This document shows, piece by piece, positions 1 to 42,013 of a stretch of DNA of 42,013 nt. The stretch covers positions 1 through 42,013 of the IMG/VR virus record IMGVR_UViG_3300002460_000069; one strand, given 5' to 3'. Under the pieces are notes generated by a model. It did not search any database. It was given only the letters and a program-made list of their open reading frames with translations, and was not told the origin of the DNA. Numbering within the stretch: the first letter of the stretch is position 1; each line of letters starts with the position of its first letter. Source of the DNA: a virus. Made by a program: the position numbers and the translations under genes.

Positions 1-77
1 ATTATTATGCTAGTGGTTTCTTTTTATTTTTCGAGATCGACGGGACAATCTAACGGGAAACCCCATGAGGTGAAACC

Positions 78-248
78 ATGAAAATTATATGTCTTGTATT
101 AAGCTTTATGCTTTTGGCAGGGTGCGCGATTTATAGACAAATGGATTTAGAAACAAAGGGGAATAAAAAAACAGGCGAAGCAGAATTAAAATATCATGCC
201 AATACCGTTGTGGAGGTTTTTCAATGTCATCATTCACCGACCCGTTGA
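78..248 (+). CDS. small lipoprotein, possible outer-membrane spanin
   Basis: Encodes 56 residues starting MKIICLVLSFMLLAGCAIY. This is a short lipoprotein signal with a textbook lipobox (LAGC, Cys16), so the mature peptide should be lipid-anchored. GAGGTG lies 6 nt before the ATG. The gene overlaps the next one by 25 nt in another frame. A tiny lipoprotein beside small membrane peptides and downstream of holin-like genes (if the ends join) fits an Rz1-like o-spanin, but no spanin-specific motif is visible, so that role is inferred from context. Confidence 0.7.
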   Translation: MKIICLVLSFMLLAGCAIYRQMDLETKGNKKTGEAELKYHANTVVEVFQCHHSPTR

Positions 249-652
249 CCGTTACTCAAATATCCGCTGGAACGTGGCGGGTAGAACGAGAATTCTCTTA
301 TGATGTTGGTGAAGAGGGTAGCGGTAACACTATTACCATTCTAAAAGGTTTTGAAACTGATTTTGCCAGTGTCCCTTGGCCGGCCTCAATGTTGATTCCC
401 AAAAGTGGACTTTATAACCAGTCCGCCGTCCTCCATGATTTTCTTTACAGTATTTTAGGTGAGGTTAAAACGCCATATAACAACATAAAACGCACACGGG
501 CGCAATGCGATTCGATATTCAAAGAAAGCATGAAAATTTTAGGCGTAAATTGGTTTAAACGAGGGACAATTTTTAATGCCGTGCGGATCGGAGGATGGAT
601 TCCTTGGAATGTTCACGCCCAAAAAATGAGATTAAAAAATAATGTGGTCTAG
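224..652 (+). CDS. DUF1353 family phage protein
   Basis: A 142-residue protein with the DUF1353 core: a β-rich first third, then GFETDFASVPW (about residues 46-56), then SGLYNQSAVLHDFLY (about 65-79). The TDFASVP and HDFLY motifs define this common phage family, which usually sits near lysis or tail genes; its function is unknown. GGAGG lies 7 nt before the ATG. It overlaps the lipoprotein gene upstream and is followed by two tiny membrane peptides, so translation is probably coupled. Confidence 0.85.
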   Translation: MSSFTDPLTVTQISAGTWRVEREFSYDVGEEGSGNTITILKGFETDFASVPWPASMLIPKSGLYNQSAVLHDFLYSILGEVKTPYNNIKRTRAQCDSIFKESMKILGVNWFKRGTIFNAVRIGGWIPWNVHAQKMRLKNNVV

Positions 653-728
653 CTTTTTTATAACAGTGGCGGTCATTCTCCTTGTTCTCGTGTTTGCCTA
701 TTGGATGAGGGACGCTGATGATGATTGA
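642..728 (+). CDS. tiny single-pass membrane peptide
   Basis: A 28-residue frame, MWSSFFITVAVILLVLVFAY followed by WMRDADDD. It has one hydrophobic helix and a short charged tail. It starts inside the last codons of the DUF1353 gene and overlaps the next small frame. Size and topology fit a lysis-accessory or holin-like peptide. Coding status rests on the overlapping gene arrangement and the clear membrane segment; no obvious ribosome binding site is seen. Confidence 0.45.
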   Translation: MWSSFFITVAVILLVLVFAYWMRDADDD

Positions 729-807
729 TGGAATTTTGTGGTGGAAATTTATTTTGATGATGGCGGTTTTTATTTTTTATCTCAAACTTCTGAATAAGTT
801 TATTTAA
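721..807 (+). CDS. tiny single-pass membrane peptide
   Basis: A 28-residue frame, MIDGILWWKFILMMAVFIFY followed by LKLLNKFI, overlapping the previous frame by 8 nt. An ATG one codon earlier (718) is also possible. One transmembrane helix is predicted by eye. It is the last rightward gene, and its end overlaps the convergent leftward gene at 800. Function unknown; a membrane peptide acting with the neighbouring lysis-type genes is plausible. Confidence 0.4.
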   Translation: MIDGILWWKFILMMAVFIFYLKLLNKFI

Positions 808-1210
808 TAATTTTCCCATCATAATATCGATGTTGATGTTTATAAAATTTGTTTTTCATATCATTTATCTCATTTGATAGAAAAACAAAGCTATTGGATT
901 TTATTCCTCCCAGCCTATTTAATTCAGCAATTTTATTATCCAGTTCTAAACCTTTTTCTTTAATTTCACGTATATCTTTCTTCAAAATCCAATATTCATC
1001 GCTTCTTAACTGCCACTCCGCGAAAATTAACTTTTGTATAGGAGACATTGTAAAGAAAAAATTCCAAATTGTGAAAGCACTGATGACTACTAACCCAAAC
1101 CCGAGATTTCCAACTGCCACCCATAAAGCCGGTCGTTTTTTCCCTTCTCCCTCCCATGCACTTCTACATACTCCCTCCCATGCACTTCTACATATCTTTA
1201 TAATTTTCAT
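800..1210 (-). CDS. membrane protein with coiled-coil tail
   Basis: Encodes 136 residues from the ATG at 1210, preceded by GGCGGTGAAGAT. The N-terminus contains an exact 8-residue tandem duplication (CRSAWEGV/CRSAWEGE). A hydrophobic helix follows at about residues 27-50 (VAVGNLGFGLVVISAFTIWN), then a charged helical tail rich in Glu, Lys and Leu. It is the distal gene of the leftward region and converges with the rightward lysis-type genes. Not recognised. It could be a membrane-anchored spanin- or exclusion-like protein, but nothing in the sequence decides this. Confidence 0.6.
   Translation of the reverse strand: MKIIKICRSAWEGVCRSAWEGEGKKRPALWVAVGNLGFGLVVISAFTIWNFFFTMSPIQKLIFAEWQLRSDEYWILKKDIREIKEKGLELDNKIAELNRLGGIKSNSFVFLSNEINDMKNKFYKHQHRYYDGKIIK
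1147..1194. repeat. 24-bp exact tandem duplication
   Basis: Bases 1147-1170 and 1171-1194 are identical. The repeat lies in frame within the gene at 800-1210 and duplicates eight codons. Perfect identity suggests a recent replication-slippage event. Confidence 0.95.
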
Positions 1211-1214
1211 ATCT

Positions 1215-1418
1215 TCACCGCCCATTCTGCATTTCTTCCTTTGATTTGACTCGATTATTCCAATTTTTGATTGCATCCTCTTTATCATCACCATAGGCAA
1301 CACAAATATGCTCTTTATCCCCCTGATCGCAAAAAACTTTGTAGTCGCCATATTTCATTTTGGACACGTATGGAATGTCCCCGCAAATCGGACAACCTTC
1401 TAAATGTTTATTTTTCAT
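1215..1418 (-). CDS. Lar-like zinc-ribbon protein (restriction alleviation type)
   Basis: A 67-residue protein with CPICG at residues 9-13, a Cys in VFCDQ, and the closing EDAIKNWNNR. This is the layout of the Lar restriction-alleviation family (CPxCG...V.C...G....EAI..WN.R). Lar of the Rac prophage modulates type I restriction-modification to protect unmodified DNA. Here one Cys of the second knuckle is replaced (CDQGDKEHIC spacing), so zinc binding may be atypical. GAGG precedes the ATG at 1418. A second Lar-like protein lies at 6740-7312. Confidence 0.7.
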   Translation of the reverse strand: MKNKHLEGCPICGDIPYVSKMKYGDYKVFCDQGDKEHICVAYGDDKEDAIKNWNNRVKSKEEMQNGR

Positions 1419-1480
1419 GTAAAAGCCTCTTCAAATTTCATCCCAAGGGATATACTCTTCACAAACAACGATATTGCCTT

Positions 1481-1648
1481 TTAGCCAAGTTTTTTTTTAC
1501 GGTTAGCCATTAAAAGTTTAATCTCATTTTTATGCCATTTTAAAAAAATTACTGCAAGTTGATACAGTGGCCATTCATACCAGAATTGACCTTTTTCATC
1601 CACATAATTATCAATTAAATCTTCTATCTCTTCGAGCTTATTAGTCAT
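1481..1648 (-). CDS. small protein with possible -1 frameshift extension
   Basis: In the zero frame this encodes 55 residues starting MTNKLEEIEDLIDNYVDEKG. AAGGAT lies upstream of the ATG at 1648; in-frame starts further upstream lack a good site. Near its end is a run of nine A (minus strand, 1490-1498). The -1 frame beyond the run continues TWLKGNIVVCEEYIPWDEI to a TGA at 1431-1433, which looks protein-like. The A-AAA-AAA heptamer is a classical slippery site, so the product may be programmed, or the run may carry a sequencing indel. Function unknown. Confidence 0.55.
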   Translation of the reverse strand: MTNKLEEIEDLIDNYVDEKGQFWYEWPLYQLAVIFLKWHKNEIKLLMANRKKKLG

Positions 1649-1668
1649 TTTGCTTTTTATCCTTTTTT

Positions 1669-1827
1669 TTACCATATCCCCGTGAATACAAAATGCCAAA
1701 TTTTAAAATAACCTTCAGAAAAATATGTTCCAGCCCCTTCGATAGCTAGACGAAGCATTAAAAGATAAAGTGGGAAGAAAAAGATAAACCAAATAAAAAT
1801 TAAAAAATATTTCATGTGTTTGCTCAT
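1669..1827 (-). CDS. small membrane protein
   Basis: A 52-residue protein starting MSKHMKYFLIFIWFIFFFPL, with one strong transmembrane segment (about residues 6-26) and a second, weaker hydrophobic C-terminal part. AAAGGA lies 8 nt before this ATG; an ATG three codons upstream would be too close to it. I prefer this frame to the overlapping one because of the ribosome binding site and the coherent membrane helix. Function unknown. Confidence 0.55.
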   Translation of the reverse strand: MSKHMKYFLIFIWFIFFFPLYLLMLRLAIEGAGTYFSEGYFKIWHFVFTGIW

Positions 1828-1886
1828 TCCAAACATCCTTTAAATTAAGCCGAGGCTGGCAGGGTTCAAAACGCGTTACCTGCACC

Positions 1887-2144
1887 TTACGATTGCGTTT
1901 CATGCGTATAATGCTTAATTACACCACAGCCTCGACCGTTACATTTAGCAGCCCCAGTACTCTTTTCAGAGCCTAATTTTCGCATCTCCTTCATCTGGAC
2001 GTCAACCCGATCAGGATTTTTATCTTTAGTCCAAACCCGCTTGAGCGATTTTTTAGGGCTGATATTAAATATCAAGGCAGAGGCAGGATTGGATCGAAAA
2101 CGTTTATTTAGCAGGCGCTTCCTCACCGTGTACCTGCAAGCCAT
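1887..2144 (-). CDS. uncharacterised basic protein, start uncertain
   Basis: An open frame of up to 85 residues. The last 60 look coding: SPKKSLKRVWTKDKNPDRVD, MKEMRKLG, then a Cys-containing end (CNGRGCGVIKH). No ribosome binding site supports the first ATG at 2144, and the first 25 residues overlap a different coding-looking frame. The stretch is richer in GC than its surroundings. It may be a remnant or a short gene that starts internally. Confidence 0.3.
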   Translation of the reverse strand: MACRYTVRKRLLNKRFRSNPASALIFNISPKKSLKRVWTKDKNPDRVDVQMKEMRKLGSEKSTGAAKCNGRGCGVIKHYTHETQS

Positions 2145-2303
2145 TCAGTTTGGCATTTAAAGGCGATTGGAAATTGTGGTTTCACTGATCTATGCCACAC
2201 ATTTGCGTCCAATCCTTTGATAAGGTTTTACCCATTACTAGTTTGGGATATTCCAGCCTTGTTAGGCCATGCTTCCTTTGCGTTTGATTCCGCCACTCTG
2301 CCT
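2104..2303 (-). pseudogene. coding-looking frame interrupted by an in-frame TGA
   Basis: Read from about 2303 leftwards, one frame gives KAEWRNQTQRKHGLTRLEYP and continues to CGIDQ. It then meets TGA at 2182-2184, and the same frame resumes with NHNFQSPLNAKLNGLQVHGE to a TAA at 2104-2106. No start codon with a ribosome binding site is visible; it follows directly on the zinc-ribbon gene at 2307. It may be a decayed gene or a recoded UGA. Neither half is recognisable, so this call is weak. Confidence 0.25.
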
Positions 2304-2306
2304 TGA

Positions 2307-2498
2307 TTACAATATTTTTTTTGTTTTTCTTTCTTTGAAAGTTTCATGCTCTGGGCAAGTTGTAAAATGTGGCACATGCCGCTTAGGCTCAAAAACTGTG
2401 TCTCCTACGATCTTTTGCGTCCAATCGACAAGGATTTTTGACTCGCCCCGTGTTTTCATCCAAATTATTTTTGCCTTACAATCTTTACAAAAAGTCAT
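2307..2498 (-). CDS. small zinc-ribbon protein
   Basis: Encodes 63 residues from the ATG at 2498, with AAGGA 8 nt upstream. It begins MTFCKDCKAKIIWMKTRGES and ends with a second metal-binding pair (HVPHFTTCPEH). CxxC plus H/C ligands indicate a single zinc ribbon. Such 60-residue ribbons are frequent in early phage operons. No specific function can be assigned. Confidence 0.6.
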   Translation of the reverse strand: MTFCKDCKAKIIWMKTRGESKILVDWTQKIVGDTVFEPKRHVPHFTTCPEHETFKERKTKKIL

Positions 2499-2564
2499 CA
2501 CACATCCTTCTTTCACAGAACCTCTACCGTTTATATCTAGTTATATCTAATTTTAGATATAACT

Positions 2565-3029
2565 TCATAAATTAGGTAACATTTTAATATCTCCCTGTTG
2601 CCCCGTTATCAATCCTTTATTATATTGAGGAATAATCAGTTGTCCCATTGTGCTTGAGCCCCCCTGCTTGTCAAATACAATCAGATCGGCCATAAAGACT
2701 TTAACAAATTCCTGCGTATTCTCTTGAATCTCTAAAAATCTGGATTTTAATTTGTTAAATAAAATTCGGTGTATACGATTTTTTTCTTGCTCTTCGTCCT
2801 TACACTCTTTTAATTTTGAGATAATACGAACGCCAATTTTAACAGGTTTTCCTTCAAGGTCGCTGGGATAATTAAATTCACAAATGATAGTTTTTTGGCT
2901 TTGCATGAACGTAAATCTAACATCTTGTACTCCAAATTGGTCAAGTAGTTTACCTATCTGCGCTTGACTTTTAGCCCAATTTACAGATGTTTTTGAATAA
3001 CAATTTAATTTTTTTCGCATATTGTTCAT
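2565..3029 (-). CDS. conserved-looking protein of the recombination block, unknown function
   Basis: A 154-residue protein. AAGGAG lies about 10 nt before the ATG, which overlaps the stop of the preceding 44-aa gene (GTATGA), implying translational coupling. The N-terminal half has alternating β-type strands (VRFTFMQ, TIICEFNYP, VKIGVRII), the middle is a charged helix, and the C-terminus is hydrophobic and Gly/Gln rich. It sits at the end of the ERF-exonuclease-DUF669 block and is probably involved in DNA transactions, by context only. Confidence 0.6.
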   Translation of the reverse strand: MNNMRKKLNCYSKTSVNWAKSQAQIGKLLDQFGVQDVRFTFMQSQKTIICEFNYPSDLEGKPVKIGVRIISKLKECKDEEQEKNRIHRILFNKLKSRFLEIQENTQEFVKVFMADLIVFDKQGGSSTMGQLIIPQYNKGLITGQQGDIKMLPNL

Positions 3030-3160
3030 ACACCGCTATCTCCTTGGTCATCTGTCATAAATCCACTGTTAATTGACTTAAACCATTCCTCTCTCTTCTC
3101 TCGTTCTTTTGCTTTTTTGAGCCGTTCTTTTATGTATTCTTCTTGGTTGACGTAGGGCAT
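3026..3160 (-). CDS. 44-residue basic helical protein
   Basis: Starts MPYVNQEEYIKERLKKAKER and is dominated by one highly charged helix. It begins just after the DUF669-like gene ends and its stop overlaps the next ATG (ATGA type), so it lies in a tight operon. The initiation region is weak. Function unknown. Confidence 0.5.
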   Translation of the reverse strand: MPYVNQEEYIKERLKKAKEREKREEWFKSINSGFMTDDQGDSGV

Positions 3161-3166
3161 AGGAAT

Positions 3167-3547
3167 TTAAAACTCATTTTTAGCAAGGGCTTTAACATTA
3201 GAAAAAATCTCCTGTACCCGCCCAGTCTTTTCATTTTTTTCATGCGTTATTGTCGCGGAAAATTTCTTACCATTAACAGATTCATCATCCCATTTGACAT
3301 CTTCCGAGGAAACTTCAACCCCGCCAACCGCCATCAAAATTTCATGGTAACCTGGAGAATTTCCGAAAAATAATACACTTCCAATGACCTCTACTCCTCG
3401 GTCAAAATTAAAATATTTTAATTTCCATAACCTAAAACTTCCTTTTCCCCCAGCGACTTCTCGTTTTTCAGGCGACCCGTCTACTGTAAAAATATATTCT
3501 CCAACTGGTATTCTTTGGTTCTTTGACGTGTTTGTTGTTTCTTCCAT
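3167..3547 (-). CDS. DUF669-like phage protein, probable ssDNA-binding role
   Basis: A 126-residue protein starting MEETTNTSKNQRIPVGEYIF. The layout GEYIFTVDGSPEK...GSFRLWKLKYFNFDRG...VLFFGNSPGYHEILMAVGG...NGKKFSATITHEKN fits the DUF669-like, OB-type phage proteins found beside ERF or RecT recombinases and thought to bind single-stranded DNA. AGGAAT precedes the ATG; upstream in-frame starts fall inside the preceding gene. It completes a recombination set with the ERF and YqaJ genes. Confidence 0.65.
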   Translation of the reverse strand: MEETTNTSKNQRIPVGEYIFTVDGSPEKREVAGGKGSFRLWKLKYFNFDRGVEVIGSVLFFGNSPGYHEILMAVGGVEVSSEDVKWDDESVNGKKFSATITHEKNEKTGRVQEIFSNVKALAKNEF

Positions 3548-3551
3548 GATT

Positions 3552-4313
3552 TTATTCCTTTCTATGCGGTTTGAATTTATGGTGGCATTTTGGACATTCA
3601 ACTTGATTTTTTAACATTTCTTCAATCTCTTTTTTTTCAGATTCAATCCTTTCTCGCTCTAATTTTTCTTTTAAAAGTTTAGCGTCATTTTCTTTACGGA
3701 TTTTTTTAGCCTTCTCCTCGGCCTCTTTGCGTAACTTTTCTTGCGATTCTTTGGCTTTACGTTCCGCTTCTTGCTTCTCAGCCTCAACTTTTTTTCGTTC
3801 AGCTTGCAATGCTTTTTCCTTCTCCTCGGCCTCTTTTTTTAGCCTTTCATTTTCCTGTCGTATTTTCTCTCGTTCCTCGGCATCCGCTTTTTCTTTGGCA
3901 ATTCGTTCATCCTCAATACGTTTTTCAATTTCAATACGCATAGCTTCTCTTTTGTTCTCTTCTCTAATTTCAACAAATTTTTCTTGTTTTTCAAGATATT
4001 CCTCGATAGGAATAATCAATGCCTTAAGAACATTTGCAATGCCGTCAATTGCTTTTCCTTCTCGTAAAGCCTGTTCTTTTAAATTCTTCCTTGCGTCTTC
4101 TACTGCAATTCGTTTTTCCCTTAAAAACAATCTTCCCGCTCTTGCCATTTGCATTTCTGCTTTTTGATTTTCATCAGTTACAACAATAGCCCTCGCTTTT
4201 TTAGCCCAATCATCAGCAATCTCAAAATAATTTTGGAAATTCTCAAGAATGAATTTTGCCTTTGATTGTTCAAGGCCACTTTCCTTGACAATAATTTGTA
4301 ATTGATTTTCCAT
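3552..4313 (-). CDS. long coiled-coil protein with C-terminal zinc ribbon
   Basis: A 253-residue protein. Residues 1-110 form a helical N-domain. Residues 115-230 are an almost uninterrupted Lys/Glu/Arg/Ala coiled coil. The C-terminus carries CPKCHHKF, half of a zinc knuckle. Such coiled-coil proteins often sit between exonuclease and recombinase genes in phage recombination operons (DUF1351-like arrangement). A scaffold or partner role for the recombinase complex is inferred. Confidence 0.65.
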   Translation of the reverse strand: MENQLQIIVKESGLEQSKAKFILENFQNYFEIADDWAKKARAIVVTDENQKAEMQMARAGRLFLREKRIAVEDARKNLKEQALREGKAIDGIANVLKALIIPIEEYLEKQEKFVEIREENKREAMRIEIEKRIEDERIAKEKADAEEREKIRQENERLKKEAEEKEKALQAERKKVEAEKQEAERKAKESQEKLRKEAEEKAKKIRKENDAKLLKEKLERERIESEKKEIEEMLKNQVECPKCHHKFKPHRKE

Positions 4314-4321
4314 TTTTCTCC

Positions 4322-4921
4322 TTAAATTATTTTTTTAATAATTTCTTCTAACTCACAACAAAACATTTGTAACTCAATTTTTAATGCCTTAATAAATTTT
4401 TCATTACGTTCAACTTTAATGATAAAAGGTTTTATGGCTGGATAGTACGATTCAAATATCCACCATTTTCGGCCAGTAACAAGAAGATTCCCTTGAATTT
4501 GTTGAAAATAATCCATCGGAAATATCCCGCCAAGCAAATATTTAACGTGCGTTGAGATAAGGGGGCATTTAATTTCAAGACCGCCTTCCTTCCCCACTAG
4601 GCTATCAGGACTCGCTCCATATTTATAATCCCCATCGGCCAGACAAAACCCAACTTTTGAAATTTCCTCATTAGTAAATAATTGATAGAGATTTCTGGCT
4701 TCATTTTCCATTTCTTGGCCTCGTAACATATTAGCATTTTGATACGTTTCTTCAGCTTTACCGGCTACACATTCACCAGCTAACTGCCAAAGATATTTTT
4801 CTTTTTGTTTTGAGGGCTCTCCTGTCGTTGTGATTATTTTATCAAAATTTGAAGCTGTCGGCATACCTAATCTAGCCGCCATCCATTCTGGTGTGCCTTG
4901 CTCATAATTTATAATTTTCAA
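4322..4921 (-). CDS. YqaJ/lambda-type recombination exonuclease
   Basis: A 199-residue PD-(D/E)XK nuclease of the YqaJ/lambda Exo family, predicted to resect double-stranded DNA ends 5'-3' for single-strand annealing. Visible motifs are QGTPEWMAARLGMPTASNF (family N-terminus), RGQEMENEARNLY (first acidic residue), GASPDSLV (catalytic Asp), GLEIKCP (E-x-K) and YFQQIQGNLLVTG (closing Gln motif). It overlaps the ERF recombinase gene by 4 nt. Length is typical. Catalytic residues look complete. Confidence 0.92.
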   Translation of the reverse strand: MKIINYEQGTPEWMAARLGMPTASNFDKIITTTGEPSKQKEKYLWQLAGECVAGKAEETYQNANMLRGQEMENEARNLYQLFTNEEISKVGFCLADGDYKYGASPDSLVGKEGGLEIKCPLISTHVKYLLGGIFPMDYFQQIQGNLLVTGRKWWIFESYYPAIKPFIIKVERNEKFIKALKIELQMFCCELEEIIKKII

Positions 4922-5670
4922 TTCACCACCTCAACTTTTCTTTTTCCTTCAATAGCAACCAACGCCTTTGGATAATCAGATTTTAATATATCCTCTAATT
5001 TACCGACTGACATATATTGCAAAAATCTTTTTTCTTCCGCCCCGATTTCAACCAGCAATTCTTTAATTTTTTTTAATTCTTCTTCGCTGATTTTTTCTTG
5101 CGCTACCTGATTTCCATCGTTATCGTCAGAAGTCGGGATATTCCAAATCATACACATCAAATACCTCCAGGCGTATGATGTAGATGAGGCTTTCGCATGA
5201 ATTGAGGTCATATTGGCATTTCCTTTAATTCCTTTTCCGTCTAATGGAACATCAAAATGATACGTTTCTTTATGCCCCAAGCGATGGACAACATCGGCAC
5301 AGATACGGATATGTTCTAATTTTTCTGTCTGTCCTTCGTAGAAAGATATTGAAAATCCGTATTCGGTATAAACTTCTTTTGTCTGACAAATTATGTTACC
5401 GAGAGAAGCGTATTTTGAATGAGTTTGCGAATTTGTTAATGTTTTTGCAACAAGCACGATGTTTTTTTGAACAGTGACCATCGATTCGCTAAATGCTTTT
5501 TTAGCTTGATTCGCGTCCCATCGCTCTTGAAGCACCAATAATTTTTCAAGTTTTTCAAGATCAACCTTTCCTAATACAGCCAGCCGTATTATTTCCGCGG
5601 GCGATTCATCCGATTTTAAAAATAATTTTTTTTCAACTGGTTCTTTTTTAACCATTTGTTTTTTTTTCAT
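4918..5670 (-). CDS. erf: ERF-family single-strand annealing recombinase
   Basis: A 250-residue ERF superfamily protein. Signature regions are FSESMVTVQKNIV, THSKYASLGNI (about residues 84-94), FSISFYEGQ, HRLGHKETYHFDVPLD and ASSTSYAWRYLMCMIWNI (the conserved Y-A-x-R-Y segment). A short acidic C-terminal region follows (EELKKIKELLVEIGAEE). ERF proteins anneal complementary strands. Together with the adjacent exonuclease it forms a lambda Red-like system, useful for end-joining or circularisation. The start is preceded by a purine-rich GGAAGGGAAGCGGGG stretch. Confidence 0.92.
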   Translation of the reverse strand: MKKKQMVKKEPVEKKLFLKSDESPAEIIRLAVLGKVDLEKLEKLLVLQERWDANQAKKAFSESMVTVQKNIVLVAKTLTNSQTHSKYASLGNIICQTKEVYTEYGFSISFYEGQTEKLEHIRICADVVHRLGHKETYHFDVPLDGKGIKGNANMTSIHAKASSTSYAWRYLMCMIWNIPTSDDNDGNQVAQEKISEEELKKIKELLVEIGAEEKRFLQYMSVGKLEDILKSDYPKALVAIEGKRKVEVVN

Positions 5671-5691
5671 TCCCCGCTTCCCTTCCTTCCT

Positions 5692-5862
5692 TTATTTAAT
5701 TTTATTCCAAATAAAATCAACAATTTCTTTACCACTCGGAATTCCTTTTAAAATTGCGCCCCCTTTTCCGTCTGGACACGTTGTAATTCTTAACAATAAT
5801 CCTTCTACGCCTATTATCGCTGTTTGATAATCCCAGTTATCCATTTTAATTTGCAATCCCAT
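5692..5862 (-). CDS. 56-residue uncharacterised protein
   Basis: Starts MGLQIKMDNWDYQTAIIGVE and ends IVDFIWNKIK. It is compact, with a predicted β-hairpin followed by a helix and one Cys. AAAGGAG is visible upstream of the ATG at 5862. It lies between the recombinase gene and another small gene in the same direction. Not recognised. Confidence 0.6.
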   Translation of the reverse strand: MGLQIKMDNWDYQTAIIGVEGLLLRITTCPDGKGGAILKGIPSGKEIVDFIWNKIK

Positions 5863-5866
5863 ATTA

Positions 5867-6151
5867 TTAATCTCCTTTCAACTTTTCAATTTCTTTAACC
5901 AAATTATTGATTCCTCTACCTTTAACCTGGCCAATAGGCTTCCTACCGCAAAACCATCCGGTGAACGGCCAGAAGTCTATTTGAACCCTATCAATATAAA
6001 TTTCAATTAAATCCATTCCCATAAGACAACGGATACCATCTATTGCATCTAATTTTTTAATAGCATAATCACGTCGATGAGGTTCTTTAATTGACCGTTC
6101 CTCACTCTTCATTTTATTAAATACTTTAAATGCTTCGCCAGTATCGCCCAA
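5867..6151 (-). CDS. uncharacterised 94-residue protein
   Basis: Starts with a TTG (MGDTGEAFKVFNKMKSEERS), preceded by AGGAAGGA. The middle has a hydrophobic strand (IEIYIDRVQIDFWPFTGWF) and the end a Lys-rich helix. It starts after a 130-bp AT-rich gap and ends 4 nt before the next start. Unknown family. Confidence 0.55.
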   Translation of the reverse strand: MGDTGEAFKVFNKMKSEERSIKEPHRRDYAIKKLDAIDGIRCLMGMDLIEIYIDRVQIDFWPFTGWFCGRKPIGQVKGRGINNLVKEIEKLKGD

Positions 6152-6281
6152 TTTTTAATTCCTTCCTAGTTTAAAAATCTTTTATCCTTTTATCTAAAAA
6201 AATTATTTTATATCAAATATGTTTCCATGTTTTTTTTAGGACAATTCCCTTTTTAAAAAGATATATCATCTCAACCCATTT

Positions 6282-6491
6282 TTAAAAATACTTTTCAACT
6301 CTATTGTCAACTGCCCTAACCTCGACTTGTGATTTCACCTTCCATGTTTGATTAACGTATACATCTCCATTCTCATCTTCAAAAATAATCGTCGCTTTAC
6401 TGTTTAGGAAAAAATGGTGGGCAATAATTTTAAAATTAGATTGTTTTAATATCAGTTTTATGACGTTAGAAATTATGTGGTAGCGGTTCAT
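6282..6491 (-). CDS. uncharacterised 69-residue protein
   Basis: Starts MNRYHIISNVIKLILKQSNF. It has an N-terminal amphipathic helix, then a β-rich second half (ATIIFEDENGDVYVNQTWKV). It sits between small leftward genes. Nothing in the sequence suggests a specific role. Confidence 0.5.
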   Translation of the reverse strand: MNRYHIISNVIKLILKQSNFKIIAHHFFLNSKATIIFEDENGDVYVNQTWKVKSQVEVRAVDNRVEKYF

Positions 6492-6501
6492 ATTAAATTT
6501 T

Positions 6502-6771
6502 CTAACAAAATCTAACCCAACAAGATATCCCCAAGTTAGAGTTAAAAAGGTATGCTTCTTTAGCCCAAAAGCAGAATGATGATACAGTGCAATTATGCTC
6601 TGACCCTAAAAGATGAGGCCCTCTTTTTTTCGCGATTATACGGTATCTAAGGCAATCCGTTGCCGATTGGGAATTATAAAGAACGTATTGCGACCCGATA
6701 CCTATAACCAACCGGATATTCCCCTTCCCGTCTGAATATTTATGGTTTAGTTTCAATAAATTTTTTTTCAT
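6502..6771 (-). CDS. uncharacterised 89-residue protein
   Basis: Starts MKKNLLKLNHKYSDGKGNIR, with β-strands (IRLVIGIGSQYVLYN) and three Cys in the C-terminal half. Its start overlaps the end of the Lar-like gene by 32 nt in another frame. Possibly a small phage domain binding nucleic acid (basic, β-rich), but no family is recognised. Confidence 0.5.
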   Translation of the reverse strand: MKKNLLKLNHKYSDGKGNIRLVIGIGSQYVLYNSQSATDCLRYRIIAKKRGPHLLGSEHNCTVSSFCFWAKEAYLFNSNLGISCWVRFC

Positions 6772-7312
6772 CTAAACTCCTTTCCTCAAACGCCTCGTGG
6801 ATGGCTTGGGCTAAACTATCAAATATTGTCCATATTAAAAAATCTTCATTTGTTTTTGCATGTTGTGCAAATTTTTGATTCCTAGCAGTAACTTTTACTC
6901 TATCGAATCCTAAATGTTTTTTAATTACTGTCTCAATTTCCTCTACGCTAGGGATCGCGGGCTGACCAAAGTTTTTAACTAAAACATCTTGTATAAAACA
7001 AATCAATACACCAAATTTTTCGTGATATGCTTCTAACGTATAATGAGTTTTTCTACAATATCTTTGTACGGCATCAATAATCTTTCTCTCATCCAACGTA
7101 CTCAACCCCATCGGCTCGGCGCGGGTGTTCCATACTTTAACAGCTTCTTTTTTTCCTAATTCACAGGAAAAATTGCCTGTTGAAGGTAATAAACATTTCC
7201 TTTCAGTACATCTTATTTGGTAAAAAATTTTTCCATTGCAATCAAACCCTTGTTCAAAAAATTTAGGCTTCTTACCGCAAAATGGACATTTTTTAAGTTC
7301 TTTACTTTCCAT
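6740..7312 (-). CDS. Lar-like zinc ribbon fused to a helical domain
   Basis: About 190 residues from the ATG at 7312 (GAGAGG 6 nt upstream). An ATG at 7333 that overlaps the stop of the preceding 28-codon frame is an alternative start. Residues 1-50 are a Lar-like ribbon: KKCPFCGKKP, CTERKC, and the closing KEAVKVWNTR. The remaining 140 residues are helical, including CRKTHYTLEAYHEKFGVLIC and NFGQPAIPSVEEIETVIKKH. The last motif recurs in the gene at 10412 (NFGVPPIPEVQELKNTIEK), so the two share a domain. Its 5' leader contains the solitary CRISPR-like repeat at 7368-7399. An anti-restriction role is plausible. Confidence 0.65.
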   Translation of the reverse strand: MESKELKKCPFCGKKPKFFEQGFDCNGKIFYQIRCTERKCLLPSTGNFSCELGKKEAVKVWNTRAEPMGLSTLDERKIIDAVQRYCRKTHYTLEAYHEKFGVLICFIQDVLVKNFGQPAIPSVEEIETVIKKHLGFDRVKVTARNQKFAQHAKTNEDFLIWTIFDSLAQAIHEAFEERSLDEKKFIETKP

Positions 7313-7329
7313 TCCGCACCTCTCTGCCT

Positions 7330-7416
7330 TCATAGCAAACAATCCCCTTGATCATCTGCTTCAGCATGTTTCAATCCACGCCCCTGCACGAGGGGCGACT
7401 CGTCTAAATTATCCAT
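7330..7416 (-). CDS. 28-codon frame that reads through the CRISPR-like repeat
   Basis: ATG at 7416 with a strong ribosome binding site (GGTGAGGAG, 7 nt away). It encodes MDNLDESPLVQGRGLKHAEA followed by DDQGDCLL. Codons 6-16 are the CRISPR-like repeat itself. The TGA overlaps a possible ATG of the Lar-like gene (ATGA). It could be a leader peptide, or an accident of placing the repeat after an initiation site. If ribosomes translate it they would unfold the repeat hairpin, linking translation to exposure of the RNA element. Confidence 0.4.
   Translation of the reverse strand: MDNLDESPLVQGRGLKHAEADDQGDCLL
7368..7399 (-). CRISPR. solitary type I-C-like CRISPR repeat (copy 1)
   Basis: A 32-nt element. 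On the minus strand it begins GTCGCCCCTCG, continues TGCAGGGGCG and ends TGGATTGAAAC. A 7-bp stem (nt 3-9 with 15-21) and 5-nt loop precede an 11-nt single-stranded handle, matching type I-C repeats that Cas5d cuts at the stem base. There is no second repeat within hundreds of bases, no leader and no cas gene, so this is not an array. It lies in the 5' leader of a Lar-like gene and inside a 28-codon frame. Confidence 0.8.
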
Positions 7417-7517
7417 TTTTACACTCCTCACCTAAAATTTAATTACTTATTTATTACTGTTTTGTACTTAATCGGTAATTAAAATTTATTTTAAATTTCT
7501 GTTTGACACTCACACTT

Positions 7518-7931
7518 TTATTTATACCTAGTCGCTTCTAAAATAGGAATATTTGCTTCAGTCGGAATATAGACGACTGTTTTATTTACATCTTTTCCTG
7601 CAACATCCGTAATCCATAAATATCGAAGATATTGTTCATTCTCTTTAAGACTTTCTCCGATAATTTTATTTGCTTTAGCCACACCTTCAGCCCTAAGTAC
7701 CTCCGCATCGGCTAACAAACCTGCAGAATCTTTTTTAGCTTGAGCCTCCTGAACAGCAACCTTTTTACTGTAATCAGCTTTTGCTAATTAGGCTTGCCCA
7801 GCTAAACCTTGTTCCCAAACTGTATATTGAGGCATAATTGACATAAATAATATTCTAAACACAATAAAAGAAATCATTATCGCAATTGTTACTTTTACTA
7901 CATCAATCTCACCATCTTTTTTTCTAAACAT
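7518..7931 (-). pseudogene. membrane-anchored SPFH/prohibitin-tail-like protein with an in-frame TAA
   Basis: Codons 1-47 give MFRKKDGEIDVVKVTIAIMI, a transmembrane helix, then PQYTVWEQGLAGQA. A TAA at 7788-7790 interrupts. The same frame continues LAKADYSKKVAVQEAQAKKD, then LLADAEVLRAEGVAKANKII and YLRYLWITDV to IPTEANIPILEATRYK. This is the phage-type minimal prohibitin-like protein (YxVW...GxAxLAxA...A.E..RA.GvA.AN.II...L..N..YLRYLWI...YIPTEA.LPIL). Homologues typically have Glu near the stop, so GAA to TAA is the simplest change. It could be a nonsense mutation, a readthrough site or an assembly error. An internal start may still make the C-terminal part. Confidence 0.7.
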
Positions 7932-7956
7932 TTTTTCCTTTATTTCTATTTAATTA

Positions 7957-8232
7957 TTAAATATTATCCTGACATTCACAAACAATCTTTCCATCTTCAC
8001 GCCAATCTAAAATTTCTTTTTTAGCATATTTTTCCGCTTCTTTGTCGGTCAATAAATGATTCCCATAAACATTTTTGCGTATAGTAGCGTAGAGTTCTTT
8101 TCGTGTTCCTTGCCTTCTTCCTGTCCCCCCGCAGACTTCGCACTCTTCTCTCGGAGGCGGGTCTCCCATAGCTACGGAATTCTCAATCGGAAAACCAAAA
8201 AGACGATGCACGTAATCAATTATGTTTAACAT
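7957..8232 (-). CDS. zinc-knuckle protein with DnaJ-like CxxCxGxG motif
   Basis: Encodes 91 residues from ATG 8232 (AAAGGGATAAATAAA upstream), starting MLNIIDYVHRLFGFPIENSV. Residues around 35-45 read CEVCGGTGRRQG, a single DnaJ-type zinc knuckle, and the C-terminus has KIVCECQDNI, which could complete the metal site. Small phage proteins with one such knuckle are common in early operons; function unknown. Confidence 0.6.
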   Translation of the reverse strand: MLNIIDYVHRLFGFPIENSVAMGDPPPREECEVCGGTGRRQGTRKELYATIRKNVYGNHLLTDKEAEKYAKKEILDWREDGKIVCECQDNI

Positions 8233-8233
8233 T

Positions 8234-8422
8234 TTATTTATCCCTTTCTTCGTATTCACTTTTTAAGTCATTCCAAATTTCTGGGTCATTGTATAAGTTT
8301 TCTAAAGATTTTTCATTCTCTGCGACCCCCATCGCTGCTAACCACGACCAAAATCCGAATTCGGGAGATTCACCTGTATGTTCAAAATATTTTAAGGACA
8401 ATTTTTTTACGATGTTTTTCAT
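8234..8422 (-). CDS. uncharacterised 62-residue acidic protein
   Basis: The ATG at 8422 overlaps the upstream stop (TGATG), and AGGAGAGG lies upstream. The protein starts MKNIVKKLSLKYFEHTGESP and contains FGFWSWLAAMG and an acidic C-terminal helix. It is translationally coupled to the gene at 8422-8583. Not recognised. Confidence 0.55.
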   Translation of the reverse strand: MKNIVKKLSLKYFEHTGESPEFGFWSWLAAMGVAENEKSLENLYNDPEIWNDLKSEYEERDK

Positions 8423-8583
8423 CAAATTCCTCTCCTATAATTATCAATATCCTCGTCGGTTATTTCCCGCTCAAACATATTTCCGCTTTTTACCCCACGC
8501 GCCCACCCCTTAAACCTGAACGCTTGCACGACGCCGAACAACCGCAGAACAATAAAAGTTAGGGAATGAATAACCAGTCTCAT
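8422..8583 (-). CDS. uncharacterised 53-residue protein
   Basis: Starts MRLVIHSLTFIVLRLFGVVQ with a hydrophobic amphipathic N-terminus, then a basic stretch and a polar C-terminal tail (EITDEDIDNYRRGI). Its start overlaps the stop of the upstream gene (ATGATGA); an ATG one codon earlier (8586) is possible. Could be membrane-associated. Function unknown. Confidence 0.45.
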   Translation of the reverse strand: MRLVIHSLTFIVLRLFGVVQAFRFKGWARGVKSGNMFEREITDEDIDNYRRGI

Positions 8584-8780
8584 CATTTTTTAACCATCCA
8601 CGCTTTCAAGGCCGCGTCCTCTTTAATTATCCAAAGTTTTTTTTCTTTTAATTTTCTTTTAGTAATTTTCAGCGAATACAGCAAATCATCAAACTCTTTT
8701 TGAAGAGAAAGTACGTCCATTTCTGTACACGGGTCAGGGAACTGTTTTAAAAACCATCCCATAAAAGCACTTTTTTTCAT
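8583..8780 (-). CDS. uncharacterised 65-residue helical protein
   Basis: Starts MKKSAFMGWFLKQFPDPCTE. The rest is a charged helix pair (LQKEFDDLLYSLKITKRKLK). It overlaps both neighbours by 4 nt or less, as expected inside an operon. No family recognised. Confidence 0.55.
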   Translation of the reverse strand: MKKSAFMGWFLKQFPDPCTEMDVLSLQKEFDDLLYSLKITKRKLKEKKLWIIKEDAALKAWMVKK

Positions 8781-8998
8781 CGGGTTATCCTCGCTAATTC
8801 CTGTTTTGTTTTTTTTAAATATTTATGCCCGTAGCCAACGAACATTTGTGAGTCAACGGCTTTAATATTTTGACGCTCCATTTTAAAATTTACATAGGCC
8901 AGTATATCTGCGGGTAATTTATTTGACGGAAACAAACCGCCTCGCCTGTAATTAAAACATTTTTTATATGCCTTAAGAGATTTTTGGAAGTCGGTCAT
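8777..8998 (-). CDS. uncharacterised 73-residue basic protein
   Basis: Starts MTDFQKSLKAYKKCFNYRRG, with LPADILAYVNFKMERQNIKA in the middle and a basic C-terminus (KYLKKTKQELARITR). Charge and size would suit a nucleic-acid-binding accessory factor, but this is a guess. Its stop overlaps the following start. Confidence 0.5.
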   Translation of the reverse strand: MTDFQKSLKAYKKCFNYRRGGLFPSNKLPADILAYVNFKMERQNIKAVDSQMFVGYGHKYLKKTKQELARITR

Positions 8999-9001
8999 TT
9001 T

Positions 9002-9163
9002 TTATTTATAAACCTTCACCATAAAATTAAGAATTTCTTTTTTGCACAAAAGGCATATTTCGTATATTTTTCCTTCTAATTGAAGCTTAATTGAATTTTC
9101 CAAAAAATTTTTTGTTTTTATTTCATTTTTACATCTGTCACAAAACAATTTTTCTTCTCTCAT
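9002..9163 (-). CDS. 53-residue zinc-ribbon protein
   Basis: ATG at 9163 with GAGAGG 8 nt upstream. Starts MREEKLFCDRCKNEIKTKNF and carries a second knuckle, ICLLCKKE, giving the two CxxC pairs of a zinc ribbon. It overlaps the end of the lysozyme-like gene. Function unknown. Confidence 0.6.
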   Translation of the reverse strand: MREEKLFCDRCKNEIKTKNFLENSIKLQLEGKIYEICLLCKKEILNFMVKVYK

Positions 9164-9807
9164 TTCCAACCTCTCATTCTGTTTTTGGCTAAAATATAAC
9201 GAAGGTTTTGTTCCCAATTTCCGTTTAATTTCTGCTCTGCAGATGATAGCGACGCTCCTCCAGTAGGGCAGTAACGTTTCGCAAGGAATCCAATAAAATC
9301 CTCGCTTGATAATCGTTCAGAATTTGCAAATCTTTGACGGTTATTTCGGACAGTATTAAAACAAATCTTGCGGCAATCTTTTTCGCCCGAACAATGGACT
9401 GATCGTATTCCGTATGGAAATTGAGCATTTTTGCCTCCCTCTGTTTGATAAATAGCCGCCACAATTTCTTGGTCAGAATATGGGATAACGCCCTTTCTTA
9501 CGTTTAAAGCGCCGATCGTTCGTTTTTGCTTTATCAAAGTGCCTGTTCTGGACACTTGGGAGAGGCTTCTCTCCCCTGTTTCCCCTGCTTGGGCAGGCCC
9601 GGGCTCACATCCCCTTGCCCCAATCGCAAACAAAACCATCAGGGCGCAAAGGAATAACGGGACAATAACGCCCAAGGCCGATTCAAAAAATTTAGGCTGC
9701 GCTTCATGGGCGTTCCGGTATACCAGTTTTAGCATATTGCGGATATTTGCCCGTTCCAAGTCCCGCCACTTTTTTTTCGTCATCAGATAATCTTCGGCAG
9801 TGTTCAT
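9160..9807 (-). CDS. membrane-anchored lysozyme-like (transglycosylase-type) protein, probable endolysin
   Basis: A 215-residue protein with an uncleaved-looking transmembrane segment at about residues 45-68 (ALGVIVPLFLCALMVLFAIG). A catalytic-type domain follows: DQEIVAAIYQTEGGKNAQFP, DCRKICFNTVRNN, DFIGFLAKRYCPTGG and NGNWEQNLRYILAKN. This arrangement (AIYxxEGG...PYGI...C.n.v.N...dFi.FL..rY.P.g....N.nW..NvrY) is seen in phage lysozyme-like proteins. The Glu of YQTEGG is the candidate catalytic acid. The N-terminal helix suggests a signal-arrest endolysin or a virion-entry enzyme. Unusually for a lysis gene, it sits in the leftward arm behind a ribbon-helix-helix gene. Confidence 0.75.
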   Translation of the reverse strand: MNTAEDYLMTKKKWRDLERANIRNMLKLVYRNAHEAQPKFFESALGVIVPLFLCALMVLFAIGARGCEPGPAQAGETGERSLSQVSRTGTLIKQKRTIGALNVRKGVIPYSDQEIVAAIYQTEGGKNAQFPYGIRSVHCSGEKDCRKICFNTVRNNRQRFANSERLSSEDFIGFLAKRYCPTGGASLSSAEQKLNGNWEQNLRYILAKNRMRGWK

Positions 9808-9941
9808 TTTTTTTCATTCCTTTTTATCCGCTCAACAATCAATGCGGTTACGAGAGCTTTTATTGTGGTGTTTTCATTAAAAACTATTCGCCGGATTTTT
9901 TCTTTAATTTCATCTTCGATCCAAAAAATTATTCTTTTCAT
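9804..9941 (-). CDS. ribbon-helix-helix (Arc/CopG-like) regulator
   Basis: A 45-residue protein starting MKRIIFWIEDEIKEKIRRIV, then NENTTIKALVTALIVERIKR. A short β-strand (RIIFWI) precedes two helices, with the turn TTIK before helix B: the minimal RHH fold. AAAGGAG lies 6 nt before the ATG. Its stop overlaps the ATG of the lysozyme-like gene. An inverted repeat overlapping the promoter -10 (9959-9973) is a likely operator, suggesting autoregulation of a two-gene unit. Confidence 0.7.
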   Translation of the reverse strand: MKRIIFWIEDEIKEKIRRIVFNENTTIKALVTALIVERIKRNEKK

Positions 9942-9958
9942 TTTTTCTCCTTTCCCTT

Positions 9959-9973
9959 ATATAGCAAGTATAT
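9959..9973. promoter_or_regulatory. candidate RHH operator
   Basis: An inverted repeat ATATA-GCAAG-TATAT that overlaps the -10 box of the leftward promoter and lies 18 nt before the RHH gene. The position is right for repression. Binding is inferred. Confidence 0.45.
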
Positions 9974-9995
9974 CATGTGCGTTCTGTCCTGTCAA
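9967..9995 (-). promoter_or_regulatory. strong sigma70-type leftward promoter
   Basis: Minus strand TTGACA (9990-9995), 17-nt spacer, TATACT (9967-9972). Perfect -35 and a 5/6 -10. The predicted start is near 9960, about 20 nt before the RHH ATG. Confidence 0.8.
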
Positions 9996-10017
9996 GCAAA
10001 ATTCTAAAAATATTTAA

Positions 10018-10411
10018 GCTGGCCGGCGGGAATCCCCACCGGCGGGGGAGAACCTTCCAGAACTCCCTTTATCAGCTTTTAAAATTGGAACTGGCAGGTG
10101 CAGAACGGTGCTAGACCACACCGTATGCGGACTTACTGCTCCTTTTACTTTTCTTACCAGTCCTAAAAAAATATATTGACATTTTAAAAATGTTTTGTAA
10201 AATAAATTTATGCGGATAAAAAATCGAAACAATAGCAGGATGGGAACGCTAGGCCTGAGCATTGCTCCCGCATGCCTTACCGTAGAAACTTTCATCTCAC
10301 CGCCAACCATATACCCGGCAGTACTCCTTACACTCATCAGAACCCAATCGGGACACCGCACTAGTCTACTTTTGTAGAGGGGAGTACGGTAAGCTGTTTC
10401 CTTGTTTCGTG
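10018..10411 (-). ncRNA. candidate large structured non-coding RNA
   Basis: About 390 bases, far richer in GC than the flanks, without a convincing protein. Complementary segments are CTTACC/GGTAAG (10276-10281 with 10388-10393), GTACTCC/GGAGTAC (10321-10327 with 10381-10387), CTAC-AAAA-GTAG (10367-10378), GAGC-loop-GCTC near 10258-10268, ACGGTG/CACCGT (10104-10123) and a 9-bp stem at 10022-10042. The stems at 10022-10042 and 10302-10319 keep pairing through G-U on the minus strand but have C-A mismatches on the plus strand, which favours a leftward transcript. An AT-rich segment (about 10145-10225) separates two structured halves. The family is not identified; size and complexity suggest an ornate phage RNA class. 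Confidence 0.55.
10176..10203 (+). promoter_or_regulatory. possible rightward promoter inside the structured region
   Basis: TTGACA (10176-10181), 16-nt spacer, TAAAAT (10198-10203). It would transcribe the plus strand towards a T-rich stretch at 10415-10421, antisense to the left-transcribed RNA half. The match is good, but the region is AT-rich, so it may be chance. Confidence 0.35.
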
Positions 10412-10882
10412 TCATTTTTTTCTTTCGCTCACTTTTTTATTCCCTTGAGCAGGGGGAGACTTTATCTTCCGCTCCCATTCCCCGACAGTACTAACGTAGT
10501 TAAATTTATTCAAAATTAAATCATGGATTTTTTGAGCATAAATTTTTGGTAAATTAACACTTTTACAATAAAAAAGATTCCTAAATTGCTCCCATTTTAC
10601 TTTTTCAATCGTGTTTTTTAATTCTTGAACCTCGGGGATAGGCGGTACGCCAAAATTATCACAAACCAGCTTTGCTAAAACATCAGATTTTTCACAACAA
10701 TGCAAAGAACCGTTTTTATCGAATAACTTTTTTACCGCGTCAAAACTTAAAGGACGTAATTTATTTTTCATCCCACTCTTCCTTTCCTTTTTTTTAGCTA
10801 ATAAAAGACAGTTAAACAATGCTCTCTCATTAATCCCCATTTGCCGACTTTTTACAATTAAAGCACGTAATTTATTTTTCAT
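10412..10882 (-). CDS. uncharacterised helical protein sharing a domain with the Lar-fusion
   Basis: A 156-residue frame. The first ATG (10882) has AAAGGA upstream. A second in-frame ATG at 10771 begins a near-copy of the first 8 codons (MKNKLRAL / MKNKLRPL) and has its own purine-rich site, so a local duplication may have created alternative starts. NFGVPPIPEVQELKNTIEK matches NFGQPAIPSVEEIETVIKK of the protein at 6740-7312, indicating a shared domain. The stop overlaps the start of the structured RNA region. Function unknown. Confidence 0.55.
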   Translation of the reverse strand: MKNKLRALIVKSRQMGINERALFNCLLLAKKKERKSGMKNKLRPLSFDAVKKLFDKNGSLHCCEKSDVLAKLVCDNFGVPPIPEVQELKNTIEKVKWEQFRNLFYCKSVNLPKIYAQKIHDLILNKFNYVSTVGEWERKIKSPPAQGNKKVSERKK

Positions 10883-11145
10883 TTTTTCCTTTTTTTCGGT
10901 TTAACCGACCATGCGGGATAAGCCCGCCATCGATATTTTTTATCAAAATTTTCTTGCTCTCGCAACATTCGGCTAAACTCTTTTTGTTTTTCTTTATTCA
11001 CTGAACTCCGCGTCCCCTGTTTTATCCTACCAGCATTTATACTACGTCGCTCTATCTCACACAAAACTCTTGGAATATTTTTTTTATATGTTCTATCCCA
11101 TTCATTCTTGCCACCCAATTTCGGTTTGGACTTCTTTGGGTTCAA
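10879..11145 (-). CDS. small basic protein, start uncertain
   Basis: Up to 88 residues, very basic: GGKNEWDRTYKKNIPRVLCE, SVNKEKQKEFSRMLREQENF, and the end SVKPKKRKK. The longest version starts at a TTG inside the helicase gene without a good ribosome binding site; a shorter product from an internal start (MLREQEN) is possible. The charge suggests nucleic-acid binding. It overlaps both neighbours, as expected in an operon. Confidence 0.45.
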   Translation of the reverse strand: MNPKKSKPKLGGKNEWDRTYKKNIPRVLCEIERRSINAGRIKQGTRSSVNKEKQKEFSRMLREQENFDKKYRWRAYPAWSVKPKKRKK

Positions 11146-12178
11146 TTTTTATCGGCTTTTTTTTCGCCCAGTGCGGTAAAAATTGTTCTTCAATGGCATT
11201 CCCCGATGAGGGCATCCCGAATTTATCCAAAGAGTGAAGCGTATAATCCTTGGAGTAATTTCCCGTGTACGAATCAAAATTTATCAATATCCCGCAATTT
11301 GATTTTACGTTTGGAATTTGACTTTTGACAATCCTAAAATAAGTCGGATAAATCCCCGCCGATAAATTAGCTAGTCCAAACGCCGGCGAGATAGTGATCG
11401 CCGCCGTCGCCATTTTAGGAATATTACTCGTGCCATAAAAATCCGCTTGATCCGGCAATCCCCTGTCTTTCATTTTTTTAACCAGATGTGAAATCAAAAT
11501 AACTGGAATGTCATAAAATTGGACAATGTCTCTAACTGATTTTAAAATTTTAGTCAATCCGATTATTTCTTTTTCACCGTCGGGTAAATCAAAATATTGC
11601 AGGTGGTCAATCACAATTAAATCAACGTTGAATGAAGTCATTCTTATAATTTTTTCTCCTTGCATTGTAGGCGTCATACTGTGAAAATCCGTTAACTCTA
11701 TTTGCAACTGCTCTATTCCAAATCCTCTATTTATTTCCGCGGCATAAAAATTGTCCTTATATTTTTCCTGCCATTGCTCTAAAACCTTTGTTTCCACCTT
11801 ATCCAAAATTGTCCCTTTAAGTTCCCCGTTTAACCATTTTCGATAGTCCATATCCACAAACCCGTTTTCCGTCCATCCGTTACCGTAATATTCATTGCGT
11901 ATATCGTGCCATTTTAACCGGCGGATCGCGGCGCGATGACCACCTTCTAAATTAAATAAAGCCACTTTTCGGCCCGCTATGGCATTATGTCTGGCGATCA
12001 TAAGACCGATCTCAGTTTTCCCACTGCCCGAATCCGCCCCAATAACAATCAAATCGTTTTTACGAATACCGTAAAACGCGTCATCTAAGGCCGCGATCCC
12101 GTACCAGCAAAATTTTTTAGGGTCATTTGCTTCCCGTTCCGCACGTTCTTCGGTAAAAAAATCTATAATGTTTTTCAT
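11102..12178 (-). CDS. DnaB-like replicative helicase (RecA-type ATPase)
   Basis: A 358-residue protein. Walker A is GADSGSGKT (residues 47-55), Walker B is VDLIVIDHLQYF (about 184-195), and the sensor-like VILISHLVKKMKDRGLPDQA is typical of the DnaB/Gp4 C-terminal ATPase. The usual N-terminal primase-interacting domain of DnaB is missing, so this is a short phage version that may rely on the initiator for loading. The ATG lies 10 nt downstream of the second CRISPR-like repeat, which occupies nearly the whole intergenic gap; ACGGAAT is the only weak initiation site. Confidence 0.88.
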   Translation of the reverse strand: MKNIIDFFTEERAEREANDPKKFCWYGIAALDDAFYGIRKNDLIVIGADSGSGKTEIGLMIARHNAIAGRKVALFNLEGGHRAAIRRLKWHDIRNEYYGNGWTENGFVDMDYRKWLNGELKGTILDKVETKVLEQWQEKYKDNFYAAEINRGFGIEQLQIELTDFHSMTPTMQGEKIIRMTSFNVDLIVIDHLQYFDLPDGEKEIIGLTKILKSVRDIVQFYDIPVILISHLVKKMKDRGLPDQADFYGTSNIPKMATAAITISPAFGLANLSAGIYPTYFRIVKSQIPNVKSNCGILINFDSYTGNYSKDYTLHSLDKFGMPSSGNAIEEQFLPHWAKKKPIKIEPKEVQTEIGWQE

Positions 12179-12188
12179 ATTCCGTTTA

Positions 12189-12220
12189 GTTTCAATCCAC
12201 GCCCTTGAACGAGGGGCGAA
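12189..12220 (-). CRISPR. solitary type I-C-like CRISPR repeat (copy 2)
   Basis: 32 nt, 29 of 32 identical to the copy at 7368. The minus strand begins TTCGCCCCTCG, continues TTCAAGGGCG and ends TGGATTGAAAC. The basal 5 bp of the stem and the full 11-nt handle are unchanged; one change (C8-A16) opens the loop-proximal end. It starts 5 nt after the stop of a 57-aa gene and ends 10 nt before the helicase ATG, so it must be transcribed within the replication mRNA. There is no spacer-repeat unit around it. Confidence 0.78.
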
Positions 12221-12225
12221 CCGCT

Positions 12226-12399
12226 TTATGAACTCTCTACTTCATCCAAAATTGGTAAAAATTTTTCACGTCCACCAGTAAGCACAACAATCCAGGCGGA
12301 AAATTCCAAAGCCTCTGCTTTAGTTAATTCTCTCGTTGGGGGCATTAAAATAAGAATGCCGGTAGAACTAATAGATACACCAAATTTATTTCCTTCCAT
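12226..12399 (-). CDS. 57-residue uncharacterised protein
   Basis: Starts MEGNKFGVSISSTGILILMP, then PTRELTKAEALEFSAWIVVL to the end. β-strands followed by a helix (LTKAEALEFSAWIV) resemble small phage proteins of the form 'strand-loop-[ST]-x-E-A-hydrophobic helix'. AAAGGA lies 9 nt before the ATG. It is positioned between the initiator and helicase genes, directly before the CRISPR-like repeat. Confidence 0.65.
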   Translation of the reverse strand: MEGNKFGVSISSTGILILMPPTRELTKAEALEFSAWIVVLTGGREKFLPILDEVESS

Positions 12400-12414
12400 A
12401 TCGCTTTATTCCTT

Positions 12415-13047
12415 TCATATCCCCTCAAATTTTATAAATTTTTTCTCCTTATCCCATTCCGAACATGCCCTGCGGTATGCGGCTTTCCACGATTTCATTT
12501 TGTTTTTGCCTACCATCCAGCCATTCGACTCATAAAAGTCTATAAAGCGGCTTGGCTCTATATTCCCGTTTATCTCGAGTTTGTAAGCCAAAACTTCTTC
12601 TAAAGCTGGCGGTATAGATATATTGTTTTCCTTGTTTTCTTTGTTATACATTGTTCTGTTGTGTCTCTCCGTTGTCTTTTTGTTGTCCTCTCCGTTGTCC
12701 TCTCCGTTGTCCTCATTGTTGTTACTATTTTGATAGTCATTGTATTTAAGTATTGTGATTAAACGACTTGTGTTTGTTTTTTGTTGTCTTATTTGCCCCT
12801 CTATTTCGAACTCTAAAAGTAGTTTTTCTACATAACTTTCACTCATTTTGCAATACCCGACGAGCTTTCTGCGGCCTGTGATCAATTCTCCTCGGTGTAA
12901 ATCAATAGGTTTTCCGTTCCAAACTATGCGATGATCTTTAAACGTAGCCAACAGGAGCAGTGTTATCCATAATTGTAAGCGTTTAGGGTTTTGGTATCCA
13001 TACCAGTCAAAAATTTTGCGTTGTAAAATTATAAATCCAGGAGGCAT
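12415..13047 (-). CDS. replication initiator (DnaD/lambda O-like winged-helix protein)
   Basis: A 210-residue protein. The N-terminal winged helix includes GELITGRRKLVGYCKMSESY and a wing RLITILKYNDYQ. A low-complexity linker (NEDNGEDNGEDNKKT) is followed by a C-terminal motif FYESNGWMVGKNKMKSWKAA, ending RRACSEW, typical of phage replication initiators that recruit the helicase. It precedes the helicase gene, as in lambda O/P-type modules. The linker is encoded by 12-bp iteron-like repeats, a possible origin. No close ribosome binding site is visible at the ATG; GAGGGGG lies 19 nt upstream in a predicted helix. Confidence 0.75.
   Translation of the reverse strand: MPPGFIILQRKIFDWYGYQNPKRLQLWITLLLLATFKDHRIVWNGKPIDLHRGELITGRRKLVGYCKMSESYVEKLLLEFEIEGQIRQQKTNTSRLITILKYNDYQNSNNNEDNGEDNGEDNKKTTERHNRTMYNKENKENNISIPPALEEVLAYKLEINGNIEPSRFIDFYESNGWMVGKNKMKSWKAAYRRACSEWDKEKKFIKFEGI
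12682..12714. repeat. 12-bp iteron-like direct repeats, possible replication origin
   Basis: Two exact copies (12682-12693, 12694-12705) and a 9-bp partial third of GTTGTCCTCTCC (plus strand), inside the initiator gene with an AT-rich stretch beside them (12717-12760). Lambda places its origin iterons inside gene O, so the position is suggestive. The repeats may instead be only a slippage-made linker. Confidence 0.45.
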
Positions 13048-13064
13048 GTTTTTTAAAAATAAAA

Positions 13065-13194
13065 TTCCCCCTCGAAAGGATCAAACCTTTTTAGCCGCGA
13101 GGCAACGAGAGGGAATAAAAAAAGCCGCGAAGGTCGAAATCGTGGCTATTTATTAAAAATAAATTGATCATCGGTTTGTCCTTTTTGCCTCGCG
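13065..13194 (-). promoter_or_regulatory. structured leader with two interleaved 10-bp helices
   Basis: In the leftward transcript, segment A (13185-13194) is perfectly complementary to A' (13096-13105), and B' (13106-13115) to B (13065-13074, one G-U). Their order A-B'-A'-B makes the helices interleaved, forming a pseudoknot or mutually exclusive pairs, with an attenuator-like hairpin inside the first loop. Helix B' pairs with the purine-rich GAGGGGG that is the only ribosome-binding-like segment before the initiator gene. This is an attractive control point for replication gene expression. Confidence 0.55.
13117..13147 (-). terminator. attenuator-like hairpin plus T7
   Basis: Minus strand AGCCACGA / TCGCGGCT arms (13140-13147 and 13123-13130, one A-C mismatch), followed by seven T (13117-13123). 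It lies about 60 nt downstream of the promoter and before the initiator gene, so it would act as a conditional terminator. Confidence 0.5.
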
Positions 13195-13211
13195 TTATTT
13201 AACATGCCAAA

Positions 13212-13240
13212 ATGATACCATCCCTATTTTTTTGTGTCAA
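13212..13240 (-). promoter_or_regulatory. strong sigma70-type leftward promoter for the replication genes
   Basis: Minus strand TTGACA (13235-13240), 17-nt spacer, TATCAT (13212-13217). The start is predicted near 13205, giving a leader of about 155 nt before the initiator ATG. Confidence 0.82.
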
Positions 13241-13505
13241 GAACTTTTAGATATTCTCTTTTTTAAAAATTTATCACAATCAAAAGAATTCTTATGTTGA
13301 ATTTTGGCTTGTAAAATTTGATTTCTTAAAAAACTATTGCTGTCTTTAAGACGATTTAGCTTTTGCTGTAAGTTATCAAATTCTATGGATAAACGATATC
13401 ATCCATTTCGTCTTGGTCAACCGTTTCAAAGGTTTCCAATCCATCCTCTAAAAAAAATATAATTCGTTTTAACTCTTTTTCCATCAAGTCTAAAATTATT
13501 TTCAT
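13237..13505 (-). pseudogene. frame-disrupted paralogue of the gene at 14041
   Basis: The frame from ATG 13505 encodes MKIILDLMEKELKRIIFFLE, continues to DQDEMDD and ends after 40 residues (TAG at 13383). The first 36 codons are nearly identical to the 54-aa gene at 14041-14205. A -1 shift at the divergence point continues YRLSIEFDNLQQKLNRLKDS and a further coil to TGA at 13237, overlapping the promoter -35. It is either a shortened functional copy or a frameshifted gene. Confidence 0.5.
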
Positions 13506-13508
13506 AAA

Positions 13509-14009
13509 TTATTCTATCTCCCTAATTTTTTTTAACAATCCTGTCCCGTATTTTAATATTTTAATTTTTATGACGTCCCCTGCGGCCCCTGCGGTCCCTG
13601 CGACGGCCCATGCGGCCCCTGCGGTCTCTGCGACGGCCCATGCGGCGCCCCCTGCGGCCCTTGCGGCGGCCCTTGCGGCCATTGCGTCCCCTGCGGCGGC
13701 CGAATTTCTCGACGTATCATCTGCCAAACTTTTTTTTGCCGCGTCAATTGCTAACCAAGGACGTCTATCGTGTGGGTATTTATTTTCGAAAAAATCTATA
13801 ACTTGTTCTGCTGCAAAAATTGCGTAGGCGAGATATTGCGGCCTGGCCATAATCCGGACGATCAGCCAGTTAGCCCAATCTAATTTTTGGGCGCGTATAA
13901 GATTTTCTACTAACTCTGTTCCGTCGGTGTCAGGATAATTTTCAAGAACCCAATTTTTTCCGTCGGCGCATGCATTTTTTTTATTAAGCCATTTTTCTGT
14001 TATTTTCAT
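13509..14009 (-). CDS. alanine-rich Imm5-like protein
   Basis: A 166-residue protein. N-terminal: [20 protein letters not shown], then [20 protein letters not shown] and [18 protein letters not shown]. This matches the Imm5-like layout (W-L-x-K-x-A-C-x-x-G...W..WL..R) common in phage genomes. The C-terminal third is built of Ala/Gly/Arg/Trp repeats ([20 protein letters not shown]), encoded by GC-rich tandem repeats. Imm5-like domains were named from toxin-immunity proteins; in phages their role is unknown, possibly counter-defence. GC content of the repeat part is strongly above the neighbours. Confidence 0.65.
13573..13700. repeat. GC-rich degenerate tandem repeats coding for poly-Ala
   Basis: Repeated units of the type CCCTGCGGYCCCTGCG and GACGGCCCATGCGGC, including two nearly identical copies about 33 bp apart. 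They form the 3' end of the Imm5-like gene and differ sharply in composition from the surrounding AT-rich DNA. Confidence 0.85.
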
Positions 14010-14040
14010 TCTTTCTCCTTTTTTCCGTTATTTTCATTTT

Positions 14041-14205
14041 TCATTCCTTTTGCCCATGCGTCGTCAACTGCGTTAAAAGTTTGTTCAGTAATTCCACATC
14101 ATCCATTTCGTCCTGGTCAACCGTTTCAAAGGTTTCCAATCCATCTTCCAAAAAAAAGATAATGCGTTTTAACTCGGGTTCCGTTAAATCTAAAATTATT
14201 TTCAT
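14041..14205 (-). CDS. 54-residue acidic protein
   Basis: Starts MKIILDLTEPELKRIIFFLE, with a polar acidic middle (TVDQDEMDDVE) and a short helix at the end. The first two thirds are duplicated in the disrupted copy at 13383-13505 (over 90% DNA identity by eye across about 110 bp). It could be a small antirepressor- or inhibitor-like protein, but no family is recognised. Confidence 0.6.
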   Translation of the reverse strand: MKIILDLTEPELKRIIFFLEDGLETFETVDQDEMDDVELLNKLLTQLTTHGQKE

Positions 14206-14272
14206 TTTACTCCCCCTATTTTATTATATATTTAAAAATATAATGATTTTAAAACGCGCTTTCGATTTTAAA

Positions 14273-14623
14273 TTATTCTGTTTTTAGTAGATAATAATTT
14301 TGGTTTTTTTCGGCTTTTGAGATGACGACAGCCAATACCATCCTGGCCTCCCTTAAAAATGGATTTTTTATCCCGCTTATAAAAAGAGACTTATCAATAC
14401 AATCAACGGCTATTTTACACGCCTCCAACAAATCCGGCGCCGCGGCGATAAGTCGGGCGTTGGCACATGCCATATCTACATCGATTTTAGGGGTCAAATT
14501 AATTGTATCGGCGATCCCCTGTCCATTTTTGTCGACAACATAACATGCCTCACCAATGTAGCTGACTGTTTTTTGACACAACATCCATGGGCCTGGCGTA
14601 TATTTAACGGTATTGTTTTTCAT
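14273..14623 (-). CDS. phage protein of the TPGPW...NARLIAAAPDLL type (Ead/Ea22-associated)
   Basis: A 116-residue protein with the two hallmark motifs of a very widespread phage accessory family: KYTPGPWMLCQKT at the N-terminus and ANARLIAAAPDLLEACKIAV (about residues 54-73). The family occurs in accessory regions near Ead/Ea22-like genes; biochemical function is unknown. GGAG precedes the ATG. Start and length are typical. Confidence 0.8.
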   Translation of the reverse strand: MKNNTVKYTPGPWMLCQKTVSYIGEACYVVDKNGQGIADTINLTPKIDVDMACANARLIAAAPDLLEACKIAVDCIDKSLFISGIKNPFLREARMVLAVVISKAEKNQNYYLLKTE

Positions 14624-14638
14624 TTTTTTCTCCTTATT

Positions 14639-14815
14639 TTAAAACAAACTTTCTGTTGATAGTAATTCTATCTCGTCTATTTTTTTCGATATTCGCTCAC
14701 CATTTCTCAAAACACAAAGATACAATCCATTTTTTTTGTCCACTTCGCCGATGATTGCCATTTTTTTATTTGGTAATCCGACCGTCCAGCCAACTTTTAA
14801 AAATTTGTTTTCCAT
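14639..14815 (-). CDS. 58-residue uncharacterised protein
   Basis: Starts MENKFLKVGWTVGLPNKKMA, then IIGEVDKKNGLYLCVLRNGE and an acidic end. The alternating strand pattern suggests a small SH3-like β-barrel. A strong AAAGGAG precedes the ATG by 6 nt. A stable GC-rich hairpin (14833-14881) lies just upstream. Confidence 0.65.
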   Translation of the reverse strand: MENKFLKVGWTVGLPNKKMAIIGEVDKKNGLYLCVLRNGERISKKIDEIELLSTESLF

Positions 14816-14832
14816 CTTATCTCCTTTAGCAC

Positions 14833-14881
14833 CCCCGCCCCACTGGATTTCTCCAGTCGAGGGCGACGAACCGAGGCGGGG
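14833..14881 (-). other. stable GC-rich hairpin in a 5' leader
   Basis: Outer arms GGCGGGG/CCCCGCC (14875-14881 and 14833-14839), enclosing an inner ACTGGA-GAAA-TCCAGT stem (14842-14857) with a GNRA tetraloop on the minus strand. It ends 17 nt before the ATG of the 58-aa gene. The GNRA loop supports the leftward RNA as the functional strand. Regulatory role unknown. Confidence 0.55.
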
Positions 14882-14898
14882 AATAGCGTCTTTTATTT

Positions 14899-15111
14899 TT
14901 ATCGTTTTAAAATAATATCAAATTCCCACTCCTCACACCGATTTGGTGTAAATCCGCATTTTATTTTTCCCCTTAAAAATTTTCCGCTAATAATTTTATA
15001 ACTTTTTTCTCCGTCGAAAAATCCTTGGTCTGCGAGGCAATTTTCTGCCGCCTCTAAAATCGTTTCCCCGTAATAAATAACTTTATGTTTTTTATTTTTT
15101 TTGGTTTTCAT
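14899..15111 (-). CDS. 70-residue basic protein with shared initiation cassette
   Basis: Starts MKTKKNKKHKVIYYGETILE, with a helix EAAENCLADQGFFDGEKSYK and a final strand EEWEFDIILKR. Initiation cassette GGAGGGCGGCGAGATG. Not recognised. It is one of five adjacent genes that share this cassette but not protein similarity. Confidence 0.6.
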   Translation of the reverse strand: MKTKKNKKHKVIYYGETILEAAENCLADQGFFDGEKSYKIISGKFLRGKIKCGFTPNRCEEWEFDIILKR

Positions 15112-15131
15112 CTCGCCGCCCTCCTGTTTAA

Positions 15132-15284
15132 TTATTTAACCTCTTTAATTTCGATGATTTGATATTTATCGCCAGTCAAAGAGTCAGTGTATATTTCATT
15201 GAGTTTAAAATTTACCATAGTTTGTCCCGTATATATCAATCCTTTTAACATCCCATCTAAGAATTTCCTTTTTATCTCTTTCAT
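15132..15284 (-). CDS. 50-residue protein with shared initiation cassette
   Basis: Starts MKEIKRKFLDGMLKGLIYTG, then VNFKLNEIYTDSLTGDKYQI and an Ile/Glu end: a small β-rich domain. The ATG lies at the end of a 30-bp repeat (15281-15310) carrying the GGAGGGCGACGAG cassette. Function unknown. Confidence 0.6.
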   Translation of the reverse strand: MKEIKRKFLDGMLKGLIYTGQTMVNFKLNEIYTDSLTGDKYQIIEIKEVK

Positions 15285-15310
15285 CTCGTCGCCCTCCCTT
15301 GGTGTTGGTT
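15281..15310 (-). repeat. 30-bp translation-initiation repeat (copy 1)
   Basis: Identical to bases 15903-15932. On the minus strand it holds the end of the upstream gene's stop region, ACCAAGGGAGGGCGACGAG and the ATG of the downstream gene. It thus duplicates a complete stop-SD-start junction before an unrelated gene. Confidence 0.9.
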
Positions 15311-15536
15311 ATTTAATAGACAATTCCGCTATGATATTTTTTGCCGTCGTGATCCCCTCCGCCATCGACATGGCATTCGCGGATTTATAAAAAAAACATG
15401 GTTCGCCTAAAATATTTTTGCACTCCCCGTCCGTCAATCCCGCGATACGGACGGATACGGGAGCTCGGCTGGTATACTGATAGTCCTGTATAGTAGCTGT
15501 GTATTTTGGATAATTTAAAATTATTTTTCTTTTCAT
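15309..15536 (-). CDS. 75-residue protein with shared initiation cassette
   Basis: Starts MKRKIILNYPKYTATIQDYQ and continues RAPVSVRIAGLTDGECKNIL, then a final helix (GITTAKNIIAELSIK). The pattern of strands then helix resembles small single-domain phage proteins that adopt α/β sandwiches. Cassette GGAGGGCGGCGAAATG. Not recognised. Confidence 0.6.
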   Translation of the reverse strand: MKRKIILNYPKYTATIQDYQYTSRAPVSVRIAGLTDGECKNILGEPCFFYKSANAMSMAEGITTAKNIIAELSIK

Positions 15537-15558
15537 TTCGCCGCCCTCCACGCCCCTG

Positions 15559-15906
15559 TTACCGTACGACGTGCCCGTGAGCTAAAAATTTGTACGGGCT
15601 ATTATGTATTTTTATAGTATGATAATAATCAGTCGGATCCTCATATGCATCCCCGTTAATATTTAATAATCCTAAGGCTGAGGCTATGCATACGGCGTGT
15701 AACTCCGTGGTACTGTAGTCGGTTAATGTTTTTCGCCCGTCTATTTTACCTTGATAATTGGAGCATTTTTCTTCTTGCACTGTACATTTTTTCCCCAAAT
15801 TAATGTCATGCCATAATTTTATGATTATTCTTTTTCCTCCACACCATGGATAATCATAGTTTGTTGTATTAGAGTACCACTCTGTTTTATTTTTAGAAAT
15901 TTTCAT
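15559..15906 (-). CDS. 115-residue protein with shared initiation cassette
   Basis: Starts MKISKNKTEWYSNTTNYDYP, includes four Cys (C22, C41, C48 and one in HAVCIASALG) and DPTDYYHTIKIHNSPYKFLA. The ATG belongs to the second copy of the 30-bp repeat. Not recognised; the Cys and His content could indicate metal binding. Confidence 0.6.
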   Translation of the reverse strand: MKISKNKTEWYSNTTNYDYPWCGGKRIIIKLWHDINLGKKCTVQEEKCSNYQGKIDGRKTLTDYSTTELHAVCIASALGLLNINGDAYEDPTDYYHTIKIHNSPYKFLAHGHVVR

Positions 15907-15932
15907 CTCGTCGCCCTCCCTTGGTGTTGGTT
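15903..15932 (-). repeat. 30-bp translation-initiation repeat (copy 2)
   Basis: Exact copy of 15281-15310, again spanning the junction between the stop of the upstream gene and the start of the downstream gene. Identity continues weakly into TATTTAAT on the distal side. Confidence 0.9.
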
Positions 15933-16159
15933 TATTTAATCATTATCTCTGACCGGTATATATAAGCTACAGTATTTTTGTCAATTATTCCGTAAATTTT
16001 GCCCCATGTTGAATTAAATGCCGTGATAAAATTATCTGCTAACACGATTAATCTCTCTGCTGTTGGAGCAAAATTTATTATGTACCGTGATTTACCGCTA
16101 ACAGATGGTAATTTATAATTACCGTGAGCGTCTATCCAATATGTTACGTATTTTTTCAT
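15932..16159 (-). CDS. first gene of the leftward small-gene cluster
   Basis: A 75-residue protein starting MKKYVTYWIDAHGNYKLPSV, then SRYIINFAPTAERLIVLADN and a final strand YIYRSEIMIK. The initiation region GGAGGGGGGCAACGAAATG is a variant of the shared cassette. It is the promoter-proximal gene, about 60 nt from the predicted start of the divergent promoter, so it would be made first after entry. The position suggests an early host-takeover or counter-defence protein, by context only. Confidence 0.6.
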   Translation of the reverse strand: MKKYVTYWIDAHGNYKLPSVSGKSRYIINFAPTAERLIVLADNFITAFNSTWGKIYGIIDKNTVAYIYRSEIMIK

Positions 16160-16224
16160 TTCGTTGCCCCCCTCCTGCGTATCCGCGCCCGGCCCCGCTT
16201 GCCCTTGCCTATTGATCTACCACT

Positions 16225-16252
16225 ATAATAGCACATAGTGTACACGTGTCAA
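16225..16252 (-). promoter_or_regulatory. leftward early promoter with palindromic operator
   Basis: Minus strand TTGACA (16247-16252), 16-nt spacer, TATTAT (16225-16230). The spacer carries overlapping perfect palindromes GTGTACAC (16238-16245) and ACACGTGT (16242-16249), so repressor binding would block the promoter. Confidence 0.75.
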
Positions 16253-16342
16253 TAGTGATTTTGTTTATTTTTTGTCCCCTCACCGACGAGGATTTTTTTT
16301 TAAAAAAATAACTACCTTAATATGACACACAGTACACGGCAT

Positions 16343-16352
16343 ACACTAGTGT
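16343..16352. promoter_or_regulatory. second palindromic operator candidate
   Basis: Perfect 10-bp palindrome ACACTAGTGT, with further TACAC motifs just to the left (AGTACACGGCATACAC). It shares the TACAC/GTGT core with the palindromes inside the leftward promoter, suggesting one protein binds both. Confidence 0.45.
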
Positions 16353-16363
16353 CTCTCACCTAG

Positions 16364-16403
16364 AGATCGCGCCTCCTAGCGGCATTTGTGAGCGATTTTT
16401 TTT
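16364..16403 (+). terminator. terminator-like hairpin in the divergent region
   Basis: Arms AGATCGC (16364-16370) and GCGATTT (16392-16398, one G-U), with an inner GCC/GGC stem, then a run of eight T (16396-16403). It could shield the rightward promoter downstream. Confidence 0.45.
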
Positions 16404-16430
16404 GAGTTTTTTTTGAAAAAATTAAAATTG

Positions 16431-16458
16431 TTGATTTTTAAAAAAAATGTGTTATCTT
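16431..16458 (+). promoter_or_regulatory. rightward promoter predicted to give a leaderless mRNA
   Basis: TTGATT (16431-16436), 16-nt spacer ending TGTGT, TATCTT (16453-16458). The expected start is at about 16463-16465, i.e. at the ATG of the next gene, which has no ribosome binding site. Confidence 0.55.
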
Positions 16459-16464
16459 ATTCAC

Positions 16465-16923
16465 ATGCCACTTTTTCAAAAAAATATTCATAAAAAAATT
16501 TCCGGCGCCGATGAAAAAATTGTTGAGAATTTTATTCGCGATCACTGCACTGTTGGCCCCGGATTACTCGTTGACCGGACTATTTTTAGAAATCACCTTA
16601 ACACAACTCTGGGGTATATTATGCCCTGGCCCAAAATTACAAAATATATGGCTAAATTTTTTGAGATTAAACAGATCGGATACCTCCCTGACAACGCCCA
16701 CTACGGACGCCGTAGATATTATATTGGAGTAAAATGTAACAATGTTGCGTCTATCCGTCCAATATCTGCAGAGCTAGCGGCCAGATGTGCAGGAGGGTTT
16801 TTTGGAGGGAAATCTAGATTTTTGATAAAAAATAGTGAGAATAAAGAGGTTATGGATGTTACGGATGACAAGCAAGTTGACAATAACGATGATATAGTTA
16901 AGTCCTCGACGGTGTCAAGTTAA
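16465..16923 (+). CDS. winged-helix-like DNA-binding protein, candidate phage repressor or regulator
   Basis: 152 residues from ATG 16465; an in-frame ATG at 16447 overlaps the -10 box. Starts MPLFQKNIHKKISGADEKIV. The central region (FIRDHCTVGPGLLVDRTIFR ... PKITKYMAKFFEIKQIGYLP ... GRRRYYIGVKC) resembles the winged-helix fold at the C-terminus of D5/P4-type primases: helix, helix, helix, then a wing ending Y-x-G. The C-terminal 45 residues are polar and probably disordered. Leaderless initiation, palindromes upstream and the divergent position recall lambda cI at PRM; a repressor role is an inference. Confidence 0.5.
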   Translation: MPLFQKNIHKKISGADEKIVENFIRDHCTVGPGLLVDRTIFRNHLNTTLGYIMPWPKITKYMAKFFEIKQIGYLPDNAHYGRRRYYIGVKCNNVASIRPISAELAARCAGGFFGGKSRFLIKNSENKEVMDVTDDKQVDNNDDIVKSSTVSS

Positions 16924-17210
16924 CATAACCCCTATTATATGAAGTAAGTTATTGTAAAGTAACTTGTTGTGTTGCAATGAGTTAAGTAGACAAAAAGTAA
17001 TCCCAGAGAGAGGGGGGGGAGGGGGCACGAGGATATTTGAAAATTATTTTTAATCCCCTCACCTTACCACTATTAAGAAATGAAACTTTAGGGATTGTGT
17101 AAAAATGGGGTGAGAATGGTGAACTAGGAAGGCCAGTTTGCTCTGTAGAATTCAATTGAGGCGAACGATTTCGTTAAAAGTGAAGGGAAGGTAAAGGGGG
17201 GGTGTGAGGA
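16924..17210. other. intergenic region without recognisable genes
   Basis: 287 bases with no frame longer than about 15 codons. Contains a G-rich stretch (17006-17024) and the partial inverted pair CTCACC (near 17058) / GGTGAG (near 17110). Lying just before the packaging region, it could hold a packaging (cos/pac) site, but nothing specific is seen. Confidence 0.3.
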
Positions 17211-17447
17211 ATGGCGTATGACGTAAAATTAGATATAGAATTTTTCAAAGAGGTTAAGGAGTTTGAAAAGACAAGGATGACGGTGGGTATTTTTTCATAT
17301 AATGGTGGGGAGAAGAAGTTTCATATTTCGCGTGAACGAAAGCAAGGAGAAGGGTGGCGTTTCGAGAAATTAGGAAGGATCAGGAAGGAAGAAGGGGAGT
17401 GGATAGCTGGAATTTTAAGAAAAGGGATAGAAGAGTGGGGGAGTTAA
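17211..17447 (+). CDS. PC4-like ssDNA-binding protein
   Basis: A 78-residue protein starting MAYDVKLDIEFFKEVKEFEK. The core RMTVGIFSYNGGEKKFHISR, then WRFEKLGRIRKEEGEWIAGI and a terminal helix, follows the PC4/YdbC pattern (strand 'v.i..y.G..~~.i.r', 'g~.~~kkG~.l..ee~..l...i'). PC4-like proteins bind single-stranded DNA and can modulate transcription or replication. GTGAGG precedes the ATG by 2-8 nt. It is separated by gaps of about 300 bp on both sides. Confidence 0.5.
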   Translation: MAYDVKLDIEFFKEVKEFEKTRMTVGIFSYNGGEKKFHISRERKQGEGWRFEKLGRIRKEEGEWIAGILRKGIEEWGS

Positions 17448-17751
17448 ATTGGGTAAGATAATGAAAAATATGAATTGGCATATATAGAAGGAAGGGGGAC
17501 GCTCCGCGCATACTGTATAAAAATAAGAGTATTATAAAAGACTATAAAAGACTAACAATTTTTTTTGTTACTAGCTACTTGGATAGTGGATAATAGCGAC
17601 GAGGCGTGTTAAGTACAGCGACGTGTCGTCGAGCCCGACGGACGCATAAAATGTTGTAAGCCATAGTAACTACACAGGAGTAGGAGAAAAAAGGTGATTA
17701 AAGAAAAGAAAGAAATGTTCAAGTAATGAACATAATCAGGGATGGGTAAGG
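17448..17751. other. intergenic region with small repeats and a hairpin
   Basis: 304 bases without a convincing gene. Holds a 10-bp exact tandem repeat TATAAAAGAC (17533-17542, 17543-17552), a hairpin CGTCG-AGCC-CGACG (17627-17640) and several TATAAT-like hexamers. Possibly regulatory, or part of the packaging signal. Confidence 0.3.
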
Positions 17752-17928
17752 ATGAAATTTATAACACAAAAATATTGGGAGCGGAATCCGCCGATTGAGG
17801 GGAGAGTGGAAGGGTGGCATTGGTATTTCGGGGATAAAGATAAGCAGGTTGATAAGTACGGTCGGGATTTGGTAGAGTGGGGGGAGAAGTGGCGGAATTT
17901 GAGTAAAGAGGAGCAGGACGGATTTTGA
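17752..17928 (+). CDS. 58-residue Trp-rich protein
   Basis: Starts MKFITQKYWERNPPIEGRVE, then GWHWYFGDKDKQVDKYGRDL and a Trp-containing helical end. AAGG precedes the ATG. Six Trp in 58 residues is unusual. It comes just before the metallopeptidase-like lipoprotein. Not recognised. Confidence 0.5.
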   Translation: MKFITQKYWERNPPIEGRVEGWHWYFGDKDKQVDKYGRDLVEWGEKWRNLSKEEQDGF

Positions 17929-18018
17929 GGGGAGATACACAGGGTCGTTTTTGCTATATCAATTATTTAATAAACCAAATTCGACACTGTGGGTTTTTGA
18001 GGGATAGGGGGTGTGGAG

Positions 18019-18102
18019 ATGAAGAAGCCAAAGTTACCGAAATTTTTGAGGGACAGGATACGCAGGGATTGGGTGAGGAGACTATTTTGTGTGAAGAGAT
18101 AA
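18019..18102 (+). CDS. 27-residue basic peptide
   Basis: Starts MKKPKLPKFLRDRIRRDWVR and ends RLFCVKR. GTGGAG lies just before the ATG, and it overlaps the lipoprotein gene's start. It is extremely basic (12 Lys or Arg) and could be a leader peptide coupled to the next gene. Weak call. Confidence 0.3.
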   Translation: MKKPKLPKFLRDRIRRDWVRRLFCVKR

Positions 18103-18755
18103 GGTATGGATTTTTAATTTTAAGTTTATTGACAGGGGGGTGTGCTTCTTTAAATTTTTCATCAAAGTATTACGTTTTACCTATGGATTACCAGGAAGAA
18201 GTCGGGGTGATATGGACGGAAGCGCTGTGGTATGTTCCGTTAAAATACAGGGCGTATTACACGTATAAAATAACAAAAGATAAGGAAACAAAACCGGCGG
18301 GGATACCGCAGACGAAGGACAGGGTAATTTACATTCCTGAGTATTTTTTACAGTATGTATACGAATTTTATTATCCAAGAGATTACAAAGCGATAATTGG
18401 GTGCGTGATATTGCATGAGATAGCGCATACGGAGTCGGGGTTACCGGACAATCCGATAGACAAACATTACCTTGTTGATTTGTATACGATTAACAATTTG
18501 ATACCCGTTTCACATTGGAATAACGATCAGTATTACAGTGCGTTGGTGGTGGTAAACAATTATTGGTCGGCCCGTAAAGGGGCGGGTGGGCACGCTTTTA
18601 ATGTTGGGTGGAATGTCGTGAATGCTGTTTCGGCGTTGACGCTGGGGGTTGGGTCAGTGGGAGATTTGTATGGAACGGACATTAATAAAAGGCTGGGAAT
18701 GATGAAGAGTGATTTCCCCTTGATGAAATTTATTTTTAAAAGGAATAAAAATTAG
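18087..18755 (+). CDS. HExxH zinc-metallopeptidase-like lipoprotein
   Basis: 222 residues from a TTG at 18087 (GAGGAG 8 nt upstream); the longer upstream frame has no site. Starts MCEEIRYGFLILSLLTGGCA, a short lipoprotein-type signal with Cys19, although Gly-Gly before Cys is only a partial lipobox. HEIAH (H110, E111, H114) follows a hydrophobic strand (KAIIGCVIL), the classical zinc metallopeptidase motif. The C-terminal part contains GHAFNVGWNVVNAVSALTLG. This would be a periplasm-facing protease on the infected cell, or a virion protein. The exact family is not recognised. Confidence 0.6.
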   Translation: MCEEIRYGFLILSLLTGGCASLNFSSKYYVLPMDYQEEVGVIWTEALWYVPLKYRAYYTYKITKDKETKPAGIPQTKDRVIYIPEYFLQYVYEFYYPRDYKAIIGCVILHEIAHTESGLPDNPIDKHYLVDLYTINNLIPVSHWNNDQYYSALVVVNNYWSARKGAGGHAFNVGWNVVNAVSALTLGVGSVGDLYGTDINKRLGMMKSDFPLMKFIFKRNKN

Positions 18756-18756
18756 C

Positions 18757-18784
18757 TTGACAATTTTTTTATGAGTTGTAAAGT
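18757..18784 (+). promoter_or_regulatory. rightward promoter for the packaging/structural genes
   Basis: TTGACA (18757-18762), 16-nt spacer, TAAAGT (18779-18784). The predicted start (about 18791) lies only 4 nt before the next ATG, which has no ribosome binding site, so the mRNA may be leaderless or nearly so. Confidence 0.6.
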
Positions 18785-18794
18785 TTTATAACTT

Positions 18795-19199
18795 ATGGAT
18801 GATCCCTCAAAAAGCAATAAATTTCTTCCGCAGTACAATCCTGCTGTACATATCCCAGATGAAAGTATTTTAAAAGAAATATTAAACGCCGCGATGGACG
18901 TCAGCGTTCTTGATAAAAAAAATTTAAAAGAGAAGATTGAGCATATTTTAAATTTAAGGATAGATAATGAATTGATGATAACGCAGCTTTTAAAAGCTGG
19001 AGTTGAGAACGATCAGATTGCGATTGAAGAAGCGGCGAAGATAAATAATAAAAGTAAAGATTCGTTGAGTGATTTAGTAAAGACCAAACAGTTGTTAGAA
19101 GGGTTGCCGACGGAAAAATTAAGCGTGAATTTTGAAGACCATCAATTTTCGATGGAACGTTTGAATAGAATGAAAAGTTCAGTGGGAGAAATGAATTGA
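18795..19199 (+). CDS. protein preceding terminase, possible small-subunit-like role
   Basis: A 134-residue, mostly helical protein starting MDDPSKSNKFLPQYNPAVHI, with ILNLRIDNELMITQLLKAGV in the middle and a charged end. Its stop overlaps the terminase start, the usual place of a terminase small subunit. No helix-turn-helix is obvious, so the small-terminase role is inferred from position. Initiation appears leaderless. Confidence 0.5.
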   Translation: MDDPSKSNKFLPQYNPAVHIPDESILKEILNAAMDVSVLDKKNLKEKIEHILNLRIDNELMITQLLKAGVENDQIAIEEAAKINNKSKDSLSDLVKTKQLLEGLPTEKLSVNFEDHQFSMERLNRMKSSVGEMN

Positions 19200-20890
19200 G
19201 TGTTTTGACGGAAGATAAAGTTTTATCGGCGGAAGAAAGAAGTGTCGAAAGAAAGAGGGAAGAACTCAGGCTTACGGGGAAAGACCCATTTCTTTTGTTA
19301 GAGCATGGATTCTTGACGATAAAGACGAAGAACGAAGGGTTAAAAATATTTTTTCCTAATTCGATTCAGCGTCGATTTATAGAATTGGTTAAGAAAGTTT
19401 TTTATAGTGGAAAGCCGGTGAGAGTACTGATCCTTAAAGCCCGACAGGCTGGGATTTCCACGGTGATAGAAGCGATTATTTATGCGTTTACTTCGAGGAT
19501 GAAAGGGGTTAATGCCTGTGTGGTGTCGGATGATTTAGACGGGTCAAATTATATTTTTGAAATGCAAAAATTATTTCAAGAATATTTAGATGAACATTTA
19601 AAACCAGAAATCAAACACAGTAACGAGAAAAAACTAGAATTTTCTGGTTTAAATTCTCAAATTTTGATAGATACGGCGGACAATCAAAATGTTGGCCGTA
19701 AGTTCACATTCCAGTTCGTGCATGGGACGGAAGTAAGCCGCTGGGTGAAATCTTTAGAAGAAATCATGTCGGGATTGGGACATGCTGTTCCGTTCGCTGG
19801 AGGGACGATGATATTTTTAGAGACGACAGCTAATGGGTATGAAGAGTTTTATGATTATTGGATTAAAGCGATCAATGGGAATTCAGATTGGATTCCATTA
19901 TTTTACGCGTGGTGGGAAATTCCAGAAAATATTTTAATGTTAGAGGAAGGGTTGTTCTATCCGATTGAAAACATCAGGTTCGTAACGCCGATGGAAAAGG
20001 ACAATTTTTTAAAGAGTGAAGCGCAATTAAAAAAAGAGTATAACTTAACGGATGAACAGATAAATTGGCGGAGATGGGATATTGTCAATAACTGTTCCGG
20101 CAATTTGAATAAGTTTAACGAAGATAATCCGGCGTGCTGGCAGGACGCTTTTGTGGCGACGGGTAACTTATTTTTTGATAGAGACGCTTTAAAGAGGCAG
20201 GAAGTTAAGAATTGTTTAAAGGTCGCTGGGATTGTAAAAGAAGAGTTTCGTTATGTGTTAAGAGAAAATCCGTTGGGATTATTTAAAATATATGAATTGT
20301 CTAAAAAAAATGAACAGTATATTGTCGCCGGCGATCCCGCGGAAGGGTTAGAGCATGGCGATAAATCAGCGGCGATAGTGATAAATAAACGAACGAATAA
20401 GACGGCGTGCGTGTATAACCATAACATCCCGCCCGACAGGTTCGCTTTGGATTTAAAATTATTGGGACATTATTACAATGAGGCGATTGTAGTTTGTGAA
20501 AATAAAGGATATGGATACGCCGTGAATCAGGATTTGTATAAAACTTACGGGAAAATTTATCGGAAGTTAAAAACAAAAACGGGAGTTAAAGAACAAACGA
20601 TGGAACTTGGATGGAATACGAATCGTCTAACTCGCCCCCAGATGTTGATGCAGTTTGCTGAAGAGATAGCGGAAGAGTCAACGGAATTGTTAGACAGCGA
20701 TTTGATAGGGCAATGCTGGACATTTATTAACAATGCGCAGAGAGGTCAACCGGAAGCGGAAAAGAGCAAGTGTGATGATTTGGTTTTAGCGCGGGCGATT
20801 GCGGGACAGGTAAGAGTTGAACAGCCGTATAAAGAAAAATTCGTGCCTCAAAGACAAGTTCAAAGATTCAGGGGGTTATCTGGGTACTGA
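19196..20890 (+). CDS. terL: terminase large subunit
   Basis: 564 residues from a TTG (GGGAG 8 nt upstream) that overlaps the previous stop. ATPase: KARQAGIST (residues 81-89, Walker A variant), then MIFLETTANG (about 205-214, Walker B with Glu). Nuclease: VAGDPAEGLEHGDKSA (first Asp), VCENKGYGYAVNQDLYK (Glu-Asn) and KCDDLVLARAIAG (distal Asp). It cuts and packages concatemeric DNA into the prohead. Length is typical of podovirus and siphovirus terminases. Confidence 0.95.
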   Translation: MSVLTEDKVLSAEERSVERKREELRLTGKDPFLLLEHGFLTIKTKNEGLKIFFPNSIQRRFIELVKKVFYSGKPVRVLILKARQAGISTVIEAIIYAFTSRMKGVNACVVSDDLDGSNYIFEMQKLFQEYLDEHLKPEIKHSNEKKLEFSGLNSQILIDTADNQNVGRKFTFQFVHGTEVSRWVKSLEEIMSGLGHAVPFAGGTMIFLETTANGYEEFYDYWIKAINGNSDWIPLFYAWWEIPENILMLEEGLFYPIENIRFVTPMEKDNFLKSEAQLKKEYNLTDEQINWRRWDIVNNCSGNLNKFNEDNPACWQDAFVATGNLFFDRDALKRQEVKNCLKVAGIVKEEFRYVLRENPLGLFKIYELSKKNEQYIVAGDPAEGLEHGDKSAAIVINKRTNKTACVYNHNIPPDRFALDLKLLGHYYNEAIVVCENKGYGYAVNQDLYKTYGKIYRKLKTKTGVKEQTMELGWNTNRLTRPQMLMQFAEEIAEESTELLDSDLIGQCWTFINNAQRGQPEAEKSKCDDLVLARAIAGQVRVEQPYKEKFVPQRQVQRFRGLSGY

Positions 20891-20975
20891 AAAATATGGG
20901 AATGAATGTTCATTAAGTTTTATCGAAATTATAATAATTATATGTATTTTAATTTTTATTTTAAAAATAATTTAG

Positions 20976-21155
20976 ATGATAATGTCTAAAGTTACAGTTA
21001 AAGCAGAGTTCATACCTTTAAGCGATATGCTTATAAACAAAGTAAAAATTTTTGAAGCAGGTGAATTTAATTTTGTGCAATTTTCGTTATCTAAGCCTTT
21101 ATTAAAAGATGTTTGTTATGAATTGGAAGTAATTTTAAAGGAGAAAGATGTCTGA
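20976..21155 (+). CDS. small β-rich protein
   Basis: 59 residues (or 57 from the second ATG at 20982) starting MIMSKVTVKAEFIPLSDMLI, ending LEVILKEKDV. It overlaps the following start by 8 nt. The 85 bp before it contain an Ile-rich frame running on from the terminase end in another register, which I cannot support as a gene. Function unknown. Confidence 0.5.
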   Translation: MIMSKVTVKAEFIPLSDMLINKVKIFEAGEFNFVQFSLSKPLLKDVCYELEVILKEKDV

Positions 21156-21447
21156 AGAAGAAAAAACAGAACAGTCGCCAATTCAGCCTGATAACGGAAA
21201 AATTCCAGATTACCCAAAAGAGCCTTCTGATTTCAAGATAGCAGAAATATGGATTAAAAAAGGACAGTTGATAATTGAGGCTCCGGCGCAATGGTGGCAA
21301 GACCCTATTCGTTCTCTTGGGATTTTAGAATGGTGTAAGGATATTGTAAAAAATCCGAAGCCGCAGAAAAAAGAAGAAAATAAAGTTATTCCATTCTCTG
21401 GCGGGGTGATGAATTTTGTTAGGAATGGATTTAGAAAAAGAAAATAA
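21148..21447 (+). CDS. uncharacterised 99-residue protein before the portal
   Basis: Starts MSEEEKTEQSPIQPDNGKIP: a Pro/Glu-rich, probably disordered N-terminus. Then FKIAEIWIKKGQLIIEAPAQ and WWQDPIRSLGILEWCKDIV. Basic C-terminus. AAAGGAGA precedes the ATG. It sits between terminase and portal; unknown. Confidence 0.6.
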   Translation: MSEEEKTEQSPIQPDNGKIPDYPKEPSDFKIAEIWIKKGQLIIEAPAQWWQDPIRSLGILEWCKDIVKNPKPQKKEENKVIPFSGGVMNFVRNGFRKRK

Positions 21448-21455
21448 GAAAAAAT

Positions 21456-23348
21456 ATGGAAAAGTCTAAACAAGATATGGAAGACAATTTAAGAGATTTC
21501 ATTATTCGCGAAGTAGATGAATCGATTGCTCATCAACAAGGACGAATTTCTGAAGTTAAAGAATATTCTAAACGTTATGAAGCGAAACGTTCTATTTCCG
21601 GTTTGTTGGGGTGGGGTGATAACCCTAAGAAAAATCCTAAAAATGAACCATGGCGCGGGTGTTCTGATGTTGGAATACCTATTGACGCTTTTACGATTGA
21701 AGGATTGCTTCCTAGATTTCTAAAAGTTTGTTATGGTTCAAAGCCGATAGTTTGGATAACGGGAAAAGGGCCAAGTGATATTCCTAAAGCCCCGATTGTT
21801 CAAGAAGCGATGAACTATCAGTTGACCAGAATGATGAAAATTTATCGAAGAATGAAACTTATTTTTAAGACAGTTGTTATTGAAGGGGACGGATATGCTA
21901 AATGTGTTTGGGAAAAAAGGACAAGACCGTTTAACCGGATAACTCGTTATTTAAAAGACCCGAGGACAAATCAGCTGATTCCTGATCCTTCTACTGGAAA
22001 ACCGATTGAAGTTAAATCGGATTATCAGCCAGAACCATTAGACGAATTAGGAATAATGCCTGAAATGGTTATTGATGAAGAGCAGCAAGAAAAAACCGTT
22101 TATGAAGGGCCGATGATTTATGGCCGGACAATTAAAGAAATTGTTATTCCTAAGGACGCGGATAGTCCAGAGATTGAAGAATGGCCTTGGATTTGCGATG
22201 TTTACGAAAAAACTTTTGATTGGTTGGTGAGGAGAAAAGGGGATATTCAAGATGGAAAATTTAAAAATGTGGATAAAATTCATGAATATATGATTGCTAA
22301 AGCCTCTGATCATAATAAAGCCATGCGTGAACCGATTAAAATTTATGAATGGTATGGAAAATACGACATTGACAAAGATGATAAAGATGAAGAAATAGTT
22401 GCCTTTGTTTGTCCAAAACATAAAATTTTACTTGGATGGATGTTGAGTTCATTCTCTGTTCGTCCGTTTTTTCATTATCAAATTATTCCCATGGAAGGGA
22501 GTCCTTATGGAAAAGGTGTCCCTGAATTTTTAATTGGGATGAGGGATATGATTGACGCCGTTTTTAACCAGATGATAGATAGAGGTTCAATTACCAATAA
22601 CCCTCCGATTTTAACGCCTCCAGATCACGAAGAAGAACTTAATCCTTTTGGGCCTGGGATAAAATGGAAAACCGAAAATCCGAATGGGTATAAAGTTCTT
22701 GAACTTCCAAAATCGGAACAGATTGAATTCGCTAAAATGAATTTTCTTTTAGGGATGGTTCAGAAACTTTTTGGAGTTATGGATTATGCTGTGAGTGATA
22801 CTGGCGGCCTTGCTTCCAATCGAACCGCGTCAGGCATTGCAACGGTTGTTGGGGAAGGGAACATAAAATTTGACGATATGATTCGCGCGTTACAGGATGT
22901 GAATGAAGATTTATATGAGTTTATTGTTGACCTTAATTCTGAAAATCTTGAAGATGATTTTATCTTTCAGTTGACGGAACAAAAAGAAAATCCGTTTAAA
23001 TCGATAAATAAAGCTTCGTGGGCAGGAAATTTTGATTTTGAATCTGTTGGGAATTCAATCAATATCAATCGTCAGTTAGAGCAGGAGCGGGCAATTCTCG
23101 CGTATAGAACAGTTGTTGATTCTTTTGGTAAAAATCCAGCGATTAGTGAATTGACGATGTTGGATGTATCTAATAATTTGATGAGTGCCATTGATGTAAG
23201 GAATATCAGGTTAAACACTGAAGAGCAAATAATGCAAAACAAACAAGCGGTGCAGGCGGCGCAGGCGCAGGCGCAACAAGTTCAAACGCAGTTAGAAATG
23301 GCTAAACTTCAAGGAAAGGCGGGAAGCGGCGTTGCTGTGGGGGCTTGA
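21456..23348 (+). CDS. portal protein
   Basis: A 630-residue protein of the podovirus-type portal family. Features are the N-terminal helix, WRGCSDVGIPIDAFTIEGLL (about 65-84), DGYAKCVWEKRTRPF, a stem region with YEWYGKYDI, YQIIPMEGSPYGKGVPEFLI (about 347-366), then SNRTASGIATVVGEGN and a Gln/Ala-rich C-terminal coil. It forms the dodecameric vertex through which DNA is packaged and to which the tail is attached. Order terminase-portal-scaffold-capsid supports the call. Confidence 0.9.
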   Translation: MEKSKQDMEDNLRDFIIREVDESIAHQQGRISEVKEYSKRYEAKRSISGLLGWGDNPKKNPKNEPWRGCSDVGIPIDAFTIEGLLPRFLKVCYGSKPIVWITGKGPSDIPKAPIVQEAMNYQLTRMMKIYRRMKLIFKTVVIEGDGYAKCVWEKRTRPFNRITRYLKDPRTNQLIPDPSTGKPIEVKSDYQPEPLDELGIMPEMVIDEEQQEKTVYEGPMIYGRTIKEIVIPKDADSPEIEEWPWICDVYEKTFDWLVRRKGDIQDGKFKNVDKIHEYMIAKASDHNKAMREPIKIYEWYGKYDIDKDDKDEEIVAFVCPKHKILLGWMLSSFSVRPFFHYQIIPMEGSPYGKGVPEFLIGMRDMIDAVFNQMIDRGSITNNPPILTPPDHEEELNPFGPGIKWKTENPNGYKVLELPKSEQIEFAKMNFLLGMVQKLFGVMDYAVSDTGGLASNRTASGIATVVGEGNIKFDDMIRALQDVNEDLYEFIVDLNSENLEDDFIFQLTEQKENPFKSINKASWAGNFDFESVGNSININRQLEQERAILAYRTVVDSFGKNPAISELTMLDVSNNLMSAIDVRNIRLNTEEQIMQNKQAVQAAQAQAQQVQTQLEMAKLQGKAGSGVAVGA

Positions 23349-23613
23349 ATGGAATAAAAAAAGGGTTGAGGCGGCAGCGGAAGCAAAAGAAAAATTTAGT
23401 TCCTGGTTAGAAATTTCTAAAAGTCCAGGATGGAAAATTTATGAAGAAATTTTAGAAAAAAAGATAGAAGCATTTCGTAGTAAAATAGAGAATGGTTTGG
23501 ATTTGACTGGAGAAGATTTAAAACGTTTACAACTTGGATTGCAAATTTATAAAGAAGTTAAAAAAATTCCAAAACAGTTAGAAGGGAATGCAAAATTGGG
23601 AGAAAAATTATGA
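23332..23613 (+). CDS. small helical protein after the portal
   Basis: 93 residues in the longest reading, using a TTG inside the portal's last codons (MLWGLEWNKKRVEAAAEAKE). Helical throughout, with WLEISKSPGWKIYEEILEKK and LKRLQLGLQIYKEVKKIPKQ. Similar small proteins follow portal genes in many phages. The start is uncertain. Function unknown. Confidence 0.6.
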   Translation: MLWGLEWNKKRVEAAAEAKEKFSSWLEISKSPGWKIYEEILEKKIEAFRSKIENGLDLTGEDLKRLQLGLQIYKEVKKIPKQLEGNAKLGEKL

Positions 23614-23945
23614 TGATTGATATGGGGCATAAGGTGGAAAATTATGATGAGACAATCGCACCATCGGGGAAGAAAGATAAAATGATGTACCCATCCATAC
23701 ATTTAAGTCATAATATCCTTGAAGAGTTGAATAAAAAAAATGTTGGAGACATGTGTCGTCTTGAAATTATGGGGAAAATTGTTTCAAAAAGCGAGAATGA
23801 TTCTGGTAAAGAGATGACGATAGAAATCCGTAAGATGGGGTATTCAGGGAAAGGGGAATCGTCAAAAGACGAGTATGACAAAATGACTTCTGAAGATAAG
23901 GATAAAGAAGACGAAGCGGATGTAATGGAAAAAAACGAAGATTGA
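23610..23945 (+). CDS. capsid-associated acidic protein, candidate head-stabilising protein
   Basis: A 111-residue protein starting MMIDMGHKVENYDETIAPSG. A middle β-region (IHLSHNILEELNKKNVGDMC, RLEIMGKIVSKS, MTIEIRKMGYS) is followed by an extremely acidic tail (DKDKEDEADVMEKNED). Proteins with this 'strands plus acidic tail' form appear between portal and scaffold genes. An internal head or decoration role is inferred. Confidence 0.55.
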   Translation: MMIDMGHKVENYDETIAPSGKKDKMMYPSIHLSHNILEELNKKNVGDMCRLEIMGKIVSKSENDSGKEMTIEIRKMGYSGKGESSKDEYDKMTSEDKDKEDEADVMEKNED

Positions 23946-23955
23946 GCGTGATCGA

Positions 23956-24090
23956 ATGACCTTAGAAAAATTTATCCAATATCTCGCTGACCTATTGATT
24001 AAGAAATTTACTGGAAGGATTAGCATTGATGTGCATAAAGGCGATATTTCTAAGAAGGTAAAGCGTGGGGTTACAGATGAGGTAGAATGA
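23956..24090 (+). CDS. 44-residue protein
   Basis: Starts MTLEKFIQYLADLLIKKFTG, then RISIDVHKGDISKKVKRGVT. The 'LxxKxxGRIxIDVHKGxI' form is a recurring small phage protein in head modules. Its TGA overlaps the next ATG (ATGA). Function unknown. Confidence 0.55.
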   Translation: MTLEKFIQYLADLLIKKFTGRISIDVHKGDISKKVKRGVTDEVE

Positions 24091-24611
24091 AAGATATAAA
24101 GACAGAAGTAGATAAATTTATTGAAGAATTTAAAAATTCTCCTGAGATAGAGAACATTAGGCAAGCCATTGCTATTACGTTGGGTGATGAGAATAAATTA
24201 AATTTAGAAAATATCAAATTGGTTGAGAAAAAATTAAATCAATGGTTTAAATTCCGCTTGTATTCTATGGGAAGAGTAATTGAAAACCTTGAAACGATTT
24301 CTGAAAAGCATGATTTTGGGTATAAATTAGGAGTTGGATATAGCGTAGAAGCAAAAAAGGACAAAATTAACATTGGGAGATATTTGCTCCATCTTCTTTT
24401 AATCATTGAAAGCAAAGACAGGGAGATTAAAAATTTAACAGCAAGTGTTCAAGCGGAAAGAATGAATTATCTTGAAATGGAAACAGCAATAAGTGATTTC
24501 GTTAATGATGAAACAAATCCTGAAGAATTTAGAAAAAAGTTTTCTAGATTTTATTGGTTACTGGAAAGCATGGAAGGAAAACTGAGGCGTGGGCCGAATG
24601 AAATCTTTTAA
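24087..24611 (+). CDS. uncharacterised 174-residue helical protein
   Basis: Starts MKDIKTEVDKFIEEFKNSPE. Helical with a short basic C-terminus (EGKLRRGPNEIF). Translationally coupled to the 44-aa gene. It lies before the scaffold/capsid genes, so it may be a head assembly factor, but no motif proves it. Confidence 0.55.
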   Translation: MKDIKTEVDKFIEEFKNSPEIENIRQAIAITLGDENKLNLENIKLVEKKLNQWFKFRLYSMGRVIENLETISEKHDFGYKLGVGYSVEAKKDKINIGRYLLHLLLIIESKDREIKNLTASVQAERMNYLEMETAISDFVNDETNPEEFRKKFSRFYWLLESMEGKLRRGPNEIF

Positions 24612-24696
24612 AAAAATTTCTTCATATCAAAAAATTAAAAAACATAGAGATCAGTTATGGGATTTATATGTTTTAAAATGTAAAAAAATAATTTAG
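24598..24696 (+). CDS. 32-residue basic peptide
   Basis: Starts MKSFKKISSYQKIKKHRDQL and ends YVLKCKKII, overlapping the previous gene's last codons. Very basic. Ends just before the strong terminator. Low confidence because of its length. Confidence 0.3.
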   Translation: MKSFKKISSYQKIKKHRDQLWDLYVLKCKKII

Positions 24697-24720
24697 TTTA
24701 GCGCACCACCGCTTTAAGCG

Positions 24721-24766
24721 ACGGCGAGTTGACAGGATAAAACCTGTTGGCTCGCCGTTTTTTTTT
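24721..24766 (+). terminator. strong intrinsic terminator before the scaffold/capsid genes
   Basis: Arms ACGGCGAG (24721-24728) and CTCGCCGT (24751-24758), an inner CAGG/CCTG stem, then nine T (24758-24766). It separates the terminase/portal transcript from the scaffold/capsid unit; a promoter for the latter is not obvious in the 45 bp that follow, so partial readthrough is likely. Confidence 0.9.
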
Positions 24767-24811
24767 AACCCGCGATAACCTCATTTGAGAATCGCAAACA
24801 AGGAGTGAATC

Positions 24812-25564
24812 ATGGCTGAACAGCCTATCACAGTTGAAACAGAACCAGTAATCGTTGAAACAACCCCAGAATCCGTTCAACCAACGGTTGATTGGGAGCA
24901 GGATGATAATCCATATAAAAAGCGTTATATGGACAGTCAAGGACAAATAACACCATTGGTAGGCAAGCTGCATGAATTCGCGGAATACGACCACAATACA
25001 AAAACATGGAAACCAAAATCCCTTTCAACGCCAACGCCTAAAAAAGAAGATGATTTTGAGGAAACGTTAAAAGGGTATGATCCTGAATTTGTTAAAGCGT
25101 TCAGTGGTTATTCCAGAAAACAGGCAATGGAAGTTTTTGGCGAACAAAATAAAAGACAAGAAGAATCCGCTAAATACGTTTCCGAGACTACTGCTTCAAG
25201 AAATAAATCAATGGAAGAATTTGGGGATGAATTCGATTTTGTTAAAGGCGGGAAGATAAACCCTTCTAGTCCTTTATACAAAGTTGCTAATGTGATATTT
25301 GCCAATAAATACGTTCAGTTAAATCCCGATGGAACTCTTCATAAATGGACGAATACTGATGGAGAGTATCTTGCGGTAGCAGAGGCTTACGCTTTATTGT
25401 CGAAACAAGCTAAACAGCAGAATTCAGATAAAGGGAAGTTAGCTGCTATTCAGGGAAAAGGTTCTAAAGCGTCTGGAGTAAAGAAAAATTTGACGTATGA
25501 AGAATACTCAAAATTATCTTCAGATGAAAAAGATGCTCACGATTTAGCACAAACAGGAGGATAA
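24812..25564 (+). CDS. scaffolding protein
   Basis: A 250-residue acidic, low-complexity protein directly before the capsid gene, starting MAEQPITVETEPVIVETTPE. Contains a Pro/Lys linker (TPTPKKEDDFEE), a helical middle (FSGYSRKQAMEVFGEQNKRQ) and a short C-terminal domain (LTYEEYSKLSSDEKDAHDLA). AAGGAGTG precedes the ATG. Composition and position are those of a prohead scaffold or capsid assembly protein. Confidence 0.8.
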   Translation: MAEQPITVETEPVIVETTPESVQPTVDWEQDDNPYKKRYMDSQGQITPLVGKLHEFAEYDHNTKTWKPKSLSTPTPKKEDDFEETLKGYDPEFVKAFSGYSRKQAMEVFGEQNKRQEESAKYVSETTASRNKSMEEFGDEFDFVKGGKINPSSPLYKVANVIFANKYVQLNPDGTLHKWTNTDGEYLAVAEAYALLSKQAKQQNSDKGKLAAIQGKGSKASGVKKNLTYEEYSKLSSDEKDAHDLAQTGG

Positions 25565-25566
25565 AT

Positions 25567-26910
25567 ATGTTTAATTTTTTAAAATTCCTCTTCTATTCTT
25601 TAAGGAATGAAAGAGGGGCAGAAACCTTGAATAATATGGGTTATGATTCAGGGGCTGGAGTATTACAAAATGCTATTCCCACGCACTGGGCAGATCGGTT
25701 GCGTGATGACGCAATCAATCGAGCTTTTTGGGGTAGTACATTTGAAGGAAAAGAAGGGTCTGGAAAGCCGATTATCGTTAATGAAGATTTCACTAAAAAA
25801 CCAGGAGACACAATTAAGTTCAATACCGTTTCTGATGTTTTTTCTGCTGGTGTAGTTGGTGAAAATGAATTAACAGGGAATGAAGATCAGTTAGCTTTAG
25901 GTCAATATACTTTAACGGTTGAGTGGATTCGTAACGCAATTGCGTATACAAAGGTTGTTGAGAAAAAGCTTAATTTTAGTATCGCTCAAACAATCCGAAG
26001 TAAATTGTCTGATTGGTTGAAAAGAAAAATTGATACTGACTTGACCAAAGAATTGTTAGCTGATTCTTCTAACACGATGTACGCTGGGAGCGCGACAACT
26101 TTAGCGTCATTGGGAACAAACAGTCATTTTGGGACTGAAGAGATTGATCGTATTAAGTTAGCTCTTCAAAGGACAGCCATTCCTATCCGTTCAGAAGGCC
26201 CGAACGGACAAGAAGAAGAATTTTATGGTTGTGTAATTTCTGAAATTGACGAGTATCATTTAAAAGGTGATGCGGTTTGGCAACAGTCTCAAAGAGACGC
26301 TGGCCCTAGGGATTATATGAAAAACCGTATTTTTACCGGTGCACTTGGAATGTATAACGGCGTGATTATTTATAGTATGAAGGCTAAAAAGTCCGCGAAT
26401 AACATTTTAGGAACACCGTTAAGACCTGAAGCCAGATTGTTGACGACGGTTACATCTAGTTCGACGACTATCGATTTTGATAGTTCTACAACGAAGCAGG
26501 ATTTAGGTGATTTCTTTTCTTCAACTGGAACAATCACGATTGACAGTGAAGAAATCGTGTACACCAGCATTACTGCTGGTGGGGTAACTGGCTCTACTTA
26601 TCGTTTTGCTGGTTTGACCAGGGGGGCAAACGGGACAACTGCCGCCGCTCATACCGCGGGGGCATTGATAACGCAGCGTAACGTAGCGACGGTAATAGGG
26701 TTTGGCGCTGAGATCGCTGTTCGTGGTTGGGGGATGAAACCTACTCCTATCACGGAAGGGAAAGATTATAGATTCCCTGATGGTTCTTATTTTGAAAATG
26801 GGTTAGGTGTTGCCGCGGTTTATGGCCAGCAAACGATTAAGGATAGCGCTGGATCGGCGGTCAATTTTGTTTTGATGAAAACTTATGCTGATAATCCAAT
26901 TAGTATCTAA
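25567..26910 (+). CDS. major capsid protein, N4-gp56 type, with inserted β-domain
   Basis: 447 residues. GGAGG 7 nt before the ATG fixes the start, so the unusual hydrophobic N-terminus FNFLKFLFYSLRNERGAET is real and may be a propeptide. The core HWADRLRDDAINRAFWG, GDTIKFNTV, GENELTGNED, YTLTVEWIRNAIAYTKVVEK and LSDWLKRKIDTDLTKELLAD is that of the N4 gp56-like HK97-fold family. Residues about 290-375 (FSSTGTITIDSEEIVYTSIT ... LTRGANGTTAAAHTAG) form an inserted β-domain that could face outward as a built-in decoration. Confidence 0.88.
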   Translation: MFNFLKFLFYSLRNERGAETLNNMGYDSGAGVLQNAIPTHWADRLRDDAINRAFWGSTFEGKEGSGKPIIVNEDFTKKPGDTIKFNTVSDVFSAGVVGENELTGNEDQLALGQYTLTVEWIRNAIAYTKVVEKKLNFSIAQTIRSKLSDWLKRKIDTDLTKELLADSSNTMYAGSATTLASLGTNSHFGTEEIDRIKLALQRTAIPIRSEGPNGQEEEFYGCVISEIDEYHLKGDAVWQQSQRDAGPRDYMKNRIFTGALGMYNGVIIYSMKAKKSANNILGTPLRPEARLLTTVTSSSTTIDFDSSTTKQDLGDFFSSTGTITIDSEEIVYTSITAGGVTGSTYRFAGLTRGANGTTAAAHTAGALITQRNVATVIGFGAEIAVRGWGMKPTPITEGKDYRFPDGSYFENGLGVAAVYGQQTIKDSAGSAVNFVLMKTYADNPISI

Positions 26911-26927
26911 TCATAAAGGAGAACAAA

Positions 26928-27320
26928 ATGAAAAAGTTAATTGTTTTATTCTTTATGGCAATGGTTGGATTCAGTTTAATTTCTTTAAATGTTAATGCTG
27001 ATTCAACCAGAACCAAAAAAAAGAAATCAGGAGTCGCGGTAGATGAAAACAAAGTTATTACGTCTCATAGCGGGACTTTGTATCGAATAAGCGGGTTTGC
27101 CGCAGACGCAAACGCGACTTATTCTGTGCATGACGCGAGCAGTGTCGGGATAGATGGCGCGTCAACACAGGGTACCAAAGAGAACGTTCTAGGCGAAGGA
27201 GGGGAAGCTACGCAATATGATTCATTTCCTACTTTTGATTTTGGAGAAGAAGGAATTCCGTTCGTCGATGGTTTGATTATTATGACTTCAACGGCGACAG
27301 TGCACGTTGTTTATGATTAA
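26928..27320 (+). CDS. small secreted-type β-protein (paralogue 1), head-module
   Basis: 130 residues. MKKLIVLFFMAMVGFSLISL followed by NVNADS is a clear Sec signal peptide with likely cleavage after Asn-Ala. The mature part (SHSGTLYRISGFAADANATY ... EGGEATQYDSF ... GIPFVDGLIIMTSTATVHVV) matches the paralogue at 27378-27734. AAAGGAG lies 8 nt before the ATG. A signal peptide is unexpected for a gene between the capsid and connector genes. It may be a decoration-like protein exported to the envelope, or a secreted factor. Confidence 0.65.
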   Translation: MKKLIVLFFMAMVGFSLISLNVNADSTRTKKKKSGVAVDENKVITSHSGTLYRISGFAADANATYSVHDASSVGIDGASTQGTKENVLGEGGEATQYDSFPTFDFGEEGIPFVDGLIIMTSTATVHVVYD

Positions 27321-27332
27321 ATCTAATAATTA

Positions 27333-27363
27333 GGGGAAGGGTAAATTACCCTTCCCCTTTTTT
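27333..27363 (+). terminator. strong intrinsic terminator after the capsid unit
   Basis: Perfect 10-bp stem GGGGAAGGGT / ACCCTTCCCC (27333-27342 and 27348-27357), 5-nt loop, then six T (27358-27363). It probably sets the capsid:tail expression ratio. Confidence 0.92.
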
Positions 27364-27377
27364 AAGTGAGGGGATAA

Positions 27378-27734
27378 ATGAAAAAAATATTTTATTTTAT
27401 TTTTATGTTTACGCTATTTTTCCCTGCGTTTGTTTTTGCTGATAGAGATAACTCAACTATAGCGACTTATAAGACCAGTCAGTTAATTAAGACAGGTAAT
27501 GGAAAAATTTATTCCGTTAATTTCATCGCTACCGCGGCTAATGGAAATTTTATTATTTATGACGGGACTTCATATACCGTAGCTACGGATGATCCTGTAA
27601 ACGTAAAATCCGAAGGGTCAGAGGCGACTTCTGGTAATAGTCAATTCAAAGATTATACAAACAAGCCGATTCCATTTACGACGGGATTATATTTGACCGT
27701 TACGAACGGATTTGTAACTTTAAATTGGGAATAA
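27378..27734 (+). CDS. small secreted-type β-protein (paralogue 2), head-module
   Basis: 118 residues. MKKIFYFIFMFTLFFPAFVF then ADRDNS: signal peptide with an Ala-X-Ala-like site. The mature domain (KIYSVNFIATAANGNFIIYD ... SEGSEATSGNSQF ... IPFTTGLYLTVTNGFVTLNW) has the same strand order and the EG-x-EAT and IPF..GL motifs as the gene at 26928. GAGGGG precedes the ATG. Its TAA overlaps the ATG of the O-antigen polymerase (TAATG), so the two are translationally coupled. Confidence 0.65.
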   Translation: MKKIFYFIFMFTLFFPAFVFADRDNSTIATYKTSQLIKTGNGKIYSVNFIATAANGNFIIYDGTSYTVATDDPVNVKSEGSEATSGNSQFKDYTNKPIPFTTGLYLTVTNGFVTLNWE

Positions 27735-28828
27735 TGTTTAATCCTTTTTTAATAGCTTTTCTTTTTTTATCGCCAATCCTTTTTTTATCTCCGAGCGTGT
27801 TATCGATTGCCGCTCTTCAGTGGTATCAATTCGGGTATTTCAGTTCCAGTATAAATTTATTCCAAGTCCAATTTTTTATGTATGGAATATTTTTTTTAAG
27901 TATCATTTCGTTATTTGATAATCCGAAAAGACTTTATCAAGATGAATACATAAAATGGTTTTTGTTGTTGGCGTTTATTAATGTGTATTCCCATCCAAAA
28001 ACAATCAACTCTTTCTTAATCGTTTTTTTAGGTTTTTTACTTTTTTATCTTGTATCCGTTTGTTTTGACCAAAAAAGCGTTAAAAAAGTTTTTATTGCAA
28101 TCGCTATCGTAGCGTCTTTAAACACGGGGTTTGCCGTTTTACAAGCGATGAATATCCATTTGATTTATCATCCATCCCCTACGCATGAGGTAATTGGGTT
28201 GATGGGATATAAAACACATCTTGGAATATATCAAGCGTTGGCGATGCCGATATGTTATGCGTTGAACCCCTGGTTAATGGTTGTCCCGATGATTGGCCTT
28301 TTATTGTCTAAGTCTGGGACTGCTATAATCCCAGCGATAATTGGGATGGCTTATTTTTTTAGAAATAAAATTTTTAGTAATTCAATTTTGATTTGCGTTG
28401 CAGCAGCTTGTTTTTTGGTTTTAATAAAAAATTTTCATAAATTTATTCTTCGTTTTGATGTTTGGGGAGAATCGTTAAAAACGATCAGCCAACATTGGGT
28501 TACAGGATACGGGTTTAATGTTTTTAAATATATTGGGCATGATTTAGAAAAAAAAATATATACCGATTCATATAGTATTTATTTTGATGTTACTCATTGG
28601 CTTGGTGTTGGCGGCCTGATAGTTATTTTTCTGTTTCTTAAAGACAATTTTTTTAAAGTAAAGATGGACGATAACTTTGGAAAAGCGTTGTTTTCTTCTT
28701 GTTTAATTTTGGCGATAGTGGGGGTAGGATACAGTTTCATGGATTATCCGAGATTAGCGGGGACAGCGATCATTTTGTTTGGGTTGCTTGGGATTTATAA
28801 TAAAGAAAAGGAGTCTTTGTTTTTATGA
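27734..28828 (+). CDS. O-antigen polymerase/ligase-like membrane protein (Wzy_C type)
   Basis: About 364 residues with some ten hydrophobic segments. A large extracytoplasmic loop carries RFDVWGESLKTISQHWVTGY followed by GFNVFKYIGHD and a THWLGVGG helix: the R..xW..aL..i..h...G.G pattern of the O-antigen ligase/polymerase family. Phage-borne Wzy-like proteins alter host lipopolysaccharide and block superinfection. Such genes normally lie in prophage conversion cassettes; this one is embedded and coupled inside the virion operon. Confidence 0.72.
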   Translation: MFNPFLIAFLFLSPILFLSPSVLSIAALQWYQFGYFSSSINLFQVQFFMYGIFFLSIISLFDNPKRLYQDEYIKWFLLLAFINVYSHPKTINSFLIVFLGFLLFYLVSVCFDQKSVKKVFIAIAIVASLNTGFAVLQAMNIHLIYHPSPTHEVIGLMGYKTHLGIYQALAMPICYALNPWLMVVPMIGLLLSKSGTAIIPAIIGMAYFFRNKIFSNSILICVAAACFLVLIKNFHKFILRFDVWGESLKTISQHWVTGYGFNVFKYIGHDLEKKIYTDSYSIYFDVTHWLGVGGLIVIFLFLKDNFFKVKMDDNFGKALFSSCLILAIVGVGYSFMDYPRLAGTAIILFGLLGIYNKEKESLFL

Positions 28829-29109
28829 AAATTAGGTATGTCGGGGGGAGGAATCAAGGCGAAATATGTTTTGCAAGGAAAGACTATTTTTTTACGAAAG
28901 ATAATAATTGGACTTTGGATATCAAAGAAAAAAAGGTGATTGATTACATCTTTAGTCTGCCTAACAGGGTGCATTTTGAAATTGTGATGGAAGAAGAAAA
29001 AACGGAAGAACCCATAAAAAATGTTGATGTTCCACGTGAAACTATCCTTACTCCAATAATAGAATCATTGAAAAGGGGACGAGGAAGGCCTAAAAAAGGA
29101 GAAAAGTAA
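28825..29109 (+). CDS. head-associated protein with C-terminal AT-hook
   Basis: 94 residues; the ATG overlaps the previous stop (ATGA). Starts MKIRYVGGRNQGEICFARKD, then FFTKDNNWTLDI, a β-type domain recurring in phage head-joining regions. The C-terminus ends ESLKRGRGRPKKGEK, a canonical AT-hook (GRP core flanked by Arg/Lys) that should bind the minor groove of AT-rich DNA. The combination could tether packaged DNA to a head component. Confidence 0.55.
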   Translation: MKIRYVGGRNQGEICFARKDYFFTKDNNWTLDIKEKKVIDYIFSLPNRVHFEIVMEEEKTEEPIKNVDVPRETILTPIIESLKRGRGRPKKGEK

Positions 29110-29552
29110 TGGCTAAAATTTTATTATCGCCGGATGAACAAAGATATTTAGCTGACAGCGAATATCTTCAAAAAGAAGTATCAAAACTTGAAGGGCAGAA
29201 ATCTAAACTTATACAGGAAAATAATTTAGCGTCTAAGCGGATTTCAGATTTGATAGAGGAACAAATAGAAATTGAAAAAAAATCAAAAGATGTTGTTTTT
29301 AAAGCTAAGGAAGAAGCAGGGGAGATTGTTTCTCTCGCGGAACGAAAATTGACAGCCGCTAATTTAAAAGAAGCGGAGGCAGTTGAAAAGGTTTTAATTT
29401 TAAATGAAAAAATTAAAGAAGCTGAAAACCTCATTAAGTCGAATGATGGTTTACAAAAAAATTTGGTTATACAGACAGCGGAATTGAAGGGAAAAGTTTT
29501 TGAATTGAACGAATTGGCAAAAAAAATAAGAGAAGTGGCTGATACCTTATAA
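29109..29552 (+). CDS. coiled-coil protein
   Basis: 147 residues starting MAKILLSPDEQRYLADSEYL. Almost entirely Glu/Lys/Leu heptads, without Cys, Trp or Pro after residue 10. AGGAGAAAAG precedes the ATG. A structural or assembly role within the head-tail module is inferred. Confidence 0.6.
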   Translation: MAKILLSPDEQRYLADSEYLQKEVSKLEGQKSKLIQENNLASKRISDLIEEQIEIEKKSKDVVFKAKEEAGEIVSLAERKLTAANLKEAEAVEKVLILNEKIKEAENLIKSNDGLQKNLVIQTAELKGKVFELNELAKKIREVADTL

Positions 29553-29561
29553 GGAGTAAAA

Positions 29562-30266
29562 ATGAGCGTTTCATTTGGATTAGAATTCAGCGATATTTAT
29601 ACTCGAATTAAAGATTATGCCAATATCAATAAGGTTACAAGCGCAGACACAAAAGCAAAGCGGGCGGCAAACGACGCATTGCGTTTAATTTCAACTTTAC
29701 GGGATTGGAAACAATTAAAACGTGAATCGACTATTACTCCAACAGCTTCAACTCAAGCATATACTTTAACTTCAAATTTCGATCATATTCTTTCATGCTG
29801 GTATATTTCCAATGGGAATAGAATTCCTATTGATGTTGAAGATGATGATGAGTGGGCGGAAAAAAGCGATAACGATACCGACGGGACTCCTTCATTTTGC
29901 CGTATCACGAAAGTTGATGGAACTCAAAAAATTCAATTCTCCCCTCGGCCTTCAGGGTCTTTCGTTAGTCAATACACGACGATCAGTTATGATTATATAA
30001 AAAAAGTCATTGAATTGTCAGGAGATACTGATGTTCCTGAAATCCCAGATACATCGTCTCAATTAGCCATTGTTTATCTTGCTGTATCTGATTTATTAGG
30101 GAAACAAGGGGATGAAAAAGGGATGACGACTTGGGAAATGAAAGCTATGAGAATTTTAAATGCTATGCATAAAATTGATGATAAGGGAAAAGGGGAAATT
30201 TCTCGATTAGGTCGGCCTGTAATCCCAATAAATGAATCTCGCGGAATAATGATAAACGATTATTGA
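29562..30266 (+). CDS. head-tail adaptor protein
   Basis: 234 residues. Starts MSVSFGLEFSDIYTRIKDYA, then KAKRAANDALRLISTLRDWK, TYPE-like β-region SNFDHILSCWYISNGNRIPI, DGTPSFCRITKVDGTQKIQF and LAIVYLAVSDLLGKQGDEKG. This layout (N-terminal helical bundle with N-x-A...i...~W..l, then β 'G.P..y...' and a C-terminal helix) is that of the SU10/P22-type phage adaptor that sits under the portal. AAGGAG lies 6 nt before the ATG. Confidence 0.75.
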   Translation: MSVSFGLEFSDIYTRIKDYANINKVTSADTKAKRAANDALRLISTLRDWKQLKRESTITPTASTQAYTLTSNFDHILSCWYISNGNRIPIDVEDDDEWAEKSDNDTDGTPSFCRITKVDGTQKIQFSPRPSGSFVSQYTTISYDYIKKVIELSGDTDVPEIPDTSSQLAIVYLAVSDLLGKQGDEKGMTTWEMKAMRILNAMHKIDDKGKGEISRLGRPVIPINESRGIMINDY

Positions 30267-30281
30267 TAAAAGGTAAAAAAA

Positions 30282-32969
30282 TTGATACGTCAAGCTATAG
30301 CGGTCATAGATGACTGGTCGGGGGGGCAAGATACTAAAACTCCGATTATTAAAATGGGGCTTAATAAAAGTCCCAATATGAGGAATTTTCATTGCGCGGG
30401 GTCTATCAATCGTCTTATAAAAAGAGGGGGATTTTCAAAAATCAATTCAACGCCAGTTGAAACGGATAATTTAGATGTATTTTATCCCCCGGGATATCAA
30501 ACATTAGATCATAGTTTAAGAGATACCGCTTCTAACACTCAAATCTCACAAGGCTTTAAGTGCAATACTTCCGGCCCAGTTACAAAAATAAGGTTATGGC
30601 TTAAAAATACAGGCACTCCAGCAGGAACAGATACAATCACGCTTACAATCCAAACTAATTCTTCAGGACTCCCTTCTGGTTCAGCCGTAACGAATGGGAC
30701 AGCTACTGCCGTTGATATTTCAGATACCCTTACTACAAGTTACGCTTGGGTAACTTTCACCTTCGCGACAAATCCTTCTTTAACCGCAGGCACTCAATAT
30801 CATCTTGTGTTAAGTGGCGCGTTTACAATAAGCAGTTCAAATTATATTTTATGGGGAGCGGATAATTACGACATAATTTATCCAGATGGGACAATGAGCG
30901 TTTATGATGGGACAACGTGGACAACTGAAATTCATGACGCTTGTTTTGAAGTTTATATTACGGATGGGATTCGTGGGGATGATGGAGAAGCCTTATTCGA
31001 TTTTTCTTCTAAAAATATGCTTTTAGGAATATTTGGCACACAGTTGTATAGAATGGATAAAAACGTGGTAGGAACGCCGGATGGGGTATGGGACGCGATT
31101 GGCGGGGGGGCGGCATGGGATTCTTATACGAAATTAATGCTTCATGGAGACGGGACAGATGCTTCTACTACAATTACTGATGAAATAGGAAAACCCGTAA
31201 CGGCGGTTGGAGATGCTCAACTAGATACTGCTCAAAAAAAATTTGGAACGGCTTCTATATTATTTGATGGGACTGGTGATTATGTAACTGTTTCAGATAG
31301 TGATGATTGGTATTTCGATACAGGCGATTTTACGCTTGATTTTCAAGTAAGATTTAATTCAACGTCTGGAACTCAAATATTTATATGTCAAACTGCGGCA
31401 GGAAATCCATACTGGAGATTGGCAACTACAAGTAATATTATTACATTTACAATGGAAAATGGTGCAACTGTAATTTCACATGCAAAATCATGGACGCATT
31501 CGACAAATACATGGTATCACGTAGCATTAGTAAGATATAACGGAGTATTTACGACTTATATAGATGGAGTAAGCTTAGGTTCAACGACTGATTCAACTTC
31601 TATCCCAAATATTTCCGCTGCTTTGCTAATCGGCGCAGATACGGCAAATTCTCAATATCTAAATGGATGGATGGATGAGATACGAATTTCTAAAGGCATA
31701 GCCCGTTATACGGCAAATTTTACTCCTCCAACAGCGGCATATTCTGCGGACATTTTAGCAATTACTTCGTCTCGTTACTGGACGTTTGGGGATTGGCAGT
31801 CAGGGAGAGCGTTAATAAATACGGATATTGGACTTTACACATACACGGGGACAGGAAACGCTTCGGTAGTTTCAGCTGCTCCGTTAGGTAAATTTTTTAT
31901 TATATGGAAAAACTATTCTTTTATTTTTGGAATAAGAGGTAGTCCAAATCAAGGGCGATATTCTACTCTTTCAGATTATACAGCTTGGGGAGCGAGCAAT
32001 ACTCTTAATTTTGACACCAATGACGGAGATATTATTACTGGAGTAAGGATATTAAAAGGGAAACTTTATGTTTTTAAACGGTATTCTGTCCATCGGGTAA
32101 CTTATCTTGGTTCTAACCCGACTTTTCAAGTTGATCAAGTTTTAGGAGTAGGAACGCCAGCTCATTATTCAATTAAAGAAGTTGATATGGGTGGTGAAAT
32201 AGGGACAGTTTTAATTTTTATTACGACAGATAAAAAAATAGCGATATTTGATGGATATGGTCTCCAAATTTTGAGTGATCATTTATCAGAAGAGACAAAT
32301 GACCTTTTCGCGTCCGCCGATGACCAGCCGTTAAGTTTTTCTGATATAAACTTAATCTATTCAGATTTATTCCATGCCGTAGTCAAACAAGATTCTTATG
32401 AATACATTCTTTATTGTGTTTTGGGGAGCGATACATCAGTAAATTATGCTTTTGTCCTTGATTATAGAACGGGAGGAATTTATCCGTATGATGGACAGAT
32501 ATTTAATTCTTCAATTTATGTTATGTCCACAAATAAAGCTAAAATTTTATATGCGGCTGGACGGGAAGGATATCTGTTTCAAATGGAAAGTGGAAATTCC
32601 GATAATGGTTCTAACATAAACGCGTATTGGGTTTCAGGAAAAATCAAACCAACGTTGGTAAGTTTAGCTATGAGAATGCTTCAGCTTGGAATAAATTATA
32701 AAGAAATAACCTTTGGTTCAACGTTAGATATGAATCTTCAATATCGTTTTGATTGGAATGTATCATGGTCGGAAACGGAAACATTTAGTTATGACCATAA
32801 TGACGAATTAGCGTTTGGGAGAACAACATTATTTGATATTGGGACAGTTGAAAACATGTTTCAAATTAAAATAAAAGATAATTCATCTAACCCTGCTCCG
32901 ACAATTTATGGGATTGATTTATATGGAAACCCGTTAGGGCAAGACGTGCAAACAAGGGCGGTGGTTTGA
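30282..32969 (+). CDS. tail nozzle/stabilisation-type protein with inserted LamG and adhesion domains
   Basis: 895 residues from a TTG (AAAGG 9 nt upstream). The N-terminus (DDWSGGQDTKTPIIKMGLNK) and the C-terminal β-propeller-like part (NTLNFDTNDGDIITGVRILK, LYVFKRYSVHRVTYLG, KEVDMGGEIG) match podovirus nozzle proteins. Two insertions are visible. About residues 70-220 form a β-sandwich (IRLWLKNTGTPAGTDTITLT). About 275-490 form a LamG/concanavalin-like domain (KFGTASILFDGTGDYVTVSD, WYHVALVRYNGVFTTYIDGV, GWMDEIRISKGIARY). The insertions probably bind surface glycans. Confidence 0.72.
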   Translation: MIRQAIAVIDDWSGGQDTKTPIIKMGLNKSPNMRNFHCAGSINRLIKRGGFSKINSTPVETDNLDVFYPPGYQTLDHSLRDTASNTQISQGFKCNTSGPVTKIRLWLKNTGTPAGTDTITLTIQTNSSGLPSGSAVTNGTATAVDISDTLTTSYAWVTFTFATNPSLTAGTQYHLVLSGAFTISSSNYILWGADNYDIIYPDGTMSVYDGTTWTTEIHDACFEVYITDGIRGDDGEALFDFSSKNMLLGIFGTQLYRMDKNVVGTPDGVWDAIGGGAAWDSYTKLMLHGDGTDASTTITDEIGKPVTAVGDAQLDTAQKKFGTASILFDGTGDYVTVSDSDDWYFDTGDFTLDFQVRFNSTSGTQIFICQTAAGNPYWRLATTSNIITFTMENGATVISHAKSWTHSTNTWYHVALVRYNGVFTTYIDGVSLGSTTDSTSIPNISAALLIGADTANSQYLNGWMDEIRISKGIARYTANFTPPTAAYSADILAITSSRYWTFGDWQSGRALINTDIGLYTYTGTGNASVVSAAPLGKFFIIWKNYSFIFGIRGSPNQGRYSTLSDYTAWGASNTLNFDTNDGDIITGVRILKGKLYVFKRYSVHRVTYLGSNPTFQVDQVLGVGTPAHYSIKEVDMGGEIGTVLIFITTDKKIAIFDGYGLQILSDHLSEETNDLFASADDQPLSFSDINLIYSDLFHAVVKQDSYEYILYCVLGSDTSVNYAFVLDYRTGGIYPYDGQIFNSSIYVMSTNKAKILYAAGREGYLFQMESGNSDNGSNINAYWVSGKIKPTLVSLAMRMLQLGINYKEITFGSTLDMNLQYRFDWNVSWSETETFSYDHNDELAFGRTTLFDIGTVENMFQIKIKDNSSNPAPTIYGIDLYGNPLGQDVQTRAVV

Positions 32970-32970
32970 A

Positions 32971-33573
32971 TTGAAAATTGAAGATTTTTCATTTTCAGCT
33001 AAATTCCGAAAAGAGACAGACCTTCTTGATTTCGTTAATGACGTAAAAAATATCGTTAATTTGGGTAGATACCAGATGAGGGTATCTACTGATATTCCGA
33101 CGTGGACGGGGGAGGGGGGGGAACATTTATTATATATTTCCGGTACGGTTAGAAGATTATATTTTTATGATGACGTAAACTCAACGTGGCAGTATTTAGA
33201 ATGGAATACTTCGGGGTTGGCTCATTCAACGATTGTAGCAACGGCGCAGTTGACTGCGCAGGCTGGGGATATTTTGGCAACGACGCTTTATACCCCAGCG
33301 GCGGCGGGATTATTTAAAATAAATGTATACCACATTTGTCATACTGCCGGTGCGGCAGGAACACTTAATACACTGATAAGTTGGACGGACGCAGTGAGCG
33401 CGAAAACTCTTTCGCCGGCGTCGGATATTACTTTAACTTCAACAAATAATGGGGCGACAGGGAACGCTTTTTTTAATTCAGCGGCGGCGGGGATAACTTA
33501 TACTGCGACGATAACCGGCGGGGCTGGAAGTCCAAAATACAATCTTTACCTTACTCTTGAACAGCTTGTATAG
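32971..33573 (+). CDS. tail-associated β-protein
   Basis: 200 residues from a TTG directly after the nozzle stop. N-terminus: FSAKFRKETDLLDFVNDVKN. The middle (EGGEHLLYISGTVRRLYFYD) resembles a small fibre attachment domain. The C-terminal β-domain (LFKINVYHICHTAGAAGTLN ... NAFFNSAAAGITYTATITGG) is like short tail-fibre knob domains. Probably part of the adhesion apparatus. Confidence 0.6.
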   Translation: MKIEDFSFSAKFRKETDLLDFVNDVKNIVNLGRYQMRVSTDIPTWTGEGGEHLLYISGTVRRLYFYDDVNSTWQYLEWNTSGLAHSTIVATAQLTAQAGDILATTLYTPAAAGLFKINVYHICHTAGAAGTLNTLISWTDAVSAKTLSPASDITLTSTNNGATGNAFFNSAAAGITYTATITGGAGSPKYNLYLTLEQLV

Positions 33574-33893
33574 TGAACAAAAAATATTATTCAGAAATGT
33601 TAAATAAGGGTAGGCTAATGCCTATCATTATTGACGGGAAAATGCGGGGGTTTATAACATTCTACCTTACGAATGATGAAAATAAATACGTAGAAGCTGA
33701 CCCGTGGGCGGTGTTAGATGATGAGCCAGATGGAAAAATATTTTATATAGCGCAATTTTTAACGGATAAAAGTCGAGAGAATTCAAGAATATCTTTTGAT
33801 AATTGGGGAAAATTTAAAGCCCATATCTTTAAAACATTCCTAAACGTAAAATTTATTAGATACAGAAGATGGAATAAAAAAAGGAGAATTTAA
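33573..33893 (+). CDS. GNAT-like or fibre-associated small protein
   Basis: 106 residues from a GTG that overlaps the previous TAG. Starts MNKKYYSEMLNKGRLMPIII, then DGKMRGFITFYLTNDENKYV and WGKFKAHIFKTFLNVKFIRY, ending in a basic tail. The strand-helix order and the substrate-like G-F-I-T-F strand resemble partial acetyltransferase folds reported in phage tail regions. This is a tentative fold impression, not an identification. Confidence 0.4.
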   Translation: MNKKYYSEMLNKGRLMPIIIDGKMRGFITFYLTNDENKYVEADPWAVLDDEPDGKIFYIAQFLTDKSRENSRISFDNWGKFKAHIFKTFLNVKFIRYRRWNKKRRI

Positions 33894-33894
33894 A

Positions 33895-35658
33895 ATGGCA
33901 GAAAAATTCACGGTACAAGTATTAAACGAAAAAGAATGGGCTACTTTACCTTACAGTGGAATTTCAGATTCTCTTGGGATTGCTGACCCTCACAAAAACT
34001 TGGCTTTTGTCAGAGACACGGGAAATAAAGAATGGAATCTTGAAACTTTAACCCATGAAGTAAACCATCTTATTGAAAAAAATGGCGATCACGCTGACGA
34101 ATATGGGATTATGCATAAAAAGGGTGGGGTTTTAAGGAGTATTGCTCCTGCTATTCTTGGTGCAGTCGCAAATTTCATTCTTCCAGGAAGCGGTATTTTG
34201 GTAGGTGCGGCGGCTAACGCTGGAATGGATCAATACGCAAAATCTAATCATCCCGAACAATTAGGGGAAGCTGGCAAACCATTGGATATTTTAGGCGCGG
34301 CGGCTAGTGGGGCAGTACAGGGTGCGGCTAGCGGGGGAGCTATTGCAGGAGGAAAGGCAGCTGCACCAGGCTTTCTTTCTAAAGCGGGTGGTATTGCTGG
34401 TGGAGCGATCGAAGGCGCACTCCATCCAATCGCAACAAATCCACTTTTAGGGTCAGGGAATTTAGCTTCAGCAACTCCAGGATTAACTGGATTCGAAAGA
34501 GTTGGGACGGGGATTACGGGGGCTATTCCTGCCGCTCCAAAAGGGCCTGTGCTCCCAAATACTCCAGGGTACGGGGCAAATACCCCTGCTGGCGTTGTAA
34601 ATACAGGAAGCATGTCATTATTACCGCCAAAAGCACCTATTCCAAGCCCAAGTGTAACGGGGATGGGATTTACTGCCCCGAATATTTTAGGTAGCCCAAT
34701 AAGTCCTAACGTTAGTCCATATACTCCGCCATCTGGGCCAACAGTTCCAACATCAACGTCTATGATGTCTTTACCTTCAGGGCAGCAAGGGAATATTTTG
34801 GGTCAACCAATCCCTAATTCAACTGCCATACCATCAACAGCTAATGCTCCAATGTCTTTAATGCCTACTGTCAATACTCCCCCAAATGTTCCTGCTGGGA
34901 CAGGTGGAGTTTCAACGGTAGCTGATGCCGCGGCTATTGCCGCTAAAAATGTTGGGACAGAAACAGCAAAAAAAGTTCCTACTTTTGGAGAGAAGGTTGG
35001 AGAATTCGTGACTAATCCAATGAATATTTTAGGGGCTGGGTCTTTAGGGGCTTCTATGTTGACGCCATCACCTGCGCCGTATCAACTTCCAGCAGATTTT
35101 ACGACGTTACAAAGTAAGTTAAGTTCTGGGAATGGCGCATTAACTCCAGTTGGTCAACAGGCCCAACTTGAATTATCGAAAATTCTTAGTTCTAAACCCA
35201 CTGACCTATATCCAACGGCGAATGACGAATATTTTCAAGCTACTTTACGAAGGACACGAGAAAGTTATGCTAATGCCGAGAAAGAATTAGACGCCGCTTA
35301 TAATTTAGCCGGTGTTTATGGATCGGGTGAACATTTAGCGGAAAAAGCTAAAATGAAAGAACAATTAGCGCGAACTGAAAGCGGAGTATCCGCTGAAATT
35401 GAACAAAGAAGGTTTGAATTAGCGAGAACAACTCAATATCAAGCCTTGCAGGATAGTTTGGGAGTTGATAAAGGGATGATGGATGACCTTGTTGGTCTTA
35501 CTGGTTTGAGCGCGGAAATGGCTGCTCAAGTTTACGGAGCGAAAGTATCGGAAGTTATAGCTATGAGGCAATCTCTTGGAACGTTAGGGGTTGAAGCATT
35601 GTTAAGAGGCAGTGGGTTAAAATCTGGTAATAACATAACTCTTAGTTTAGCAAAATAA
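33895..35658 (+). CDS. ejected internal virion protein with N-terminal HExxH metallopeptidase-like domain
   Basis: 587 residues; AAGGAGA precedes the ATG. Residues 1-80: WATLPYSGISDSLGIADPHK, then ETLTHEVNHLIEKNGDHADE. HEVNH (54-58) with a downstream D/H/E-rich helix fits a zinc metallopeptidase. Residues 85-190 are Gly/Ala-rich with amphipathic helices (IAPAILGAVANFILPGSGIL), 190-380 are Pro/Gly/Ala/Asn-rich and probably extended, and the C-terminal 170 are helical. It is probably injected with the DNA; the peptidase may act on the cell wall or on virion proteins. Confidence 0.65.
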   Translation: MAEKFTVQVLNEKEWATLPYSGISDSLGIADPHKNLAFVRDTGNKEWNLETLTHEVNHLIEKNGDHADEYGIMHKKGGVLRSIAPAILGAVANFILPGSGILVGAAANAGMDQYAKSNHPEQLGEAGKPLDILGAAASGAVQGAASGGAIAGGKAAAPGFLSKAGGIAGGAIEGALHPIATNPLLGSGNLASATPGLTGFERVGTGITGAIPAAPKGPVLPNTPGYGANTPAGVVNTGSMSLLPPKAPIPSPSVTGMGFTAPNILGSPISPNVSPYTPPSGPTVPTSTSMMSLPSGQQGNILGQPIPNSTAIPSTANAPMSLMPTVNTPPNVPAGTGGVSTVADAAAIAAKNVGTETAKKVPTFGEKVGEFVTNPMNILGAGSLGASMLTPSPAPYQLPADFTTLQSKLSSGNGALTPVGQQAQLELSKILSSKPTDLYPTANDEYFQATLRRTRESYANAEKELDAAYNLAGVYGSGEHLAEKAKMKEQLARTESGVSAEIEQRRFELARTTQYQALQDSLGVDKGMMDDLVGLTGLSAEMAAQVYGAKVSEVIAMRQSLGTLGVEALLRGSGLKSGNNITLSLAK

Positions 35659-35668
35659 AGGGGAAAAA

Positions 35669-36724
35669 ATGGCTGATTGGTCGGCGGTAAGCGCTGGAAT
35701 ACATCGAGGATTTGAACGAGGATTAGCTACGGGTGGGAAGGGTAATGCTTTGGCTAATATTGTCGCTCAAATTGCTGAACGGTTAAAAAAACAAAGAGAG
35801 ACAGGAGAAGAAACAGGGCAAAAGATAAATCTTTTGGGATTAACGAGTTTATTAGAAGGGAAAACAGAGCCAGTCGTGAAAGGAACGGTTGGAAGTCTTG
35901 ATCTTCCTGGATTAGGTTCGTTAAAATCAAAAGAGGAAGAATATAAACCCAAAACAGAAGAATCAGCTATCCGTTTAAAAGAAGCTGGAAAAAGTATTTA
36001 TAATTTAAATCAGCAAGACCTCTCTGGAATAGCTGATAATTTAATTTCTGGACAGTTAGTCCCTTCTCAAATCCCGTCTAGGGGGAATCAAAGGATAATG
36101 GCTATTCAAGCCGCTAAAGAGATTGACCCTTCTTATAATGCCGCAAAAGCGGATATAAATTTTACTGTTAATAAAACAAGTTCTGGGAATTTTGAAAAAC
36201 TTTACAATAATGTAACATCGTTTGAAAAAACTTTTAGAAAAAATGCTGATGTTGCTTTATCATTATCAGATAATTTTGACAGAAGCAAAATTCCATTAGT
36301 CAACAGGGCAATTATAGCAGGAAAATTGAATATTACAGGCGACCCAGAAGCTTCTCGTTTAGCAACGGCTGTTTATACGGTGGCGACAGAATACGCCCGC
36401 CTTACTTCGGCTCCAGGAGCAACAGGGAGTATGATTACGGATTCTGCTCGCGAAGAGGCAAGGAATATGTTGAACACTTGGCAAAATCAAGAAACTCTTC
36501 GTGGTTTACTAGACCCTGTAACAGGGATTATGAGTATTGACGCTAAGAATAGGATTGAAGCATTAAATGAAACTCGGGATGAAATACAGGGACAATTAAG
36601 TGGGGATATGAATAGGCAGGGATATAAATCTATTAAAGTAACTCCAAATTCTGATTTAAAAAATCCAGGGAAAGTCCAATCAGGCCAAGCTTCAAACGGT
36701 TTTACTTATAAAATTTTACAATAA
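35669..36724 (+). CDS. internal virion/ejection protein
   Basis: 351 residues starting MADWSAVSAGIHRGFERGLA. Largely helical with Gly/Gln-rich turns; RNADVALSLSDNFDRSKIPL, IIAGKLNITGDPEASRLATA and a C-terminal polar tail. It lies between two other ejection-type proteins. AAAGGGGA precedes the ATG. The role is inferred from module position and composition. Confidence 0.6.
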   Translation: MADWSAVSAGIHRGFERGLATGGKGNALANIVAQIAERLKKQRETGEETGQKINLLGLTSLLEGKTEPVVKGTVGSLDLPGLGSLKSKEEEYKPKTEESAIRLKEAGKSIYNLNQQDLSGIADNLISGQLVPSQIPSRGNQRIMAIQAAKEIDPSYNAAKADINFTVNKTSSGNFEKLYNNVTSFEKTFRKNADVALSLSDNFDRSKIPLVNRAIIAGKLNITGDPEASRLATAVYTVATEYARLTSAPGATGSMITDSAREEARNMLNTWQNQETLRGLLDPVTGIMSIDAKNRIEALNETRDEIQGQLSGDMNRQGYKSIKVTPNSDLKNPGKVQSGQASNGFTYKILQ

Positions 36725-36725
36725 T

Positions 36726-38207
36726 ATGGGACAAATAAAATTTAGTAATGGCGTAACAATGAGTTTTGAGGGGAACCCGACTTCTGCCGATATTGACGAA
36801 ATGGCACAGGTTGCGGCGAAGCAAACCAAAGAATCTATCCCTCAGATGATAGGAAGAAATGCGTCTAACGCATGGAAAGAATCTGGCGGTGCAATTTTAA
36901 GTTCGATTAACGATTTAACTGCGAATAATATTAAACCAAATGTAGCCAGAGTTTTTGGAGAAGATAAGGCAAGCGCAATTTTCCCTGAACAAAAAACATT
37001 GGAAGGGAAAGTTCTTAGATTTGCTTCTGGGTTTGCTGTTCCTGCGGCTAAAGTTGTTCAAGGGCTTGGAATATTGAAGGGGGGCGTAGCCGTAGGGGCT
37101 GCCTATGGGGCGGGGCAGGATATTTTAAATCCTGATACATCTTTGCAAGAAAGAGGGACAAATGCCATTGTTGGTGGAGGCTTAGGGCTTGCTACGGCAG
37201 GAGCGGTAAAAGCTGCACCATCTATTCTAAAGAAAACTTTAGACTTAGTTCCACGTCCAATTCAAGATAAAATTTTTAACCTTTACAATGAATCTATTGG
37301 AACAAAAATAAAAAACCCTATTGAAGCAAAAACGATAAGGGCTTCAAAGGTCAATGTCGTTAAAACAATTTCAGATAATCTCCCTGATGTAAAATTGCTT
37401 AATCCCGACACAGGAGGGATGGAATCAAGAATTCCTCAAACAAGAGAAGAAAATTTACAAGCTTTCCAACAAGTCAAAGAATTGATTTGGAAAAATAATG
37501 TGACTAAATTGTCGCAGGGGGCGACGGATAAAGGTGCGAAGATTGATTTATCTTCATTGGTTGACACTTCTTTAACTGAAGCTAAAAAAAATATAGGAAT
37601 GGTTGCTTTAAAAGCAAATCCTCAATTATCAAAGGCTTTAGACAAAACATCTCAAGATATAAAAAAAGTTGGGGAAATCGATCCAACGCAAGCGCAGGAT
37701 TATTTGAAGTATTTAAACGATCAAATTCAAACTTTAAGGAAATCCGGTCAAGCAGTTGATTTTTCAAAAAAAGATTTGTTGAATAGTTTACGGTATAAAC
37801 TTGCGGAAGAGACTGACAACGTTATTGAGAAAACTTTAGGACAATCAGGATATGGAGAGGCAAGAAAACAGTATTCTGACTTACGAGGAGCACAGAATGA
37901 AATTTTAGCGGCGGCAAATAAATATTACAGGCAAAACGCTGGTGGTGGTTTTATCCATCCTATTATTGATTTATGGTCTTTAGAAGAAGTCCTGCAAAGT
38001 GCCGGTCATGCTATAGCTGGGAATCCTTTAGGGGCGACTTTGAATTTAGGTCGGGCAGTTACAATAAAAGGAGCAAGCAAGATAGTTGATTTTATGCGTA
38101 GCCCCGACAGAAAAATTAGGCAAATGTATGAATTAGCGGCAAAGTATAGTAAACCAGTAAGCGTTATTCCTCAAAAATATAAATCTATAAAAAGGTCTAC
38201 CCCATGA
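36726..38207 (+). CDS. internal virion/ejection protein with hydrophobic helices
   Basis: 493 residues starting MGQIKFSNGVTMSFEGNPTS. Glycine-rich hydrophobic segments around residues 95-165 (LRFASGFAVPAAKVVQGLGI, GGVAVGAAYGAGQ, AIVGGGLGLATAGAVKAA) could form a membrane channel on ejection, followed by a long helical region and a basic C-terminus. It has no ribosome binding site; the ATG is 2 nt after the preceding stop, so it depends on coupling. Confidence 0.6.
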   Translation: MGQIKFSNGVTMSFEGNPTSADIDEMAQVAAKQTKESIPQMIGRNASNAWKESGGAILSSINDLTANNIKPNVARVFGEDKASAIFPEQKTLEGKVLRFASGFAVPAAKVVQGLGILKGGVAVGAAYGAGQDILNPDTSLQERGTNAIVGGGLGLATAGAVKAAPSILKKTLDLVPRPIQDKIFNLYNESIGTKIKNPIEAKTIRASKVNVVKTISDNLPDVKLLNPDTGGMESRIPQTREENLQAFQQVKELIWKNNVTKLSQGATDKGAKIDLSSLVDTSLTEAKKNIGMVALKANPQLSKALDKTSQDIKKVGEIDPTQAQDYLKYLNDQIQTLRKSGQAVDFSKKDLLNSLRYKLAEETDNVIEKTLGQSGYGEARKQYSDLRGAQNEILAAANKYYRQNAGGGFIHPIIDLWSLEEVLQSAGHAIAGNPLGATLNLGRAVTIKGASKIVDFMRSPDRKIRQMYELAAKYSKPVSVIPQKYKSIKRSTP

Positions 38208-38518
38208 TCGACGCGCGTCAGCACTATATAGGGAAATACATTTGTTACGATTTTGAACAAATAACCGTAGCAGATACGGCTATTGGGTTGACAACGTCTA
38301 AACTTACGACGAACCCAAGACCAAAGAAGGTTATCATTACTTGCGAAACGGCTCAATTTCGTTATCGAATTGACGGGACTGATCCAAGCGCAACGGTTGG
38401 TCATTTGGTTAATCCTTTAGACAGTTTGGTTTTGGAAGGGTACAGTCAATTAAATAATTTTAAAGCCATACGGAAAGGAAGTTCTAGTGCAACGATTTTT
38501 GTTAGCTATCTTTATTAG
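38204..38518 (+). CDS. small β-protein before the tail fibre
   Basis: 104 residues starting MIDARQHYIGKYICYDFEQI, with strands KKVIITCETAQFRYRIDGTD and NNFKAIRKGSSSATIFVSYL. The compact β-sandwich layout (R-x-R-x-DG-T-P/D) is frequent in phage decoration and baseplate-associated proteins. It overlaps the preceding gene by 4 nt and the fibre gene by 32 nt. Confidence 0.6.
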   Translation: MIDARQHYIGKYICYDFEQITVADTAIGLTTSKLTTNPRPKKVIITCETAQFRYRIDGTDPSATVGHLVNPLDSLVLEGYSQLNNFKAIRKGSSSATIFVSYLY

Positions 38519-40583
38519 TTTATTCTTCCACTTTTTAGTTTTCGCTCAACCCTCGGGAAAAGGTTTTGTTGAGGTTAGTAAAGAGGATGGGACATCTCCT
38601 TGCTATGGATATTCTATAAAATTTTCTGACACACCAACAGACAATGGGGATGGAACTTGTAGTATAGCGACAGGTTCTGGTACGAACACAGGAGATGTTA
38701 CCCTAGCTGGAACGCCGGACTATATCACGATCTCGGGGCAAGTAATTACCCGAGCAAAATTAGACATTTTAGATGATACCAATGCCACGGGTGAGGCGGG
38801 GATTGATATTTCAACGAATGATTTTGTATTTGACGCGACCGAACTTGAAGCCTTGACTTGGGGGGCTGGTGGCAATGCGTCGAATATTTGGACGTTTAAT
38901 CTAAGCGGGACAGACCCGACAATAACGTTTAGCAATGGGGCAGTGGCCGTAGGCGGAGCGTTATCGGCTACTGGTGCGGTTACAGGGTCAAATTTGAGCG
39001 GTAGCAATACTGGAGACCAGACGAATATCACAGGAAACGCAGGGACGGTAACAAATGGGGTATACACAACTAACAATTTAAGCGTTTTTTCCGCGACTAC
39101 ATCTGCGCAACTTTATGGAGTTTTGTCTGACGAAACCGGCTCTGCAAGCGGCTCTCCTCTGGCCGTATTCAATCAAGCCCCAACGATTTCAAGTCCTGTT
39201 ATCACAAATATTGTTCCTGCGGCAGATTTCACTCTCACTCAAAATTCCATTGCGGCGATCACCTCTGTCAATTCTGGGGCTATTGTCAACACTCTTTATC
39301 TTAAAGCCGGCAACGTCGGCATCGGGACGACGGCGCCGGCACAAGCTCTTCATGTTGTCGGAGCAGGATATTTCACGACTGGACTGGGGGTAGCAGACAC
39401 CAATATTACTTCTGGTGTGGTGAATGTCGGGACAGGATTTCGGATTGCGAATGCGGCGACCTCAAGAAAAATACTTGTCGGGAATGGGACTAATTTTGTT
39501 GCGTCTACGGAAACGTATGCGGTTCCTGGAACATCAGGGAATGTTTTAACTTCAGACGGAACGAATTGGACTTCGGCAGCTGCCGCCGGTGGTGGGCTTA
39601 CTATAGGAACAACGACAATCGCAAGCGGAACAACTACTCGTATCCTTTATGATAATGCTGGAGCACTTGGAGAATATACTTTGACGGGGACAGGGACAGT
39701 AGTTGGTATGCAAACTGCTCCGACGTTCGTAACTTCGATTACCGATCCGTTGGTAATCGGGGGAGTTGCAACGACGTCAACACTTTCGCTACGTTCTACC
39801 TCGGGAGTAGGAACAACTGGCGCAGATATTATTTTCCAAACGGGGAATAATGGCGCGACTGAAGTTGCACGGATGGCGAACAATGGAGATGTTGGCATTG
39901 GAGTAGTTCCGGATGTTTTTACTGATGGACATCTTCAGGTTCAAACAATAGGCGGGGGCGCTACAGTTTCTACTGGGATAGTTATATTATCTGGATCGAC
40001 TAGTGGAATCGGTAAACTTATGTTTTGTGATGGGGCTACTGCGGATTGTGAGGGACGGGTGTGGTATAGAAATGATGAGGATAGTATGACTTTTTATACC
40101 GCCACGACAGCAAAGATGAAAATATTGACAGGCGGCAACGTCGGCATCGGGACGACGGCGCCGACGCAAGTGTTGGAGGTTAACGGCAGAATCAGCATGG
40201 CTACTTGGACGGCCGACGGAGATGTTGCGGCTTATCAAGATACCGCCACAAACAGCATTGCTCTTGTCGCCTCAGATCGCCGATTAAAAAAGAACATTGT
40301 TCCGTTAACCGGATCATTGGATATTGTCAGGCAACTCAATACATATAAATATAACGATTTGGATGAGAAAGATGGAAGTAAATTGAAACTGGGACTCATG
40401 GCCCAGGATGTTTTGCCGCTGCTTCCAGAACTTACATATAGTTTTAAAAATGAAGGCTCGTCAGAGGTATATTACGGCGTTCATTATGATAAACTTCCTG
40501 TGCTTTTGTTAAATGCGATTAAAGAACTGAATTTGAAAGTACAATCTCTGGAAAAAAGAATAGAAATTTTAGAGAATAAATAA
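38487..40583 (+). CDS. tail fibre with signal peptide and S74 autocleaving chaperone domain
   Basis: 698 residues from a GTG (GGAAGG upstream). The N-terminus MQRFLLAIFISLFFHFLVFA then QPSGKG is a Sec-type signal peptide, odd for a fibre. The shaft is Gly/Thr/Ser-rich with two GNVGIGTTAP repeats (about residues 274 and 550). The C-terminus begins VASDRRLKKNIVPLTGSLDI and includes KLKLGLMAQDVLPLLPEL, ending in a coiled coil (IKELNLKVQSLEKRIEILEN): the Peptidase_S74 intramolecular chaperone that trims itself at the Ser-Asp site after trimerisation. GC content rises in the 3' part, suggesting exchange. Confidence 0.85.
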   Translation: MQRFLLAIFISLFFHFLVFAQPSGKGFVEVSKEDGTSPCYGYSIKFSDTPTDNGDGTCSIATGSGTNTGDVTLAGTPDYITISGQVITRAKLDILDDTNATGEAGIDISTNDFVFDATELEALTWGAGGNASNIWTFNLSGTDPTITFSNGAVAVGGALSATGAVTGSNLSGSNTGDQTNITGNAGTVTNGVYTTNNLSVFSATTSAQLYGVLSDETGSASGSPLAVFNQAPTISSPVITNIVPAADFTLTQNSIAAITSVNSGAIVNTLYLKAGNVGIGTTAPAQALHVVGAGYFTTGLGVADTNITSGVVNVGTGFRIANAATSRKILVGNGTNFVASTETYAVPGTSGNVLTSDGTNWTSAAAAGGGLTIGTTTIASGTTTRILYDNAGALGEYTLTGTGTVVGMQTAPTFVTSITDPLVIGGVATTSTLSLRSTSGVGTTGADIIFQTGNNGATEVARMANNGDVGIGVVPDVFTDGHLQVQTIGGGATVSTGIVILSGSTSGIGKLMFCDGATADCEGRVWYRNDEDSMTFYTATTAKMKILTGGNVGIGTTAPTQVLEVNGRISMATWTADGDVAAYQDTATNSIALVASDRRLKKNIVPLTGSLDIVRQLNTYKYNDLDEKDGSKLKLGLMAQDVLPLLPELTYSFKNEGSSEVYYGVHYDKLPVLLLNAIKELNLKVQSLEKRIEILENK
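39308..39338. repeat. 31-bp exact repeat within the tail-fibre gene
   Basis: Identical to bases 40133-40163. Both copies encode the GNVGIGTTAP element and are much richer in GC than the gene average, a likely recombination point for swapping fibre tips. Confidence 0.9.
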
Positions 40584-40592
40584 AAGGGAATT

Positions 40593-40904
40593 ATGGCTTG
40601 GGACGGGAAAGAACATAGGCGAGTGGATACGGTCGATAATGGCCGGTTAGATCATTTGGAACATATCGTCGAGAATCAACAGGTGTTGATTCAAAAGAAT
40701 ACGGTAGTTATTGCTGAAATAGGGACGCGACTGGAATATATTGAAAAGTCTCAAGACAAAAATTGTCTTTTAGTCCAAAACATTTCTAACAAAATCGACA
40801 GTTTAAAAGAAGATATTGCGAAAGGTAGAGTCCTTGTTTTTCTTGGAATTATCATTTTTACTTCTTTTGTAAATTGGCTGTTTTCTTCTTTTCTTAATAA
40901 ATGA
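40593..40904 (+). CDS. XhlA-like holin or membrane-anchored coiled-coil protein
   Basis: 103 residues starting MAWDGKEHRRVDTVDNGRLD. A long N-terminal coiled coil (HIVENQQVLIQKNTVVIAEI) is followed by one C-terminal transmembrane helix (VLVFLGIIIFTSFVNWLFSS). This is the topology of haemolysin XhlA-type phage holin-associated proteins. AAAGGGA lies 6 nt upstream. It starts the putative lysis region after the fibre. Confidence 0.65.
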   Translation: MAWDGKEHRRVDTVDNGRLDHLEHIVENQQVLIQKNTVVIAEIGTRLEYIEKSQDKNCLLVQNISNKIDSLKEDIAKGRVLVFLGIIIFTSFVNWLFSSFLNK

Positions 40905-41086
40905 TTTCTAAAGAACAATTAGATAAGATTTCCGAAGTTTTAAAAGATGTTCAATCGGACATAGAAATTTTGAGTAGACGAAGAGATTACGATTCCGAAG
41001 ATTATAAATATATTGAAAAGATTTTAAAATACGATTTAAGCTGGATAATGATGGAGTTAGATATTGATGAACCAAAAAATGATTGA
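40901..41086 (+). CDS. 61-residue acidic helical protein
   Basis: Starts MISKEQLDKISEVLKDVQSD, then DYDSEDYKYIEKILKYDLSW. Its ATG overlaps the previous stop (ATGA). Two helices. No family recognised; lies between the holin-like gene and the bS21 gene. Confidence 0.55.
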   Translation: MISKEQLDKISEVLKDVQSDIEILSRRRDYDSEDYKYIEKILKYDLSWIMMELDIDEPKND

Positions 41087-41095
41087 AGGGGGAAT

Positions 41096-41269
41096 ATGGC
41101 AATCGAAGTAATAATTGAACGTCCTTTTTTGTTTGAAAAACAGTTGAGGTTATTTAAAAAGCTGGTTGAAAAAGAAGGTATTTTTGATGATTTAGCGAGG
41201 AATCAATACTATTTTAAACCGTCGGAGAAACGGCAAAAAAAACACATGAGAGCGAATTTCGGGAGATAA
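41096..41269 (+). CDS. rpsU: phage-encoded ribosomal protein bS21
   Basis: 57 residues. Starts MAIEVIIERPFLFEKQLRLF, then KKLVEKEGIFDDLARNQYYF and KPSEKRQKKHMRANFGR. This follows bacterial S21 closely: E-x-F-x-x-x-L-R-x-F-K-(R/K)-x-x-E-K-x-G, then R..YY.KPSE.R......A.....R. A very strong site (AAGGGGG) lies 7 nt before the ATG. bS21 contacts the mRNA channel near the anti-Shine-Dalgarno sequence; phage homologues are thought to replace the host protein and bias initiation towards phage messages. Confidence 0.85.
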   Translation: MAIEVIIERPFLFEKQLRLFKKLVEKEGIFDDLARNQYYFKPSEKRQKKHMRANFGR

Positions 41270-41272
41270 ATT

Positions 41273-41344
41273 TTGATTAAGTTTATAAGAGGAATTTTGA
41301 TTATGTTTTTTTTAACCGGAGGGATAATAAAAAGATGGATGTAA
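41273..41344 (+). CDS. possible 23-residue membrane peptide
   Basis: TTG start 4 nt after the bS21 stop: MIKFIRGILIMFFLTGGIIK then RWM, one hydrophobic helix with basic flanks. No ribosome binding site is evident. It overlaps the next start. Weak. Confidence 0.25.
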   Translation: MIKFIRGILIMFFLTGGIIKRWM

Positions 41345-41586
41345 CTAAAATCGATTTAAGCTTAATCCCTATAGATGACTTAATTAAAGAAATTGAGAGT
41401 CGATGTTTAGAATTTATTTGCGCTTACACTCCAAACAATTATCAAAAAGAACAAGAACTTAAATTTTATTATGGAAAAGGCTCTTGGCATAGAAGCTGTT
41501 CTTTATCTAATGTTTTGAATAATGATGTTTTAAATAATTGGAATGGAGAGTTAAGAGTTTTACAGAGGATCAATGATGAAGAATAA
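41335..41586 (+). CDS. uncharacterised 83-residue protein
   Basis: Starts MDVTKIDLSLIPIDDLIKEI, then ESRCLEFICAYTPNNYQKEQ and WHRSCSLSNVLNNDVLNNWN. GGAGGG lies upstream of the ATG. The 'IPIDDLIKEIESRC' start resembles small phage proteins of unknown function in lysis regions. Overlaps the next gene by 14 nt. Confidence 0.55.
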   Translation: MDVTKIDLSLIPIDDLIKEIESRCLEFICAYTPNNYQKEQELKFYYGKGSWHRSCSLSNVLNNDVLNNWNGELRVLQRINDEE

Positions 41587-41899
41587 AAAAGAATCAAAAT
41601 CTCAATCATTTGATTTTAAAAAAGTACTTCTTATCGGGGCAGTCCCTACGACTTTAGGGGCGATTGGATGGCTGGCGGTTAGTTTAGCGACGTATATCGA
41701 ACTTCCAAAACGGGTCGAAGCGAGTGAAAAAAAGGTTGCAACAATTGAGGATTATATAAAAGAACAACGCACTGCAAACGATTTAATGCAGAAACTTGTC
41801 AATAAAGAAGAGGAAATTGTTTATTCACAAGATAGGAAGACCTTTTGGAATAAAAAAGAAAAGAAGTGGTTGCCTATTAAGGAGTTGAGGGATGAATGA
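41573..41899 (+). CDS. membrane protein with coiled-coil tail, spanin- or holin-like
   Basis: 108 residues starting MMKNKKESKSQSFDFKKVLL. One transmembrane helix (LLIGAVPTTLGAIGWLAVSL, about residues 19-38), then a charged coil (KRVEASEKKVATIEDYIKEQ). The basic N-terminus and the long tail outside fit an inner-membrane spanin-type (Rz-like) topology, with the lipoprotein at 78-248 as a possible partner across the junction. Inferred from topology. Confidence 0.5.
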   Translation: MMKNKKESKSQSFDFKKVLLIGAVPTTLGAIGWLAVSLATYIELPKRVEASEKKVATIEDYIKEQRTANDLMQKLVNKEEEIVYSQDRKTFWNKKEKKWLPIKELRDE

Positions 41900-42013
41900 A
41901 AATCTAAAATGGGAAAAAATTTTTAGTGGGAAATTTATCTTTACAATTATTACAGGCCTTGTTTTTGGATATGCCGCCTATGCGAAAATATTGAGTGGGG
42001 AACAAATTTATGG
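41892..42013 (+). CDS. partial holin-like membrane protein at the right edge
   Basis: Starts MNENLKWEKIFSGKFIFTII, then TGLVFGYAAYAKILSGEQIY, and runs off the window. One transmembrane helix. If the last base joins base 1 the frame ends after four more residues (GLLC, TAG at 11-13), giving a 44-residue protein. Many phage holin-like proteins have the same W-x-K-I-x-S-G-K-F start and ILSGEQ end. Overlaps the previous gene by 8 nt. Confidence 0.6.
   Translation, partial: MNENLKWEKIFSGKFIFTIITGLVFGYAAYAKILSGEQIY

Follow-up and report, generated by a model that had tools for sequence, protein, structure and literature searches.

Two solitary type I-C CRISPR repeats in the early gene block of a virus as candidate RNA anti-CRISPRs

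Introduction

What purpose could a lone CRISPR repeat serve in a virus that is devoid of a CRISPR array, a leader and cas genes? The question is raised by a virus record of 42,013 bases, which was analysed over its full length and is referred to here as the window. Genes for terminase, portal, major head, baseplate and tail fibre occupy its right part, while the left part comprises a leftward block with ERF, YqaJ, DnaD-like, DnaB-like and Lar-like genes. Within this block, a first-pass annotation had described a solitary 32-nt element resembling type I-C repeats, located it in the 5' leader of the Lar-like gene and assigned it to the solitary repeats, some of which are proven RNA anti-CRISPRs (Racr), a class that is indeed documented (PMC10651486).

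Single phage repeats act as RNA anti-CRISPRs: RacrIC1, a type I-C representative from a Bifidobacterium prophage, is co-transcribed with acrIC5 and active alone, and RacrIF1 inhibits through the product upstream of the cut, because this product lacks the 5' handle (PMC10651486). Racr units often adjoin acr genes, which is not obligatory. According to the SRUFinder definition, a solitary repeat unit shares at least 90% identity and coverage with a known repeat, has no other repeat within 100 nt and lies between genes (PMC10651486). The ribonuclease of type I-C systems is Cas5d, which recognises the hairpin together with the single strand 3' of it; after cleavage at the stem base, which produces a handle of 11 nt, the enzyme remains bound to the 3' hairpin (PMC3890593). 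The canonical PAM of these systems is 5'-TTC (PMC7913775).

Two copies of one repeat in the early gene block

Table 1. Repeat copies and surrounding features, with positions in the window
Feature	Position	Strand	Remark
Solitary I-C repeat, copy 1	7368..7399	(-)	Identical to repeats of known arrays
Solitary I-C repeat, copy 2	12189..12220	(-)	29/32; stem base and 3' tail intact, an upper stem pair missing
28-codon ORF reading through copy 1 (MDNLDESPLVQGRGLKHAEADDQGDCLL)	7330..7416	(-)	Ribosome-binding site; predicted from sequence
Lar-like gene, N-terminal Lar_restr_allev domain	6740..7333	(-)	Directly downstream of copy 1
DnaB-like helicase gene	11102..12178	(-)	Directly downstream of copy 2
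57-aa ORF, no recognised family	12226..12399	(-)	Directly upstream of copy 2
DnaD-like helicase loader gene, same leftward block	12415..13047	(-)	
Best promoter-like site upstream of copy 2's block, TTGACA-17-TATCAT, extended -10	13212..13240	(-)	Consensus match only

Copy 1 (GTCGCCCCTCGTGCAGGGGCGTGGATTGAAAC) folds into a 7-bp stem with a 5-nt loop and an 11-nt 3' tail (-12.9 kcal/mol) and is identical at 32/32 positions to array repeats of the metagenome-assembled genome (MAG) JAAYEC01. Chance matches to it with up to three mismatches are expected 0.00 times per window (shuffled windows gave no match). Since these array repeats share contigs with type I-C cas genes, copy 1 is, judged by sequence identity and hairpin, a genuine type I-C repeat and no look-alike. 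The first-pass annotation was also right that array, leader and cas genes are missing, as no other repeat occurs near copy 1 and the phage has no cas genes, and that the element is oriented with transcription, since it lies sense to its neighbours.

As to its solitary nature, copy 1 does stand alone at its locus, but a second copy, missed earlier, is found 4.8 kb away, the two being the only sites in the window at up to three mismatches; no further repeat occurs within 100 nt of either. Read on the same strand, copy 2 (TTCGCCCCTCGTTCAAGGGCGTGGATTGAAAC) differs from copy 1 at three positions and shows 90.6% identity to the arrays of JAAYEC01. Its stem base comprises 5 bp, its 3' tail is complete, and it folds less well than copy 1, with a competing alternative fold; it is probably a weaker or partially decayed version. 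Beyond the 32 nt no shared sequence was seen between the two sites, so that the shared unit is the repeat itself. Both copies are in sense orientation relative to the leftward early genes and precede a gene start by a few to tens of nucleotides. A coding explanation was considered, in that all three differences between the copies affect third positions of a single frame; it was rejected because in this frame copy 2 has a stop just upstream and no start.

With respect to the definition given above, both copies lie within the identity threshold and are isolated over 100 nt. Copy 2 takes up most of a 47-nt gap between the 57-aa ORF and the DnaB-like helicase gene and is thus intergenic, while copy 1 lies inside a 28-codon ORF of a size usually ignored by gene callers. 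The ATG of this ORF is situated 17 nt ahead of copy 1 and follows a GAGGAG ribosome-binding site at 7 nt spacing, and the 5' leader location proposed earlier had overlooked this frame and has to be given up. Its stop and a start codon of the Lar-like gene overlap in ATGA; this gene seemingly has a ribosome-binding site of its own, and the inner ATG of MESKELKK offers an alternative start.

The Lar-like protein carries the domain of the Lar restriction alleviation family (PF14354) at 31.6 bits, just above the cut-off of 28.6, and matches PHROG 599 (E 8e-10); the domain covers about 60 of its 196 residues. The family assignment made before is retained accordingly, but the probable anti-restriction role is not supported as a function, for it would depend on one Pfam domain barely past its cut-off. 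That one transcript might counter two defences, or that the repeat might sense host CRISPR activity, is speculation drawn from position. No relatives of the Lar-like protein were found in viral contigs or cultured phages, and none of the DNA around copy 2, while for the DnaB-like helicase a single viral contig (31%) and a single cultured phage (22%) were retrieved. Scans of the neighbours with Pfam, PHROGs and PADLOC recognised no acr, aca or defence family. No clear promoter was found close to copy 1, and the number of promoter-like sites near both copies does not exceed that in shuffles.

Further peculiarities of the window were recorded. At 7518-7931 (-), a 137-codon frame is interrupted by a single in-frame TAA after 47 residues and then stays open throughout, which reflects either a decayed gene or a sequencing error. 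At 15089-16172 (-), a similar leader surrounds the ribosome-binding site and start codon at five small-gene starts (repeat families D2, D3, D6), and within the ORF at 13509-14009, GC-rich imperfect 9/12-nt repeats (13563-13712) encode an alanine-rich stretch.

Cognate arrays in bacteria

Among 84,980 species genomes, a pattern that admits both copies had matches in three, invariably in the exact form of copy 1. In MAG JAAYEC01 ('Deltaproteobacteria') this form accounts for 7/8 and 23/25 array repeats on two contigs, and genes for Cas3, Cas5d, Cas8c (Csd1), Cas7 and Cas1 precede the array in this order. MAG JAHLLS01 ('Deltaproteobacteria') holds eight identical copies, and MAG JAGLMY01 ('bacterium') one full copy and the beginning of a second at a contig end. 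Cas5d is encoded on the array's contig in all three, in JAAYEC01 at L127:7450-8103. The repeats of these systems share full identity, hairpin and 3' tail with copy 1; unlike them, the phage has no array, leader or cas genes. A link to the phage's host through spacers was sought, but none of 45 spacers matches the window. The exact repeat was absent from the other 154 genomes searched in the first MAG's order, so that the host group is not narrowed by that route, and a repeat search in cultured phages gave no match.

Solitary type I-C repeats in other viruses

In order to place the two copies among their kind, IMG/VR was searched with a general type I-C pattern, which yielded 91 loci, and with a wider one, which yielded at least 120 (survey loci L027-L117 and L190-L235). 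Removal of array members and near-duplicates left 66 independent solitary repeats in the first set and 35, among the matches listed, in the second, 101 in total. Between co-directional genes, 28 repeats were sense and 13 antisense (P = 0.03; among the matches listed, with simple ORF calling); sense placement is thus common, and the placement in the window alone is not special. Nor is the pair unique, since several phage contigs among the matches listed carry two or three dispersed copies, for instance L191 (588, 4266), L218 (862, 4540), 3300031673_000079 and 3300032156_001598. L034 (6750) and L084 (1144) resemble copy 1 of the window, in that a frame whose ribosome-binding site and ATG are found 9-18 nt ahead of the repeat reads through it.

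A second pattern concerns the distance to the PAM. The test was prompted by TTC motifs noticed at this distance in L044 and L068, which makes the first set only partly blind; here TTC occurs exactly 34 nt upstream of the repeat in 9/66 cases (P = 7.5e-7), the strongest result among 7,616 trinucleotide-offset tests on the upstream side. The second set, retrieved later as a replication, had TTC at 33-36 nt in 13 cases against 2.7 expected (P = 4e-6; 35 repeats, among the matches listed). Pooling gives 30 slots with TTC 33-36 nt upstream against 6.8 expected (P = 2e-11; 101 independent repeats, among the matches listed). The downstream flank appears as a TTC-flanked protospacer in only two cases (P = 0.03), and solitary repeats of types I-F and I-E, numbering 8 and 4, were too few for this test. 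In consequence of the TTC excess, viral I-C solitary repeats often abut a protospacer: among the matches listed, a sizeable minority lies where a phage protospacer ends on its PAM-distal side, like the repeat that follows a spacer in an array. No TTC occurs 32-38 nt upstream of either window copy, which are accordingly older, of other origin or tied to another PAM.

Target-site duplications were considered as a general signature as well and rejected: direct duplications flank the repeat strikingly in L044 (8764; 34 nt), L068 (8487; about 26 nt, diverged) and L080 (1651; 14 nt), but across the whole set the effect is only marginal against a within-contig control, and both window copies lack it. 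In L044 and L068, TTC immediately precedes the upstream duplicate. The repeat's final AAAC is followed by a second AAAC in 10/101 repeats among the matches listed (background 0.7%). The close phages L053 (6902) and L100 (3375) have the repeat and everything upstream in common, and L053 contains about 79 extra nt starting from the exact 3' end of the repeat. Finally, the phage of L070:1057-5220 (IMGVR_UViG_3300002219_000012) is distantly related to that of the window (YqaJ 48%, ERF 29% identity); at its contig end, a type I-C array with at least 8 repeats is joined mid-gene to a homologue of window ORF 13509-14009, which is either a real insertion or an assembly join.

Function of the two copies

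The reading that both copies are solitary repeat units which stem from a type I-C host and serve as RNA anti-CRISPR decoys is held with moderate confidence. What is observed at its base is repeat identity, the hairpin, sense orientation in the early block and the existence of cognate I-C systems in nature; transcription, binding and cutting by Cas5d, and inhibition of interference are inferred. In the proposed sequence of events, each repeat would be transcribed within early messages and fold into the I-C hairpin, which host Cas5d would bind and probably cut at the stem base. The upstream fragment, which ends in the 3' hairpin and has no 5' handle, would keep Cas5d and perhaps Cas7 bound, so that a working Cascade would not form.

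The decoy role is favoured by the exact match to array repeats of MAGs that encode I-C cas genes on the array's contig, by the presence of two separate copies with only the repeat in common, by the integrity of the parts recognised by Cas5d (stem base and 3' tail) in both, by sense orientation in the early block, and by the tested I-C precedent RacrIC1. Like RacrIC1, each is a single virus-borne I-C repeat without array or cas genes, sense to its neighbour on the same likely message. The window differs from RacrIC1 in that two dispersed copies are present, the first of them within a small ORF that precedes a Lar-like gene, in that no known acr gene adjoins it, and in that the activity is predicted. 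Against the decoy role speak the missing spacer match, the lack of a clear promoter near copy 1 and of a recognised acr gene nearby, and the poorer fold of copy 2. In addition, ribosomes may disturb the hairpin of copy 1 or reduce its exposure, since its ORF has a good ribosome-binding site. Of the two, copy 1 is likely the stronger candidate.

Alternatively, the copies could be passive relics, brought into the phage when it recombined with host CRISPR arrays and now functionless. This view fits the array-like position, at the PAM-distal end of TTC-flanked protospacers, that many solitary I-C repeats of viruses occupy, and the lost stem pair in copy 2, but copy 1 is perfect, two copies persist and neither bears the TTC signature or a flanking duplication, which makes relics unlikely. 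More improbable still is a cis-acting switch, in which Cas5d cutting of the mRNA would part the small ORF from the Lar-like gene at copy 1, or expose the helicase start at copy 2, and expression would follow host I-C activity. The short distance of both sense-strand repeats to a gene start and the ATGA coupling of the small ORF spanned by copy 1 would suit such a switch; however, sense placement ahead of genes is common among such repeats and requires no switch, the Lar-like gene seems to own a ribosome-binding site, and nothing is conserved around the two copies.

An assembly join of phage and host array sequence in the metagenome is very improbable: the comparison set does contain join-like cases, such as spacer-repeat-spacer in L044, but the window copies differ in sequence, the genes on either side are intact, and TTC at spacer distance and flanking duplications are missing from both. 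Least credible is a minimal CRISPR unit whose downstream RNA would guide against the host or a rival phage, for although a Cas5d cut would leave a 5' handle on that RNA (PMC3890593) and virus-borne mini-arrays exist (PMC11656645, PMC6858448) that likewise place a host-type repeat on a virus (PMC6858448), such arrays consist of at least two repeats around a spacer, whereas neither window copy has a second repeat nearby, so that a 3' handle and a defined spacer are missing, and the RNA after each repeat is the phage's own coding sequence. RNA anti-CRISPR decoys remain the preferred reading, and given that the solitary-repeat strategy is already published, the copies in the window are, on sequence grounds, most likely further Racr candidates.

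Origin and significance

The PAM signature in the survey stems either from recombination with arrays that hold the phage's spacers or from joins made at shared spacers during assembly. For L027/L065 and L191/L218, the identical arrangement is found again in a second contig, but these pairs are 100% identical and may stem from related samples, so that they do not separate the two sources. Tentatively, phages may gain solitary I-C repeats from the immunisation of their hosts: a phage-derived spacer would provide about 34 nt of homology beside an array repeat, recombination at the protospacer would return the repeat to the phage, and there it would be kept as a working anti-CRISPR RNA.

The window locus combines an exactly known cognate repeat with two copies of unequal quality in one phage, and the location of copy 1 within a small ORF makes competition between ribosome and Cas5d testable. 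The signature also warns that some catalogued metagenomic solitary repeats could be joins with host arrays. The PAM at spacer distance constitutes checkable evidence on how viruses come by solitary repeats, a matter that the papers cited here leave unsettled. If the proposed route holds true, each young solitary repeat would mark, on its 5' side, a protospacer once used against the phage (TTC-N33..36-repeat).
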